A stretch of DNA of 53,955 bases from Chthonomonas sp. (lineage in GTDB: Bacteria; Armatimonadota; Fimbriimonadia; Fimbriimonadales; Fimbriimonadaceae), in contig JAEURP010000021.1 in the NCBI GenBank assembly GCA_016788585.1, positions 1-53,955 on the forward strand, given 5' to 3'. The notes under the pieces were generated by a model. It had not been told where the DNA came from. It saw nothing but the letters and a program-made list of their open reading frames with translations, and searched no databases. Every line of letters begins with the position of its first letter. Position 1 is the stretch's first letter. Shown piece after piece: positions 1 through 53,955 of this stretch. The position numbers and the translations under genes are program-made.

Positions 1-238
1 GAACTTTGCTCCAATCGTAACGGTCGGCCACGATGGCAACGATGTTCCGGTTAACGTCACTCTGATTTCGGGTGATATCGATGGCTCTGGTGAAATCGAT
101 GCTGCCGATATCGATGCCGCCATCGCTGAATTTGGTTCCACTGCAAGCACTCCCGCTGACTGTGATGGAACTGGTGAAGTCGACGCTGCCGATATCGACC
201 TTGTGATCTCCAACTTTGGAGCCACAGGCGACGTCTAA
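1..238 (+). CDS. C-terminal end of a secreted dockerin-module protein (5' end outside window)
   Basis: The window opens inside a reading frame (codons in phase from base 2) that ends with TAA at 236-238, giving 78 residues. They contain two calcium-loop repeats of the dockerin type I/EF-hand kind: DIDGSGEIDAADID near residues 29-42 and a second loop, DCDGTGEVDAADID, about 31 residues later, ending FGATGDV. The tail is nearly identical to the end of the next gene (301-2556), so the two are tandem paralogs sharing a C-terminal module. Dockerin-like pairs bind Ca2+ and usually mediate attachment or assembly of extracellular proteins. What the rest of the protein does cannot be seen. Confidence 0.8.
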   Translation, partial: NFAPIVTVGHDGNDVPVNVTLISGDIDGSGEIDAADIDAAIAEFGSTASTPADCDGTGEVDAADIDLVISNFGATGDV

Positions 239-250
239 GTCGCGACTCTA

Positions 251-276
251 TCGCCCAGCCAAGAATGGCTGGGCGA
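251..276. terminator. Perfect hairpin after the first dockerin-module gene
   Basis: TCGCCCAGCC and GGCTGGGCGA form a perfect 10-bp stem around the 6-nt loop AAGAAT, starting 12 nt after the upstream stop codon. The following bases (CTTCTCAT) are only weakly T-rich, so it is either an intrinsic terminator or a 3'-stabilising hairpin. It separates the two tandem paralogs. Confidence 0.6.
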
Positions 277-300
277 CTTCTCATACTAGTACAAGCAATC

Positions 301-2556
301 ATGAATCGCAACCTTCTCTTCTTGAGCGCGCTCGCGGGCGCGATCTCCATGGCAGGCTCCGCATCCGCACAAAATTCGTGGAACTTCGCCAATGGGCACG
401 TTTCAATCCAATTCGACAGAGCCGCTCTTAGCAGAAGCGGCATTTCCGTTTCTGATCTCCGGCGGTCGGATGCCCTGGCCGCCCTGCGGTTGCCCGGAAA
501 TTCTTGGTCGATCGACTCTCGAATGTCAACGCTAACTCTGGATGCCGATGGTCGGTCGAATGTCAACATTGGTGTCGGAGAATTAGTTGTTAATGGTGGC
601 TTTACACTTTCAAGCAATGGCGACTCCGTCAACTTTCAGGATTTCGGCCTGCAGTTGAAAAAGGAGAGCGGCCCGGCTGACCTGAACGTGGTCGGCTACC
701 ACTATCCGCCATACGAGGCGGTGCCGTTAGAGGCTGGCGCGCCGGTTGCTCGGTACGATCAAGGTCTCGGACATTTGGATTTGATTGGCTATGAGCTTCG
801 AGTGTCGCATGCCCTAGCAAACATTTGGGGTCGGCCCCAACTCGCTGGAACACGGATCGGTACGCTGACCGTCACCGGCGACCTGAAGCTTGCACCGCGA
901 CCCACGGTGTCGGCGACCCCGCGCGGTGGTCCTGAACTGGACATCGCGATGTGCCAACTCTATGGCTTCACGGCTGTGCCAGGCGGCTCTGAAACGATTA
1001 ATGGCATCGTTTACAATTCCTATGCAGCGAGTACAGACTCCGTGAACTTCGGTGCGCACCCGGTAACCTGGCTCTCAACAAGCCAAGCGGCGAATGTCAA
1101 TCACATGCATCCGACGATTGGTCTAAACGTTTTTCGAAAGCTCTCAACGGGCGAGTTGGAGCAGATTGGAGAAGGTGATCTTAAGCATGCCTTTACCGCT
1201 CTTCAAAATCCAACTTGTAGCACCGGTTGCCAAAGTCTAAGTGGTACAGCCCTTGGGGTAGGGTGTTCTGACCCTTACTGGAATTCACTTAACTACTCGC
1301 AGCCATCTCTGGGCCCCAAGATCGAAGTGAATCCTTACACGGGTATTTGGAACAAGGCCGGCTCGAGTTTTCCTAGGGCAGGAAACTATCCCTACACTCC
1401 AACCGAGTTTAGGATGAAAGTGGCAAATCAAGATATTCTTCCCGCTGGGCAGGCTACTTACTGGATGGAAGGCTACTACATGGCTGGATTTGCGAACAAT
1501 GGCAACTATGTCACTTCAAACCCAGCTCAGATTACCGAAACCGTTGATACGAACAAGTACAACAACTTTGGGTGGCGGCAAGTTAACATCACCGTTTCAT
1601 CGACAGGTGTCGCTAGTGGCACCACTCTTGGATCCTTCTCAACCGACAATAACGAATCGACAAATCCGAACAGGCGGCCTTATATCACCCAGTGGGGAGA
1701 CGCCCGATGGACAATGGAGCCCAACAAGGTTGGCGAAGTCATCACGGCTGTGCGGGTCACAAACGTGGGTAGTGGCTGGTACAAATATGACTACGCCGTC
1801 TACAACATGGACCTAGACCGCCAAGTGAAGTCGTTCCACGTCTCTGTTAGCGATAGTCTGAGCGTCCGAAACATCTCCTTCCGCGATATCGACAAGAATG
1901 CGGCGAACGAGTGGACGATGACTCGGGCCAATGGCGACATTAGTTGGGAAATGCAGGCAGGTGTGCCAAACCCGCTCATCTACGCGCGCATGTACAACTT
2001 CCGGTTTGAGGCTCAGAGCGCAGCCGTTCCAGGTTGGGCATCTGCAACAATGGTGAAGGCAGGAGACTTCCCAGAACTAAACCGCGCTGTTTCCGGACCG
2101 CCTCCATCAACGCAACCGGTCACCGGAACAGTGACGATTCCAGGTTGGGTTGGAAATATCCAGGCACAGGTTAACTTGCGATTGACGCCAATCGACAGCG
2201 GCAGCCTTACGAACATCAATGGTGTGACAGTTGCCCACCCTTCGGGTGCAATCTCGGCCCAAACCGCAGTTCGCGGTCGTTATTTGGTGTCAGTCGGTGG
2301 TGCGCCGTTCCTTCGAAAGAACTTCGCTCCAATTGTCACCGTCGGACACGATGGCAATGACATCCCGGTCAACGTCACACTGATCTCAGGAGATGTGGAT
2401 GGTTCGGGCGAAATCGATGCGGCTGATATTGATATGGTTATTAGTCAGTTCGGTTCAACCTCCAGCACTCCTTGCGATGCCGATGGGTCGGCAGAAGTCG
2501 ATGCAGCTGATATCGATCTCCTCATTGCGAACTTCGGCCAGACCGGCGACATCTAA
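301..2556 (+). CDS. Secreted protein with C-terminal dockerin-like calcium-loop pair
   Basis: 751 residues from the ATG at 301. The start was chosen because it begins a clean signal peptide (MNRNLLFLSALAGAISMAGSA, cleavage probably after ASA-QN); an in-frame ATG 12 codons upstream would spoil it. I recognise no domain in the large central part (about residues 25-610), which is rich in Asn, Ser, Gly and aromatic residues, as in extracellular beta-structured proteins. Residues about 615-695 look like a beta-sandwich module (begins VTGTVTIPGW). Two Ca2+ loops follow (DVDGSGEIDAADID and DADGSAEVDAADID). The product is probably exported and cell-surface or extracellular. It is the tandem paralog of the gene at 1-238. 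No Shine-Dalgarno sequence is obvious. Confidence 0.85.
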   Translation: MNRNLLFLSALAGAISMAGSASAQNSWNFANGHVSIQFDRAALSRSGISVSDLRRSDALAALRLPGNSWSIDSRMSTLTLDADGRSNVNIGVGELVVNGGFTLSSNGDSVNFQDFGLQLKKESGPADLNVVGYHYPPYEAVPLEAGAPVARYDQGLGHLDLIGYELRVSHALANIWGRPQLAGTRIGTLTVTGDLKLAPRPTVSATPRGGPELDIAMCQLYGFTAVPGGSETINGIVYNSYAASTDSVNFGAHPVTWLSTSQAANVNHMHPTIGLNVFRKLSTGELEQIGEGDLKHAFTALQNPTCSTGCQSLSGTALGVGCSDPYWNSLNYSQPSLGPKIEVNPYTGIWNKAGSSFPRAGNYPYTPTEFRMKVANQDILPAGQATYWMEGYYMAGFANNGNYVTSNPAQITETVDTNKYNNFGWRQVNITVSSTGVASGTTLGSFSTDNNESTNPNRRPYITQWGDARWTMEPNKVGEVITAVRVTNVGSGWYKYDYAVYNMDLDRQVKSFHVSVSDSLSVRNISFRDIDKNAANEWTMTRANGDISWEMQAGVPNPLIYARMYNFRFEAQSAAVPGWASATMVKAGDFPELNRAVSGPPPSTQPVTGTVTIPGWVGNIQAQVNLRLTPIDSGSLTNINGVTVAHPSGAISAQTAVRGRYLVSVGGAPFLRKNFAPIVTVGHDGNDIPVNVTLISGDVDGSGEIDAADIDMVISQFGSTSSTPCDADGSAEVDAADIDLLIANFGQTGDI

Positions 2557-2575
2557 ACGTCAACTCGCCAATCAG

Positions 2576-2606
2576 TGGGCCAGAGCATTCGTGCTTTGGC
2601 CCATTT
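2576..2606. terminator. Bidirectional terminator hairpin between convergent genes
   Basis: TGGGCCAGAGC (2576-2586) and GCTTTGGCCCA (2593-2603) pair over 11 bp with one G-T pair and a 6-nt loop, followed by TTT. The hairpin lies between the convergent ends of the dockerin-module gene (stop 2556) and the sensor kinase (end 2609), so it could serve both. Confidence 0.6.
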
Positions 2607-2608
2607 GA

Positions 2609-4159
2609 TTAATCACTGGTCACTCGCGTGAACTTGACCTCAGCAACCGCCCAAGCATGAGAGTCGTACAGTTGAAAGACGCCGCCAAGACCACGAGCAA
2701 GACTCGTCACAATTTGAAGCCCAAGATTGCTGGAGGTGGCGACATCGAACCCCCCAGGCAATGAGTTTCCATTGTTGGCAACCCACAGCGACACCTTATC
2801 ATCAACGGCTTCAAAAGTAATGTGTACTTCGCCTTCCTCCTTGCCGGCAAACCCGTGTTCAATGGCGTTTTGGAGGAGTTCGTTAAGCATTAGGGCAACC
2901 TGAGTCGCCTGTGTCATGGAGAGGCGAACGTGATCCCCTCGCACGTCAAAGTGGATCGCCTTCTGAGGCGACATATAGGACTGCTGCATGTGCGTCACCA
3001 AGTTCTCGGCAATACTCTTCAGATCAACGCGGTCGAGGTCTTCGCGGCTTAATAGGTCGTGCACCGCCGAGATCGCCAAAATTCGATGAATGGAGTCGTT
3101 GATAGCCTCATCGATCGAGTTGTAATGGTGATGCGTTAGTTGCAACCGCAGCAAAGAGACAACCTGCTGCAAGTTGTTTTTGACGCGATGATGCATCTCT
3201 TGCATCAACGTACTTCGCACCTGGAGCTTCGCTCGCTCAATCGAAAACGCCGCCTGTTGGGCAATGGTTTCCAGTGCACTGATCTCCACCTGGCTGAAAT
3301 CGTGCGGCTCCTCGGTGTAGCAAGTCAAAACACCGATTGCCTGATCCTCGATGTTCAACGGAACGCAAATCATGCTACTCAGGCCCTGCTGAGCCGCCAG
3401 TTCATGCCCGATGTACTCGTCTTCGGTCAGGACGTCTGGCACGACAATTGGCCGCCTCTCGACGACCGCTCGGCCGGCTATCGATTCACCAACTCGAATA
3501 CTGCGCTTTCGCTGGTATTCGCTTGACTTAGCCTGCGTAGCGCGCAAAACCAGCTCTTCGCTCGATTCATCTAGCAAACGCACCGTGCAGACCTTGTATC
3601 CAAATTGCTCAGCCGTCACGTTCACCAAGAGCTGAATGATTTCTTCGACATAGGGGCTGGTGGCGATGGATTGGGTCACCTCACTTAGGGCGCCGAGCCG
3701 GTCAGCGTGCCCCCCGACTTCGAATGCTCGGCGCCAACCCATTAGCGCCGCCGCGATTTCGTTGCCGATGGCTTCAGTCTTCTCGTCCGGAGCCGATTGT
3801 CGATAACGAACAACTAGCACTCCTAGGTCCGAAAGCGGGACAAAGACCTCATGCGCAAAGTCTTCGCGCTCAGTCCCGGGAAACTTGATCTCCTCTGGAT
3901 GCGATTCCCCGGCCTTGCGGTCTATCATCTTTCGGGACTCCATCACGGTTCCGGTCACGCCTCTTTTTGCGTCAAACCGAACTCGGCCAACAAACTCAGG
4001 CGTCGCCGTGCTCGCCCGCAAAACGACCTCATCGGTCGCTGTCTTGAGCAAGATGTCGACCATGTCCGCACCAAGTTCTTTCAGCGCAAGGTGGGCCATT
4101 TCCCCAAGCAGTTGTTCTTCGCTGGATGCTTGGCTAAGAAGGGTGAGAATATCGGTCAG
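2609..4159 (-). CDS. GAF-domain sensor histidine kinase (HisKA_2/PdtaS type), probable CTG start
   Basis: A cytoplasmic histidine kinase with no membrane segment. Order: an N-terminal GAF-like region, a clear second GAF domain (about residues 155-310), an H-box EMHHRVKNNLQQV typical of HisKA_2 kinases, and a HATPase domain with an N-box (LLQNAIEHGF) and glycine motifs (SNLGLQIV). The first ATG (4099) would cut off the first GAF helix. The frame stays open upstream with no ATG, GTG or TTG, but GGAGG lies 6 nt before CTG at 4159, giving an N-terminus MTDILTLLSQASSEE. I therefore propose a CTG start 2 nt after the M16 peptidase stop, making 516 residues. No response regulator is adjacent, so it is an orphan kinase, probably cotranscribed with the peptidase. 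Confidence 0.8.
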   Translation of the reverse strand: MTDILTLLSQASSEEQLLGEMAHLALKELGADMVDILLKTATDEVVLRASTATPEFVGRVRFDAKRGVTGTVMESRKMIDRKAGESHPEEIKFPGTEREDFAHEVFVPLSDLGVLVVRYRQSAPDEKTEAIGNEIAAALMGWRRAFEVGGHADRLGALSEVTQSIATSPYVEEIIQLLVNVTAEQFGYKVCTVRLLDESSEELVLRATQAKSSEYQRKRSIRVGESIAGRAVVERRPIVVPDVLTEDEYIGHELAAQQGLSSMICVPLNIEDQAIGVLTCYTEEPHDFSQVEISALETIAQQAAFSIERAKLQVRSTLMQEMHHRVKNNLQQVVSLLRLQLTHHHYNSIDEAINDSIHRILAISAVHDLLSREDLDRVDLKSIAENLVTHMQQSYMSPQKAIHFDVRGDHVRLSMTQATQVALMLNELLQNAIEHGFAGKEEGEVHITFEAVDDKVSLWVANNGNSLPGGFDVATSSNLGLQIVTSLARGLGGVFQLYDSHAWAVAEVKFTRVTSD

Positions 4160-4161
4160 TC

Positions 4162-5391
4162 TCAGCCTCCAAAAGGACCGATTGCGGTCACGCTGACCTT
4201 TCCATCGGCAAAGACACTTGCAGCCATATCACGAACCTGTGTCTCCGTGACAGCATTGATTTTCTGCAGAGTTTCATCGATTGGAATATCCCGACCGTGG
4301 ACTAGTTCGTTCTTTGTCATCCGCATCATCTGGCTGTTCATGCTCTCAAGACTTAGCACGATGTTTCCCGCCATTTGCCGCTTGACCTTCTCCAACTCGC
4401 CCTCGCGAAGCCCCTCTAGAATTACCTTGGTCCATTCGGCACGGATAACGTCTTGAACCTGTTCCCACGTTTGCGGGCCAGTGCCGCCATAAATGGTGAA
4501 CATGCCCGCGGCGCTGTAGCTCAGGTTGTAGCTACTAACGGAATAGGCTAGCCCTCGACGTTCACGAATCTCTTGAAAGAGTCGAGAGCTCATTCCACCA
4601 CCCAAAACTGCATCGAGCACTGCCATCGTGTAGATATCTGGTGAATAAACGCTCACACTGTCGCCGCCGATGCAGAAGTGCACTTGCTCGACCTCTCGCG
4701 TCAGTTCCTTGCGGTCGACCGTGACTTGCGGCGCCTCGAGGGTCGGGTTATCTTCTCCCGATTCAAGATCACTAAGTTTCTCTGAGGCCAACTCAAAGAA
4801 ACTTTTCGGGTCTAGATTGCCAGCACAGGAGATAATCACGTTGCCGCCCAAGTAACGCCGATGGATATATGCCTTTAGATCCCCAGATTGAAAGCTGCTG
4901 ACGCTCTCTTTGGTACCGATGATCGGCCGTCCTAGCGGATGGTTTCCCCAGCGTCGCTCGATGTGTAAATCATGAACGTGGCCCTCGTGGTCGTCTTCTC
5001 CACGTTTGATTTCTTCCAAAATAACGCCCTTCTCACGACCAAGTTCCTCGCTATCGAGCAGGCTATTCAAAAGCATATCGGATAGGACATCGACCGCCAC
5101 GGGAGCATCATCGCTCAGCACTCGGCAGTAATAGGTGGTTTGCTCCTTATCGGTGAAGGCGTTAAGCATGCCGCCGCGCCCTTCGATTTCTTCGGCAATC
5201 TGTTTTGCATTCCGGCTCTTGGTGCCCTTGAACAGCATGTGCTCGATGAAATGCGTAATCCCGCCCTCGTTGTCGCGCTCATGTCGGCTACCCGCCCGAC
5301 AGGTGATCCCAATAGCGGCACTGCGAACATTGTTGTTTGGTGCGACCAGAATCCGGACGCCATTCTTGAGAGTGAACTTGTGGATGCTCAT
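4162..5391 (-). CDS. M16 family zinc metallopeptidase (pitrilysin / processing-peptidase-like)
   Basis: 409 residues, the usual size of the bacterial single-unit M16B peptidases (YmxG/MPP-like). The inverted zinc motif HFIEH is at residues 47-51 (ligands H47 and H51, catalytic E50), and the distal glutamate lies in VILEEIKRGEDD near 123-134. The C-terminal M16 domain includes GGGMSSRLFQEIRERRGLAYSV, given here only as a partial landmark: GMSSRLFQEIR. These enzymes degrade peptides; the natural substrate is unknown. ATG at 5391 has AAGG about 8 nt upstream. It is followed directly by the sensor kinase, and diverges from pntAA across 59 bp. Confidence 0.9.
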   Translation of the reverse strand: MSIHKFTLKNGVRILVAPNNNVRSAAIGITCRAGSRHERDNEGGITHFIEHMLFKGTKSRNAKQIAEEIEGRGGMLNAFTDKEQTTYYCRVLSDDAPVAVDVLSDMLLNSLLDSEELGREKGVILEEIKRGEDDHEGHVHDLHIERRWGNHPLGRPIIGTKESVSSFQSGDLKAYIHRRYLGGNVIISCAGNLDPKSFFELASEKLSDLESGEDNPTLEAPQVTVDRKELTREVEQVHFCIGGDSVSVYSPDIYTMAVLDAVLGGGMSSRLFQEIRERRGLAYSVSSYNLSYSAAGMFTIYGGTGPQTWEQVQDVIRAEWTKVILEGLREGELEKVKRQMAGNIVLSLESMNSQMMRMTKNELVHGRDIPIDETLQKINAVTETQVRDMAASVFADGKVSVTAIGPFGG

Positions 5392-5450
5392 GGATTAACC
5401 TTGATTGTGGATGCAATGGGCCCGTCTTCGCCGTCCCATCTGGTGTCCGT

Positions 5451-6581
5451 ATGGTCATCGGCATTCCAAAAGAGAGCGATGCAGGCGAGCGGCGCGTAGC
5501 GCTGTCGCCCGATGGCGCAAAAGAACTGGTGGGCAAGGGGCTCGAGGTCCTTATCGAGCACGGGGCCGGTCAAGCATCTACGTTTCCGGATGCTGCCTAT
5601 GAAGCGGCTGGAGCCAAGGTTTCTAACGCAGTGTGGTCGGCCGATATCGTTCTTAAGGTCCTGCCCCCAAACACCGATGAACTGAAAGGGCTGAAGTCAG
5701 GAGCGACCACAGTCTCATTTTTGGCGCCGACCCAGAATCCCGAAATCGTCCGAGGGCTAGCTGCACAAAACGTCGATGGCTTCGCCATGGATCTCATGCC
5801 TAGAATCTCTCGAGCGCAAGTGATGGATGTACTCAGCTCGATGAGCACGATCGCCGGCTACAAAGCAGCGTTACTTTGCGCAAGCGAACTCCCTCGGTTC
5901 TTTCCGATGCTCATGACCGCAGCGGGAACTCTTGCGCCAGCGCGCGTGCTGGTCATTGGTGCGGGCGTCGCCGGACTACAAGCGATCGCTACCTGCCGTC
6001 GCCTAGGGGCGCTGGTCGAGGCGTTCGATGTTCGACCTGCAGTAAAGGAGCAAATTGAGAGCCTCGGTGCCAAGTTCATTGGCCTGAGTTTGCTCACCGA
6101 GGAGGCCGAGGATGCCGGGGGTTATGCAAAAGAAGTCAGTGGCGATACCCATGCCCGAGAACTCGAACTCATCGCCAGTCGCTTGCCTCAAGTCGATGGC
6201 GTCATAACAACCGCTCTCATTCCCGGCAAACGAGCTCCAATCCTCATTTCTGAAGAAATGGTGAAGACGATGAAGCCGGGCTCGGTTATCGTAGACCTAG
6301 CGGCACCTAATGGTGGTAATTGCGAATGCACCGTTACAGGCGAGACTACGGCCCGGCATGGCGTGACAATTGTAGGTCGTACCGATCTGCTCGCTGGAAT
6401 GGCCGCTGATGCCAGCCGTATGCTGAGCAAGAACATCGTGAGTTTCCTGAATCTAATCGTGCAGGAAGGCACAGTAAACTTGGACTTAGAAGACGAGATC
6501 ATTCGTGGCACTCTGGTCACTCACGGAGGCAAGATCGTTCACGAGGTGACTCGACTTGCACTACAAGGGGGCCATCCATGA
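5451..6581 (+). CDS. pntAA: NAD(P) transhydrogenase alpha subunit, NAD(H)-binding part
   Basis: 376 residues with an alanine-dehydrogenase/transhydrogenase fold. The N-terminus IGIPKESDAGERRVAL is typical, and the Rossmann motif VIGAGVAGLQA is followed by a specificity Asp in VEAFDVRP. This is domain I of proton-translocating transhydrogenase, which binds NAD(H) in the cytoplasm and exchanges hydride with NADP(H) on domain III, driven by the proton gradient. The alpha chain is split: its membrane part is the next gene, overlapping by ATGA at 6578. Three-gene transhydrogenases of this layout are known in several bacteria (e.g. Rhodospirillum). Confidence 0.95.
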   Translation: MVIGIPKESDAGERRVALSPDGAKELVGKGLEVLIEHGAGQASTFPDAAYEAAGAKVSNAVWSADIVLKVLPPNTDELKGLKSGATTVSFLAPTQNPEIVRGLAAQNVDGFAMDLMPRISRAQVMDVLSSMSTIAGYKAALLCASELPRFFPMLMTAAGTLAPARVLVIGAGVAGLQAIATCRRLGALVEAFDVRPAVKEQIESLGAKFIGLSLLTEEAEDAGGYAKEVSGDTHARELELIASRLPQVDGVITTALIPGKRAPILISEEMVKTMKPGSVIVDLAAPNGGNCECTVTGETTARHGVTIVGRTDLLAGMAADASRMLSKNIVSFLNLIVQEGTVNLDLEDEIIRGTLVTHGGKIVHEVTRLALQGGHP

Positions 6582-6868
6582 CGCTGATCGCGGTCATCAC
6601 AATTTTCGTCCTTGCCGTCTTTGTGGGCCTCGAAGTTATTGCCAAGGTTCCTCAAACCCTCCACACGCCTCTGATGTCGGCGACAAATGCCATTCATGGT
6701 GTGATCCTGGTGGGTGGTGTTATCGTCCTTCTGCGCGCTGACGACACTGTTGGCTTGGCCATCGGATTCTTGGCCGTCCTCTTTGGGGTTCTCAATGTCG
6801 TTGGTGGATTCGTGGTCACCGATCGCATGCTGGAGATGTTTAAGCGCAAGCCAAGGAGCGACAAATGA
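6578..6868 (+). CDS. pntAB: NAD(P) transhydrogenase alpha subunit, membrane part
   Basis: 96 residues with three predicted membrane helices (about 2-20, 38-56 and 60-83) and the family signature VPQTLHTPLMSATNAIHG at residues 24-41. It supplies domain IIa of the proton channel of transhydrogenase. Its start overlaps the pntAA stop and its own stop overlaps the pntB start (ATGA at 6865), implying translational coupling of the three subunits. Confidence 0.95.
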   Translation: MTLIAVITIFVLAVFVGLEVIAKVPQTLHTPLMSATNAIHGVILVGGVIVLLRADDTVGLAIGFLAVLFGVLNVVGGFVVTDRMLEMFKRKPRSDK

Positions 6869-8295
6869 GCGATTGGATCAACGTTGCGTATCTGGTTACG
6901 GCGGTCACGTTCATGCTGGCTCTGAAGCTCATGAATGGGCCGAAGACGGCCCGCCACGGCAACCTTCTCGCGGCGGCTGGAATGGGTTTGGCGCTAATCG
7001 CGACTCTGTTCCTGAAGGACGGCGATCACTCGATTCTCCACAATGCCGTCGGCGAACTCAAGAGTACGAACCTCCTGCTGCTTGGTGTGGCTAGCGTGCT
7101 CGGAACAATCGCTGGCGCTTGGTCGGCGCGCCGGGTGCAGATGACCGCGATGCCGCAGATGGTTGCTCTCTTTAATGGGCTTGGCGGCGGGGCAGTCGCT
7201 CTCGTTGCAGTGGCCGAGTATCCCAAGCTGTTTACGCATACTGAAGCGGAGGCGATGCCGCTGGGAATCCGTCTCGCGACTACCGTTCTCAGTCTCCTCA
7301 TCGGTGGCATCAGCTTCACAGGCAGCATGATCGCCTATGGCAAGCTTCAAGAGCTTCTCAGCGGTCGCCCTATTACTTGGACTGGGCAGAAGCTCATTAA
7401 TCTTGGCTACCTCATTGGTGCGCTTGTCCTCATCTTCGTCTTGCAAACTAATGGCCGAATGGATCCCCCATTCTATGGCTTGTTGGCACTTGCTCTCGTG
7501 CTGGGAGTCACACTGGTTTTGCCCATTGGGGGGGCGGACATGCCAGTTGTCATTTCGCTTCTCAATTCGTTCACCGGTTGCGCAGCAGGCCTTGCCGGGT
7601 TTGTGCTCGGCAATACTGCTCTGTTGATCGGCGGCGGACTTGTCGGCGCTAGCGGCCTCATCCTCACGCTCGATATGTGCAAGGCCATGAACCGCCCTCT
7701 CAGCAATGTCATTTTCGGGGCTTTTGGATCAAATGCTGCCATACAAGCGAGTGGATCGAGCGCGCAGGGAACGGTTCGTAGCACTAGCCCGGAAGATGCG
7801 GCGATCATTTTTGGAAGCGCCAATAGCGTGATCATTGTTCCAGGCTACGGCATGGCAGTCGCCCAAGCTCAGCATGTAGTGAAGGAACTTGCATCCAAGC
7901 TACAGGCGCAGGGCGTCGACGTGAAATATGCTGTTCACCCGGTGGCAGGGCGAATGCCCGGTCACATGAATGTTCTGCTCGCCGAAGCCGATGTGCCGTA
8001 TGAGCAGCTTTTTGATCTCGACGAGATCAACAGCGCCTTTCCGGAAACCGATGTGGCGTTGGTGATTGGCGCAAACGACGTGGTGAATCCAGCTGCTCGT
8101 AGCGATAAATCGAGTCCGATCTATGGAATGCCGATTCTCGATGTGGATAAGGCACGAACGATTATCGTTTGCAAGCGCGGCATGGCACCCGGGTTCGCCG
8201 GTATTGAGAACGAACTGTTTCTCCGCCCAAATTGCTTGATGCTTTTTGGCAACGCTAAGACGAGCATCGCAAAGCTTGCAGCAGTGTTAGAATAA
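6865..8295 (+). CDS. pntB: NAD(P) transhydrogenase beta subunit
   Basis: 476 residues, normal length. The N-terminal two-thirds is membrane (about nine helices; domain IIb). The C-terminal domain III binds NADP(H): it contains IVPGYGMAVAQAQHVV and a VHPVAGRMPGHMNVLLAEA segment (shown in part), with GANDVVNPAA further on. With PntAA and PntAB it forms the pump that makes NADPH from NADH using the proton gradient. The gene ends only 12 nt from the convergent dipeptidase gene, and no terminator hairpin is visible in the gap. Confidence 0.95.
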   Translation: MSDWINVAYLVTAVTFMLALKLMNGPKTARHGNLLAAAGMGLALIATLFLKDGDHSILHNAVGELKSTNLLLLGVASVLGTIAGAWSARRVQMTAMPQMVALFNGLGGGAVALVAVAEYPKLFTHTEAEAMPLGIRLATTVLSLLIGGISFTGSMIAYGKLQELLSGRPITWTGQKLINLGYLIGALVLIFVLQTNGRMDPPFYGLLALALVLGVTLVLPIGGADMPVVISLLNSFTGCAAGLAGFVLGNTALLIGGGLVGASGLILTLDMCKAMNRPLSNVIFGAFGSNAAIQASGSSAQGTVRSTSPEDAAIIFGSANSVIIVPGYGMAVAQAQHVVKELASKLQAQGVDVKYAVHPVAGRMPGHMNVLLAEADVPYEQLFDLDEINSAFPETDVALVIGANDVVNPAARSDKSSPIYGMPILDVDKARTIIVCKRGMAPGFAGIENELFLRPNCLMLFGNAKTSIAKLAAVLE

Positions 8296-8307
8296 GCCTC
8301 CGAACCG

Positions 8308-9048
8308 TCAACCTTCTAAGAATGGGTTGGGGCGTGACTTCTGCTTTTCTTCCCAAATGCGCTCCTGCTCCTCATACAGGGCGGGGTCGAGGTCTGCCTT
8401 TCCATACATGCACGTGTCGAGCCCCATTCTTACAGCCCATCCCGCATCACCATAGCTATAGTGCCACCACTCATCGCGGCAGTTTGAGAACCCTGCCATC
8501 AGCATCGCTTCCACCATCATTCGGCGGTTGTGGACAGCTTCGTCAGAAAGTCCAAGCGAGTAGGTTGGGGCGGAGGTGAACCGAGTGAATGGAGACCAGA
8601 CATCGGCTTGCTCTCCATCGGGCTTCATTAGGAAAACATCAACGGCGGCGCCGGTGCAGTGGCCAGGCGGGGCGGCTTGGTCAATTGGCGCGACCCAGCG
8701 GTTCACCTTGCGCTTGAGCTGCGCATAGGGAAGATCGGGCCAGACTTCGAGCGCGCAGCGCGTCATCCATTCGTAGATCCGTACTTGGCGATCAAATGGA
8801 CGCCAGGCATCAATGACTGCGTATTTGTAGCCTGCGGGAAGGGTTTGGGCAGCTTCTTCCAGCATCTCGGCGACGCGCTTGCGAAGGTATGGAATCACCT
8901 GCGGCCGATGGATGATGACGCTCGGCGCGACCTCAAGCAAGGACACAAGCGGCTCGCCATTGTCTTCCTCGCGGATGAGGTTGAGCAAGCGGACAGGCTC
9001 GGGCCGACCTTGTGAGCGATCCCATGGAGCAGATTTTCGCTTAGACAC
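8308..9048 (-). CDS. D-alanyl-D-alanine dipeptidase (VanX/DdpX family, M15D)
   Basis: 246 residues from a GTG at 9048. It has the M15D zinc site: GHCTGAAVDVFL supplies His and Asp ligands, and EWWHYSYGD supplies the catalytic Glu and the third ligand His. AWRPFDRQVRIYEWM is the conserved substrate-side motif. The enzyme should cleave the D-Ala-D-Ala dipeptide for recycling or nutrient use. No vanH/vanA-like genes are near, so a resistance role is not supported. The GTG overlaps the end of the SLBB gene by 8 nt. The open frame runs on upstream to 9213, but that extension lies inside the SLBB gene and looks non-coding. No signal peptide, so cytoplasmic. Confidence 0.87.
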   Translation of the reverse strand: MSKRKSAPWDRSQGRPEPVRLLNLIREEDNGEPLVSLLEVAPSVIIHRPQVIPYLRKRVAEMLEEAAQTLPAGYKYAVIDAWRPFDRQVRIYEWMTRCALEVWPDLPYAQLKRKVNRWVAPIDQAAPPGHCTGAAVDVFLMKPDGEQADVWSPFTRFTSAPTYSLGLSDEAVHNRRMMVEAMLMAGFSNCRDEWWHYSYGDAGWAVRMGLDTCMYGKADLDPALYEEQERIWEEKQKSRPNPFLEG

Positions 9049-10141
9049 CGAGCAAGAAGAATAGCAGGATGCCGAGCGGAACGAGCGCCTTGGCATCATT
9101 ACGGCGTGGTTGGGGCACATCGATCCGGTCGCCCGCCTGAAGATTGATATCGCCTTGGAAGCCATCGAGAACACGTTTGAGGTCGATAGTGCGCTTGTCG
9201 AGCTTATTGCCATTTTGGCGAGTGAGCGTGACCTTGCCTGCTTTCACGTTGTCCGCAAGACCTCCTGCCATCTGAATGGCGCGGCTAAGGGTTGTACCTT
9301 CAACGAAGCCAAACGACCCCGGCGCCTTGACGCCACCCATGACGACGATCACTTTGTCCTTGGCAATTGCTTCGATGACAACGCGATCCCCCGCGCTGAT
9401 CACAATGCCTGAATCGCTGCGAAGGCTGATGACGATTTCCGCTTGACCGGCTCGAGTGAGTTTCACACGGTCCGGATTGGCATTGGGCAAGACCCCCCCG
9501 GAGGCATCGATGGCCTGAGCTAGGGTAAGTCCACTCTTGATGTCGATCGCACCGGGCCGAGCGACAGCACCGAGAATGAATGCCTTGGTTTCGCGCGAAA
9601 CAAGCGGAAAGAAAACGAAGTCGCCTGGCTGTACTAGCGGATTGAAGATGTTATTGCCCGGCTGAACCTTTGTGTAGTTAATGATCGAAATCTTTCCAAG
9701 ACGGCTTTCAATGCGAATGCGCTCTAGGTCAGCCGATTCTTGCGGCTTCGCTTGCTGTACGATGTCGGAAACTCGCAGACCGTCGCGCCAAGGAAGTTCG
9801 CCGGCATTCTTCACCGCGCCGCTAAAGCGAATGGTGAGCTTTTCGCTGGTGAGAAGCGTGACCGTTACGGTCGCTCGGCGCAAAATTCGCTGGCGAACGA
9901 GTTCTTCTTCGATGCGGTCCGCCGCCTCATCTTCCGTGCAACCGACGACTTTGATGGCGCCGATGAAGCTCATCAAGATATAGCCGTCTTTGGTAATGAT
10001 GTAGTCGCGATTAAGCGCTGGCTCTTCCTCGCAAACCACTTTCACTTTATCATTCGCTCGAATCGCTTTATCGGGCGGCGCGGCAAAGCCCAGTGTCAGC
10101 AACATGAGCAGGCACAAAAACATCCGTGTTAGAAAAGCCAT
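9041..10141 (-). CDS. Polysaccharide export-type protein with Poly_export and SLBB domains
   Basis: 366 residues. A signal peptide or N-terminal anchor (MAFLTRMFLCLLMLLTLGFA) is followed by a Poly_export domain (about 25-105, with DYIITKDGYILMSFIGAIKV in its core) and three SLBB repeats (about 110-190, 190-265 and 270-350; each holds a pattern like GAVARPGAID or GGVKAPGSFGF). The C-terminus ends in a hydrophobic stretch, LVPLGILLFFLLGV. Wza-like relatives export capsular or exopolysaccharide across the outer envelope. No Wzc, Wzx or Wzy partner is present here. It is translationally coupled to the dipeptidase gene. Confidence 0.85.
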   Translation of the reverse strand: MAFLTRMFLCLLMLLTLGFAAPPDKAIRANDKVKVVCEEEPALNRDYIITKDGYILMSFIGAIKVVGCTEDEAADRIEEELVRQRILRRATVTVTLLTSEKLTIRFSGAVKNAGELPWRDGLRVSDIVQQAKPQESADLERIRIESRLGKISIINYTKVQPGNNIFNPLVQPGDFVFFPLVSRETKAFILGAVARPGAIDIKSGLTLAQAIDASGGVLPNANPDRVKLTRAGQAEIVISLRSDSGIVISAGDRVVIEAIAKDKVIVVMGGVKAPGSFGFVEGTTLSRAIQMAGGLADNVKAGKVTLTRQNGNKLDKRTIDLKRVLDGFQGDINLQAGDRIDVPQPRRNDAKALVPLGILLFFLLGV

Positions 10142-10211
10142 TACTGAGAGATGACGTTTTGGAGCGGGCTAGCGGTTCCATTGCACTGCCGCTCAACTGC
10201 GCATCCCCGAC

Positions 10212-10880
10212 CTACACGACTTTGATCGACAAGATTCCCAACCCCTCGTGCGCGACCTGAACCGAGTCGCCGGGCTTGAGCTTGTGGCTCGGTACTTCGA
10301 TCGGGGGGGCGGCGAGGACATCGGCGGTGGTCGCTCGATTGGTGCGCGACGCTCGCTCGATCATGGCCGGGAAGTCGGGTGGCGCAAGTTGAGCAGCAAA
10401 GAGCTCGTCGCCGTTGATCTTCATCGCAAGTGGCTTGGCCAGCAAGGCTTCGGCAGGGCCCTCCGGAATCGTGAGGAATGGACCAAGCGCGAAGGGAAAG
10501 TCGGTCTCGGAGCCTGTTACTAATGCAATTAAGAGGGAATAGCCCAAGATGAACGCATCCGCTTCTTCGGACGTGATTTGCTCACCGTCATCCTTTAGGA
10601 TCGCGACGATGCGCACATCCGCGAAGCAATCAAGACCAGGAGCGTCGACCTCCATCAGCGGGCCGCCAAACACCGCGCTATTGCGATAGGTGTAACTTAG
10701 ATCCTTGTTGAAAACACGGAGGGAAGGGATGGACTGCATCGGTGCGAGCAAGCCGACCTTGCCTGGGTCGTAAACGCCGACAGGGCGCTCGCCGTCGGTC
10801 TCAAAGAACCGGCCGTCGTGGAACAGGCCCGATCGAACACCTTCGGGTTCTTCTCGAAGTACAAAGCGGCAGAGTTGCAT
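10212..10880 (-). CDS. Fumarylacetoacetate-hydrolase-fold protein with altered metal site
   Basis: 222 residues. The C-terminal half follows the FAH family pattern: GPFLTIPEG, then a short strand MKINGDEL, and finally LKPGDSVQVAHEGLGILSIKVV (in part), matching the usual 'LKPGDVVEVEIEGIGTL' ending. Where active members have paired Glu ligands (E-x-E before the AVVIG-like strand), this protein has ADVRIVAIL, so the usual divalent-metal ligands look substituted. Catalytic activity is therefore doubtful and the substrate unknown. Its ATG overlaps the nitroreductase stop in TGATG. Confidence 0.65.
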   Translation of the reverse strand: MQLCRFVLREEPEGVRSGLFHDGRFFETDGERPVGVYDPGKVGLLAPMQSIPSLRVFNKDLSYTYRNSAVFGGPLMEVDAPGLDCFADVRIVAILKDDGEQITSEEADAFILGYSLLIALVTGSETDFPFALGPFLTIPEGPAEALLAKPLAMKINGDELFAAQLAPPDFPAMIERASRTNRATTADVLAAPPIEVPSHKLKPGDSVQVAHEGLGILSIKVV

Positions 10881-11449
10881 CAGCCGTGCCAGATAACCTT
10901 ATCTTCAAGCGGGCCACGCTCGCCGGAGAGCCACTCCGTACTTGGCCAGCCGCACATGAAGAAGCCTAGCAGCCGGCTCGGTGCACTTAGGCCCAACGCT
11001 TCGGCAACCGCAGGATGCACCGATGCGCCCTTGGAGTGCCACATTCCAGCCAGACCTTGAGCCTGCGCCATGAGGTGAAGATTCTGAACGGCGCACGACA
11101 CAGCCATGACCTCGGCCTCCTCGCCCATGAGGAGCGAGCCGTCCTCGTTAAGCTTGGGGGTCATGCCAAGGCTGATCCAAACGGGTGCAGAAAAAGCCCG
11201 TTTCATTGACCCTTCGGCGACGCCTTCCTTATCTGGTTCGGTTAAAGCAAAGATCTCGCCGAGCTTTTTGCGACCCTCGCCCATGAAAACTTGAAAGCGC
11301 CAAGGCTCGGTGTCTTCGTGGCTTGGGCCCCAATTCGCGGCCTCCAGCATCATTTCGATGACTTCGCGGTCCACTGGATCGGGCGCGTACCGGGAATGGC
11401 CCATACTGCGCCGATCCTTAATGAGTTGAAGAACGGCTTCGGGTGTCAC
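10880..11449 (-). CDS. Nitroreductase-family flavoprotein
   Basis: 189 residues with the nitroreductase layout: an N-terminal FMN-binding RRSMGHSRY, NWGPSHEDTEPWRF in the active-site region (usually APSHxNxQPW), a central helix VSCAVQNLHLMAQAQGLAG and a C-terminal GFFMCGWP loop (usually GxxxGxP). These are FMN-dependent NAD(P)H oxidoreductases of the YdjA-like short type acting on quinone-like or nitro compounds; the physiological substrate is unknown. The start is GTG at 11449, overlapping the KOW-like gene stop in GTGA. Confidence 0.85.
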   Translation of the reverse strand: MTPEAVLQLIKDRRSMGHSRYAPDPVDREVIEMMLEAANWGPSHEDTEPWRFQVFMGEGRKKLGEIFALTEPDKEGVAEGSMKRAFSAPVWISLGMTPKLNEDGSLLMGEEAEVMAVSCAVQNLHLMAQAQGLAGMWHSKGASVHPAVAEALGLSAPSRLLGFFMCGWPSTEWLSGERGPLEDKVIWHG

Positions 11450-11778
11450 TTGGCAGACTCGAGGTCTTCGGTGCGGACCAGCAAAACATAGTTAGCCGGA
11501 AACTCGACTTCTTCCTTCGTGAGGAGATTGCGGGCTTCCTCGGAGACCTGCGATACAAATCGCTCTCGCATTCGCCGAGTCGCCTCTGCATGAACCGACA
11601 GGGCAGGATCAACCATATGCTCCGGGTCGACCTTTACGGCCACCTCATCTTTGCTGTAAATGCTCTCGATGACCCCGACCAAGCCCCTCATATGATCGAA
11701 ATACCGATTTGATTTTCGATCATCAACTGTGACCTCTCGTGAGACCACTCGAACCCGATCGCCTACCTTTAGCGCCAT
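11446..11778 (-). CDS. Small KOW-like (SH3-barrel) protein, function unknown
   Basis: 110 residues. The N-terminus VGDRVRVVSREVT and the later GLVGVIESIYSKDEVAVKVD resemble the beta-barrel of KOW/NusG-type nucleic-acid or ribosome-binding domains. The rest is charged and mostly helical. I cannot assign a function. It heads an overlapping gene set with the nitroreductase and the FAH-fold protein. TAAAAT ends 6 nt before the ATG with no Shine-Dalgarno sequence, suggesting a leaderless transcript. It diverges from ftsY, with 37 bp between start codons. Confidence 0.65.
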   Translation of the reverse strand: MALKVGDRVRVVSREVTVDDRKSNRYFDHMRGLVGVIESIYSKDEVAVKVDPEHMVDPALSVHAEATRRMRERFVSQVSEEARNLLTKEEVEFPANYVLLVRTEDLESAK

Positions 11779-11815
11779 GCCGACATTTTACCAGCCTGCC
11801 ATACTGGAGGCTGGC

Positions 11816-12688
11816 ATGTTCAAGAAGCTCATGCAGTCGTTCGACCGGATGCTTGGCCGGGGCGTCATTGACGAAGATTTGTATGACGAGCTTGAAGAAG
11901 CGTTGCTGGAAGCTGACACAAATGTGCATGTTGTCGGCGAAATTTTGTCCGAATTGCGAGATAGCGTACGCGAGAACAAGATCACAGACCCGTCGGCGAT
12001 GCGCGAAGAGCTGAAGCAGGCGATTGTCAGAAGATTCGCACAAGACGGCTCTCACCAACTTCGCATGTCCGCTCAAGCCCCAACGGTTTATCTTTTTGTC
12101 GGCGTCAATGGGGTTGGCAAAACAACCACGATCGCAAAGCTTGGGCAGCAGCTGACTCGCTATGGCAAGAAAGTGATGTTTGCGGCTGGCGATACTTTTC
12201 GGGCCGCTGCCATTGAGCAGTTAGAAACCTGGGCAGGACGGACCGGGGCTGATATCGTTCGTGGTCAGCCCGGCTCCGATAGCGCGGCGGTACTCTTCGA
12301 CGCGATCTCGGCCGCCAAGGCCCGAGGCTACGACTTCGTTCTCGCAGACACGGCAGGTCGACAACATTCAAAGGAGAACCTAATGCAGGAGTTAGGGAAA
12401 TTGTCCCGTGTGATCGAAAAGGCGCTTGGACGACCTGCTGACGAGACTCTTCTTGTGCTCGATGCTCATACCGGGCAAAACGCCATGAGCCAGGCAGAGC
12501 AATTTACATCGGTTGCGGGAGTTACGGGACTTGTTCTCACAAAGCTCGATGGGACTTCGCGAGGCGGTGCCCTCATTGGAGTGTATGATCGCTTCAAAGT
12601 GCCCATCAAACTCGTCGGATTTGGTGAGAAAGCCGACGACCTAAGCAACTTCGATCCCAACGAGTTTGCCAAGAGAATGTTCGAATGA
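11816..12688 (+). CDS. ftsY: Signal recognition particle receptor FtsY
   Basis: 290 residues starting at the ATG 5 nt after GGAGG (11806-11810). The N-terminal helical N-domain (about 1-80) is followed by the SRP GTPase G-domain: P-loop GVNGVGKTT at 96-104, GDTFRAAAIEQL, DTAGRQ and TKLDGTSRGG. It lacks the acidic A-domain of E. coli FtsY, as in many bacteria. It docks the SRP-ribosome complex to the membrane translocon. The next gene overlaps by ATGA. The family usually has DTAGRL; here it is DTAGRQH. Confidence 0.96.
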   Translation: MFKKLMQSFDRMLGRGVIDEDLYDELEEALLEADTNVHVVGEILSELRDSVRENKITDPSAMREELKQAIVRRFAQDGSHQLRMSAQAPTVYLFVGVNGVGKTTTIAKLGQQLTRYGKKVMFAAGDTFRAAAIEQLETWAGRTGADIVRGQPGSDSAAVLFDAISAAKARGYDFVLADTAGRQHSKENLMQELGKLSRVIEKALGRPADETLLVLDAHTGQNAMSQAEQFTSVAGVTGLVLTKLDGTSRGGALIGVYDRFKVPIKLVGFGEKADDLSNFDPNEFAKRMFE

Positions 12689-13932
12689 AGAAGACCCTCC
12701 TTTTGCCTCTACTGTTATTCATTTTTGGGTGCAACGACCGCCCAAGGGAGCCCTTAGCTAAGGCAGAGTTTAAGCTCCCAGAGATTAAGGAACTGCCAAA
12801 AGTCGAAGGCGATGGAGCCGATACCTTGATCGCCGTGTTGAAAAAATACGGCTCGATGAAATCGTATCAGAGCACGATCAGCTGGCAATTTGTCGGGGTC
12901 GGCTACAACGGCAAGGACCAAAAGGCCGAGAGCGAAAGGATGTTCTTTTATGCCTCGCCCAACAAGCACCATGTCTTGGCAATGACAGGATCCATGAAGT
13001 TCTCTTCGACATCTGATGGCACGAAGCAACTGGAGCATGCTGGTTCGACCGGAAAGATCACGAAGCCAGCGGGGAAAATTTGGCTTGCCGAGGGAGAGAA
13101 CATTCGGGATCCTCAAATTGCCGGTTCCTTCTTGTTCCAGCTCTTTCGCGGGCCATCTGGGCTTCACGAGATTGTCGAGCAAGGATCGAAGGTGACGGTA
13201 GTTCCGTCGAACAAGCCCGAAGTAGAAGTCATTCAGTTCAAGGCAAAGGGGCGATACGGGACGACGGAGTTGACAATCAACAAAACGACGAAACTCGTTC
13301 AGCTTATTCGGTCGCAGTTTGAGCCCCTGGTAGAGCAAACCAAGGAGTTGAAGCTGGAGGACCAGTTGAAGTCGGTTTCCGTTACTGAGAAGATCGAGAA
13401 CACCAGAATCGACGCTCCGATTGCAGATTCCACTTTCAATACAACCCCTCCACGGGGAATCGTCGTGAAAGACCTGACAAAGGAGGCTTCCGATGAACTT
13501 GGAGTCTTGAGCGAGGGAATGAAGGCTCCTGACTTCCAACTCAAGAGTCTGGAGGGCAATGGGGTTAGTTTGGCCTCCCTTCGCGGTCAGGTCGTGCTCC
13601 TGGATTTCTGGGCCACTTGGTGTTTGCCCTGCCGTGAAGCCCTACCCAAGACCATCGCCCTTCACGAAAAATACGGCGGTAAGGGACTTGCGGTTTGGTC
13701 GATCCCCGAAGAAGATGGTGACCTCGTCAAGATCTTCTTGAAAGAACAAGGGTTTGATGGCCTACCCGTCTTGATCGATCCCGGCAAGAAGACGCATGCG
13801 AAGTTCAAAGTCGCGGCATTGCCCACTTACGTGGTAATCGACCGCCAAGGCGTAATCACAAGAGTGTTCGTCGGGGCGCCCGAAATCCAGGACCTTCTGG
13901 GTTCATTGCGGGAAGCCGGTCTGCCCATCTGA
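12685..13932 (+). CDS. Lipoprotein with LolA-like region and C-terminal TlpA/thioredoxin domain
   Basis: 415 residues. Signal peptide with lipobox IFGC (Cys16), so likely lipid-anchored outside the cytoplasmic membrane. Residues about 40-260 form a beta-rich region reminiscent of LolA/DUF2092-type folds. Residues about 278-413 are a TlpA-like redoxin: GMKAPDFQLKSLEG, DFWATWCLPCREALP with the catalytic pair C313/C316, and a cis-Pro in LPTYV. It probably acts as a thiol-disulfide oxidoreductase in the envelope. Its start overlaps the ftsY stop. The fusion of a lipid-binding-like domain with a redoxin recurs in planctomycete-like bacteria (general knowledge; not checked). Confidence 0.85.
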   Translation: MKKTLLLPLLLFIFGCNDRPREPLAKAEFKLPEIKELPKVEGDGADTLIAVLKKYGSMKSYQSTISWQFVGVGYNGKDQKAESERMFFYASPNKHHVLAMTGSMKFSSTSDGTKQLEHAGSTGKITKPAGKIWLAEGENIRDPQIAGSFLFQLFRGPSGLHEIVEQGSKVTVVPSNKPEVEVIQFKAKGRYGTTELTINKTTKLVQLIRSQFEPLVEQTKELKLEDQLKSVSVTEKIENTRIDAPIADSTFNTTPPRGIVVKDLTKEASDELGVLSEGMKAPDFQLKSLEGNGVSLASLRGQVVLLDFWATWCLPCREALPKTIALHEKYGGKGLAVWSIPEEDGDLVKIFLKEQGFDGLPVLIDPGKKTHAKFKVAALPTYVVIDRQGVITRVFVGAPEIQDLLGSLREAGLPI

Positions 13933-13973
13933 GGGAACGCCTCTCGGGCAATTCTTGTAATACATCTTTAAGG

Positions 13974-15077
13974 ATGAAAAAGGTCTTGCTTGTTTTGGTC
14001 GCCGCCGTGGTTGGCGGAGTGATGGCACTGCAATTGGATCGTGTGCTGCGGCCGCAACAGAGCACCGTAAGGGTGATCGATCGTACTCCCGTTACTATGG
14101 CGAGCACGCTTGAGACGCCAAAGGACTTCACGGAAGCGGCCAAGAGGATTCTTCCTAGTGTTGTCAGCATCGATACGGTATCGACCGTAATGGACTTTTT
14201 TGGCCCTACAGAGCGAGGCGGGAAGGGAAGCGGAATCATTTACTCTGCGGAGGGCGTGATCATTACCAATGCGCACGTTGTTGGCGATGCGACGACGATC
14301 ACCGTCCACCTCGCCGATGGTAGAAGCTTGCCAGCAATCGTGAAGGGAAAGGATCCGATTTCTGATCTCGCCGTTCTGAAGGTAGAAGGCGACAAACTGC
14401 AGCCTGCGTTCCTGGGAACCAGTAAGAGCCTTAAGGTGGGTCAATGGGTGATTGCCGTCGGCAACCCACTCGGTCAGGACCATACGTTGAGCGTGGGTGT
14501 CGTGAGCAGCCTCGGGCGCGACTTACCGACAAATCGTGAGGGCGTCTTGTTGAATGCGATTCAGACCGATGCAGCGATTAACCCAGGCAATAGCGGGGGC
14601 GCGCTTACCGACGCGCAAGGGGCTGTCGTCGGAATCAACAGCGCAATTCTTAGTCAAGATGGCGGTTCAATTGGCATTGGCTTTGCAATTCCGATCGATC
14701 GAGCCCTACCGATCATCGAGGATCTCATCAAGAATGGTCGTGCTAGCTATGGCGTGTTGGGTGTCGATATTCTTGGGCAGCCAGGTGCTCTCAAGTTCCC
14801 CGGGTTCAGGCAGCGATTTGTAAATCAATATGGCGCCGAGCCGCCGCAAGATGGCGAAGTGGTTCGAGAAATCGCGCCGGGCTCCCCAGCTGACAAGGTC
14901 GGCATGCAGCAGTTCGACATCATCACGAAACTAGATGACGTCGAACTCAAAGAGCGGTTCGATTACGTGAAGTTCATGGCGGAGCGTCGCCCTGGGGAAA
15001 AAGTCCGAGTGACCTTCTGGTCGCGGGGCAAAATACAGTCTAAAGAACTAACCCTTGTTGACATCAACGAGATTTAG
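13974..15077 (+). CDS. HtrA/DegP-family serine protease, membrane-anchored
   Basis: 367 residues. An N-terminal hydrophobic anchor (about 3-20) precedes a trypsin-like domain with catalytic His101 (TNAHVVG), Asp131 (SDLAVLK) and Ser207 (PGNSGGAL). One PDZ domain follows (about 245-360; EIAPGSPADKVGMQQFDII). It should degrade or chaperone misfolded proteins outside the cytoplasm. An extended -10 like TGTAATAC (13956-13963) lies 10 nt before the ATG, with AAGG directly upstream, so the leader is expected to be only a few nucleotides. Confidence 0.92.
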   Translation: MKKVLLVLVAAVVGGVMALQLDRVLRPQQSTVRVIDRTPVTMASTLETPKDFTEAAKRILPSVVSIDTVSTVMDFFGPTERGGKGSGIIYSAEGVIITNAHVVGDATTITVHLADGRSLPAIVKGKDPISDLAVLKVEGDKLQPAFLGTSKSLKVGQWVIAVGNPLGQDHTLSVGVVSSLGRDLPTNREGVLLNAIQTDAAINPGNSGGALTDAQGAVVGINSAILSQDGGSIGIGFAIPIDRALPIIEDLIKNGRASYGVLGVDILGQPGALKFPGFRQRFVNQYGAEPPQDGEVVREIAPGSPADKVGMQQFDIITKLDDVELKERFDYVKFMAERRPGEKVRVTFWSRGKIQSKELTLVDINEI

Positions 15078-15136
15078 TAATTCGCTAACAAAAAAGCCAA
15101 ACCTAAAGACTTCGGCTCATCGTCCCGAACGTTGGA

Positions 15137-16720
15137 ATGGCGGCCATTGAACCCCAAGACTTCATGTCCATTTTTACAGACGGCATCCCGCAGTTCCTTG
15201 ATATCCTTCCGCCCGTGATTCGAGAGAAGCTCCAGCATTCTGGCGCTTTGGAGGAAGTTATCGAGGTCGTGCTGGACTACGGAAGACCCGCAGAAGTGCG
15301 TTACCGAGATCGAATTGACCGGTTCGATATGGTGACGATTACGGAACACGATATCGACTTCGTGGTCAAGTCGGTGGGTGAGTTCTCACTCGACAACAGG
15401 GCGGGAATCGAGCGGACTCTCCACAGAATCTCCTGCTTGCGAAACCGACAAGGCAAGATCATTGGTCTCACCTGTCGCGTTGGCCGCGCCCTTGAGGGCA
15501 CGATCGACCTGATCGACGATATCGTCCGTTCGGGCAAGTCACTCCTCCTCCTCGGCAAGCCCGGGATCGGAAAGACCACCAAGCTGCGCGAGACGGCTCG
15601 TGTACTTGCCGACGAGGTCGGAAAGCGCGTCGTGATCGTGGATACTTCCAACGAAATTGCTGGTGACGGCGATGTTCCGCACCCAGCAATTGGGAGCGCC
15701 CGACGCATGCAAGTCGCAAATCCACTTTCTCAGCATGCCGTAATGATCGAGGCCGTGGAAAACCACATGCCCGAGGTCATCGTGATCGACGAAATCGGCA
15801 CTGAAGCAGAAGCCGCAGCCGCACGAACCATTGCAGAACGCGGGGTCCAACTCGTGGGTACTGCCCATGGCCAAACGCTTGAGAACCTGATGCTCAACCC
15901 GACCCTTTGCGACTTGGTCGGCGGCATTCAGGCAGTGACCTTAAGCGATGACGAAGCCCGCCGGCGCGGAACGCAAAAGACGGTCCTCGAGCGCAAGGCT
16001 CCACCGACATTTGATGTCGTAGTCGAACTATTGGATTTTGATCGCCTCGCAGTTCATAGCGATGTAATGAAGACCGTCGACCTGATCTTGCGTGGCATTC
16101 CGCCGCGTCCCGAGATTCGGGTGCGAACCGGCTCCGGCCAAGTCGAGGTGGTTCAAGAGGAGCTAGTCGAGACCACTCCGGTCGAGAGTGTCGATTATCC
16201 CGCGCTTTCTCGCAAACCGCAGGCCGAAGCGCCGCAAAAGGCCGAAGCCAAGGCGGCGCCAAAGCTTCTCAGAATCTTCCCATACGGAATTGCTAGGACG
16301 CGATTGGATCGCGCCATCCGCGAAAAGAAAGCTGCGGCCTACATCACGAATGATCCCAGCCAAGCTGATGCGGTGATCTCGATCCGCGGTACGAATGGCA
16401 AAGGGGCCAAGATTCGCGATCTTGGCAAAGGTGTTCCAATGGTGGTGGTCAAGTCGAACACCTATGCGCAGATTCTCGGCGCCCTAGAAGAACTGCTTGG
16501 TAACCCGCGGTTCGATCACGATCTCGAAGTGGAAGCGCTCGCCGAGGCTGCAAAGGCCATTGAGCAGGTTGCCCAACTCGGTAAGCCCGTGGAATTGGCG
16601 CCGCGCTCGGCCAGAATTCGCCGTGTTCAGCACCAACTGGTCGAATCAAAGCGATACGCAAGCGAATCTGTGGGAGAGGATCCGCAGCGACGCTTACGCA
16701 TCTTGCCGACCCGGTTGTAA
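15137..16720 (+). CDS. Ycf45/SpoIIIAA-like P-loop ATPase with C-terminal R3H domain
   Basis: 527 residues. The central ATPase has Walker [10 protein letters not shown] (140-148), [18 protein letters not shown] and Walker [14 protein letters not shown], characteristic of the Ycf45 group (single-stranded nucleic-acid-binding R3H proteins related to SpoIIIAA). After an Ala/Glu/Lys-rich linker (about 360-375), a region at 378-480 is followed by an R3H-like end ([15 protein letters not shown]). The family occurs in cyanobacteria, plastids and many other bacteria, and its exact function is unsettled. The first ATG is used; a second in-frame ATG (15164) is possible. No Shine-Dalgarno sequence is clear for either. 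Confidence 0.85.
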
Positions 16721-16802
16721 GCCATGTTTGGGAGCATGGTCTTGGCCACGGAACGTAGAATAGTCACTAGGCTTGATTCCAGAACTGCTCCCTCATAAGG
16801 CG

Positions 16803-17234
16803 ATGGCGCCGTGCTCGGCAAAAGAACTCGTACAGCGAGCCGGGACAGTTTTGGGTGAACTCGGTCTGCCAAGCGTTCAATTGCGAACGCTGCGGTTCTA
16901 CATCACCAAAGGCGTGGTCGCCCCACCTATTGGCTCACTTAAGTTTGCGAGATATGAGTTTGGGCACCTGCAAAGTCTGGTTTTGGCCCGGGTAATGCAG
17001 AATCAAGGTCTGCAACTCTCTCAGATCAAGAGCCAAGTGCAGCCCGCAATGACTATGAGAGAACGGAAGGCCACCTATGGCGACGATCGACCCTTTATCG
17101 ATCTCACTTCGCGGTGCCGTCTGGAGCTAGCTGATAGCCATAACATGGAAGAAGACCTCAAGGCCGCTGAGGAAGCGCTAAAGCGGATTCTTGTGAGGAT
17201 TGGCAAGGAAGAAAAGTGGAGTCAACGGAGCTGA
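16803..17234 (+). CDS. MerR-like transcriptional regulator
   Basis: 143 residues from ATG 16803. The winged-helix motif QLRTLRFYITKGVVAPPIG and the helix FGHLQSLVLARVMQNQGLQLSQIK (in part) match MerR DNA-binding domains, where the Arg-Phe-Tyr in 'LRFY' is signature. The C-terminal half forms a short helix for dimerisation and has no obvious metal- or drug-binding domain. A TTG at 16773 would add ten residues; the ATG is preferred. The gene overlaps the glycosyltransferase start by 19 nt, so they are probably coupled. Confidence 0.75.
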   Translation: MAPCSAKELVQRAGTVLGELGLPSVQLRTLRFYITKGVVAPPIGSLKFARYEFGHLQSLVLARVMQNQGLQLSQIKSQVQPAMTMRERKATYGDDRPFIDLTSRCRLELADSHNMEEDLKAAEEALKRILVRIGKEEKWSQRS

Positions 17235-18145
17235 GCCAGAACAAAGGATTACCGAAGATCAGCGTGATTACGCCGAGCTTTAACCAAGGCGAGTTCATTG
17301 AAGAGACCATTCAGTCGGTCTTGAACCAGCGCTATCCGAACCTCGAATACATTGTCATCGATGGCGGCTCCACCGATCAAACTGTGAGCATCCTTGAGAG
17401 ATATCGAGACCATTTCGCCTATTGCGTCAGCGAAAAGGATAATGGCCAAACCGATGCGATCAACAAGGGAATTGAGAAAGCCACGGGCGACATCGTGGCG
17501 GTCCTAAACAGTGATGATGTTTACTTGCCTGGGGCGCTTGATTTTGTGGCCGATCAGTTCATGAAGGACAACACGCTCCGCTGGATGACGGCGCCAAGTC
17601 TTTATTGGGGTCCGGACCGCGCTCAGGCTCGGATCGACATGATGCCAGTTCAGATTCCAGAGTGGAAGGGCGGTTGGCTCTTGCGCCAGTGCATTCCCCA
17701 TCCCTCGACCTTCCTTCTGCGAGAGGTAATCGAAAGGCACGGCACTTTTGATGAAAGTTTCTACTTTGCCATGGACTATGAGTATTGGTGCCGATTAGCC
17801 TTTGGGGGAGAGCGATTGGTAGGATTTGATCGACCAATCTCTGGCTATCGGTTGCACGGCGTCAGCAAATCGGTCACTGCGCGTGACCGCATGGCCGCAG
17901 ATTCGAAGAGGATTTTGGACACGTACTTGCCGAGACTCCGCCCAGCTGAGCAAAAACGCGTTCGATCTAGATTGCGTTCAGAATTGGCCTTCCGCACGTT
18001 GCTACCTCTACTTGATTTACTAAAAAAGGGCGACCAACAGGGAGCGATGACGGAATGGAAAAAGCGGGTGGCTGAGAATCCAAGCGTTCGATTCACCCGC
18101 TATTGGGCGACAACATGGCTTCGCATCAAGCTGAACTGGATTTAG
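17216..18145 (+). CDS. Family 2 glycosyltransferase
   Basis: 309 residues from GTG 17216, with a purine-rich GGAAGAA upstream. It is a GT-A fold: ISVITPSFNQGEFIEETIQSVL (in part), the nucleotide-binding IDGGSTDQT, a DNGQTDAINKG segment and the DXD-like NSDD near 103-106. No membrane helix is seen. It transfers a sugar from a nucleotide sugar onto an unknown acceptor, perhaps an exopolysaccharide, by analogy with WcaA-like enzymes. It overlaps the MerR-like gene. Confidence 0.88.
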   Translation: MESTELSQNKGLPKISVITPSFNQGEFIEETIQSVLNQRYPNLEYIVIDGGSTDQTVSILERYRDHFAYCVSEKDNGQTDAINKGIEKATGDIVAVLNSDDVYLPGALDFVADQFMKDNTLRWMTAPSLYWGPDRAQARIDMMPVQIPEWKGGWLLRQCIPHPSTFLLREVIERHGTFDESFYFAMDYEYWCRLAFGGERLVGFDRPISGYRLHGVSKSVTARDRMAADSKRILDTYLPRLRPAEQKRVRSRLRSELAFRTLLPLLDLLKKGDQQGAMTEWKKRVAENPSVRFTRYWATTWLRIKLNWI

Positions 18146-18159
18146 CCGAAAAAAGTCTT

Positions 18160-18236
18160 TGGGGCGGAAGATGGGTCTCGAACCCACGACCTCCTCAGCC
18201 ACAGTGAGGCGCTCTAACCCCTGAGCTACATCCGCC
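18160..18236 (-). tRNA. tRNA-His (anticodon GTG)
   Basis: Cloverleaf on the minus strand with anticodon stem CCTCA/TGAGG, loop CTGTGGC (anticodon GTG), and T-arm GTGGG-TTCGAGA-CCCAT. The extra G-1 special to tRNA-His is encoded (18236) and faces C73; CCA is encoded at 18162-18160. The acceptor stem has one T-T mismatch at pair 6:67. It sits between the glycosyltransferase gene and folK, in opposite orientation to both. Confidence 0.95.
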
Positions 18237-18310
18237 ACGCAGGGGTTCATTATGAGGCGTTGCCTCGTTATCTGTCAATTAGGTGGCCGCGAACTGGGTA
18301 CAACACCGGC

Positions 18311-18802
18311 ATGGTGCCTGTCGCGGTTGGCTTGGGTTCAAACTTAGGTGACCCAATTCAGAATGTCAAGCGTGCTTGCGCCGTCCTTGCCGAACGATTT
18401 GGGCCGATAAGAATGTCCCCGCTCTATCGGACCTCGCCAATGTACGTCACCGATCAGCCCGATTACATCAATGCTGCGGCTTCATTAGAAACAGCGATGG
18501 GGCCTCGCGAATTTCTCCGCCAACTCAAGACCATAGAGAGCGACTTTGGCAGAGTCCCCAGCGAGCGGTATGGGCCAAGGCTACTCGATCTCGATTTACT
18601 TACCTATGGCTCTCTAAACTTTCGGGGAGCAGGGGTTTCCATTCCTCACCCCCGATTGCAAGAACGCCTCTTCGTCCTTGCGCCACTGGCCGATCTAGAT
18701 AGAGAACTTCTTATCCCAGGGCAAGGGATTGTCGGCGATCTTGCCGATCATGTTTTTGTGGAGCAAAGCGTAGAACGAGTTGAAGCCTATGCCGATCTTT
18801 GA
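18311..18802 (+). CDS. folK: 2-amino-4-hydroxy-6-hydroxymethyldihydropteridine pyrophosphokinase (HPPK)
   Basis: 163 residues, normal for HPPK. Family motifs are in order: VGLGSNLGDP, TSPMYVTDQPDYINAA, and the signature LLDLDLLTYG with Asp pairs that bind the two Mg2+ ions. It transfers pyrophosphate from ATP to the pterin in folate synthesis. Start ATG 18311 puts the first strand at residue 4. TACAAC ends 6 nt upstream, so the mRNA may be leaderless. It overlaps the following GspF gene by 14 nt. No folP or folB is nearby. Confidence 0.93.
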   Translation: MVPVAVGLGSNLGDPIQNVKRACAVLAERFGPIRMSPLYRTSPMYVTDQPDYINAAASLETAMGPREFLRQLKTIESDFGRVPSERYGPRLLDLDLLTYGSLNFRGAGVSIPHPRLQERLFVLAPLADLDRELLIPGQGIVGDLADHVFVEQSVERVEAYADL

Positions 18803-20027
18803 GTACGAAGCTGTGGATGCAATGGGGCGACCCATGAAGGGAACCGTCAGCGGCGCCGACATTGGTGTCGCGGGGCAAGTCTTGAGCCAGCGTGGGTTGA
18901 AAGTCCAGAAGCTCCAGTCGGCAATCATCAATGATCCCCTGGCGCCCACTGTCCCGGACTTACCCAAGCAAGATAAGTTTGGAAGCCAAATTGTCCACGT
19001 GGGAGATGGCATCGTTGGGCTTGGTCACCTTGCGGCCTTTACTCGTCAACTTGCCGTTCTCCTTCACGCTGGAATAAACCCATTTGAGGCCTTCGCCAAT
19101 CTGCTAAGGCAAGTGAACCACCCCGTATTGTCCTGGTTCTGTGAAGAAGCCCGCGAAGCCACCCAGCGTGGAGAAACGTTGGCATCAGTTTTTAATAATC
19201 GTCCAAAAACCTTTAATCCACTCTATCGATCCCTGGTGCAAGCAGGCGAGCGAGGCGGATTCTTGGTCCAGGCACTAAATGAAATCGCGACATACATCGA
19301 GGCCGAGATTGCTCTCCGTAACCAGTACCGGATGGCCACGATCTATCCGAAGTTCATGGCTTTCGTCGGCCTTGTGGTTATGCTCTTGGCGAACTCCATC
19401 GGCCGAAGCATGACCGGCAACGATATATTTAAGAACCCGGTTTTGGAGGCTCGATTTTGGTTAGTTGCGGGGCCAATTCTAATTGGGATTTTCCTTTTCT
19501 TACGGTACGGAACACGGAATCCAGAGATACGAACCCAATATGAGCGGTTTCTCGCTTCGCTTCCTTGGTTCGGCAACACGGTGCGCCAATTCGCGATGGC
19601 AAAATTTGGTCGCGCGTTTGGCGCTCTGCACCGGAGCGGAATGCCTCCGTCTGAGTGCCTTGAGTTAGCGTCGCAGGCCACGGGAAATATGGCAATCGAG
19701 AGAGCGATGTGGCCCGCCGTTGAGAATCTGAGGGCTGGCAAGGGATTGACCGAGTCACTTGCGGCAACCGGCGTCTTTGACCATACAGTTCTCCAGATGA
19801 TTCACACCGGCGAGCGGACCGGAGAGATTAGCCAGATGCTAGACAAACTCGCCGAGTATTACGATCAAGAGGCCTCGGTCCGTAGTAAGCAGACAGCTGT
19901 GGCTACCGGCGTCCTAGTGTTGCTCATTTATGCTCTCTTCTTTGGGTACATGATTCTGTCTACTGCGGGGCCGATCATTCAGGCCTACCCGGACGCAATG
20001 AGGGAAGTGAACGACGCAGGCCAATGA
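18789..20027 (+). CDS. GspF/PilC-family inner-membrane assembly protein
   Basis: 412 residues. Begins MPIFEYEAVDAMGRP, the usual GspF/PilC N-terminus (F-x-Y-x-A). Two T2SF domains follow: the first includes FTRQLAVLLHAGINPFEA (about 80-200), the second RAFGALHRSGMPPSECL and VLQMIHTGERTGEISQML (about 275-400). There are three membrane helices (about 190-208, 220-238 and 375-400). It is the platform protein of type IV pilus or type II secretion machines. No pilin, ATPase or secretin gene is in the window, so it is detached from its system. It overlaps folK and the J-domain gene. Confidence 0.9.
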   Translation: MPIFEYEAVDAMGRPMKGTVSGADIGVAGQVLSQRGLKVQKLQSAIINDPLAPTVPDLPKQDKFGSQIVHVGDGIVGLGHLAAFTRQLAVLLHAGINPFEAFANLLRQVNHPVLSWFCEEAREATQRGETLASVFNNRPKTFNPLYRSLVQAGERGGFLVQALNEIATYIEAEIALRNQYRMATIYPKFMAFVGLVVMLLANSIGRSMTGNDIFKNPVLEARFWLVAGPILIGIFLFLRYGTRNPEIRTQYERFLASLPWFGNTVRQFAMAKFGRAFGALHRSGMPPSECLELASQATGNMAIERAMWPAVENLRAGKGLTESLAATGVFDHTVLQMIHTGERTGEISQMLDKLAEYYDQEASVRSKQTAVATGVLVLLIYALFFGYMILSTAGPIIQAYPDAMREVNDAGQ

Positions 20028-21145
20028 CCAATCGCTCGTATTACGAGGTGCTCGGGATCGACGCCACTGCCGACCTAGCGGCAATCAAGGCTGCTTATCG
20101 TAAGTTGGCGTTTGATCTGCATCCCGATCGAAACGATAGCGAGGAAGCCCTCGGCGAGTTTTATCAGGTCAAGAATGCGTATGAAGCCCTGACCGACCCA
20201 ATTCGCCGAGAGGCGTACGATGAATTGCGGCGCATCAAGCGGCAACAGGCTGCCACAGCCAAACCAGCCCCGGTGCAGCCGAAGCCGCCGACTGTGGAGG
20301 ATCCCGTTCCGCCCGCGAGGGGCCCGAGTCGAGCGAGCCCCGATGAGCTTGTGAAGTTGACGGCACTGCTTACACGGGGAAGATTTGCAGAGGCTGAACG
20401 AATGGCGCGGAAGATGATCACTCAGAGCGTGAGCCACCCGATTCCTTACGCTGTCTTGGGTGACATCGCCAAGATGCGCGGTGATCTCACCTATGCGGCC
20501 GAGATGTATGCGTACGCGGTTCAGCTCGACTCGCGCAATCTGATCTATCAGCGAAAGCACGACGAGGCACTGGCGCGAGTTTCTCACGGTAGTCGCAGGA
20601 TAGCAACGCTTCAACCCGCCGCTAATGCTGATAACTCCTCCATGCTCATCGCCTCGGTGATTGTTCTGTTTGCCTGCATCGCGGTGATCTTAGGTACAGA
20701 CTTGCCGATTGCTTCAGACATGCCGATGATTGGCACCTGGACGTGGACATTGGTCGCCATGCTTTGCATTTGTGGCCTTACCCTTGGCGCATGCCTCTCG
20801 TTTGCGGGAATGATGAGCCGATTTTCCACCCTTCTAAGTGGAATTGGAGACTTCTCGATTAGCCCAAGCGTTGTCGTCAGTGGCTTGTCGGTTCTAAATC
20901 TTTGGGTCGGCGCCTTAGCCCATTGTTTTCTTGGCATAACCCATCGGAATTTCGACCTCAGCACTACTCGAATCGTGGGTGGAGCAGCGCTCATCACTCT
21001 TCTACTGTCGGGGGCATCGGCCGCACAAGGGCAAATCGACTACCTGCAAACCTTCTTCTGGGGAGGGAATCTCGTCTTCGGCGGGGCGCTTCTAGGCTGG
21101 CTTGGTGGAGACGCCTATCTGGAAGAGACGGGCCGGCTCAAGTAA
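20024..21145 (+). CDS. J-domain protein with C-terminal membrane segments
   Basis: 373 residues. The N-terminal J-domain (5-67) contains the HPD motif at 33-35 (FDLHPDRN) and so should stimulate an Hsp70 (DnaK) ATPase. A Pro-rich linker (about 80-100) and a helical repeat-like region (about 105-190, TPR-like) follow. The last 160 residues hold four or five hydrophobic helices. It lacks the Gly/Phe and zinc regions of DnaJ, so it is a type III J-protein tethered to the membrane with the J-domain in the cytoplasm. The gene overlaps the GspF gene by ATGA, suggesting a chaperone role linked to that protein or to the envelope; this is inference. Confidence 0.85.
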   Translation: MTNRSYYEVLGIDATADLAAIKAAYRKLAFDLHPDRNDSEEALGEFYQVKNAYEALTDPIRREAYDELRRIKRQQAATAKPAPVQPKPPTVEDPVPPARGPSRASPDELVKLTALLTRGRFAEAERMARKMITQSVSHPIPYAVLGDIAKMRGDLTYAAEMYAYAVQLDSRNLIYQRKHDEALARVSHGSRRIATLQPAANADNSSMLIASVIVLFACIAVILGTDLPIASDMPMIGTWTWTLVAMLCICGLTLGACLSFAGMMSRFSTLLSGIGDFSISPSVVVSGLSVLNLWVGALAHCFLGITHRNFDLSTTRIVGGAALITLLLSGASAAQGQIDYLQTFFWGGNLVFGGALLGWLGGDAYLEETGRLK

Positions 21146-21158
21146 ACTCTTAGGGCCG

Positions 21159-23090
21159 ATGCCGAAAGCCTTTTACGTCACGACGCCCATCTACTATGTG
21201 AACAGCGTTCCCCACGCTGGGCACGCCCTCACGATGCTCGTCGCCGATGTAACCAAGCGTGTTCACGAAATGAATGGTGAAACCGCGATGATGCTGACCG
21301 GTACGGATGAGAATGCACTGAAGGTGTTTGAGGCGGCCCAAGAAGCTGGCGAAGACCCTCAGGCTTTCGTGGACCGCATTAGCCAGACATTCAAGGATGC
21401 GGCAGATGAGTTGCACATCAACTACGACTTCTTCTTCCGCACGACCTCGGCTCAGCACAAGGCCGCCGTACAAGCACTCTTTGCGCAGCTGGTGGATAGT
21501 GGTTACGTCTATCTGGACACATATGAAGGCTGGTACGACGTATCGGCCGAGACGTTCGTGCGCGAGTCGGAACTCGTAGACGGCAAGAGCCCCGACGGAA
21601 ACGAGGTTCGAAAGGTGAGCGAAGAGAACTACTTCTTCAAGCTCAGCGCTTTCGGCGACCGCCTACTGGAGCATGCCGAGCAGAATCCCGAGTTTTGGCT
21701 CCCCCTCGGGCGTAAGGCTGAGGTCGTTAGTTTCATCAAGCAGGGGCTACGTGACATCTGCATTACACGCAGTAATCCTGGGTGGGGCATCCCGGTTCCC
21801 GGCGATGAGAGTAAGGTCGTCTATGTCTGGTTCGACGCGCTCATCAACTACCTCGCGGCTACGGGTTGGCCTAATCCCGGTTGGCAAGAGCTCTGGCCCG
21901 CCGAAGTGCATTGGATGGCAAAAGAAATCTACGTGCGCTTCCACGCCACCCTATGGCCAGCGATGCTCATGGCGGCCGGATTGCCACTGCCGAAGACCGT
22001 GATCGCCCACGGTTGGTTCACCTTTAACGATGCAAAGATGAGCAAGTCGAAAGGCAACGTAATTGCGCCTTCTGATCTGATTTCGCACTTTGAGGAGGCC
22101 GGTTGCTCACATGAGATCGCCGTGGACGTCGCACGCTTCTCGCTGATTCGCACCCTTCCTTTCGATAACGACTCGAACTTCGCGATTGGCGACATTGAGA
22201 AGCAATACAACGCCGGCCTTGCGAATGACTTGGGCAATGCGCTCAACCGCACCATCACGATGGTTCACAAGTTCACCGAGGGCGTAGTCCCCAATGCTCC
22301 AATCGCCAGCGAGATGCAAAGCGCAATCGCCCAGGCGAAAGCTGCGGTTGCCACGTCGAACGAGGAACTTCGATTCCACGATGGCCTAGAAGCTACGCTT
22401 GAACTCGTTCGCGACATGAATCGATTCATCGCGGATCGTAAACCATGGGAACTCGCGAAAACCAATGATGCTTCGCTACCATCCGTTCTAACCTCCTTGC
22501 TTTTTGCACTTCGCGCCGTCGAGGGCCTCGTCCGGCCGATCATGCCCAACACGGCAAACGCGATGCTCTCCCAACTTGGCTATAAGGCCGAGGAGGCCAC
22601 GACCCTTTACAACCAGATCGGTGAGGTAACTCGGCTCAATGTTGGAGCGAAACTTGCCGAACCGACCCCAATCTTCCCTCGATACCAACCCCCTAAAATG
22701 GAAACACAACCAACCCCTGCCATCAAACCTGAGCCCCAAGAAGCGAAAGCCGAGACCCAAGCCCCGATGATTGAAATCACCGACTTTATGAAGGTCAACC
22801 TCCGCGTTGCCCGGATCCTAGAAGCCGAAGCCGTTCCCGATAGCGAAAAGCTAGTCAAGCTCCAGGTTATCATCGGCGAAGAACGCCGCCAAATCATTGC
22901 GGGCATTCTCAAGAGCTACGATCCCGCCAATCTGGTCGGCATGCAAATCGTGGTCATCACCAATCTCAAACCGAGAAAGCTCGCGGGCCTCGAGAGCCAA
23001 GGCATGGTTCTCGCCGCCGACGGCCCAGACGGCAAGGCGATCCTCCTGACGACCGAAGCCGAGTGCCCCGAAGGGGCCAGCGTGCATTGA
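21159..23090 (+). CDS. metG: Methionyl-tRNA synthetase with C-terminal tRNA-binding domain
   Basis: 643 residues. Class I synthetase with HIGH-type motif HAGH (19-22) and KMSKS (293-297). The connecting region lacks the cysteine quartets of zinc-containing enzymes (zinc-free type). After the anticodon-binding helices comes a Pro/Glu/Ala-rich linker (about 505-540), then an EMAPII/Trbp111-like OB domain starting ITDFMKVNLRVARILEAE, which binds tRNA and promotes dimerisation. ATG 21159 was chosen because it starts MPKAFYVTTPIYY. TAAACT ends 10 nt upstream and overlaps the previous stop codon, a possible internal leaderless promoter. Confidence 0.96.
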   Translation: MPKAFYVTTPIYYVNSVPHAGHALTMLVADVTKRVHEMNGETAMMLTGTDENALKVFEAAQEAGEDPQAFVDRISQTFKDAADELHINYDFFFRTTSAQHKAAVQALFAQLVDSGYVYLDTYEGWYDVSAETFVRESELVDGKSPDGNEVRKVSEENYFFKLSAFGDRLLEHAEQNPEFWLPLGRKAEVVSFIKQGLRDICITRSNPGWGIPVPGDESKVVYVWFDALINYLAATGWPNPGWQELWPAEVHWMAKEIYVRFHATLWPAMLMAAGLPLPKTVIAHGWFTFNDAKMSKSKGNVIAPSDLISHFEEAGCSHEIAVDVARFSLIRTLPFDNDSNFAIGDIEKQYNAGLANDLGNALNRTITMVHKFTEGVVPNAPIASEMQSAIAQAKAAVATSNEELRFHDGLEATLELVRDMNRFIADRKPWELAKTNDASLPSVLTSLLFALRAVEGLVRPIMPNTANAMLSQLGYKAEEATTLYNQIGEVTRLNVGAKLAEPTPIFPRYQPPKMETQPTPAIKPEPQEAKAETQAPMIEITDFMKVNLRVARILEAEAVPDSEKLVKLQVIIGEERRQIIAGILKSYDPANLVGMQIVVITNLKPRKLAGLESQGMVLAADGPDGKAILLTTEAECPEGASVH

Positions 23091-23091
23091 G

Positions 23092-23454
23092 ATGCAAAGC
23101 ACTGACCGCGTCCGCAAGATCGTCCTAGCGAGCGTCTACCCGCACTATCTCACCAAAGCCGCCAAGAAAGATCGCACGCCAGCAGAGGTCGATGAGGTGA
23201 TCTGCTGGCTGACGGGTTACAGCAATCAGGAGCTTCACCAGCACCTTGATGCCAAATCAGACCTTGCGACATTCTTCGATCAAGCACCGAGCCTGAACTC
23301 GGCACGGTCGCAGATCACCGGAACCATTTGTGGAGTGAAGATCCAGGAGATCGAAGACCCCTTCATGCGCGAAATTCGCTATATGGACAAGCTAATTGAC
23401 GAGCTCGGCAAGGGCCGTCCCATGGACAAGATCCTGCGGCAGCTGCCCGAGTAG
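23092..23454 (+). CDS. DUF2200 family protein
   Basis: 120 residues matching the small DUF2200 family along its whole length: RVRKIVLASVYPHYLTKAAKK, the Trp-containing VDEVICWLTGYS, LNSARSQITGTICGV and MREIRYMDKLIDELGKG (in part). The function is unknown; the fold is probably mostly helical and cytoplasmic. It starts 2 nt after the metG stop, so it is likely cotranscribed. Its last 63 nt overlap the 3' end of the convergent dus gene. Confidence 0.85.
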   Translation: MQSTDRVRKIVLASVYPHYLTKAAKKDRTPAEVDEVICWLTGYSNQELHQHLDAKSDLATFFDQAPSLNSARSQITGTICGVKIQEIEDPFMREIRYMDKLIDELGKGRPMDKILRQLPE

Positions 23455-24378
23455 CGCAAGCAACTCGTCAACCGATTTCACTCGCTTCAGGAAATCGAAA
23501 TGCGGGAAGTCTCCGTGCTTGTTCGCCAGCGCCATCCACTGCTTCACGCGGTGAACTGTCTTAACCTCCATCCCCGCATGCCGAATCAAACTTGAGAACA
23601 AGTGCCCCCAGTCTTCGCCAGGAGTACCATTCCTCGTCGCAATTCCGAGCTCAGCCGCGATCTCATGAGATAGTTTTGGATTCGCCAAAGCTCCACGCCC
23701 GATCATAAAGTGAGAGCAACCTGTTTGCTCCTGACAAAGCTTGAATCCATCCAGGTTCCAAATATCTCCATTGGCAACAACCGGGATTCCCAACCGAGCG
23801 CGAACCTGACCGATGGGCTTCCAATAGACCGGCGGCTGGTAGCCCGCAGCACGCGTCCTAGCATGGATCGTCAGCCATGCCGCCCCGCCCTCTGCGGCCA
23901 TCGCCGCGTTCTCGTGGATGTCTTCGATACTCTCCCAGCCCAACCTGAGCTTTGCCGAAACAGGAGCCTCAACCGCCGAAGAGACTGCAGATACGATTTC
24001 GCGAATCCTGCACGGTGACCGTAGTAAAGAAGCGCCGCCGTCATGGCGATTAACCACGGGCGCAGGGCAGCCAAAGTTAATGTCCACACAAGTCGCCCCG
24101 GCTTGGACAGCATTCACTGCGCTAAGTGCCATAAGCTCCGGATCGCCGCCAAGGAGTTGCACCTGCACGGGCAAGCCGCTCGCTGTCAGCCCATCGGTTT
24201 CAAGCTCCGGAATCTCTCGACGAAAAACCTTGGGCGGCACGACAAGGGAACTCACCCGAACAAACTCGGACACCGCGTAGCTGAAAGCACCAAACCCGCC
24301 GAGAAACTCGCGCATGACGGCATCGGTGATGCCATCCATCGGAGCCAGGGCAAGGGCAGGCCGCCCCAAAACGATCAT
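23392..24378 (-). CDS. tRNA-dihydrouridine synthase
   Basis: 328 residues with an FMN-binding TIM barrel. LAPMDGITDAVMR at the first strand, VDINFGCPAP with catalytic Cys104, KLRLGW, TIHARTR and VVANGDIW are all Dus motifs. It reduces uridines in tRNA D-loops. A second Dus-family gene (28445-29458) is 4 kb away; this one resembles the DusC/other branch in its C-terminal helical domain, but I cannot assign the subtype. Its ATG overlaps the ornithine cyclodeaminase stop (ATGA). Its 3' end overlaps the DUF2200 gene by 63 bp, tail to tail. Confidence 0.9.
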   Translation of the reverse strand: MIVLGRPALALAPMDGITDAVMREFLGGFGAFSYAVSEFVRVSSLVVPPKVFRREIPELETDGLTASGLPVQVQLLGGDPELMALSAVNAVQAGATCVDINFGCPAPVVNRHDGGASLLRSPCRIREIVSAVSSAVEAPVSAKLRLGWESIEDIHENAAMAAEGGAAWLTIHARTRAAGYQPPVYWKPIGQVRARLGIPVVANGDIWNLDGFKLCQEQTGCSHFMIGRGALANPKLSHEIAAELGIATRNGTPGEDWGHLFSSLIRHAGMEVKTVHRVKQWMALANKHGDFPHFDFLKRVKSVDELLALLGQLPQDLVHGTALAELVN

Positions 24379-25412
24379 CTGTTTCGCGCGGGAACGGGCT
24401 GCATGAACCCGAAAAGATCCTTAACATCGCCGATCACGGGCATCAAGTCAAGATCCTCGCCGATACCAAGCTCAATCGCTTGCTGATAGACATAGCGCAG
24501 CCCAGAGAAGTCTTCCAAGCCAAACCCAACCGAATCGAAGACCGTGATCTGCTCCTGGCTCTCGCGGCCATTGCGCTCATCAGCGATCACCTCCCAGAGC
24601 TCCGTAACAGGGAAGTCAGCTGCCTGGTGCTGAATTTCGCCCTCAACTCGGCTCTGCGGTGCGAACTCGACGAAGACTTTGCTGCGCTGAAGAATCTTGC
24701 CATCGAGCTCAGTTTTGCCGGGGCAGTCGCCACCGATCGCATTGATGTGCATCCCAGTCTCAACCATCGCATCCTCAACGATCACGGCGAGCTTCTTATC
24801 GGCTGTGCAGGTCGTGATGATGTCGACTCCCTTAACCGCTGACGCTGTGCTGGAATGGGGAATCAAGTTGATCTGCTTGCCCAAGTTCCGCATCAGTTTG
24901 TCGGTCGCCTTCGGGTCAGTGTCAAAGATATGAATTTCTTCGATGCCGAGCAAATGGTGAAAACCTAAGACCTGAAACTCGGACTGTGCGCCATTGCCGA
25001 TCATCGCCATGGTCTTACAATCCTTTCGGGCCACCAACTCCGCCGCTAAGACGCTCGTCGCCGCCGTTCGCAACGCGGTCAATATGGTCATCTCAGATAG
25101 CAGCAGCGGCCAGCCTGTTTTGGTCTCGCTCAAGGCCCCAAACGCCATCACTGTCATCAGCCCCTCCTCGATGTTCTTCGGATGGCCGTTCACATACTTG
25201 AAGCTAAAGTGCTCGTCGTCAGAAACGGGCATCAGCTCAATCACGCCCACATCGGAGTGATTCGCGGTGCGCGGGGACTTTTCAAAGTCGTGCCATCGCC
25301 CAAAGTCCTCCCGAAGATTGTCCCGAATCCCACGTATCGCCTCAACAACCCCGACCTTGTCAATGAGCCTCCGCATAGCAGGCAGGTCGATATATCGGGT
25401 GGTTTCGGGCAT
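24375..25412 (-). CDS. Ornithine cyclodeaminase / mu-crystallin family protein
   Basis: 345 residues. It has the two-domain OCD fold: a substrate domain with FKYVNGHPKN and LTALRTAATSVLAA, a Rossmann motif MIGNGAQSEFQ, and INAIGGDCPGKTEL with the conserved Asp. Canonical OCDs turn L-ornithine into L-proline plus ammonia using bound NAD+; other members act on alanine or other imines. The ATG at 25412 is preferred over a TTG at 25436 because CATAAT ends exactly 7 nt before it. The motifs favour true ornithine cyclodeaminase, with moderate certainty. Confidence 0.85.
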   Translation of the reverse strand: MPETTRYIDLPAMRRLIDKVGVVEAIRGIRDNLREDFGRWHDFEKSPRTANHSDVGVIELMPVSDDEHFSFKYVNGHPKNIEEGLMTVMAFGALSETKTGWPLLLSEMTILTALRTAATSVLAAELVARKDCKTMAMIGNGAQSEFQVLGFHHLLGIEEIHIFDTDPKATDKLMRNLGKQINLIPHSSTASAVKGVDIITTCTADKKLAVIVEDAMVETGMHINAIGGDCPGKTELDGKILQRSKVFVEFAPQSRVEGEIQHQAADFPVTELWEVIADERNGRESQEQITVFDSVGFGLEDFSGLRYVYQQAIELGIGEDLDLMPVIGDVKDLFGFMQPVPARNR

Positions 25413-25465
25413 GGAGGCAATTATGGAAGCCAGCAAGCCCCCAAAACCACCCCAATAGCACGGAG

Positions 25466-25497
25466 TAGTGACTTAAGACCACCAAGTCTGGTATCCT
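25466..25497 (+). promoter_or_regulatory. Candidate promoter of rpsO-pnp
   Basis: GTGACT (25468-25473), an 18-nt spacer and TATCCT (25492-25497). A TG one base before the hexamer makes an extended -10 (TGGTATCCT). It would start a leader of about 135-140 nt before rpsO, unlike the short leaders proposed elsewhere here. Only visual evidence. Confidence 0.4.
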
Positions 25498-25574
25498 CCG
25501 CATCGAGGCTTTCAATTGGTGGCCGTTGTCTTGAACCTGCTACGGTCGGTTCGATAGAGCGGCTAATGACTGGA

Positions 25575-25628
25575 GCCTCTTCCCGGTGCGACTTCGCTAG
25601 AACGGCCGGGTGAATGAAAGCAAGAGGC
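25575..25628 (+). promoter_or_regulatory. Structured rpsO leader that pairs away AAGAGG
   Basis: GCCTCTT (25575-25581) pairs with AAGAGGC (25622-25628). Nested inside, CCCGG (25582-25586) pairs with CCGGG (25606-25610), with a small GCG-ACTT-CGC hairpin (25588-25597) within. The 3' arm contains AAGAGG, the only Shine-Dalgarno-like sequence before the rpsO ATG, 13 nt away. Such folding would sequester the ribosome site and fits the known habit of S15 to bind and repress its own leader in several bacteria. That this leader binds S15 is inference. Confidence 0.5.
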
Positions 25629-25640
25629 CTTAACAACAAA

Positions 25641-25922
25641 ATGCCGCTAGACAAGACTATCAAAGCAAAAGCGATCGAAGACTACAAGACCACGGACGGC
25701 GATACCGGATCAGCCGAGGTTCAAATTGCAATTATGCAAGCTCGAATCCTCCAGATCACGGATCACCTGCGAACCCACAAGAAAGACAATCACAGCCGAC
25801 GAGGCCTGCTTATGCTGGTCGGTAAGCGGCGACGGTTGGAGGGTTATCTCCGAAACAAGGATGTTGTCAAGTACCGCGAATTGATCAAGTCTCTTGGTAT
25901 TCGTGAAGTTAAGCCTCGCTAA
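25641..25922 (+). CDS. rpsO: Small ribosomal subunit protein uS15
   Basis: 93 residues including the initiator, close to the usual 88-89. Core motifs: [21 protein letters not shown] (in part), [21 protein letters not shown] (in part) and [12 protein letters not shown]15 binds the 16S rRNA three-way junction early in 30S assembly. The ATG at 25641 was chosen over an upstream start at 25614, which would lie inside the leader stem. It is followed 20 nt later by pnp, the classic rpsO-pnp order. Confidence 0.96.
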
Positions 25923-25942
25923 ATCCTAGCGAAGGTTAAACA

Positions 25943-28426
<2,484 letters not shown>

Positions 28427-28444
28427 GCTCTAAAGAGTAACAAA

Positions 28445-29458
28445 CTAGACCTGAGAGACAATCATTGTCTCTTGGGTCTCTTTTGTTCCTTCAAGAAAAG
28501 CCCCAAGAACCTCGGCCACTTCATCGTAGCTGTCGCATCGGGTTAGCCTTCCACGCACTTCTGCCGCGCCGGGCTCGCCCTTGATGTACATTGGGATCTG
28601 TCCCCTCAGGTGCCGCACGGCCTTGAGTTCATCACCTTCAAACTCGATCATGAGCTTGAGGTGCTCAAGCGCCGTGTCAACCCGATCTTGAATTGTTGGC
28701 GGCGGCATCGGTGGCTTTCCTTCAAGTCGGAGACGAATATCACGCAGGGCCCACGGGTTGCTGATCGCGGCCCGACCGACCATCACCCCGTCGCAGCCCG
28801 TATCTGTCAGCATGCGCTCGGCATCGTCAGGAGTCCTCACGTCGCCATTGCCGGCGAGCGGCACTGTGACCACTTCCCGCATCGCCTTAATTAGGTCCCA
28901 ATCCGCCTGCCCCTCAAAACCTTGCTTTGCAAACCTCGCATGGAGCGTGATCATTTGCGCCCCGGCGTCTTGAAATCGCTTGGCCAGTTCAGGAGCCGCG
29001 AAAAGGGAATAGTCCCATCCGGCGCGCACTTTCACCGTCACCGGAATCTCAACTGCCCGAACAACCCGAGAAACAATTTCGGTGGCAAGGTCAGGGTCTT
29101 TGAGTAGCGCCGCCCCGGATCCGGTCTTAACCACCTTTGGCACCCAGCAGCCCATATTGATATCGAGAATGTCGCAGCCCGCATCGGCGCAAACTTTGGC
29201 CGTCTCGACCATCGTCTCCACTTCGCCACCAAAGATCTGAATCCCAAGTGGCCGTTCCTCATTGGCTATGACCAGCTTTTTGTAGGTTTTCTTGGCGTTA
29301 TAGTGGATCGCCATCGCACTCACGAACTCCGTGAACATGAGCCCAGGCCCCCCGATGCGCTTGGCAATCGTGCGCATGGGGAGGTTGCTAACGTCCTCCA
29401 TCGGGGCCAAAATCAGGCGATTCTCGATGGGGATCGGGCCGACGTGAAATGCGGTCAA
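28445..29458 (-). CDS. dusB: tRNA-dihydrouridine synthase, DusB type
   Basis: 337 residues. DusB-like features: LAPMEDVSNLPMR, VSAMAIHY, IQIFGG, DILDINMGC with catalytic Cys104, VKVRAGWD, TLHARFAKQGF, GNGDVRTPDDA and GVMVGRAAISNPW. After the Cys the usual Pro is replaced by Trp (NMGCW versus NMGCP), which is uncommon. The start is TTG at 29458; TACAAT on the minus strand ends exactly 7 nt before it and no Shine-Dalgarno sequence exists, so a leaderless transcript is likely. It diverges from the GNAT gene, with 24 bp between the start codons, and converges with pnp. Confidence 0.9.
   Translation of the reverse strand: MTAFHVGPIPIENRLILAPMEDVSNLPMRTIAKRIGGPGLMFTEFVSAMAIHYNAKKTYKKLVIANEERPLGIQIFGGEVETMVETAKVCADAGCDILDINMGCWVPKVVKTGSGAALLKDPDLATEIVSRVVRAVEIPVTVKVRAGWDYSLFAAPELAKRFQDAGAQMITLHARFAKQGFEGQADWDLIKAMREVVTVPLAGNGDVRTPDDAERMLTDTGCDGVMVGRAAISNPWALRDIRLRLEGKPPMPPPTIQDRVDTALEHLKLMIEFEGDELKAVRHLRGQIPMYIKGEPGAAEVRGRLTRCDSYDEVAEVLGAFLEGTKETQETMIVSQV
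28454..28472. terminator. Possible pnp terminator hairpin inside dusB 3' end
   Basis: AGAGACAA (28454-28461) and TTGTCTCT (28465-28472) form a perfect 8-bp stem with the 3-nt loop TCA, 28 nt after the pnp stop. A TTTT run follows about 8 nt later. The stem overlaps the last codons of the convergent dusB gene. The gap between stem and T-run makes it a weak candidate. Confidence 0.35.
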
Positions 29459-29465
29459 GAGCTAG

Positions 29466-29475
29466 ATTGTACACT
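29466..29475. promoter_or_regulatory. Overlapping divergent -10 boxes for dusB and the GNAT gene
   Basis: The ten bases ATTGTACACT read TACACT on the plus strand (29470-29475), ending 7 nt before the GNAT ATG at 29483. On the minus strand they read TACAAT (29471 down to 29466), ending 7 nt before the dusB TTG at 29458. The two boxes share the palindromic core TGTA. No -35 of good match was found on either side; those regions would lie inside the opposite genes. Confidence 0.55.
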
Positions 29476-29482
29476 GGCACCC

Positions 29483-29914
29483 ATGGATTTCGAGCTAAAG
29501 TGGGTCTCGCATGGGTCGGCGGAGTACGATCAAACCGTCGCCCTTCGCCGACGCGTCCTGCGAGAACCACTAGGCCTTGAATTCACCCTTGACGAACTGA
29601 GCGCCGAGTCGGATCAGCACCACCTAGGCGCGTACCTGGCTGGACACCTAGTCGGCTGCTTAATCCTCAGCCCCACTGAAGGAGCCATGAAGATGCGCCA
29701 AGTCGCCGTTGATCCTGATTGGCATGGTTCAGGTTTTGGTGGAGAACTTGTACGCGAAAGCGAAGCATTTGCCCGGTCTCAAGGTGCCAATGAGATGGTG
29801 CTTCATGCCCGATCTCACGTAATCGCCTTTTATGAAAGGCTAGGCTATGCCGCTTTGGGCGATGAGTTCGAAGAAGTGGGGATTCCACACCGTTTCATGA
29901 GAAAGAGCCTTTAG
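29483..29914 (+). CDS. GNAT-family N-acetyltransferase
   Basis: 143 residues from ATG 29483. The GNAT acetyl-CoA site is clear: MRQVAVDPDWHGSGFGGELV (motif A, Q/R-x-x-G-x-G/A type), then a motif B HARSHVIAFYERLGYAALGDEF (in part). It resembles the small ElaA/YjdJ-like acetyltransferases; the substrate cannot be predicted. The start coincides with the position expected for a leaderless mRNA from TACACT. Its stop overlaps the convergent DprA-like gene end by 4 nt. Confidence 0.85.
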   Translation: MDFELKWVSHGSAEYDQTVALRRRVLREPLGLEFTLDELSAESDQHHLGAYLAGHLVGCLILSPTEGAMKMRQVAVDPDWHGSGFGGELVRESEAFARSQGANEMVLHARSHVIAFYERLGYAALGDEFEEVGIPHRFMRKSL

Positions 29915-30786
29915 AGTTCAAGCATCGTCGCGCCGTACCGCGTCCACTCGCGCGAACCCAAAAACGAGTCCAGAATCCGCACCGGGCGCTTCGCCTTCAG
30001 CCCCATCCGCGCGATCTTATCCATATTCCCACCCGGCGCAATGTTCACAAAATCAAGCCGCTTCGACAAGCCAGCAATCAACCGGTCGCGCCGAGAATTA
30101 GCACCTGCCACAAAGCCCTTTTCGGGATGAGCTAGGGAAATCGCCAAGTCGGTCTTGCGATCAAACTGGTATCGCCAAAGGCGCGCCGCTCGAAACGGTT
30201 CATCCTTCAACTCGGGCCCCAACGAATCAAACAGCCCGCGATCCAAACACATGATTCGCGGCGACCCCCAGCGCAATGGAACCACTGCCGCCCGTTCGTA
30301 CTCCGGTGTGCCATGACCGGTCACCAAAATTTCTCCAGCCAAAACACCCTCTTCGGCCAGCTTCTCGGCATAGTCAAGCGCCGATGGAGACGACTTCCGC
30401 GAACTCAAAATGGCAAAGGTCTTCGAGTTAAGCAGCTTGTGATTGCCGAAGTAAAAGAGAATGCCCGGCGGGTCGTCGTCGAACTCCTCCAGGGCCTCCG
30501 GATAGTGCGCGTCCGCCGAGGTGATCATCCCGACACCGAACTTATCGAGTTTCTCTTCAAGCTGGTTCGCTTCTTCGATCAACGGTTTCTGCTTCACCAG
30601 CCAGCCGGAAGCGGTCTTAGCCGGCAGCCCGTACTCCTCGCGCAAAGAGGCCTCGCCCATCGCCAGAAACACGTCAGTCCCGATCCCGAGAGTCTCGTTT
30701 CGAACCAAGATGCGCGAGAGCCGCTTGCCCGCGATGCCCGGGCACAAGTACAAAGCCAGCCCAAGCGTGCGCTTACCTAAGGCCAC
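29911..30786 (-). CDS. Divergent DprA/Smf-like Rossmann-fold protein
   Basis: 291 residues from GTG 30786, with GGAGG 6 nt upstream. The N-terminus (GLALYLCPGIAGKRLSRIL) resembles the helical part preceding DprA. YPEALEEFDDDPPGILFYFGN matches the DprA entry strand (in part), AILSSRKSSP stands where DprA has 'GSRxxS', and RRDRLIAGLSKRLDFV matches 'RNRIIAGLS'. The DprA 'SGxAxGID' motif is replaced by VTGHGTPEYE. DprA loads RecA onto incoming ssDNA in transformation; this paralog may have another role. It overlaps the phosphorylase gene by 14 nt in a three-gene set. Confidence 0.7.
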   Translation of the reverse strand: MALGKRTLGLALYLCPGIAGKRLSRILVRNETLGIGTDVFLAMGEASLREEYGLPAKTASGWLVKQKPLIEEANQLEEKLDKFGVGMITSADAHYPEALEEFDDDPPGILFYFGNHKLLNSKTFAILSSRKSSPSALDYAEKLAEEGVLAGEILVTGHGTPEYERAAVVPLRWGSPRIMCLDRGLFDSLGPELKDEPFRAARLWRYQFDRKTDLAISLAHPEKGFVAGANSRRDRLIAGLSKRLDFVNIAPGGNMDKIARMGLKAKRPVRILDSFLGSREWTRYGATMLEL

Positions 30787-31498
30787 GCGCCGCCTCCAAG
30801 AAGAGCTTGACGGCATTCTCGCCCGCGGCTTCCATGGCTTCGACAACTTCTCCGTGCCCCAGTTCCTCGGCCCCCATTCCAGCGGCGAGGTTCGTGACTA
30901 CCGCGAGGCATCCGTAGGGAACACCCAGTTCTCGGAAAGCAATCGCTTCGGTCGCGGCTGTCATGCCGACCAAGTCGCCGCCGAGCTTTCGGTACATCTC
31001 AATCTCGACCGGGGTCTCATATCGCGGCCCGTCGCCATTGACATAAACGCCCGTCTCTTGAACCGCCATGCCCAGTTTTCCGGCAGCGGAGATCATCGCC
31101 GAGCGAACGGCGGGATCGAATGGAGTCGTGAAGTCCACGTGCTGCACCGCGCGATCCCACATTGTGAGGCGTCGGAATGTGAAGTCGAGAAAGTCGCTGC
31201 AGACGACGAACGTACCGACCTGCCACTCAGCGCGCAAACAACCGACGGCCGCACTCGCGATCACGCCGCTCACGCCAAGGGCCTTGGCTCCTCGAGCAAT
31301 CGCCTTGTAATTGATCTTGTGGGGCGGCGTCTTGTGGCCGGCACTATGCCTCTGAATCAAGAAAAGCGTCTGTCCGTCAACAGCTAACTGGCGTGCGCGA
31401 AGGGGCCCATCTTCAGTCGGAACCAAAACAGGCGAGCCGCCCAAAGCGGCGAGTCGCGACCCAATCCCCGTGCCGCCGATAATCGCGACCGGCTTCAA
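30773..31498 (-). CDS. S-methyl-5'-thioinosine / methylthioadenosine phosphorylase family enzyme
   Basis: 241 residues from TTG 31498, which overlaps the protease stop in TTGA. Motifs: VAIIGGTGIGSRL (phosphate loop), QRHSAGHKTPPHKINYKA, GPRYETPVEIE and GMTAATEAIAFRELGVPY (all class of MTAP/PNP). The base-site residue is Asn in VTNLAAG, where 6-aminopurine-specific MTAP has Asp; this, the length and the alignment to Pseudomonas-type MTIP (from memory) favour 6-oxopurine substrates such as methylthioinosine. It would feed methylthioribose-1-phosphate to methionine salvage. The upstream open frame to 31663 lies in the protease gene and is ignored. Confidence 0.8.
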   Translation of the reverse strand: MKPVAIIGGTGIGSRLAALGGSPVLVPTEDGPLRARQLAVDGQTLFLIQRHSAGHKTPPHKINYKAIARGAKALGVSGVIASAAVGCLRAEWQVGTFVVCSDFLDFTFRRLTMWDRAVQHVDFTTPFDPAVRSAMISAAGKLGMAVQETGVYVNGDGPRYETPVEIEMYRKLGGDLVGMTAATEAIAFRELGVPYGCLAVVTNLAAGMGAEELGHGEVVEAMEAAGENAVKLFLEAARGLR

Positions 31499-32334
31499 AG
31501 GCGCCCGTTCCCAAAGGTGTTGCCGTCGTCGACGCTGCGTGCGCGCCAGCCTCGCATGAACCACTCTTTGCGCTGCTCGCTCGAGCCGTGCGTAAAGCTG
31601 TCTGGAACCACGTGACCCTGCGCCTCGCGCTGCAAAGTATCGTCGCCGATCGCGTTCGCGCACTCCAGAGCTTCTTCGATGTCCGCCTGATCCAAGCTCG
31701 CCGCTTGCTGAGCCTGCTTGGCCCAGAGTCCTGCGTAGAAATCAGCTTGCAATTCCAGCCGAACACTCAGGGCGTTGGCATCCTTCTCGCTCGCCTGCGC
31801 TCGGGCTTCGTTCACCTTGCCCATGGTGCCCATCAGCTTCTGTACATGGTGCCCGACCTCATGCGCGATCACATATGCCGGGGCAAAATCGCCCTTCGCG
31901 CCGAACCGAGACTTCATCAGACCAAAGAATCCGGTGTCGATGTAGATCGTCTCGTCCTCGCCGCAATAGAAGGGCCCGACCTGCGACGACGCATAGCCAC
32001 ATCCGCTCTGCACGCCGTCTCGGAAAAGCACGAGCTTTGGCTTACGATAGGTCTCGCCCTCGGAAGCGAAGATCTTGGTCCACACATTCTCGGTGTCCTT
32101 CAAGGTGACGCCGACATACTCCTGCCACTCTTTGTCCTCGGCAGTCAGAGGCTTCGCTGGCCCGCCGGTTTGTGCTCCTCCAGCTTGCTGAAGAACATCC
32201 ATTGGGTTGCCACCGAGAGCCATCACGATGAGCGCGACGACGAGAACGCCGATTCCGCCGCCTGCCATCTTGCCGCCGGATATGCCCCTGCGATCTTCAA
32301 TCTGATCGCTCTGATCTCTGCCTTTCCAACGCAT
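31495..32334 (-). CDS. YpfJ-type neutral zinc metallopeptidase
   Basis: 279 residues. The N-terminal MRWKGRDQSDQIEDRRG is the typical cytoplasmic start of the family, then one membrane helix (about 24-41), then an external zinc domain. YCGEDETIYIDTGFF and the metal site HEVGHH (158-163) are diagnostic, and a third ligand lies in LELQADFYAGLW. The substrate is unknown. TAAACT ends 6 nt before the ATG with no Shine-Dalgarno sequence. It leads the overlapping set protease - phosphorylase - DprA-like. Confidence 0.9.
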   Translation of the reverse strand: MRWKGRDQSDQIEDRRGISGGKMAGGGIGVLVVALIVMALGGNPMDVLQQAGGAQTGGPAKPLTAEDKEWQEYVGVTLKDTENVWTKIFASEGETYRKPKLVLFRDGVQSGCGYASSQVGPFYCGEDETIYIDTGFFGLMKSRFGAKGDFAPAYVIAHEVGHHVQKLMGTMGKVNEARAQASEKDANALSVRLELQADFYAGLWAKQAQQAASLDQADIEEALECANAIGDDTLQREAQGHVVPDSFTHGSSEQRKEWFMRGWRARSVDDGNTFGNGRL

Positions 32335-32348
32335 AGTTTTAGTTTAGC

Positions 32349-32402
32349 GTAATCCCGGCGTCCCGCCGGTTCAACTTCTCACCGCCGGGACGGCGGGGTT
32401 AC
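32349..32402. repeat. Long GC-rich inverted repeat (22-bp arms)
   Basis: Bases 32349-32370 pair with 32381-32402 over 22 positions, with two mismatches and one G-T pair, around a 10-nt loop. The core is CCCGGCGTCCCGCCGG on one side and the near-complement on the other. It includes the stop codon of the aldo/keto reductase. It may act as that gene's terminator, although no T-run follows, or be a dispersed palindromic element. It also lies just upstream of the protease -10 box. Confidence 0.6.
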
Positions 32403-33367
32403 GATAACGTCGCGCGAACGAACTCCACATCTTCCTTACTTAAAACCCGGTTGCCACCGGCGACATTACAGGCCGCTTGGCGCTCGTTGCGGAAGCCCGG
32501 AATCGCGCAGCAAACGTTCGGATGGGCCAACACATATTGGAGGGCCACTGCCGCCAAGTCTTCCACCGTATCACCGAAGCGCTCTTTCAACTTCGCCAGC
32601 TTCGGCTTCAGCCTCTCGAAGTTCGCTGGCTCAAAGTCAGCGCGGCCCTTGCGATAGTCGCCCTCCTCAAAGGCAGGTGGGTTCTTCGGATCAAACTTGT
32701 CGAGCAACAATCCCTGCGCCAGCGGCGAAAACGCCACGAAGCTCAGCTCGTGCTCGTCCATCAGCGCCTGCAAAGGCGAGCCCACTTTGATAAAGTCATC
32801 CGCAAGCGCGTGCGCCCGAGATTGCAGCACCACCGGCTTCACCACCGGAATAGCCCGCGCGAAGTCCTCGACGCTGTAAGCACTCTGCCCGATGAACCGC
32901 ACCTTGCCCTCCGCCACCAAGTCAAGCATCGTCGCGGCGGCCTCCTCCAAATGGTCTCCGAAGCTGCCGTGATGGAAGTAGTAAAGATCGATATGCTCGC
33001 GCCCAAGGTTGATAAGCGACTGCTCGCATTGGTGGCGAATGTGCGCCGGTTCGTAGGCATGCGCTGCCGTGCCCGGGAAGTGCCCGATCTTGGTAGCGAT
33101 CACCAAATCTGTACTGCGAACGCCGAGCCGATCCAGCACCCGCCGCAGCATCTGCTCGGCGCGGCCGTTGCCGTACACGTCGGCATTGTCGAAGTGATTC
33201 ACTCCCGCGTCCAGCGCAATCTTCACCGCGCGAGTCACTTCGTCCTCGTCCACGTTCGCCCAGCCGTTCGGCGTGCCGTTCACCCAGTTCAGCCCACCCA
33301 TCGTCCAGCAGCCGAAGCTAATCTCGCTGACCTCGAGGCCAGACTTTCCAAGGGGGCGGTATTTCAT
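32399..33367 (-). CDS. Aldo/keto reductase
   Basis: 322 residues from ATG 33367, which starts the typical MKYRPLGKSGLEVSEISFG. Catalytic tetrad residues are visible: Asp and Tyr in FDNADVYGNG, Lys in VIATKIG, and His in LYYFHHGS. The NADPH-binding C-terminal signature IPGFRNERQAACNVAG is present. These enzymes reduce carbonyls with NADPH; the substrate is unknown. TAAGCT ends 7 nt before the ATG with no Shine-Dalgarno sequence. It diverges from trhO across a repeat-filled 185-bp spacer. Confidence 0.9.
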   Translation of the reverse strand: MKYRPLGKSGLEVSEISFGCWTMGGLNWVNGTPNGWANVDEDEVTRAVKIALDAGVNHFDNADVYGNGRAEQMLRRVLDRLGVRSTDLVIATKIGHFPGTAAHAYEPAHIRHQCEQSLINLGREHIDLYYFHHGSFGDHLEEAAATMLDLVAEGKVRFIGQSAYSVEDFARAIPVVKPVVLQSRAHALADDFIKVGSPLQALMDEHELSFVAFSPLAQGLLLDKFDPKNPPAFEEGDYRKGRADFEPANFERLKPKLAKLKERFGDTVEDLAAVALQYVLAHPNVCCAIPGFRNERQAACNVAGGNRVLSKEDVEFVRATLS

Positions 33368-33392
33368 GGGCTTCAGCTTACTTGAGCGGTAA

Positions 33393-33527
33393 GGCTGGAC
33401 GTTGCGGGACGATGGAGGGACAGTTGAGGGACATGGCTCGGAGCGAAAGGCAATGTCCCGCCATTTCCCGCCATCGTCCTGCAATGTCCAGCCATCGTCC
33501 CGCCACGTCCAGCCATAGTCCCTCCCC
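33393..33527. repeat. GTCCC(G/A)(C/G)CCAT-type short repeats with inverted arms
   Basis: Between divergent genes, about ten imperfect 11-12-bp units of the type CGTCCCGCCAT or TGTCCAGCCAT lie head to tail on the right (about 33451-33525). Reverse-oriented units (GGGACGATGG, GAGGGACATGG) lie on the left. Bases 33393-33415 can pair with 33471-33493 over 23 positions, with only two G-T pairs. A few similar units recur near 53890-53915. No coding frame is convincing here. Confidence 0.6.
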
Positions 33528-33552
33528 CTCCCTCAAGTAAACTCAAACCCTC

Positions 33553-34440
33553 ATGCCTTACGAGGCCCTCCTGTACTACTGCTTCGCCCCGGTCGAGAAC
33601 CCCGTCAACCTCGAGCGGAGCCAGCGGCGAATCTGCGAAGAGCTCGATCTTCGCGGGCGGATCATCGTCGCCGAGGAAGGCATCAATGGCACGGTCAGCG
33701 GCACCGCCGAGGCCTGCGCCCAGTACCGCGAGGACCTGAGGAAAACCTTCCCGGACATCGAGTTCAAGATCGACGAAGTCGAGGGCCACGTCTTCAAGGG
33801 GCTTAGCGTCAAGGTACGCGATGAAATCATCACGATGGGCGTCCCGCTGGGCACCCCGGTCCACCTGAAAACCGGCCAGCACCTCTCGCCCGATGAGTGG
33901 CGCGAGGCGATTCAGCAGGATGACGTGGTCCTCCTCGACGGCCGCAACGACTACGAGAGCGAGCTCGGCCATTTCGAGGGCGCGCTCCTGCCCCCGCTCG
34001 AGAGCTTCCGCGATTTCCCCGCCTGGATTCTCGCCCACCGCGAGCAGCTCGAAGGCAAGCGCATCCTCACCTACTGCACCGGTGGCATCCGCTGCGAAAA
34101 GCTCTCCGCGTGGATGCTACAAGAGGGCTTCGAGGAGGTCTATCAGCTCGATGGCGGCATCGTCCGCTACGGAAAAGAGACCGACGGCGCCGGCTTTGTC
34201 GGCATGAATGTCGTGTTCGACGACCGCGTCCTCGTCCCGCCCACCCCCGCGCACGAGCCGATCACCCATTGCCGCGAATGCAACGCCAAAAGCGCCAATT
34301 ACGTCAACTGTGCCAACGTCCTCTGCAACCGCCGCATGATCCTCTGCCCGGGTTGCGAAGAGTCCACCAGCCGATGCTGCAGCGACGAATGCCGCAACGC
34401 CCCGTCCCTAAGAGCAAAGAACGCGAAGTTGCGCGCTTAG
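33553..34440 (+). CDS. trhO: tRNA uridine-5-hydroxylase of the rhodanese family (TrhO/YceA-like)
   Basis: 295 residues. An N-terminal acylphosphatase-like domain (1-95; GRIIVAEEGINGTVSG) is followed by a rhodanese domain with active loop YCTGGIRCEK (Cys175) and a C-terminal Cys-rich tail (HCRECN, CNRRMILCPGC, CCSDEC), typical of the family and perhaps metal-binding. TrhO uses O2 to make 5-hydroxyuridine at tRNA position 34. TAAACT ends 9 nt before the ATG with no Shine-Dalgarno sequence. Confidence 0.92.
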   Translation: MPYEALLYYCFAPVENPVNLERSQRRICEELDLRGRIIVAEEGINGTVSGTAEACAQYREDLRKTFPDIEFKIDEVEGHVFKGLSVKVRDEIITMGVPLGTPVHLKTGQHLSPDEWREAIQQDDVVLLDGRNDYESELGHFEGALLPPLESFRDFPAWILAHREQLEGKRILTYCTGGIRCEKLSAWMLQEGFEEVYQLDGGIVRYGKETDGAGFVGMNVVFDDRVLVPPTPAHEPITHCRECNAKSANYVNCANVLCNRRMILCPGCEESTSRCCSDECRNAPSLRAKNAKLRA

Positions 34441-34548
34441 TGTTTGGTGTTCGGTTTTCAGTGTTCGGTTTCGTTCCTGACTGATGGGCCGGTTCGGTCC
34501 GACCTCTGGATACTGAACACCGAACACCGAACACTGAACACCACAAGC
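34441..34548. repeat. TGTTCGG/ACACCGA octamer-type inverted repeats
   Basis: The spacer after trhO begins with GTGTTCGG-like units on one strand (34441-34469) and ends with the complementary GAACACCG/GAACACTG units (34513-34543). The best arms are 34457-34469 and 34526-34538, 13 bp and perfect. The whole can fold into a long hairpin, possibly the trhO terminator. The short frames running through it are repeat artefacts. Confidence 0.6.
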
Positions 34549-34562
34549 TAAACTAAATACTC

Positions 34563-35945
34563 ATGGCGCAAGCGATTACGTTCCACGGGGCCGCGCAGAC
34601 GGTGACCGGCTCCAAGCATCTCCTCGAGGTCGACGGCAAGCAGATCCTGGTGGATTGCGGTCTCTTCCAGGGCGGGCGCGAACTGAGGGAGCGGAACTGG
34701 CTGCCGTTCGGCTTCGACCCGCTGAGCCTCGACGCCGTCATCGTCACCCACGCGCACATTGATCATATTGGGCTCCTTCCTAAGCTCATCAAGGAGGGCT
34801 ATCGAGGGCCGCTCTACGCCACGCCGGGGACCATCGGCCTCGCCCGAATCAGCCTGCCCGATAGCGGCCGCCTGCAAGAGGAAGAGGCGAAGTACCACAA
34901 CAAGCATCGGTCGTCGCGGCACGATCCCGCGCTGCCGCTCTACACCGAGGCCGACGCCTTCGAGGCGCTAAAGCTCTTCAAGCCGATTCGCTATAACCAA
35001 TTGCAGAGCTTGCCGGGTGGAGCCTCATTCCGATTCTTGCCCGCCGGTCACATTTTGGGTTCTGGGTACGCCGAGGTCTTTTTTGAGAATGGCGACCGCA
35101 TTTTAATGGGTGGCGACTTGGGGCGATTCAATACGCCGATCATCAATGACCCTACAATGGTGGAGTACGCTGAGTACCTCGTTGTCGAGAGCACCTATGG
35201 CGATCGACTGCATTCGACCGAGAATGCAAAGGACCGCCTGCGAGAAGTCATCCAAGCGGCAATTCAAGATCATCTCACGATCATCGTGCCGAGCTTCAGC
35301 ATCGGGCGCACTCAAGAGCTTCTCTATTACATCAACGAACTGCAACGAGAAAGGGCGATCGGCTTCATCCCCATCTATGTGGATTCTCCGATGGGCGTCA
35401 GTGCGACGGCGCTCTATGACAAGACTCTCGATGATCACGACCTCGATATGAGGTTGCGGCTGGATGAAGGCGACGACCCCCTCGATCCTGACGGCCTCAC
35501 TTTGGTACGCGACGTAAACCAGAGCAAGGCGATTAACTCGATGACTGGCCCAATGATGATCATTGCCGGAAGCGGAATGGCGAACGGCGGCCGTGTGATT
35601 CACCACCTGAAGCATCGATTGCGCCGCCGCGATACTCTCGTGCTCTTCACAGGCTATCAGGCGGAGGGCACCATGGGACGTGATCTCCTCGAAGGAGCGA
35701 GCGAAGTAACCATTCACGGCCAACCGGTCGAGGTGAACGCCCAGGTAGACAAGCTGAACTCTCTTTCCGCCCACGCCGACCAAGGCGAGATCATGCATTG
35801 GCTCCGTGGATTCAAGGAGCCTCCGCGCAAGACGTTTATCGTTCACGGAGAACCAAAGGCTCAGGAAACGCTTGCCGAGAAGATTCGCGCAGAACTGGGC
35901 TGGAATGTGATTATTCCGCGTCAAGGCGAGCGAGTGGAGTTATGA
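34563..35945 (+). CDS. Metallo-beta-lactamase/beta-CASP ribonuclease (CPSF73-like)
   Basis: 460 residues. Metal motif THAHIDHIG (motif 2), GHILGSG (motif 3), GGDLGRF (motif 4), then the beta-CASP part with ESTYGDRLH (motif A), AGSGMANGGRVIHHL (motif B/C) and a terminal SLSAHADQGEIMHW followed by FIVHGEPKAQ. This matches the bacterial TTHA0252/YSH1-like RNases, which cut single-stranded RNA; it is not RNase J. TAAACT ends 8 nt before the ATG. The stop overlaps the PLP enzyme start (ATGA). Confidence 0.92.
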   Translation: MAQAITFHGAAQTVTGSKHLLEVDGKQILVDCGLFQGGRELRERNWLPFGFDPLSLDAVIVTHAHIDHIGLLPKLIKEGYRGPLYATPGTIGLARISLPDSGRLQEEEAKYHNKHRSSRHDPALPLYTEADAFEALKLFKPIRYNQLQSLPGGASFRFLPAGHILGSGYAEVFFENGDRILMGGDLGRFNTPIINDPTMVEYAEYLVVESTYGDRLHSTENAKDRLREVIQAAIQDHLTIIVPSFSIGRTQELLYYINELQRERAIGFIPIYVDSPMGVSATALYDKTLDDHDLDMRLRLDEGDDPLDPDGLTLVRDVNQSKAINSMTGPMMIIAGSGMANGGRVIHHLKHRLRRRDTLVLFTGYQAEGTMGRDLLEGASEVTIHGQPVEVNAQVDKLNSLSAHADQGEIMHWLRGFKEPPRKTFIVHGEPKAQETLAEKIRAELGWNVIIPRQGERVEL

Positions 35946-37093
35946 AGAAAGAGACCCTTGCAGTTCATGCAGGCTTCGAACAGGACGCAGCTACCGGCGC
36001 GGTGATGCCGCCCATTTACCAAGTGAGCACTTATGCGCAGTCGGCCCCCGGTGAACATTTGGGCTATGAGTACTCTCGTACTGATAATCCGACGAGAACA
36101 CCACTGCAAGACGCGATTGCCGAACTTGAGAGCGCAAAGCATGGCTTGGTGTTCTCAAGCGGACTTGCCGCGATCGATGCCGTGCTCAACCTGCTGAAGT
36201 CAGGCGATCATGTCGTCGCTTGCGACGATCTTTACGGCGGCACGGGTCGGCTGTTTAGCCAGGTCGCGACAAACCGCGGCCTTGAATTCACTTTTGCCGA
36301 TCTGACCTCCGAAGAGTCTCTTCGCGCGGCAATGCAACCCAATACTAAGCTGGTCTGGCTCGAATCGCCTACGAATCCCATGCTTCGCGTCGTAGATATC
36401 GCCAAGGTTGCGAAGATCGCAAAGTCAGTCAGTGGGGCAGGCGTTTTGGTTGCCGTGGACAACACTTTTATGAGTCCTATGCTCCAGCAGCCGCTGGGCC
36501 TGGGCGCCGACATCGTGATGCACAGCGTCACAAAGTACATCAATGGTCACAGCGACGTCGTGATGGGTGCGCTGGCGATCAATGACGATGCGTTGCACGA
36601 GCGCTTGAAGTTCTTGCAGAACTCGATAGGGGGTGTTCCGGCGCCGATGGATTGCTTCTTGGTCCTTCGAGGTATTCGGACGCTGGCCCTGAGGATGGCT
36701 CAGCATGATCGCAATGGAAGTGCAGTTGCGGCCTTCCTCAGTTCGCACCCTAAGGTTGAAGCCGTGGTCTATCCGGGCTTGGTTAGTCACCCGGACCATG
36801 CATTGGCGCTCCGGCAACAAAGTGGCTTTGGCGGGATGGTGAGCTTTTATGTTCGTGGCGACCTCAATGCGGCGAAGCGGTTTCTAAGCGGCCTTAGGAT
36901 ATTTAAGATAGCCGAGTCCCTTGGCGGGGTCGAAAGCCTCATCGAGCATCCGGCAATCATGACCCACGCCAGCGTTCCACCCGAAAGAAGGCTCCAACTC
37001 GGAATCCTCGATAACTTGATCCGAATCAGTTGCGGAATTGAGCATTCCGATGACTTGATTGCCGATCTTGAGCGTGGATTGCAATTAGTCTGA
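35942..37093 (+). CDS. Trans-sulfuration PLP enzyme (cystathionine gamma-synthase/lyase family)
   Basis: 383 residues. Cys/Met-metabolism PLP family: YSRTDNPTRTPLQDAIAELE (in part), SSGLAAIDA, the PLP-stacking region DDLYGGTGRLF, DNTFMSPMLQQP, and the Schiff-base lysine K198 in HSVTKYINGHSDV. The C-terminal SLGGVESLIEHPAIMTHAS is typical of MetB and CTH/MccB. Whether it makes cystathionine (gamma-synthase) or cleaves it cannot be told from sequence alone. metX 1.8 kb downstream supplies O-acetylhomoserine and favours a synthase or sulfhydrylase role. Confidence 0.9.
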   Translation: MKKETLAVHAGFEQDAATGAVMPPIYQVSTYAQSAPGEHLGYEYSRTDNPTRTPLQDAIAELESAKHGLVFSSGLAAIDAVLNLLKSGDHVVACDDLYGGTGRLFSQVATNRGLEFTFADLTSEESLRAAMQPNTKLVWLESPTNPMLRVVDIAKVAKIAKSVSGAGVLVAVDNTFMSPMLQQPLGLGADIVMHSVTKYINGHSDVVMGALAINDDALHERLKFLQNSIGGVPAPMDCFLVLRGIRTLALRMAQHDRNGSAVAAFLSSHPKVEAVVYPGLVSHPDHALALRQQSGFGGMVSFYVRGDLNAAKRFLSGLRIFKIAESLGGVESLIEHPAIMTHASVPPERRLQLGILDNLIRISCGIEHSDDLIADLERGLQLV

Positions 37094-37138
37094 ACCTTTT
37101 GAGCGACTCTATCGGCCCTCCTAACCGTATTCATATCA

Positions 37139-38092
37139 GTGCATCAATTTCGAAACCTCGTCATCGCCGCTTGTCTGGCCCTTACGACCTTAGCCAGCGC
37201 CCAAAGCGACCCAACAAAACCAATTGCAACCGTTAACGGCGAGAGCATTGGCGGAATGGAGTATTTCCGCCGAATGGAATTCTTGCCGGGCTATGGCAAG
37301 ATGGTGGGGAATCGCTTCATCGAAGGTTGGCCGGGCTACCTAGCTCTTCAGCAGATCATCAACGAGCGGATTCTCCTTCAGTTAGCGAAAGAAAAGGCGG
37401 TCGCTCCCAAGGATGCCGATATTGCTGCAGAGCTCAACTTGCGCCTCAAGAACTCTCCAAAGCTACTGGAGACACTAGCGAAGGTTGGAATCACAAAGGC
37501 CGACCTCGAGCACCAAATTCGCGTAGACCTTTCCGAATTCAACCTTATTACGATGGGCGTCAACGTGACTGACCAAGAGGTTGAGCAGCATTATAAAGAT
37601 AACCCAACCCGATTTACGGTGCCCAAACGGTACAAGCTGAGACTGATCGCCGTGACCGAAGAGAAAAAATCGCAGGTGGATACTGCCCTAGCTGGCGGTA
37701 AGACCTTTGCCGATGTTGCCCGCGACATGAGCAGCGACCCAAGTGCGCTGCAAGGAGGCGCAATTGGAGATGTGCCGGCGACCGCCCTAGCGGAAGCGGT
37801 AACCAAAATGCTCGATCTCACCAAGATAGGCACCACGACCGAATGGATTAAAGGCGCCTCTGGTGGCTGGTTCAAGTTCTTGGTTGAAGACGTGAAGCCG
37901 TCCGAGAAGATCCCGCTCGACGCGAACACAAAGGCTCAGCTTCGCCGATCGCTGATGCTCGATCGAGGCCGGGTAAGAAATAACCTCGACAAGATGATGA
38001 CGGACGCGAGAAAGAAGGCGAAGATTACGGTTGTCCAGCCTGGACTCAATGAGATGATCCAGGAGTGGCAGAAGAGCGTCACCGGCGACTAG
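37139..38092 (+). CDS. Exported parvulin-type peptidyl-prolyl isomerase/foldase (SurA/PrsA-like)
   Basis: 317 residues from GTG 37139. Signal peptide ends in ASAQS (about 22). A SurA-N-like helical domain (about 25-145; VNGESIGGMEYFRRME, QQIINERILLQLA) is followed by a single divergent rotamase domain (about 150-265: KRYKLRLIAV, then SDPSALQGGAIGDVP) and a helical end. It should help proteins fold after export. Rotamase residues are incomplete, so it may act mainly as a chaperone. It starts 45 nt after the PLP enzyme gene. Confidence 0.8.
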   Translation: MHQFRNLVIAACLALTTLASAQSDPTKPIATVNGESIGGMEYFRRMEFLPGYGKMVGNRFIEGWPGYLALQQIINERILLQLAKEKAVAPKDADIAAELNLRLKNSPKLLETLAKVGITKADLEHQIRVDLSEFNLITMGVNVTDQEVEQHYKDNPTRFTVPKRYKLRLIAVTEEKKSQVDTALAGGKTFADVARDMSSDPSALQGGAIGDVPATALAEAVTKMLDLTKIGTTTEWIKGASGGWFKFLVEDVKPSEKIPLDANTKAQLRRSLMLDRGRVRNNLDKMMTDARKKAKITVVQPGLNEMIQEWQKSVTGD

Positions 38093-38101
38093 AATCTCCC
38101 T

Positions 38102-38902
38102 ATGGCGGTCGCCCTTCGCCAATTCCGAGCCCTCCTATCGATCTTCCTCCAAGATGGCCTCGCCTACAAGGCGAGCGGCCTCATATGGGTGATGACCGAT
38201 GTTGCAACAGCCGTCGCCATGCCAATGGTGATGGTTGCGGCGGCCAAGGGTGGCTCGATCAAGGGGCTGACCGGTGCTGACTTCGTGCTCTACTACATGG
38301 TCATGCTGCTGGTGACCAGCTTCGTTCAGTGTCACTTTATGTGGGATGTTGCTTTCGAAGTTAAAGAAGGCATCTTCAGCAGCCACATCATCAGGCCCGT
38401 CAACTACCTCTATTACAAGCTGGTACACAATTTGGCGTGGCGGATTGTACGAACGTCCATCTTCTTTCCGCTGTTTCTGCTCATCCTTTGGGCTTACGCC
38501 CCTTGGGTGCCGAATCCGCAAATCCACCTCACCTGGTTCTCGTTGCTCGCGGTGTTTTTGGGGCACATCCTCAGTTTCATGTTTGTTATGGCGATGGCGA
38601 TGCTGGCCCTCTTCTTGCAAGAGGTCACTAGCCTGTTCGAGCTCTATTACGTGCCAATGCTCTTCCTAAGTGGGCAGATGTTCCCGGTCGCGATTTTCCC
38701 GGATTGGGTGCGCAATCTCGCTATGTTTTTCCCGTTTTATTACACAACTGGCGTGCCAACGGAGATGCTCATCGGTAAGATCGGGCTCGCGCAGGCACCG
38801 ATGTTGTTAGGGATTCAGTGCGCCTGGATTTTGGGTAGTTACATTGCGTTCAAGATCATGTTTCATTACGGCACGCGGTACTACACCGGGGTCGGAATGT
38901 GA
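38102..38902 (+). CDS. ABC-2-type transporter permease
   Basis: 266 residues with six hydrophobic helices, and the ABC-2 layout EVKEGIFSSHIIRPVNYLYYKL (in part) seen in the 'ABC-2 family transporter' (DUF990-like) group, plus SGQMFPVAIFPDWVRNLAMFFPF (in part). No ATP-binding subunit is nearby, so its partner must be encoded elsewhere. TAGAAT, which includes the previous stop codon, ends 5 nt before the ATG. It overlaps metX by GTGA. Confidence 0.8.
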   Translation: MAVALRQFRALLSIFLQDGLAYKASGLIWVMTDVATAVAMPMVMVAAAKGGSIKGLTGADFVLYYMVMLLVTSFVQCHFMWDVAFEVKEGIFSSHIIRPVNYLYYKLVHNLAWRIVRTSIFFPLFLLILWAYAPWVPNPQIHLTWFSLLAVFLGHILSFMFVMAMAMLALFLQEVTSLFELYYVPMLFLSGQMFPVAIFPDWVRNLAMFFPFYYTTGVPTEMLIGKIGLAQAPMLLGIQCAWILGSYIAFKIMFHYGTRYYTGVGM

Positions 38903-39963
38903 ACATCGACCCTGGTCTGTTTGAAGAAAGTGAACGCACAACGCCTCAGGCAGAGGGCCGCCAGTTTGTGGAAGTCGGTTCTCTGGATTTGGAGCGTGGC
39001 GGCCATTTGGGCTCCGCTACGATCGCCTATCAAACCTGGGGCAAACCCGACCCCTCGAACGCGATCCTAGTCTGCCACGCGATCAGCGGTGACTCGAATG
39101 CCGTCGGCTGGTGGCCGCGCCTTGTCGGTCCAGGTAAGGCGATTGACACCGATCGGTATTGGGTGATCTGTTCCAATGTCATTGGTGGCTGCCAGGGCTC
39201 GACAGGGCCGCTCTCCGGCGACTTTCCATTTGTGACCCTTGGCGACATGGTTGAAGCGCAATCGCGCCTCATGGATCATCTGAGTATTCCTCAATGGCAA
39301 CTCGTTTGCGGCGGTAGCATGGGCGGGATGCAGGCCATTGAGTGGGCGCGCCGCTTCCCGAGTCGCACAAAGGGAGTCTGGGCAACGGCAAGTGCCCTGC
39401 GCCACAGCGCAATGCAAATCGGCTTCAACGAGGTCGCCCGCCAATCCATCTTCCGCGATCCTCGCTGGCAGGGCGGCAACTACACCGATCAAGGCCCGAC
39501 CGACGGTCTCGCGGTCGCCCGCATGCTCGGTCACTTGACATACCTGAGTGAGCCGGCATTTGAAGCAAAGTTCGGGAGGCGTCTGCAGGAAGGCGACGTC
39601 AAAGTCCCCGACGCCGGAGCGACCTTCGCGAAGAGGGAAGTCTTCCAGGTCGAGAACTACCTCGCCCACCAAGGCCATAAGTTCACCGAGCGCTTTGACG
39701 CGCGCACTTTTGTCGTCGTCTCGAACGCGATCGACACCTACGACTGCACAGCCCTGCCTGAGTCCGACACGCGGTTCTTGTTCACGTCGTTCACTAGTGA
39801 TCTGCTATATCCCAGCTGGCAAAGCCAAACCGCAAATGAACTAGCTTTGGGCTCTGGGCATGAGTCAACTTGGCTCGATATCAACTCTCCGCTCGGACAC
39901 GATGCCTTCTTGCTCGATGAAAACGAGCAAGCTTCAGCAGTACATACCCTCCTGGGCAATTAG
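38899..39963 (+). CDS. metX: Homoserine O-acetyltransferase family enzyme
   Basis: 354 residues from GTG 38899. Alpha/beta-hydrolase: AISGDSNAVGWWPRLVGPG (oxyanion and substrate loop), nucleophile Ser140 in GGSMGGMQ, Asp in SDLLYPSWQ, and His334 in LGHDAFLL. Members acetylate or succinylate homoserine, or act on serine; typical MetX motifs (GG-C-GSTGP, here GGCQGSTGPLSG) are present. It gives activated homoserine for methionine synthesis. The start overlaps the permease stop. Confidence 0.92.
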   Translation: MNIDPGLFEESERTTPQAEGRQFVEVGSLDLERGGHLGSATIAYQTWGKPDPSNAILVCHAISGDSNAVGWWPRLVGPGKAIDTDRYWVICSNVIGGCQGSTGPLSGDFPFVTLGDMVEAQSRLMDHLSIPQWQLVCGGSMGGMQAIEWARRFPSRTKGVWATASALRHSAMQIGFNEVARQSIFRDPRWQGGNYTDQGPTDGLAVARMLGHLTYLSEPAFEAKFGRRLQEGDVKVPDAGATFAKREVFQVENYLAHQGHKFTERFDARTFVVVSNAIDTYDCTALPESDTRFLFTSFTSDLLYPSWQSQTANELALGSGHESTWLDINSPLGHDAFLLDENEQASAVHTLLGN

Positions 39964-39978
39964 TCGGAGCGCCGACTT
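39962..39978. terminator. Short hairpin at the end of metX
   Basis: AGTCGG (39962-39967) and CCGACT (39972-39977) pair perfectly around AGCG, starting inside the metX stop codon and followed by TTCTCG. It sits between the convergent ends of metX and the helical-repeat gene. The T-run is weak, so it is a modest terminator candidate. Confidence 0.45.
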
Positions 39979-40027
39979 CTCGTCCGCTTCCGTGCGTTCG
40001 ACTTAGTGGGTCACCTAAGAGAAAGGA

Positions 40028-40756
40028 CTAGCGGTGGAGCCGGAGCCGCCGCTTGCCAGCACGGATCTGAATCTTGTCTCCCCATCGCTGAGCACAAATG
40101 ATTTGCTTCCGAGCAAGCCGTCTAATCGTCTCGTTTGGTTCCTTGTTGTGGGCGGCGTTCATCGCTGCCATACCGTACGAGGTGGCCGCGCTGCGCCAAC
40201 CCTTCGCCAATTCGTAGAGCTGAGCCGCTCGTTCGTATTGCTTCCAATCGCGTTCACCATGAAGGGCGTCTGTAAAGAGAGCATCGGCCGTAGCTTCATC
40301 ATCGCCTGAATTGATCCAGGCCTCGTGCTGAAGCCTTCGATGCTTCTTCTCCTCCTCCTTATCAGAAGTTCGCAATGCGTGGCTCCAAAGTGCCTGATGA
40401 CTCCAGCCAATTTCCTTCGCGTCGCCGGCTTCCTCAGCGATGGATAGCGCCTCCAGTAGCCTTGACCTTGCCTCCGGCATCTTGTCCGTGGTGAAGGCAA
40501 CGACGGATGCTCGAAGCGCCCGTGCATAAGCCAGTCTGTCACCAGAGTCTCTAAGCAGGCCCACGGCCATCTCAGCAAGGCCGGCTGAAGCCGGAAACGG
40601 ATGCTGCTCAGTTCCTGTCCCAATGAACTTATAAATGTGGGCCAAGCGCAAGTAAGCATTCCCAAGTTCTGTTGGATCGCCTCCCTGCAAAGACGAAACG
40701 CTTCTTTCGGCCTCGCGCCGATCTCTTGGGGTCAGTTTCTCCTCGGGAGCAAACAT
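40028..40756 (-). CDS. Hypothetical helical-repeat (TPR-like) protein
   Basis: 242 residues, Ala- and Arg-rich, with successive amphipathic helix pairs (e.g. LGNAYLRLAHIYKFIGTG, RLAYARALRASVVAF, EARSRLLEALSIAEEAGDAKE, YERAAQLYELAKGWRSAA) resembling TPR units. There is no signal peptide, so it is cytoplasmic. I recognise no family. ATG 40756 is preferred because CATAAT ends exactly 7 nt before it; an ATG at 40765 is the alternative. It is divergent from the PUR/HTH-like gene, with an 18-bp inverted repeat in the spacer. Confidence 0.7.
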   Translation of the reverse strand: MFAPEEKLTPRDRREAERSVSSLQGGDPTELGNAYLRLAHIYKFIGTGTEQHPFPASAGLAEMAVGLLRDSGDRLAYARALRASVVAFTTDKMPEARSRLLEALSIAEEAGDAKEIGWSHQALWSHALRTSDKEEEKKHRRLQHEAWINSGDDEATADALFTDALHGERDWKQYERAAQLYELAKGWRSAATSYGMAAMNAAHNKEPNETIRRLARKQIICAQRWGDKIQIRAGKRRLRLHR

Positions 40757-40776
40757 TGCGCTCATTATGCGTCGGC

Positions 40777-40865
40777 TCCCTGCTCCGCGAGTCGTCTCGA
40801 CAACGAAAAGCCCCAAAAAGGAAGCTGATACGCATGCACTGGTCTAGCGACTCGCGGAGCAGGGA
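40777..40865. repeat. 18-bp perfect inverted repeat in a divergent promoter region
   Basis: TCCCTGCTCCGCGAGTCG (40777-40794) is repeated inverted at 40848-40865, 71 bp apart start to start with 53 nt between. Each arm contains a near-palindromic CTC-CGC-GAG core, so each could bind a regulator dimer. It lies between the helical-repeat gene (minus) and the PUR/HTH-like gene (plus). As RNA it could also form a stem-loop. Confidence 0.7.
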
Positions 40866-40940
40866 ATTTTTTGCAATTTCTAAAGATAGTAGACAAATGA
40901 ATACTACTTTGTGATAGAGTGTTGGTGAGGACTAGAAACG

Positions 40941-41369
40941 ATGCCAACTCTGTGCAGCAAGACACTCACCACGCCCTTCAAAACTGTTTACATCGACCTT
41001 AAAGACTCTTCGAGTGGGCGATTTGTCCAGTTAGCTTCATACGGCCAGTTCGCACGGCAGACAATCACCATCGATGCGGCCGACCTACCTGCTGTGCTGG
41101 AGACTCTCTTTGAGTTTGCTGGGGCCGCTGGAATCGAGCTACCGAGCCAATTCAAACCAGCCAATCTCTCGGTCATTCAAAGGGAGTTTCCGCGAGCCTA
41201 CAAGCCTTGGACAAACAAGGAAATCCGTTTCCTTACCGAAGAAGTCGCCGAAGGGAAGTCGCTCGACGAAATGGCAAGATTTCATAAGCGGCAGCCTAGC
41301 GCGATTCTTAGTCGAATACGAACACTTTCGCCTCAGAGGCAAGCTGCTCCCCTTGCGTCTTCGGCGTAG
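40941..41369 (+). CDS. Small protein with PUR-like N-terminus and SANT/HTH-like C-terminus
   Basis: 142 residues. Residues about 12-62 (KTVYIDLKDSSSGRFVQLA, then RQTITIDAADLPAVLETL) follow the pattern of PUR-alpha-like nucleic-acid-binding repeats, a beta-sheet with 'G-R-F-v-x' and 'R-x-x-I-x-I'. Residues about 90-130 (WTNKEIRFLTEEVAEGKSLDEMARFHKR, in part) match a Trp-led Myb/SANT-like helix-turn-helix module seen at the ends of some bacterial DNA-binding proteins. Both assignments are by pattern, not by search. It is likely a DNA- or RNA-binding protein. GAGG lies 10 nt before ATG. Confidence 0.65.
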   Translation: MPTLCSKTLTTPFKTVYIDLKDSSSGRFVQLASYGQFARQTITIDAADLPAVLETLFEFAGAAGIELPSQFKPANLSVIQREFPRAYKPWTNKEIRFLTEEVAEGKSLDEMARFHKRQPSAILSRIRTLSPQRQAAPLASSA

Positions 41370-41393
41370 CCCATGCCATACTGAACCTCCAAC

Positions 41394-41469
41394 GCGGGTG
41401 TAGCTCAGTGGTTAGAGCACCGGCCTGTCACGCCGGGGGCCGCGGGTTCAAGTCCCGTCATCCGCGCCA
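41394..41469 (+). tRNA. tRNA-Asp (anticodon GTC)
   Basis: Acceptor GCGGGTG/CATCCGC (one G-T pair), anticodon stem CCGGC/GCCGG with loop CTGTCAC (anticodon GTC), T-arm GCGGG-TTCAAGT-CCCGT, discriminator G and encoded CCA at 41467-41469. It is followed 4 nt later by tRNA-Phe, and the two are surely cotranscribed. Confidence 0.97.
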
Positions 41470-41473
41470 GTGT

Positions 41474-41549
41474 GCCGCGGTAGCTCAGTTGGTAGAGCAA
41501 AGCACTGAAAATGCTTGGGTCGCCGGTTCGAGTCCGGCTTGCGGCACCA
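41474..41549 (+). tRNA. tRNA-Phe (anticodon GAA)
   Basis: Acceptor GCCGCGG/TTGCGGC with two G-T pairs at its base, anticodon stem AAGCA/TGCTT with loop CTGAAAA (anticodon GAA), T-arm GCCGG-TTCGAGT-CCGGC, discriminator A and encoded CCA at 41547-41549. A short T-rich stretch (TTTCCTTTT) follows and may end the transcript. Confidence 0.97.
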
Positions 41550-41559
41550 TTTCCTTTTA

Positions 41560-41608
41560 GGCTAATGGCTAATGGCTAATGGCTAATGGCTAATGGCTAA
41601 TGGCTAAT
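41560..41608. repeat. Seven perfect tandem copies of GGCTAAT
   Basis: The heptamer GGCTAAT is repeated seven times without error, then breaks into GGCCATCAGCCATAGACC, which contains inverted near-copies (TGGC/GCCA). It fills the space between tRNA-Phe and the end of rho. The 7-bp period and lack of spacers resemble the short tandemly repeated sequences (STRRs) of cyanobacteria rather than CRISPR. Confidence 0.95.
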
Positions 41609-41636
41609 GGCCATCAGCCATAGACCATCGACCCGA

Positions 41637-43016
41637 TTACGCCTTCAGCTTACTAACGATGCCCTCAAGGAACACCGCATTGTTCGGCGTTCGCTTAAGC
41701 AGCTTGATCATCGAATCCGTTGCTTCGTAGCTCTTCTCTTGATTCGCAAGTAGTCGGTGCAACTGCACAACGCCTTCCAAGAAGTGCTTGCTGAAGAGCT
41801 TCTCTTCATGCCGTGTCGAGGATCGCTTCACGTCGATCGCTGGCCAAATGCGTCGCTCGGCGAGCTCGCGGTCGAGCACGATTTCCATGTTGCCAGTGCC
41901 CTTGAATTCTTCAAAAATAGACTCGTCCATCTTCGAACCCGTCTCAACAAGCGCAGTGGCGATGATCGTCAGCGATCCGCCCTCTTCAATGTTTCGCGCC
42001 GCACCGAAGAAGCGACGTGGACGATACAAAGCAGCAGGATCGAGACCGCCCGAAAGCGTTCGCCCCGATGGGTTAATGGTCAGGTTGCTCGCGCGAGAAA
42101 GTCGCGTAATCGAGTCGAGCAAAATCACCACATCCTTGCCGCTTTCGACCATGCGCTTTGCTTGGTCCAAACAAAGGTCCGTAACCCGCATGTGGTTCTC
42201 GGCGGGCTCGTCAAAGGTACTGGAAATCACTTGCCCCTTCACAAAGCGGCGCATGTCCGTAACTTCTTCCGGCCGTTCGTCAACCAGGAGCACCATCAGG
42301 ACCGCCTCCGGATCGTTGATCGCGATCGCATTCGCGATCTGCTTCACGATTGTCGTCTTACCGGCCTTCGGCGGCGCAACGATCAGGCCGCGCGAACCCT
42401 TACCGATTGGAGAAATGAGGTCAATGATGCGACCGCAGATGTTCTCTGGATCGGTCTCCATAACGTAGCGCTCTTCTGGGAAAAGCGGGGTCAACTTGTC
42501 AAAATCTCGGCGAGTCTGAAGTTCTGGAGCAGCGGTGCCAAAGCCATTTACGCTCTCAACTCGGAGCATTCCGCGGTACTTCTCGCCTTCGCGAAGTTCG
42601 CGTGCAAGGCCATAGACCGTATCGCCTTGGCGAAGCGCGTGCTTCTTCACTTGGTTCTGGCTCACGTAAATATCGTTTGAACCGGGAAGGTAATTCTCGC
42701 GTCGCAAGAACCCAAAGCCATCATTGGCGAGCTCCAAAATGCCCTTGCCATAGACCTGGTCTGGGTTGGCCGCCTGCAAAAGCTGCTCGATGACCTGCCA
42801 GCGATGCTGGTCCATGTCGATCTTCTGCTTCTTGCACTCCTTCGCCAATTCGGCGGCGGTCATCTTATCAAAGTGGTTAAAGTCTATTTCGGGCAGACCT
42901 TCAAGTTCGGCTTGATCTACTTGAGGTAGACCGCCTTCCTTGCGGCCGCGGCCACGATTACGATTTTGGCCTTGGTTTTGGCCACTAGACTTCCGAGGGC
43001 GGAATGTGTGCGTCAT
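41637..43016 (-). CDS. rho: Transcription termination factor Rho
   Basis: 459 residues. The N-terminal 30 residues are basic and low-complexity (QNQGQNRNRGRGRKEGG). A Rho_N helical domain (about 50-85), the cold-shock-like RNA-binding domain (YGKGILELANDGFGFLR) and the hexameric ATPase follow: Walker A APPKAGKTT (214-222), VLLVDERPEEVTDM, VILLDSITRLSRA (Walker B) and the Q/R-loop region. It ends Rho-dependent transcripts with ATP. It is downstream of hpt on the same strand with a 146-nt gap. Confidence 0.97.
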   Translation of the reverse strand: MTHTFRPRKSSGQNQGQNRNRGRGRKEGGLPQVDQAELEGLPEIDFNHFDKMTAAELAKECKKQKIDMDQHRWQVIEQLLQAANPDQVYGKGILELANDGFGFLRRENYLPGSNDIYVSQNQVKKHALRQGDTVYGLARELREGEKYRGMLRVESVNGFGTAAPELQTRRDFDKLTPLFPEERYVMETDPENICGRIIDLISPIGKGSRGLIVAPPKAGKTTIVKQIANAIAINDPEAVLMVLLVDERPEEVTDMRRFVKGQVISSTFDEPAENHMRVTDLCLDQAKRMVESGKDVVILLDSITRLSRASNLTINPSGRTLSGGLDPAALYRPRRFFGAARNIEEGGSLTIIATALVETGSKMDESIFEEFKGTGNMEIVLDRELAERRIWPAIDVKRSSTRHEEKLFSKHFLEGVVQLHRLLANQEKSYEATDSMIKLLKRTPNNAVFLEGIVSKLKA

Positions 43017-43162
43017 GCGCTTGTTAAATGTTCCTGATTGGGCTTCCGTGAAGGAATGAGGTGAATCTTGAACCTAGCCCACCGGGCAGACGCGAGAGCG
43101 TCGTCTGGGAGTTGAGACGCACGAACTAACGAATAGTTATCGCGAGCGCGAGCGTTTTGGGT
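43017..43162 (-). promoter_or_regulatory. hpt-rho spacer with hairpin, probable rho leader
   Basis: This 146-nt gap holds a stable hairpin GACGC-GAGA-GCGTC (43089-43102), with alternative pairing of CAGAC (43087-43091) to GTCTG (43103-43107). A TTGAAC (minus strand, near 43157-43162) and an AT-rich GATAACTATT (near 43136-43145) hint at a promoter. rho leaders are often attenuated by Rho itself; no specific element was recognised. The hairpin could equally end the hpt transcript. Confidence 0.35.
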
Positions 43163-43699
43163 TCAATTGGATGCGTCGTCGATGAGTTCGGCGATGTAAG
43201 GGAGGTTTCGATACCTTTCCCCGTGATCCAATCCATATCCTACCACAAACTTCTTAGGAATCTCGAATCCAACGTAATCTACGTTCATTTCATGGGTCCG
43301 GGCCGCTGGCTTACTAAGTAAGGTCGCCACGCGCAGGGCCTTTGGCTTTCGTGTCTGCCAGATCTGCATCAGGTGCGTGAGGGTCAGGCCGGTATCAATA
43401 ATGTCCTCGACAATGAGCACATTCTTGCCTTCAATATTCACGTCAAGGTCTTTGCGAATTTGCACAATGCCGCTACTAGACTTCTCCGCACCATAGCTAC
43501 TGGTTTGCACGAAGTCCACCTTGACGTTGATCCCCAAGTGGCGGCACAAATCGGCAACAAAGAGAAATGAACCCTTCAAAACGCCTACGACAATGAGTTC
43601 CTCGTCGCCAAAGTCTCGCCGGATATCGACGGCAATCTCTTTGGTTCTTTCCGCGATCTCGTCGGCGGTGATCAAGGGCTTCAGCATCGTCTGGGTCAT
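43163..43699 (-). CDS. hpt: Hypoxanthine phosphoribosyltransferase
   Basis: 178 residues, normal size. Type I PRTase: GVLKGSFLFVADL (PPi loop), flexible-loop SSYG, the PRPP-binding signature VLIVEDIIDTGLTL, and the purine-site KKFVVGYGLDHGERYRNLPY (in part). It converts hypoxanthine (and guanine) plus PRPP to IMP/GMP in purine salvage. It diverges from the glycosyltransferase gene with only 9 nt between start codons. Confidence 0.96.
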   Translation of the reverse strand: MTQTMLKPLITADEIAERTKEIAVDIRRDFGDEELIVVGVLKGSFLFVADLCRHLGINVKVDFVQTSSYGAEKSSSGIVQIRKDLDVNIEGKNVLIVEDIIDTGLTLTHLMQIWQTRKPKALRVATLLSKPAARTHEMNVDYVGFEIPKKFVVGYGLDHGERYRNLPYIAELIDDASN

Positions 43700-43708
43700 G
43701 GCTAGATT

Positions 43709-44434
43709 ATGTCGCCTAGTATCATAGAGCGTATCGCCGCCACACTATCCCCCGATGTCTCAGTTTTGGTTCCTGCGCTCAATGAGCAGGACACAATCCG
43801 TGAGGTCATCGATCGCCTCTTAGCCGTGCCGCTTGACCTAGAAGTTATCGTGGTCAATGATGGCAGTACCGATGGAACAGCAGCGATATTGACCGAGTAT
43901 GGCGGCCAGATTAAGTTGGTGACTCACTTGACCAAAAGCGGTAAGGGTCGAGCTATCCGGAGTGGTCTCGAAGTCGCAAGTGGTCGTGTCGTCGTCATCC
44001 AGGATGCTGACTTAGAGTATTTTCCCGAGGAAATCCCCGCTCTAGTAGCCCCCATCTTGGAGGGCCGATCGAAAGTGGTCTACGGTACGCGATTTTCAGG
44101 TGGCTACCCGAAAGGAATGGCGCTTCCAAATAAAATCGTCAACTGGGGCCTTGCGCTGGCGTCTCGGTTGCTCTACGGCCAAAAGATTACCGATGAGGCG
44201 ACGTGCTACAAGGCAGTCGAGACGAACTTGCTCAAGTCTCTAGCTTTGCAGTGCACCGGCTTCGAGTTCTGCCCCGAAGTCACAGCAAAGGTCAGTCGCG
44301 TTGGCCAAAGAATCGCAGAGATTCCCATTAGGTACGTTCCACGCAATAAGATGGCCGGTAAGAAAATCCGATGGACCGACGCCCCTATCGCCTTCTGGAC
44401 TCTTCTAAAGTACCGCTTCTGGAAACGCCCATGA
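43709..44434 (+). CDS. Family 2 glycosyltransferase (dolichyl-phosphate-mannose-synthase-like)
   Basis: 241 residues. GT-A fold: SVLVPALNEQDTIREVIDRL, VVNDGSTDGT, the DXD-like QDADLEY and VVYGTRFSGG, then the acceptor region ITDEATCYKAVETNLLKSL (in part). No C-terminal membrane helices, unlike DPM1 long forms. It likely glycosylates a polyprenyl phosphate, by family. The start is 9 nt from the divergent hpt start; its stop overlaps the DinB-like gene (ATGA). Confidence 0.88.
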   Translation: MSPSIIERIAATLSPDVSVLVPALNEQDTIREVIDRLLAVPLDLEVIVVNDGSTDGTAAILTEYGGQIKLVTHLTKSGKGRAIRSGLEVASGRVVVIQDADLEYFPEEIPALVAPILEGRSKVVYGTRFSGGYPKGMALPNKIVNWGLALASRLLYGQKITDEATCYKAVETNLLKSLALQCTGFEFCPEVTAKVSRVGQRIAEIPIRYVPRNKMAGKKIRWTDAPIAFWTLLKYRFWKRP

Positions 44435-44916
44435 CCCCAGACCTTAGCACCCTTCTCAAACTCTGGGACACCGCCGTATGGGAGTTCTCACTCGTCTTTG
44501 AAGACCTCAGCGACGAGGATGTCTGGCGCAGTCCCCAAGCTGGTGTACCCAGCGTCGGCGTCCAAGCCTGCCATCTCGCCCGCTCAGAAAACTCCTCCTT
44601 CGGACAGTCGGTCGAGAGCCCGCTCGACATCGACGGCATGGGCTACTTCCCATACGATCCGAAAGCGCCCCTCCCAATTCATCTGGCAGCCGCAGAAGTC
44701 TTCGCCGAATACGAGCGAGTTCACAAAGCCGCAATCGCGTGGATTCATGCAAGAGGCTTCGCGCTCTCCGACCCGTACGAAAACCCTAAGTTTGAAAACC
44801 ACGAGGGCATGACCTGGGGCGACCGCATCGAATACATGCCGTTCCATGTCGCCTACCACACCGGTCAAGCGTACATGGCCCGCCACATCATGGGCCACGA
44901 CACAACAGAAAACTAA
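44431..44916 (+). CDS. DinB-like four-helix metal-binding protein
   Basis: 161 residues from ATG 44431. Pattern of DinB/DfsB proteins: helix 1 LLKLWDTAVWEFSLVFEDLSDEDVW (in part), a first His in VQACHLARSE, and the final pair in MPFHVAYHTGQAYMARH. The three His would bind a divalent metal. Family members include thiol-dependent transferases and many uncharacterised proteins; no specific function is visible. Translationally coupled to the glycosyltransferase gene. Confidence 0.8.
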   Translation: MTPDLSTLLKLWDTAVWEFSLVFEDLSDEDVWRSPQAGVPSVGVQACHLARSENSSFGQSVESPLDIDGMGYFPYDPKAPLPIHLAAAEVFAEYERVHKAAIAWIHARGFALSDPYENPKFENHEGMTWGDRIEYMPFHVAYHTGQAYMARHIMGHDTTEN

Positions 44917-44959
44917 TCTGCGACCAAGACGCACGCAGGCCCCGTCCCATCTAGTTAAG

Positions 44960-46201
44960 ATGTCAACCGAATCTATGAAAGGCACGGAGTTGCAGAGCAA
45001 GATCGTAACGCCACTCGTGATCGTTGCCGCTCTAGGCTACTTTGTCGATATCTTCGATCTCCTGCTGTTCAGCATTCTTCGTGTTCCAAGCCTTACTTCG
45101 CTTGGGTACACGAAGCAACAAGTCACCGACCTCGGTCTCCAGCTGCTCAACTGGCAGATGGCAGGAATGCTGATCGGGGGCCTTCTGTGGGGCGTCATGG
45201 GCGACCGAAAGGGTCGCATTGCAGTTCTCTTTGGCAGCATTCTGCTGTATTCCGTGGCGAACATCGCAAATGGTTTGGTTCAAAACTACGAGATGTATGC
45301 GGTTTGGCGGTTTTTGGCCGGAGTCGGCTTGGCCGGAGAATTGGGCGCCGGCATTACGCTCGTTGCCGAAACAGTGGCAAAGGAGAAGCGAGGCTACAGT
45401 ACGACACTGGTGGCGACCGTCGGAGTTTTAGGTGCCGTGGTGGCGGCCTTCGTTGCCAAATCGGTGGACTGGCGAACGGCATACTTTATTGGCGGCGGAT
45501 TAGGACTCGGTTTGCTGGTCCTCCGAATCACCGTCTATGAGTCGGGGATGTTCGAGCGAGTGAAGACCAGCGAGCACGTAAGGGGCAGCCTAAAAATGCT
45601 GTTTGCTGACCGCTCGCGGTTGATGCGCTACCTTCATTGCATTCTGTGCGGCCTTCCCATTTGGTTTGTGGTCGGGATCTTTGTAACGCTCGCCCCTGAA
45701 TTTGGAGAAGCGCTCGGAGTAACGCCTAAGCCAAACGCCTTGAACGCAGTCCTCTACTGCTACATCGGCCTTAGCGTTGGGGACTTGCTGAGCGGATTGA
45801 TCAGCCAGTGGATCAAGAGTCGAAAGAAGGCGATCATGCTTTTCATCTTTGCTTCCTTGTTGATGAGCATCGCCTACCTCAACTTGCGCGGCGTCTCTGA
45901 AGCTACATTCAATTGGGTTTGCATCGGCTTGGGTATCGCAATCGGTTACTGGGCTGTTTTTGTCACTACCGCCGCGGAGCAGTTTGGAACCAATCTTCGC
46001 GCGACGGTGGCGACATCGGTTCCAAACTTCATCCGGGGCTCGGTCATCATCTTCACTCTTGCGTTTGCCGCGCTCAAGCCCTCGTTCGGGATATTGAATG
46101 CTGGCATGGTCCTAACACTGGTGGCATGCGGCCTAGGCTTGTTCAGTACAGCGATGCTTCGCGAGTCGTTTGGCCAAGAGCTAGATTTTGTTGAGGCGTA
46201 G
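44960..46201 (+). CDS. MFS transporter
   Basis: 413 residues, twelve predicted membrane helices. The loop 2-3 signature GVMGDRKGRIAVLFGS and the helix 5-6 region KEKRGYSTTLVATVGVLGAV (in part) mark the metabolite:H+ symporter-like branch. The first helix is preceded by a short cytoplasmic segment. The substrate is unknown. ATG 44960 was chosen because the upstream extension is hydrophilic and overlaps the DinB-like gene. Confidence 0.88.
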   Translation: MSTESMKGTELQSKIVTPLVIVAALGYFVDIFDLLLFSILRVPSLTSLGYTKQQVTDLGLQLLNWQMAGMLIGGLLWGVMGDRKGRIAVLFGSILLYSVANIANGLVQNYEMYAVWRFLAGVGLAGELGAGITLVAETVAKEKRGYSTTLVATVGVLGAVVAAFVAKSVDWRTAYFIGGGLGLGLLVLRITVYESGMFERVKTSEHVRGSLKMLFADRSRLMRYLHCILCGLPIWFVVGIFVTLAPEFGEALGVTPKPNALNAVLYCYIGLSVGDLLSGLISQWIKSRKKAIMLFIFASLLMSIAYLNLRGVSEATFNWVCIGLGIAIGYWAVFVTTAAEQFGTNLRATVATSVPNFIRGSVIIFTLAFAALKPSFGILNAGMVLTLVACGLGLFSTAMLRESFGQELDFVEA

Positions 46202-46218
46202 CCGCACTCAAACCCCTC

Positions 46219-46247
46219 TTGACAGATAATCCAAACTTCGATATCGT
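46219..46247 (+). promoter_or_regulatory. Consensus promoter for a leaderless lipoprotein mRNA
   Basis: TTGACA (46219-46224), a spacer of exactly 17 nt, TATCGT (46242-46247), then 7 nt to the ATG at 46255. With transcription normally starting about 7 nt after the -10 box, the RNA would begin at or within a base or two of the start codon. No Shine-Dalgarno sequence exists. Confidence 0.75.
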
Positions 46248-46254
46248 TGTTGTT

Positions 46255-46995
46255 ATGAAGCGCGCTGTTTCAAGCCTTGTTTTTGCGATTCCTGTGCTGT
46301 TATCTCTTCAGTCCTGTGGCGGCGACCTACATTTCGGCGACGTCAGTCCGGGCTTGTACTTGCTGTCTTATGAGCGTTCCCGCCCCGCCGGAAGGGCGAT
46401 CATTACGGGTGATATCATGGTCGAGGTCGATGAGAAGGGCGGGGTTGACTTTGTTCTCCACGACTTAGTCTTGGGTAGCACTTTCGGAACCGGGAACATC
46501 GATGACCGCGGGAATTTCACCGCGACTTCGGGTTCATCTGTTACCGGGTTCCGCGGCGACCCGACGGTCACCATCGAAGGGCGGGTCCGTGGGTCAGGAG
46601 AGAATGCAAGCGTTGAGGCGACGGTCTCCGGAGATATCGACGCCGACGTTTCGGGCACTTATTACTCGGATGGGCAGACCAGCCCATGGGTAGCAGACTA
46701 TGACGGAAACTTGACCGGAAGCTTATCCGGAATCTTGGACATCGATGTCTTTTCGGATGGAACTCTCACGTCATCGCTTGGAGTTGGGGACGACTTCTTT
46801 ACAGGCAGTGGAACTGTCTCCTCTGTTGGATTCGGAACGATCAACTTGACCTTGGCGCCAGGGCGTCAAGGCGATGAACTCACTCTATACGGGTACTTCT
46901 ATATTCACGAAGGTGTCCAATATGCCAGCGGCACCTATGAAGGCACGGTAGACGGCAGCAGTGTCAACGGTAACTGGACAGCCGAAAGAGACTAA
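46255..46995 (+). CDS. Putative lipoprotein, unknown function
   Basis: 246 residues. The signal peptide ends in the lipobox LQSC (Cys about 21). The mature part is a beta-rich, Gly/Ser/Asp/Thr-rich chain with repeating strand pairs (GNFTATSGSSVTGF, ASVEATVSGDIDADVSGTYY, GNLTGSLSGILDIDVF in part), ending SSVNGNWTAERD. I recognise no family. A TTG at 46219 would extend the frame, but it coincides with the -35 box, so the ATG is preferred. Confidence 0.8.
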   Translation: MKRAVSSLVFAIPVLLSLQSCGGDLHFGDVSPGLYLLSYERSRPAGRAIITGDIMVEVDEKGGVDFVLHDLVLGSTFGTGNIDDRGNFTATSGSSVTGFRGDPTVTIEGRVRGSGENASVEATVSGDIDADVSGTYYSDGQTSPWVADYDGNLTGSLSGILDIDVFSDGTLTSSLGVGDDFFTGSGTVSSVGFGTINLTLAPGRQGDELTLYGYFYIHEGVQYASGTYEGTVDGSSVNGNWTAERD

Positions 46996-47014
46996 AGAAG
47001 CGACCGGAGCAATG

Positions 47015-47051
47015 AAACTAGGGGGTTAGCGAATCGCTAACCCCCTAGTTT
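47015..47051. terminator. Perfect bidirectional terminator
   Basis: Two 16-nt arms (47015-47030 and 47036-47051) pair perfectly around GAATC. The stem is bounded by AAA on the left and TTT on the right, so it works as an intrinsic terminator in both directions. It lies between the lipoprotein gene (stop 46995) and the convergent PEP-CTERM gene (end 47073). Confidence 0.9.
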
Positions 47052-47072
47052 AATAATTAAAGTACTTCTAGG

Positions 47073-47738
47073 CTATCGTCGCCGCCGTCTCGCGAGCACT
47101 CCTAAAGCAGCACCCAAACTGATCAGTGTCGCGGGTTCGGGAACGGTGGTCGGTGCGACAAACTGAGCCACCGGCGTTATTGCAACATCATCCCAGAACG
47201 TTGTTGCTCCGTCTGGCACGATTCCCCCAGCCCCGGCCGTAGCATTGACCACCCGAACCACCACGCTGGGCTGGGTGACTGTAAATGTTGTGTAGGCGAA
47301 GTGCCACTTGTCCTCATGAGATGAGTTCATGTTTGTGATGCCCATTCCCGTGTACGGGGCGCCAGCCATCACATCGATGTATGCCATCCCATCTTGCCAG
47401 ACCGTGTCTGGCTTGATGAAAGCGCTTAAAACGTACGTTTCACCAACGGTGAGGTTGGTCAGAGTGCCAGAGGCATATCCGCCAAAGGTCGCGAGCCGGG
47501 TCATTCGCATTCCGTAGTCGCCACGATAGGCAGCTTGACTTTCGCGAAAGACCTGCCCTTGTCCCCATCCTCCTTCATAGCCAAACCAAGCCAGCGAGTT
47601 AGTAGCCTCAAAGTCGCCCCCCGTAACTGTAGTGTAGTTGCCAGAGCCCGGCAAGAAAGGTCCCTGGATAAGACCTGACTGGGCCCTGGAGGCCACCGAG
47701 GCGCCAACTGCCAAAACGATGATTCCAATGCGGTTCAT
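47073..47738 (-). CDS. PEP-CTERM protein
   Basis: 221 residues from ATG 47738 (AGGAG 8 nt upstream; a second ATG two codons earlier is too close). Signal peptide to about residue 20. The body resembles a carbohydrate-binding jelly-roll (GGDFEATNSLAWFGYEGGW, YRGDYGMRMTR, FWDDVAI), a pattern typical of CBM-like 'NPG-x-E' modules. The C-terminus VPEPATLISLGAALGVLARRRRR (in part) is a PEP-CTERM tag: the PEP motif, a helix and Arg run, recognised by exosortase and lost on export. Confidence 0.88.
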   Translation of the reverse strand: MNRIGIIVLAVGASVASRAQSGLIQGPFLPGSGNYTTVTGGDFEATNSLAWFGYEGGWGQGQVFRESQAAYRGDYGMRMTRLATFGGYASGTLTNLTVGETYVLSAFIKPDTVWQDGMAYIDVMAGAPYTGMGITNMNSSHEDKWHFAYTTFTVTQPSVVVRVVNATAGAGGIVPDGATTFWDDVAITPVAQFVAPTTVPEPATLISLGAALGVLARRRRR

Positions 47739-47802
47739 TTGCATATCTCCTATCGACCTGATGTCGATGCTCGAAGGCTAGCCCGGAGGCATTACATAGG
47801 CA

Positions 47803-49527
47803 TTACATGCTCTCGAGTGCACGATACGCCTCCGCCAGCGCGTGCTTCGAGTCTTTTGGCATCAACTTTTCAGAGCCCTTGCCGACACGTGACCGGCGCC
47901 ACAAAAACAGCTCCACCATCGGTAAGTTGTGCTCCTCTCGTAGTTTCCATCCTTGGCTAACCATCTCTTGCCCAAGATCCGGATGGGGCCCCATCGCGAG
48001 GCCGAGGCCGATCGTCTCAAGAGTGTTTACATGCAGTCGGACACCAGATTGCCTAGCGGCGAGCCGAAGGGCTAGGCGGGCGAACCCAAGGCCTTCGGCG
48101 GTTCGATCCAGACCCATTGCGGCCCGAGCCAGAGTGGCAGCTGCGCGGCAAGTGGTGTCGAGCGTGCCGATTTTTCGGGAGGCGTCGAAGGCTGCTTGTG
48201 CAGTTCTAACTGATTCTGAGTACCGCTCCAAATCCGCCATTAGCCCAGCGTGGTTAGATCTCGTTGTTGCGAGGCGTGCTGCGATGTCCTTTCCTTCAAG
48301 CGCTTCAAAGTACGCGATGCACTCTGCGAACAGGGCATCGGCTTCGTCAAAGTGGGTCAGCATCCATAGGCAGCTTGCTTGCGTCGTTTGCGCCAAGCGT
48401 TTCTCATGGTCCCAACCGTGGGTCTCACAAAGCTGCAGTAGGTCGTGCAGATAGTCCAGCCCCGCTTTCAATTCACCGGCAAACACACAGCCGAAACTAA
48501 GTGAGTTGAGGAGCCTATGCCGGTCCCGAGGATCAAGATCTTTGCAAAGTAATGCTTGACTCTCCGCGATTGACTCTGGCCATCGCTCCATGTATCCCAA
48601 GGTGGTCGCCCTTGCGACCCGGCAAGAGATGGTAGACCCGTCTGCGGCTTGTGAAGCTCCCAAGGCGGCTTCAAGCAATCGCAGGCTCCCCGTCGGTTCC
48701 CGTTTGCATTCCGCTTCGAAGGCTGGACTCGCCAAGAAGTTCAACAGGATATCGGGTGCCTGCTTCAGGCAACTCTCAGAGTATCTAAGAAGTACGTCCT
48801 CCTCTGCCTTGCCCAGCTGCCCGGACCGCTGCGTCGCGCTAGCAAGCAAGCGTTGCGCGAAGGCGATGATTGGTGCCGAGAAATCCATGCCCTCAGACTG
48901 TAGGCTCCGCCTCGCCCTGTTCCAGACCTGAAGTGTTTCGGCAGAAGTGCCGAGTCGAGACGATGCGCTCAATGCGTGCCGCCAGAGCTCGTCATCGTGG
49001 GGCAAATGCTTGAGACCGTGATCGGCGGCCTCCTTCTGTAGCCCCCAATCCGACTCTTGTTCAGCAAGTTCGGCGAGCCGCGTTAGGTATTCGACCGCTT
49101 CGAGACTCCAGGCCGTTTGCTCGCGTTCAACCCAGGGCCCCTCCAACTGGGGCAAGAGTTGGCTGGAAAGCAGGTCGAGATGGGCCCTCAAGCCACACAT
49201 CTCTTCCGCGTCGGACTGAGGCCTAAGGTCAGAAAGCCGCTGGCGTAACTCCAATAGGTCCAGGCCCACCTGCCGCTCAATTCCAACGTTGTCGCCGTCT
49301 TCGGCCAATGGAACCACGTCCCGCAGTCTGGAGAGTCCGACTCGCAGGCGGTTGAGCGCTTCCTTTCGTTCGATGTTCGGGTAGAGCAGTTCGACAACTT
49401 CGCCACGCGACACCAGGGCTGGCGCACGGAGGGCCAGCAGAGCAAGCAAGGGAAAGTGCCCGCTCTTAATCTCTCGCCCGTCTGACAAGAGCCGACCGCG
49501 GCCTAATAGCTCAACCCGTGCTCCCAT
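47803..49527 (-). CDS. BTAD-domain (AfsR/SARP-like) transcriptional regulator
   Basis: 574 residues. N-terminal winged helix (about 1-95: LLGRGRLLSDGREIKSGHFPLLALLALRAP in part, LNRLRVGLSRLRDVV), then the bacterial transcriptional activator domain (about 96-240) and a long helical TPR-like region. The pattern matches SARP/LuxR-independent AfsR-type regulators, which lack the ATPase module here. TAATCT ends 6 nt before the ATG. It sits among PEP-CTERM genes and may control them; inference only. Confidence 0.8.
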   Translation of the reverse strand: MGARVELLGRGRLLSDGREIKSGHFPLLALLALRAPALVSRGEVVELLYPNIERKEALNRLRVGLSRLRDVVPLAEDGDNVGIERQVGLDLLELRQRLSDLRPQSDAEEMCGLRAHLDLLSSQLLPQLEGPWVEREQTAWSLEAVEYLTRLAELAEQESDWGLQKEAADHGLKHLPHDDELWRHALSASSRLGTSAETLQVWNRARRSLQSEGMDFSAPIIAFAQRLLASATQRSGQLGKAEEDVLLRYSESCLKQAPDILLNFLASPAFEAECKREPTGSLRLLEAALGASQAADGSTISCRVARATTLGYMERWPESIAESQALLCKDLDPRDRHRLLNSLSFGCVFAGELKAGLDYLHDLLQLCETHGWDHEKRLAQTTQASCLWMLTHFDEADALFAECIAYFEALEGKDIAARLATTRSNHAGLMADLERYSESVRTAQAAFDASRKIGTLDTTCRAAATLARAAMGLDRTAEGLGFARLALRLAARQSGVRLHVNTLETIGLGLAMGPHPDLGQEMVSQGWKLREEHNLPMVELFLWRRSRVGKGSEKLMPKDSKHALAEAYRALESM

Positions 49528-49546
49528 CCCATGAGATTACTTGGTG

Positions 49547-50161
49547 TTAGCGCGTGGGTAGTCTAAGATACCGTCGGCCCACCGTCGGTGTAATGATTCG
49601 ACCGCTCGGCTCCTTAAACTCGATCCGATAGGTGTCTTCGGTGTTCGGGTAGTCATTTGCGGCCAGCACTTTGGCGGGGTGCCATTCGCGGCGATAAAGG
49701 TAAAGGCACGCATCCCCAGCCCTGAAAGGCGCAGGCTCATTGAAGAACCTCATTGGCCCTGTTTCGATGTAAACCGAGTTGCTCGATCCGACGTACTTGA
49801 CTCCGGCGCCCAGCGCCTCGCCAAGGAACCGCAACGGTACGTAAGTGTGGCGATTATTGACAACTAGCGGTGGCTGGTCGAGCGTTAAGGTTCTCCCGTC
49901 GACCATCGCCTCAGCCCGCCCGAGCTGAAGCGTTATCGTGCGCTCCGAACGCCATGCCATGATCTGCTTCGTCGAACTGTCGAAGTAGACGACGGCTCCC
50001 AGAATGTCAAAGGTCTCGCGAAGGCCGAGAAGTGTCCGCCCTCCGCGCAGGATCGCTGGCTCGCGCAGGTTCTCCTCCTTGCCGTCGATGAATACGTGCA
50101 CCTCCTGTGCAACCGCAAGCCCCGAACAGAGCGCACAAAGTGACGCTACCAATGCTCTCAT
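49547..50161 (-). CDS. Exported protein with copper-amine-oxidase N-terminal-like (stalk) domain
   Basis: 204 residues from ATG 50161. Signal peptide MRALVASLCALCSGLAVAQ, cleaved about residue 19. VHVFIDGKEENL, GRTLLGLRETFDILGA and TYVPLRFLGEALGAGVKY form the repeat pair of the Cu_amine_oxidN1 family, a common surface 'stalk' module. The C-terminal region has a Tudor/SH3-like feel (YRREWHPAKVLA, YRIEFKE). Function unknown. TAGATT ends 8 nt before the ATG. Confidence 0.8.
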   Translation of the reverse strand: MRALVASLCALCSGLAVAQEVHVFIDGKEENLREPAILRGGRTLLGLRETFDILGAVVYFDSSTKQIMAWRSERTITLQLGRAEAMVDGRTLTLDQPPLVVNNRHTYVPLRFLGEALGAGVKYVGSSNSVYIETGPMRFFNEPAPFRAGDACLYLYRREWHPAKVLAANDYPNTEDTYRIEFKEPSGRIITPTVGRRYLRLPTR

Positions 50162-50201
50162 GATTGGTAAATCTACCACAATAACTGAGTGCAGTTGTGA
50201 T

Positions 50202-50861
50202 TTATGCCCGCGCTGGGCGGCGGCGCTTCGCCAAACAGCCAAGCGCAATACCTAGCCCGACCATGGTCGCGGGTTCAGGTACCGCGGCCCCCGCCACCTG
50301 AATGTGGTCGATCTCGACTCCGTTTGGATTCCCGATGGTGATCCGCGAGATTCCGCCCGCGTAGGACACGCCATAGAATCGGTCTTCGTCCGTCCCTCCA
50401 AGGTAGCTATTGTCGGCGTGCTGCCCATTTAGGGTGCCCAAGGAGACGCCATTGGCATCAAAGGCCTCAAAGACGATGGGATTATCACCGTCGGTCCAGA
50501 CAAAACCTGCGTGAGTCGGTAGAGCCACGTTGTTGATTCCGAACCATATGGACATGGAGCTAACGTTCCAAAAGGCATCTCCAACTCCAGCTGGCCCCTG
50601 TTGACCGGTACCGTTTAGGATGCCGTCATCGATGTCTACCGAGTCAATCAGACCTTCAACGAAGGAAGAGCTCAGGAATGCATAGTCGCAAAAGGCTCCG
50701 ACGATGTCAAAAGACCCGTCCTCGGCGTCCTCCAACTGCAATCCAGCCATGCCAAACCAAGGGCTGTCGCTGTGCTGTAAATAGGGCGTCGGCCCATAGA
50801 ACGTCTGAGCAAAGGCCCCTGCCGAGACCGCCATACCAACTCCAATCAAAAACAACTTCAT
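50202..50861 (-). CDS. PEP-CTERM protein
   Basis: 219 residues from ATG 50861. Signal peptide MKLFLIGVGMAVSAGAFAQ. A beta-sandwich body (FEAFDANGVSLGTLN, FYGVSYAGGISRITIGNPNG in part, VEIDHIQV) resembles choice-of-anchor or PEP-CTERM exported domains with unknown ligand. The end VPEPATMVGLGIALGCLAKRRRP (in part) is the sorting tag. A longer start at 50903 would precede the signal peptide and is rejected. TATATT/TATAGT boxes occur just upstream. It diverges from the next PEP-CTERM gene. Confidence 0.88.
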   Translation of the reverse strand: MKLFLIGVGMAVSAGAFAQTFYGPTPYLQHSDSPWFGMAGLQLEDAEDGSFDIVGAFCDYAFLSSSFVEGLIDSVDIDDGILNGTGQQGPAGVGDAFWNVSSMSIWFGINNVALPTHAGFVWTDGDNPIVFEAFDANGVSLGTLNGQHADNSYLGGTDEDRFYGVSYAGGISRITIGNPNGVEIDHIQVAGAAVPEPATMVGLGIALGCLAKRRRPARA

Positions 50862-50991
50862 AGTAAATATAACTATAAAGAAAGCTGCTCTTAAACCTAC
50901 CAAGTCCGAGGCTAAAGTCCAGCAAAAACACTGGGACTTCTTATCCAGCCCGTCCTAAATTGCCGCGACGATCTGAAATTACGTCGCGCGA

Positions 50992-51022
50992 TTGCGACAC
51001 TGTACGGAACTTGCCTTATAAT
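50992..51022 (+). promoter_or_regulatory. Promoter of the third PEP-CTERM gene
   Basis: TTGCGA (50992-50997), 19-nt spacer and a perfect TATAAT (51017-51022). The RNA would have a leader of about 25 nt with GAGGAG (51046-51051) before ATG 51055, so this gene uses a normal Shine-Dalgarno start, unlike many neighbours. Confidence 0.65.
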
Positions 51023-51054
51023 GTGAGCCTTACTGTTTGATTCATTGAGGAGTT

Positions 51055-51831
51055 ATGGTTCGACGTTCTTTTATTCTGTCCCTGGCTTTGGTGAGCCTCA
51101 CCACCGTTCCTGCCGCACGCGCGGCGGCGTCATTCATCATCGCTTATGATGATGCGGCGGATTCGGCCTATAACTCCGGCTGGGCCAATGGCTCAAATGG
51201 TGGCTATGGCTTTGGCGCGTGGTCGCATTCCGCGCTCGGCATGTTTGCGATGGGCGATTCAAATGCCAACGGAACCCTCGGCGGCCCAGGAATCAATGTC
51301 GGCGGCCGGGCTTGGCAAGCCGAGCTTAATCCCGGCTGGACGGGAGCGGCGGCCGTGCGCTCGCTAGGCACCTTTGGCGTCGGCGATAGCCTGGAGGTGG
51401 ACGTGGACTTTGGGATCGCGCCAACCCCAGGGCATGGAGTCGCGATCTTTGGTAGCAGTGACTACTGTCAAGTTCAAGCGATCGGATCGTCTTCCGGCAA
51501 TCTCCTCATCAATACGTCGGCAACCACGGTGGTCACCAGCATCCCCTACAGCGACGGCGGATATCGCGTCACGTTCGACCTGCTGAGCGCCACTTCGGCC
51601 AACGTCACGATCTTCAGTATGGCGAGCAGCGCGGCTCAAACCTTGACCCTGGCCTACGTCTCCGGCTCCGGTACCCAGATGATGTCGCTTCAAACCACTA
51701 ACCCATCGGCCGGCCAAGCCGTTTATGCGAGCCGCATGAAAATCACCTCACCCGTGCCCGAACCCGCCAGCATGCTCGCGCTTGGTTTTGGCCTCGCCAG
51801 CCTGTTGCGCCGCCGAACCGCCCGAAGCTAG
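51055..51831 (+). CDS. PEP-CTERM protein
   Basis: 258 residues. Signal peptide MVRRSFILSLALVSLTTVPAA with cleavage near ARAA. The Gly/Ser/Asn-rich body (YNSGWANGSNGGYGFGAW, RAWQAELNPGWTGAAAV) matches a jelly-roll-like exported domain. The end PVPEPASMLALGFGLASLLRR (in part) is the PEP-CTERM tag. GAGGAG lies 3 nt upstream of the ATG. No exosortase gene is in the window. It is one of three PEP-CTERM genes within 5 kb. Confidence 0.88.
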   Translation: MVRRSFILSLALVSLTTVPAARAAASFIIAYDDAADSAYNSGWANGSNGGYGFGAWSHSALGMFAMGDSNANGTLGGPGINVGGRAWQAELNPGWTGAAAVRSLGTFGVGDSLEVDVDFGIAPTPGHGVAIFGSSDYCQVQAIGSSSGNLLINTSATTVVTSIPYSDGGYRVTFDLLSATSANVTIFSMASSAAQTLTLAYVSGSGTQMMSLQTTNPSAGQAVYASRMKITSPVPEPASMLALGFGLASLLRRRTARS

Positions 51832-51875
51832 GCGCGGCCCTTCGACACCGGGGCGTCTTGGTAGCCACCCTATCT

Positions 51876-51897
51876 CCCCTCCCAAGCTTGGGAGGGG
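51876..51897. repeat. 22-bp perfect palindrome after the PEP-CTERM gene
   Basis: Arms CCCCTCCCAAG and CTTGGGAGGGG are fully self-complementary, followed by a TCAGGGGGATTTTG stretch. As RNA it can fold into a hairpin and may terminate the PEP-CTERM gene transcript. It resembles the CCCCTC-rich palindromes near 53600 and 53750 and may be one of a dispersed family. Confidence 0.6.
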
Positions 51898-51994
51898 TCA
51901 GGGGGATTTTGTAGGGAATCGTGTCTTTAGTCGAGACTCGATAACCGTCAGCCAAAACGGACCTTACAGCTAACCGCCCATTTACGTGCAAAAG

Positions 51995-52024
51995 TTGTGC
52001 TTTCTGTCAAAAAAGTCTTACAAT
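51995..52024 (+). promoter_or_regulatory. Promoter of the repeat/dockerin gene
   Basis: TTGTGC (51995-52000), an 18-nt spacer and TACAAT (52019-52024). The -10 box overlaps the first possible ATG (52023). That argues the real start is the GTG at 52035, 10 nt after the box, with a leader of only a few nucleotides. Confidence 0.5.
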
Positions 52025-52034
52025 GGTTTCTGTA

Positions 52035-53465
52035 GTGAAGACTATTGCCTTTATAACACTCGCGCCGTTAGCCGCTACGAGTAATGCTCAGTGGGCGGTA
52101 ACCAACCTTCACCCGGCTGGTGCGACCAGTTCTGCAATCAGCAAAGTAACTGCAACTCAACAGTTTGGGGCAACGGGTGGCGTAATGACTGTGTGGAGTG
52201 GAAGCGCGGGCTCCGCGGTCACCGTCAACCTTACCCCTCCCGGCACCTCGAACGTGAGCATTCGCGACATGAACGGCTCGAATCAGGTCGGGGACGCATC
52301 CACTTCCGCCCCTCACGCCAGCCTGTGGAGCGGCACGGCGGCCTCATGGGTCGACCTCAACCCCGCTGGTTCCTTGTCTTCCTATGCTCGTGCCTTCAGT
52401 GGTTCTCAGCAAGGCGGGCAGGCGCACATAGGTGGAGTTTGGCGTGCGAGTTTATGGAGCGGCACGGCGGCTTCTCGCATTGATATGCACCCTCCGGGGG
52501 CGACGCACTCGGACATCCGAGCAATGAGCGGTTTTCAGCAGGCGGGCATCGTCTTTTATGGTGGCACCGCATCTCAGGCCAGTATCTGGAGCGGCTCCGC
52601 TGCCTCGCACGTCAGTATTCATCCTGCCGGAGCAACGAGGTCTATTATTCATGCCATAAGTGGCCCGCTGCAGATTGGAGAGATTAACTCTGCCCCGTCC
52701 AGCCGTGCCAGCTTGTGGAGCGGAACGGCGGCCTCGTGGGTCAACCTCAACCCTGCAGGCGCCTTTTATTCGGGTGCAGTTGCTGGAGTCGGTTTAGTCC
52801 AGGTGGGTCTTGCGGCCCTTGGCCCGAATTCCCACGCCAGTCTGTGGAACTGCACGCCGGGCTCATTTGTCAACTTACACTCCTTCCTCCCGCCAGGGTT
52901 TTCCTATAGTGCGGCCACCTGTATCGCAACAGACGGATTCACCACGTTTATTGGCGGATATGCCTTCAACACAGTGACCAATAGGTCTGAGGCCATCCTG
53001 TGGACGAGGCCCTGGCCAGCGGTAACCGGAACGCTCCAATTGAGTGATGCGGTGTCGAGCTTCGCGATGCCACGCACGATAGGCTACTCCGTGCTGCAAG
53101 GCACGACGGTCATCAACTCTGGCAGCGTCAACACCACCTCTAGTTCGTCGCCGCTTAGCTTTACAATTCCCAGCGGCACCAGTGGATCCGCTCAACTTGT
53201 CCTTGATGGCTCGTCCTGGCTGAAGCGCCGCATCAATCTAACTCTGACCGGCTCCAACCAAAGCATTGGCTCCGTGCTGATGCAGAATGGCGATGCGGAC
53301 GCCAGCGGGGAAGTAGATGCGGCGGACATTGATGCCGTGATCGCCGATTTCGGCAGCACCTACCCCGGCGGGCCGAATCCCAACGCCGACGTGGACGTGA
53401 GCGGCGAAACCGACGCGGCGGACATCGACATCATCATCGCCAACTTCGGCGCTGTCGACGATTAA
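52035..53465 (+). CDS. Exported repeat protein with beta-rich module and dockerin-like calcium loops
   Basis: 476 residues from GTG 52035 (ATG 52023 would overlap the -10 box). The signal peptide becomes MKTIAFITLAPLAATSNA. Residues about 20-275 are about six repeats of 40-45 residues with the core ASLWSGTAASWVDLNPAG, similar to HAF/propeller-type extracellular repeats. A beta-sandwich module (VTGTLQLSDAVSSF to IGSVLMQ) follows, then two calcium loops, DADASGEVDAADID and DVDVSGETDAADID. It is exported and probably surface-bound. The C-terminal layout is the same as in the genes at 1-2556. Confidence 0.82.
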   Translation: MKTIAFITLAPLAATSNAQWAVTNLHPAGATSSAISKVTATQQFGATGGVMTVWSGSAGSAVTVNLTPPGTSNVSIRDMNGSNQVGDASTSAPHASLWSGTAASWVDLNPAGSLSSYARAFSGSQQGGQAHIGGVWRASLWSGTAASRIDMHPPGATHSDIRAMSGFQQAGIVFYGGTASQASIWSGSAASHVSIHPAGATRSIIHAISGPLQIGEINSAPSSRASLWSGTAASWVNLNPAGAFYSGAVAGVGLVQVGLAALGPNSHASLWNCTPGSFVNLHSFLPPGFSYSAATCIATDGFTTFIGGYAFNTVTNRSEAILWTRPWPAVTGTLQLSDAVSSFAMPRTIGYSVLQGTTVINSGSVNTTSSSSPLSFTIPSGTSGSAQLVLDGSSWLKRRINLTLTGSNQSIGSVLMQNGDADASGEVDAADIDAVIADFGSTYPGGPNPNADVDVSGETDAADIDIIIANFGAVDD

Positions 53466-53558
53466 GGCCCCCCTCCTCACCCCTTGCGGGAGAGGACCTT
53501 CGGGGAGTCCCGCGCGAAAGCAAGGGAAGCTCGGACAGGTGAGGGGTTGCACGGTGCT
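53466..53558. other. Non-coding spacer, imperfect inverted CCCCTC element
   Basis: After the stop codon at 53463-53465 comes GC-rich sequence with CCTCACCCCTT near 53478 and its near-complement GGTGAGGGGTT near 53538, allowing a long hairpin with an internal GCGGGAG/TCCCGC pairing. It may terminate the upstream gene. No gene is supported; short frames here follow the repeats. Confidence 0.45.
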
Positions 53559-53598
53559 TGGCTGGGAATGGCTGGGCATGGCTGGGAATGGCTCAGGC
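53559..53598. repeat. Tandem decamer TGGCTGGG(A/C)A
   Basis: Three tandem 10-bp units (TGGCTGGGAA, TGGCTGGGCA, TGGCTGGGAA) run into a fourth, changed unit, TGGCTCAGGC. The same decamer series reappears at 53701-53740 as part of the 142-bp duplication. Confidence 0.85.
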
Positions 53599-53872
53599 AA
53601 ATCCCCTCTCTTGCGCCCGCCAAGCTTTCGACTGCCCCAATTGATCGTGGCGGAGGAGAGGGGCTAGGGGTGAGGTGAGATGCCCCGACTCCGCTGGGCA
53701 TGGCTGGGTGTGGCTGGGTATGGCCGGGCATGGCTCAGGCAAATCCCCCTCTCTTGCGCCCGCCAAGCTTCCGGCTGCCCCAATTGATCGTGGCGGAGGA
53801 GAGGGGTTAGGGGTGAGGTGAGATGCCCCGACTCCGCTGTGCATAGCTGGGGGTTGTTGGGTTTGGCTGGGA
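53589..53872. repeat. Two tandem copies of a 142-bp palindrome-bearing unit
   Basis: TGGCTCAGGC starts a 142-bp unit at 53589 and again at 53731. The copies differ by few substitutions over their first ~115 bp and by a single inserted C. Each holds ATCCCC(C)TCTC on one side and GAGGAGAGGGG on the other, a foldable inverted pair around the loop that includes CCAATTGATCG. The element is intergenic and non-coding. Confidence 0.85.
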
Positions 53873-53922
53873 ATTCCCAAGCCAAGTCCCTTCATGTCCC
53901 GCTACGTCCCTCCCAGAAGGAC

Positions 53923-53950
53923 TCTAAACTCAAAACTCTAAACTCTAAAC
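53923..53950. repeat. Tandem heptamer TCTAAAC (four copies) at the window edge
   Basis: TCTAAAC, TCAAAAC, TCTAAAC, TCTAAAC follow in tandem. Each perfect copy contains TAAAC, and the junctions contain TAAACT, the same hexamer found just before several start codons in this window. It could be an array of -10-like boxes for a gene beyond the edge. Confidence 0.8.
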
Positions 53951-53955
53951 TCAGC

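Follow-up and report, generated by a model that had tools for sequence, protein, structure and literature searches.

Leaderless genes marked by the motif TANNNT have long been known in Actinobacteria and Deinococcus-Thermus (PMC3160421). For Deinococcus-Thermus, published reports (Zheng 2011, PMC3160421; Zhong 2025, PMC12340547) describe TANNNT roughly 12 bp before the start codon without a Shine-Dalgarno sequence, a −35 element missing from most such genes, a second class of GGAG type alongside, and a share of roughly 30–40% of genes. Work on D. radiodurans reports that leaderless genes are driven by the −10 motif and are expressed more strongly when a −35 is added 17 bp upstream (PMC12340547). 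In Mycobacterium tuberculosis and other Actinobacteria, a TANNNT −10 likewise lies at the start codon, and leaderless and Shine-Dalgarno genes are mixed within the genome (PMC3898074); starts were mapped experimentally there, whereas the present analysis is computational only. Armatimonadota are not named in the text of PMC3160421, and literature searches for leaderless genes with Armatimonadetes, Armatimonadota or Fimbriimonas returned nothing on the subject; the GeneMarkS-2 survey may contain such genomes. Shine-Dalgarno use has been reported as 25% in Fimbriimonadia versus 70% in Chthonomonadetes (PMC10783764).

The window analysed here is a stretch of 53,955 nt, contig 21 from an uncultured Armatimonadota bacterium whose genome (2.38 Mb, 95% complete) belongs to the Fimbriimonadaceae. 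Rho encoded in the window is 93% identical to that of a Fimbriimonadaceae MAG, and all of its strong matches with a named phylum come from Armatimonadota. On direct reading, the preliminary description of a site preceding a lipoprotein gene proved exact: TTGACA, 17 nt, TATCGT, 7 nt and ATG follow one another (Table 1), and no GGAG, GAGG or AGGA occurs in the 20 nt preceding the start codon. TATCGT matches TATAAT at four of six positions, and the site has the sigma70/sigmaA form (a TTGACA-like −35, a spacer of 16–18 nt and TANNNT). It resembles the canonical E. coli sigma70 promoter in its TTGACA, its 17-nt spacing and a −10 with A at the second and T at the sixth position, but differs from it in the absence of a Shine-Dalgarno leader. 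Two features of the Zheng 2011 class were likewise found, TANNNT at −13 (−12 in orthologues) and the absence of a Shine-Dalgarno sequence.

Table 1. Features of the lipoprotein gene and its predicted promoter, in positions of the window.
Feature	Position	Strand	Basis and remarks
−35 hexamer TTGACA, 6/6 of consensus	46219..46224	+	Direct reading and sigma70-like scan; 6/6 in L003 and L004
Spacer, 17 nt	46225..46241	+	Direct reading and orthologue comparison; length kept, letters diverged (6/17)
−10 hexamer TATCGT (TANNNT)	46242..46247	+	Direct reading, orthologues (TAAAGT) and genome-wide positional class
7-nt gap TGTTGTT, −10 to ATG	46248..46254	+	Predicted +1 at A46255 or at most about 3 nt before it, from sigma70 geometry
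ATG start codon of lipoprotein gene	46255–46257	+	Direct reading
In-frame TTG, 12-aa extension; the −35 box itself	46219..46221	+	Called as start by mechanical ORF callers
Lipoprotein gene, 246 aa, all-beta, without Pfam family	46255..46995	+	Inspection, Pfam search, homologue comparison and structure model
Lipobox LQSC, residues 18–21	codons 46306..46317	+	Inspection of the translation

The preliminary description had also proposed a genome-wide tally of TANNNT relative to gene starts. This was carried out over 2.36 Mb of the genome and 2204 genes called with a purpose-written dicodon model, and was strongly positive, although the fractions are approximate because the starts come from a simple home-made finder. 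TANNNT begins at −12 in 112 of 1265 unit-leading genes against a background of 15.2 per position (P ~3e-57), at −13, the position of the lipoprotein site, in 53 (P ~3e-14) and at −14 in 48; counts at −15, −16, −17 and −18 were 36, 26, 38 and 38 versus a background of 15. The excess amounts to about 200 of the 1265, a lower bound, and a −12 peak is seen in within-operon genes as well (32 versus 3.4). Shine-Dalgarno cores were found in 18/274 leaderless-like unit-leading genes versus 202/991 of the others (P 9e-9), and in 38% of within-operon genes versus 13% in a control window. The base at −1 is C in 127/274 leaderless-like genes versus 287/991 other unit-leading genes, which fits a C-A initiator with the A of the ATG as the first transcribed base. 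The trait was common to orthologue pairs with homology-fixed starts (16/34 versus 16/127, odds 6.2, P 4e-5; the pairs are partly non-independent and two are the lipoprotein gene's own), and sharing was not significant in the flanking control window of these pairs. Genes offering just one possible start numbered only 58, too few to decide. The same pipeline applied to E. coli K-12 gave no TANNNT peak (0.3× at −12) and Shine-Dalgarno sequences at 46%.

The pattern described as recurring is thus real across the genome, with its modal position one base nearer the start than at the lipoprotein site. The notion that this site anchors the others did not hold: recognisable −35 boxes are almost absent, and what defines the class is the −10 together with its spacing from the start codon. 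A −35 was rejected as a class feature, since matches to at least four of six TTGACA positions with spacers of 16–19 occurred in 44/239 cases versus 23 and 35 when the spacer window was displaced, and positions around −35 hold almost no information. The lipoprotein site is the most complete promoter of the class, and its perfect TTGACA is atypical. By analogy with D. radiodurans, where most such genes have no −35 and an added one raises expression, the TTGACA that occurs naturally here is probably the sign of a stronger promoter. The preferred forms are TAAACT, TATACT, TAGAAT and TACAAT, with weak G's at the two preceding bases. A distinct −10 form, CATAAT or CATACT, lies 5–8 nt before the start in 39 unit-leading genes, for example ahead of 25412 and 43699 on the minus strand, and this form had no −35 of its own in those genes. 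The system corresponds to the TANNNT leaderless class already known from Deinococcota and Actinomycetota. With Deinococcus-Thermus it shares the position of TANNNT, the missing Shine-Dalgarno sequence, the usual lack of a −35 and the coexistence of a second, GGAG-type class; it differs in phylum, in the frequent CATAAT and weak GG just before the −10, and in a lower share of genes, our excess being a lower bound.

On the sequence evidence, the site is very probably a housekeeping promoter whose −10 abuts the coding region and which yields a leaderless or leaderless-like lipoprotein mRNA, as one member of a genome-wide class in Fimbriimonadaceae. An RNA polymerase of sigma70/sigmaA type would recognise TTGACA and TATCGT and begin transcription at A46255 or within about 3 nt before it. 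The resulting mRNA would have no Shine-Dalgarno leader, and its 5'-terminal AUG would be read by a 70S or an initiator-tRNA-loaded ribosome. Across the class, TANNNT or CATAAT would act from 5–8 nt before unit-leading starts, usually without a −35, with downstream operon genes more often using Shine-Dalgarno sequences. Placement of the promoter for a leaderless mRNA, as first proposed, is supported by the genome-wide tally and by conservation between species. Transcription from the start codon itself is supported with a refinement, since the 7-nt gap would put the first base at the A of the ATG or no more than about 3 nt before it, and we therefore describe the transcript as leaderless or nearly so.

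How near is the question raised by the strongest alternative, which we consider unlikely: a genuine promoter with a very short leader (1–8 nt) and a start at G46252 or T46254. The 7-nt gap indeed sets the standard +1 at 46254, and the TANNNT excess extends to −15 to −18 of genes. However, RNA polymerase favours a purine at +1 preceded by a pyrimidine, and T46254-A46255 is such a step, ideal for a start at the A; moreover, the orthologues lie at the modal 6-nt gap and C is enriched at −1 throughout the class, all of which argue for the leaderless reading. A second, distal promoter may also serve the gene, or read-through from the major-facilitator (MFS) transporter gene that ends at 46201, leaving 53 nt to the lipoprotein ATG.

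Are the hexamers themselves meaningful? A sigma70-like scan of 43000–50000 found three sites, of which TTGACA-17-TATCGT is the best, and shuffles gave 3.0; at this level, a consensus match in 7 kb carries no meaning alone, which would suit a chance match with the gene transcribed from elsewhere, for example by MFS read-through. A search of the window for TTGACA-17-TANNNT-7-ATG with two mismatches gave 5 matches versus 1.7 expected, mostly away from gene starts. The exact arrangement occurs once in the 2.38 Mb genome and its reversed pattern not at all, and the chance of TTGACA-17-TANNNT with a 5–8 nt gap is about 1.25e-5 per upstream region. Orthologues in two congeneric genomes (G001 and G004; ~51% amino-acid identity) carry TTGACA-17-TAAAGT-6-ATG; these genomes are mutually close and together count as one comparison. 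Identity to the window is 6/6 in the −35, 4/6 in the −10 and a near-random 6/17 in the spacer, so that TTGACA and TA--GT are kept at exactly 17-nt spacing although the spacer is scrambled and the upstream gene is unrelated to that of the window. Boxes and spacing conserved around a scrambled spacer are the hallmark of a working promoter; judged by this conservation, the match is not a chance one, and we regard the coincidental reading as very improbable.

The lipoprotein N-terminus (MKRAVSSLVFAIPVLLSLQSC) has, by inspection, the positively charged n-region, hydrophobic core and lipobox of a lipoprotein, and C21-G22-G23-D24 is invariant across four homologues. A Pfam search with the 246-aa protein found no family, and the structure model is all-beta at low confidence (pLDDT 61), too weak for a fold search. 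Translation from the TTG at 46219, which would turn the promoter into coding sequence and is the start that mechanical callers pick, is less probable still: the orthologues align from the ATG and carry in-frame stops just upstream of it, and the extra residues would disrupt an otherwise normal signal peptide. A paralogue, L007 (G000 contig 11, 19679–20395), is ~35% identical and has TAGAAT 9 nt before its ATG, with TTGACA absent upstream. Two PEP-CTERM proteins are encoded just downstream of the lipoprotein gene (47073–47744, minus strand; 51055–51831, plus strand), which suggests an exosortase sorting system in the genome.

Elsewhere in the window, TANNNT lies 6–8 nt before the start of further genes (11764–11790, 33375–33380, 34549–34554 and 38090–38095), among them an overlapping divergent pair at 11777/11778. 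Another divergent pair, with starts at 29458 (minus) and 29483 (plus), has only 24 bp between its start codons (29459–29482) and shares a single symmetric −10, ATTGTACACT, which reads TACAAT on one strand and TACACT on the opposite one, both of them 7 nt away from their start codons; both products would be leaderless. Similar divergent units occur elsewhere in the genome at 17, 21 and 30 bp, and symmetric bidirectional promoters are known from E. coli (PMC12825309). Cooperation within such pairs was considered and rejected, the motif being present on both genes in 20/79 close pairs, about the expectation for independence.

To follow the class across the phylum without annotation, we took the ratio of TANAMT-6-ATG to TANAMT-15-ATG counts in 151 Armatimonadota genomes. 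Across the 33 genomes of Fimbriimonadaceae this ratio is 2.2, with a maximum of 5.7; it is 3.2 in family f17 and 2.1 in family f26, versus about 1 in most other families. Named loci of the Fimbriimonadia type show a 10-fold TANNNT peak at −12. Eight Armatimonadota genomes outside the order, sampled at 20 kb each, gave no −12 peak and had Shine-Dalgarno sequences in 47% of unit-leading genes, and these samples together with the 151-genome count led us to reject phylum-wide presence. Two genomes of family f17, G072 and G130, exceed all others with ratios of 6.1 and 5.2, placing their signal above that of the window's own family; G072 was one of the eight, so its 20-kb sample was unrepresentative. 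Two Fimbriimonadaceae genomes of 1.5 Mb (G032 and G206) have a ratio of 1.0, unlike their family, either because the leaderless habit was lost or because an AT-rich background masks it. At 36 Armatimonadota loci, the regions upstream of rho lacked a conserved −10 next to the start, which means that leaderlessness does not extend to every gene. This assembly contains no 16S gene, and the anti-Shine-Dalgarno CCTCC is intact in the 16S of family relatives, so the two modes of initiation can coexist. We lean slightly towards the view that leaderless, −10-adjacent expression was gained or lost several times within Armatimonadota, being strong in Fimbriimonadaceae, f17 and f26 and absent in most families.

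The presence and patchiness of the TANNNT leaderless mode in Armatimonadota appear to be new. Such a class would help to account for the low frequency of Shine-Dalgarno sequences published for Fimbriimonadia. Automatic gene calling will place starts wrongly in genomes of this kind; in the present case, the −35 box was itself taken for a TTG start. If repeated gain or loss is correct, Armatimonadota would constitute a natural experiment on what shifts genomes from Shine-Dalgarno to leaderless initiation, and the patchy spread makes the switch between the two modes testable by comparison.
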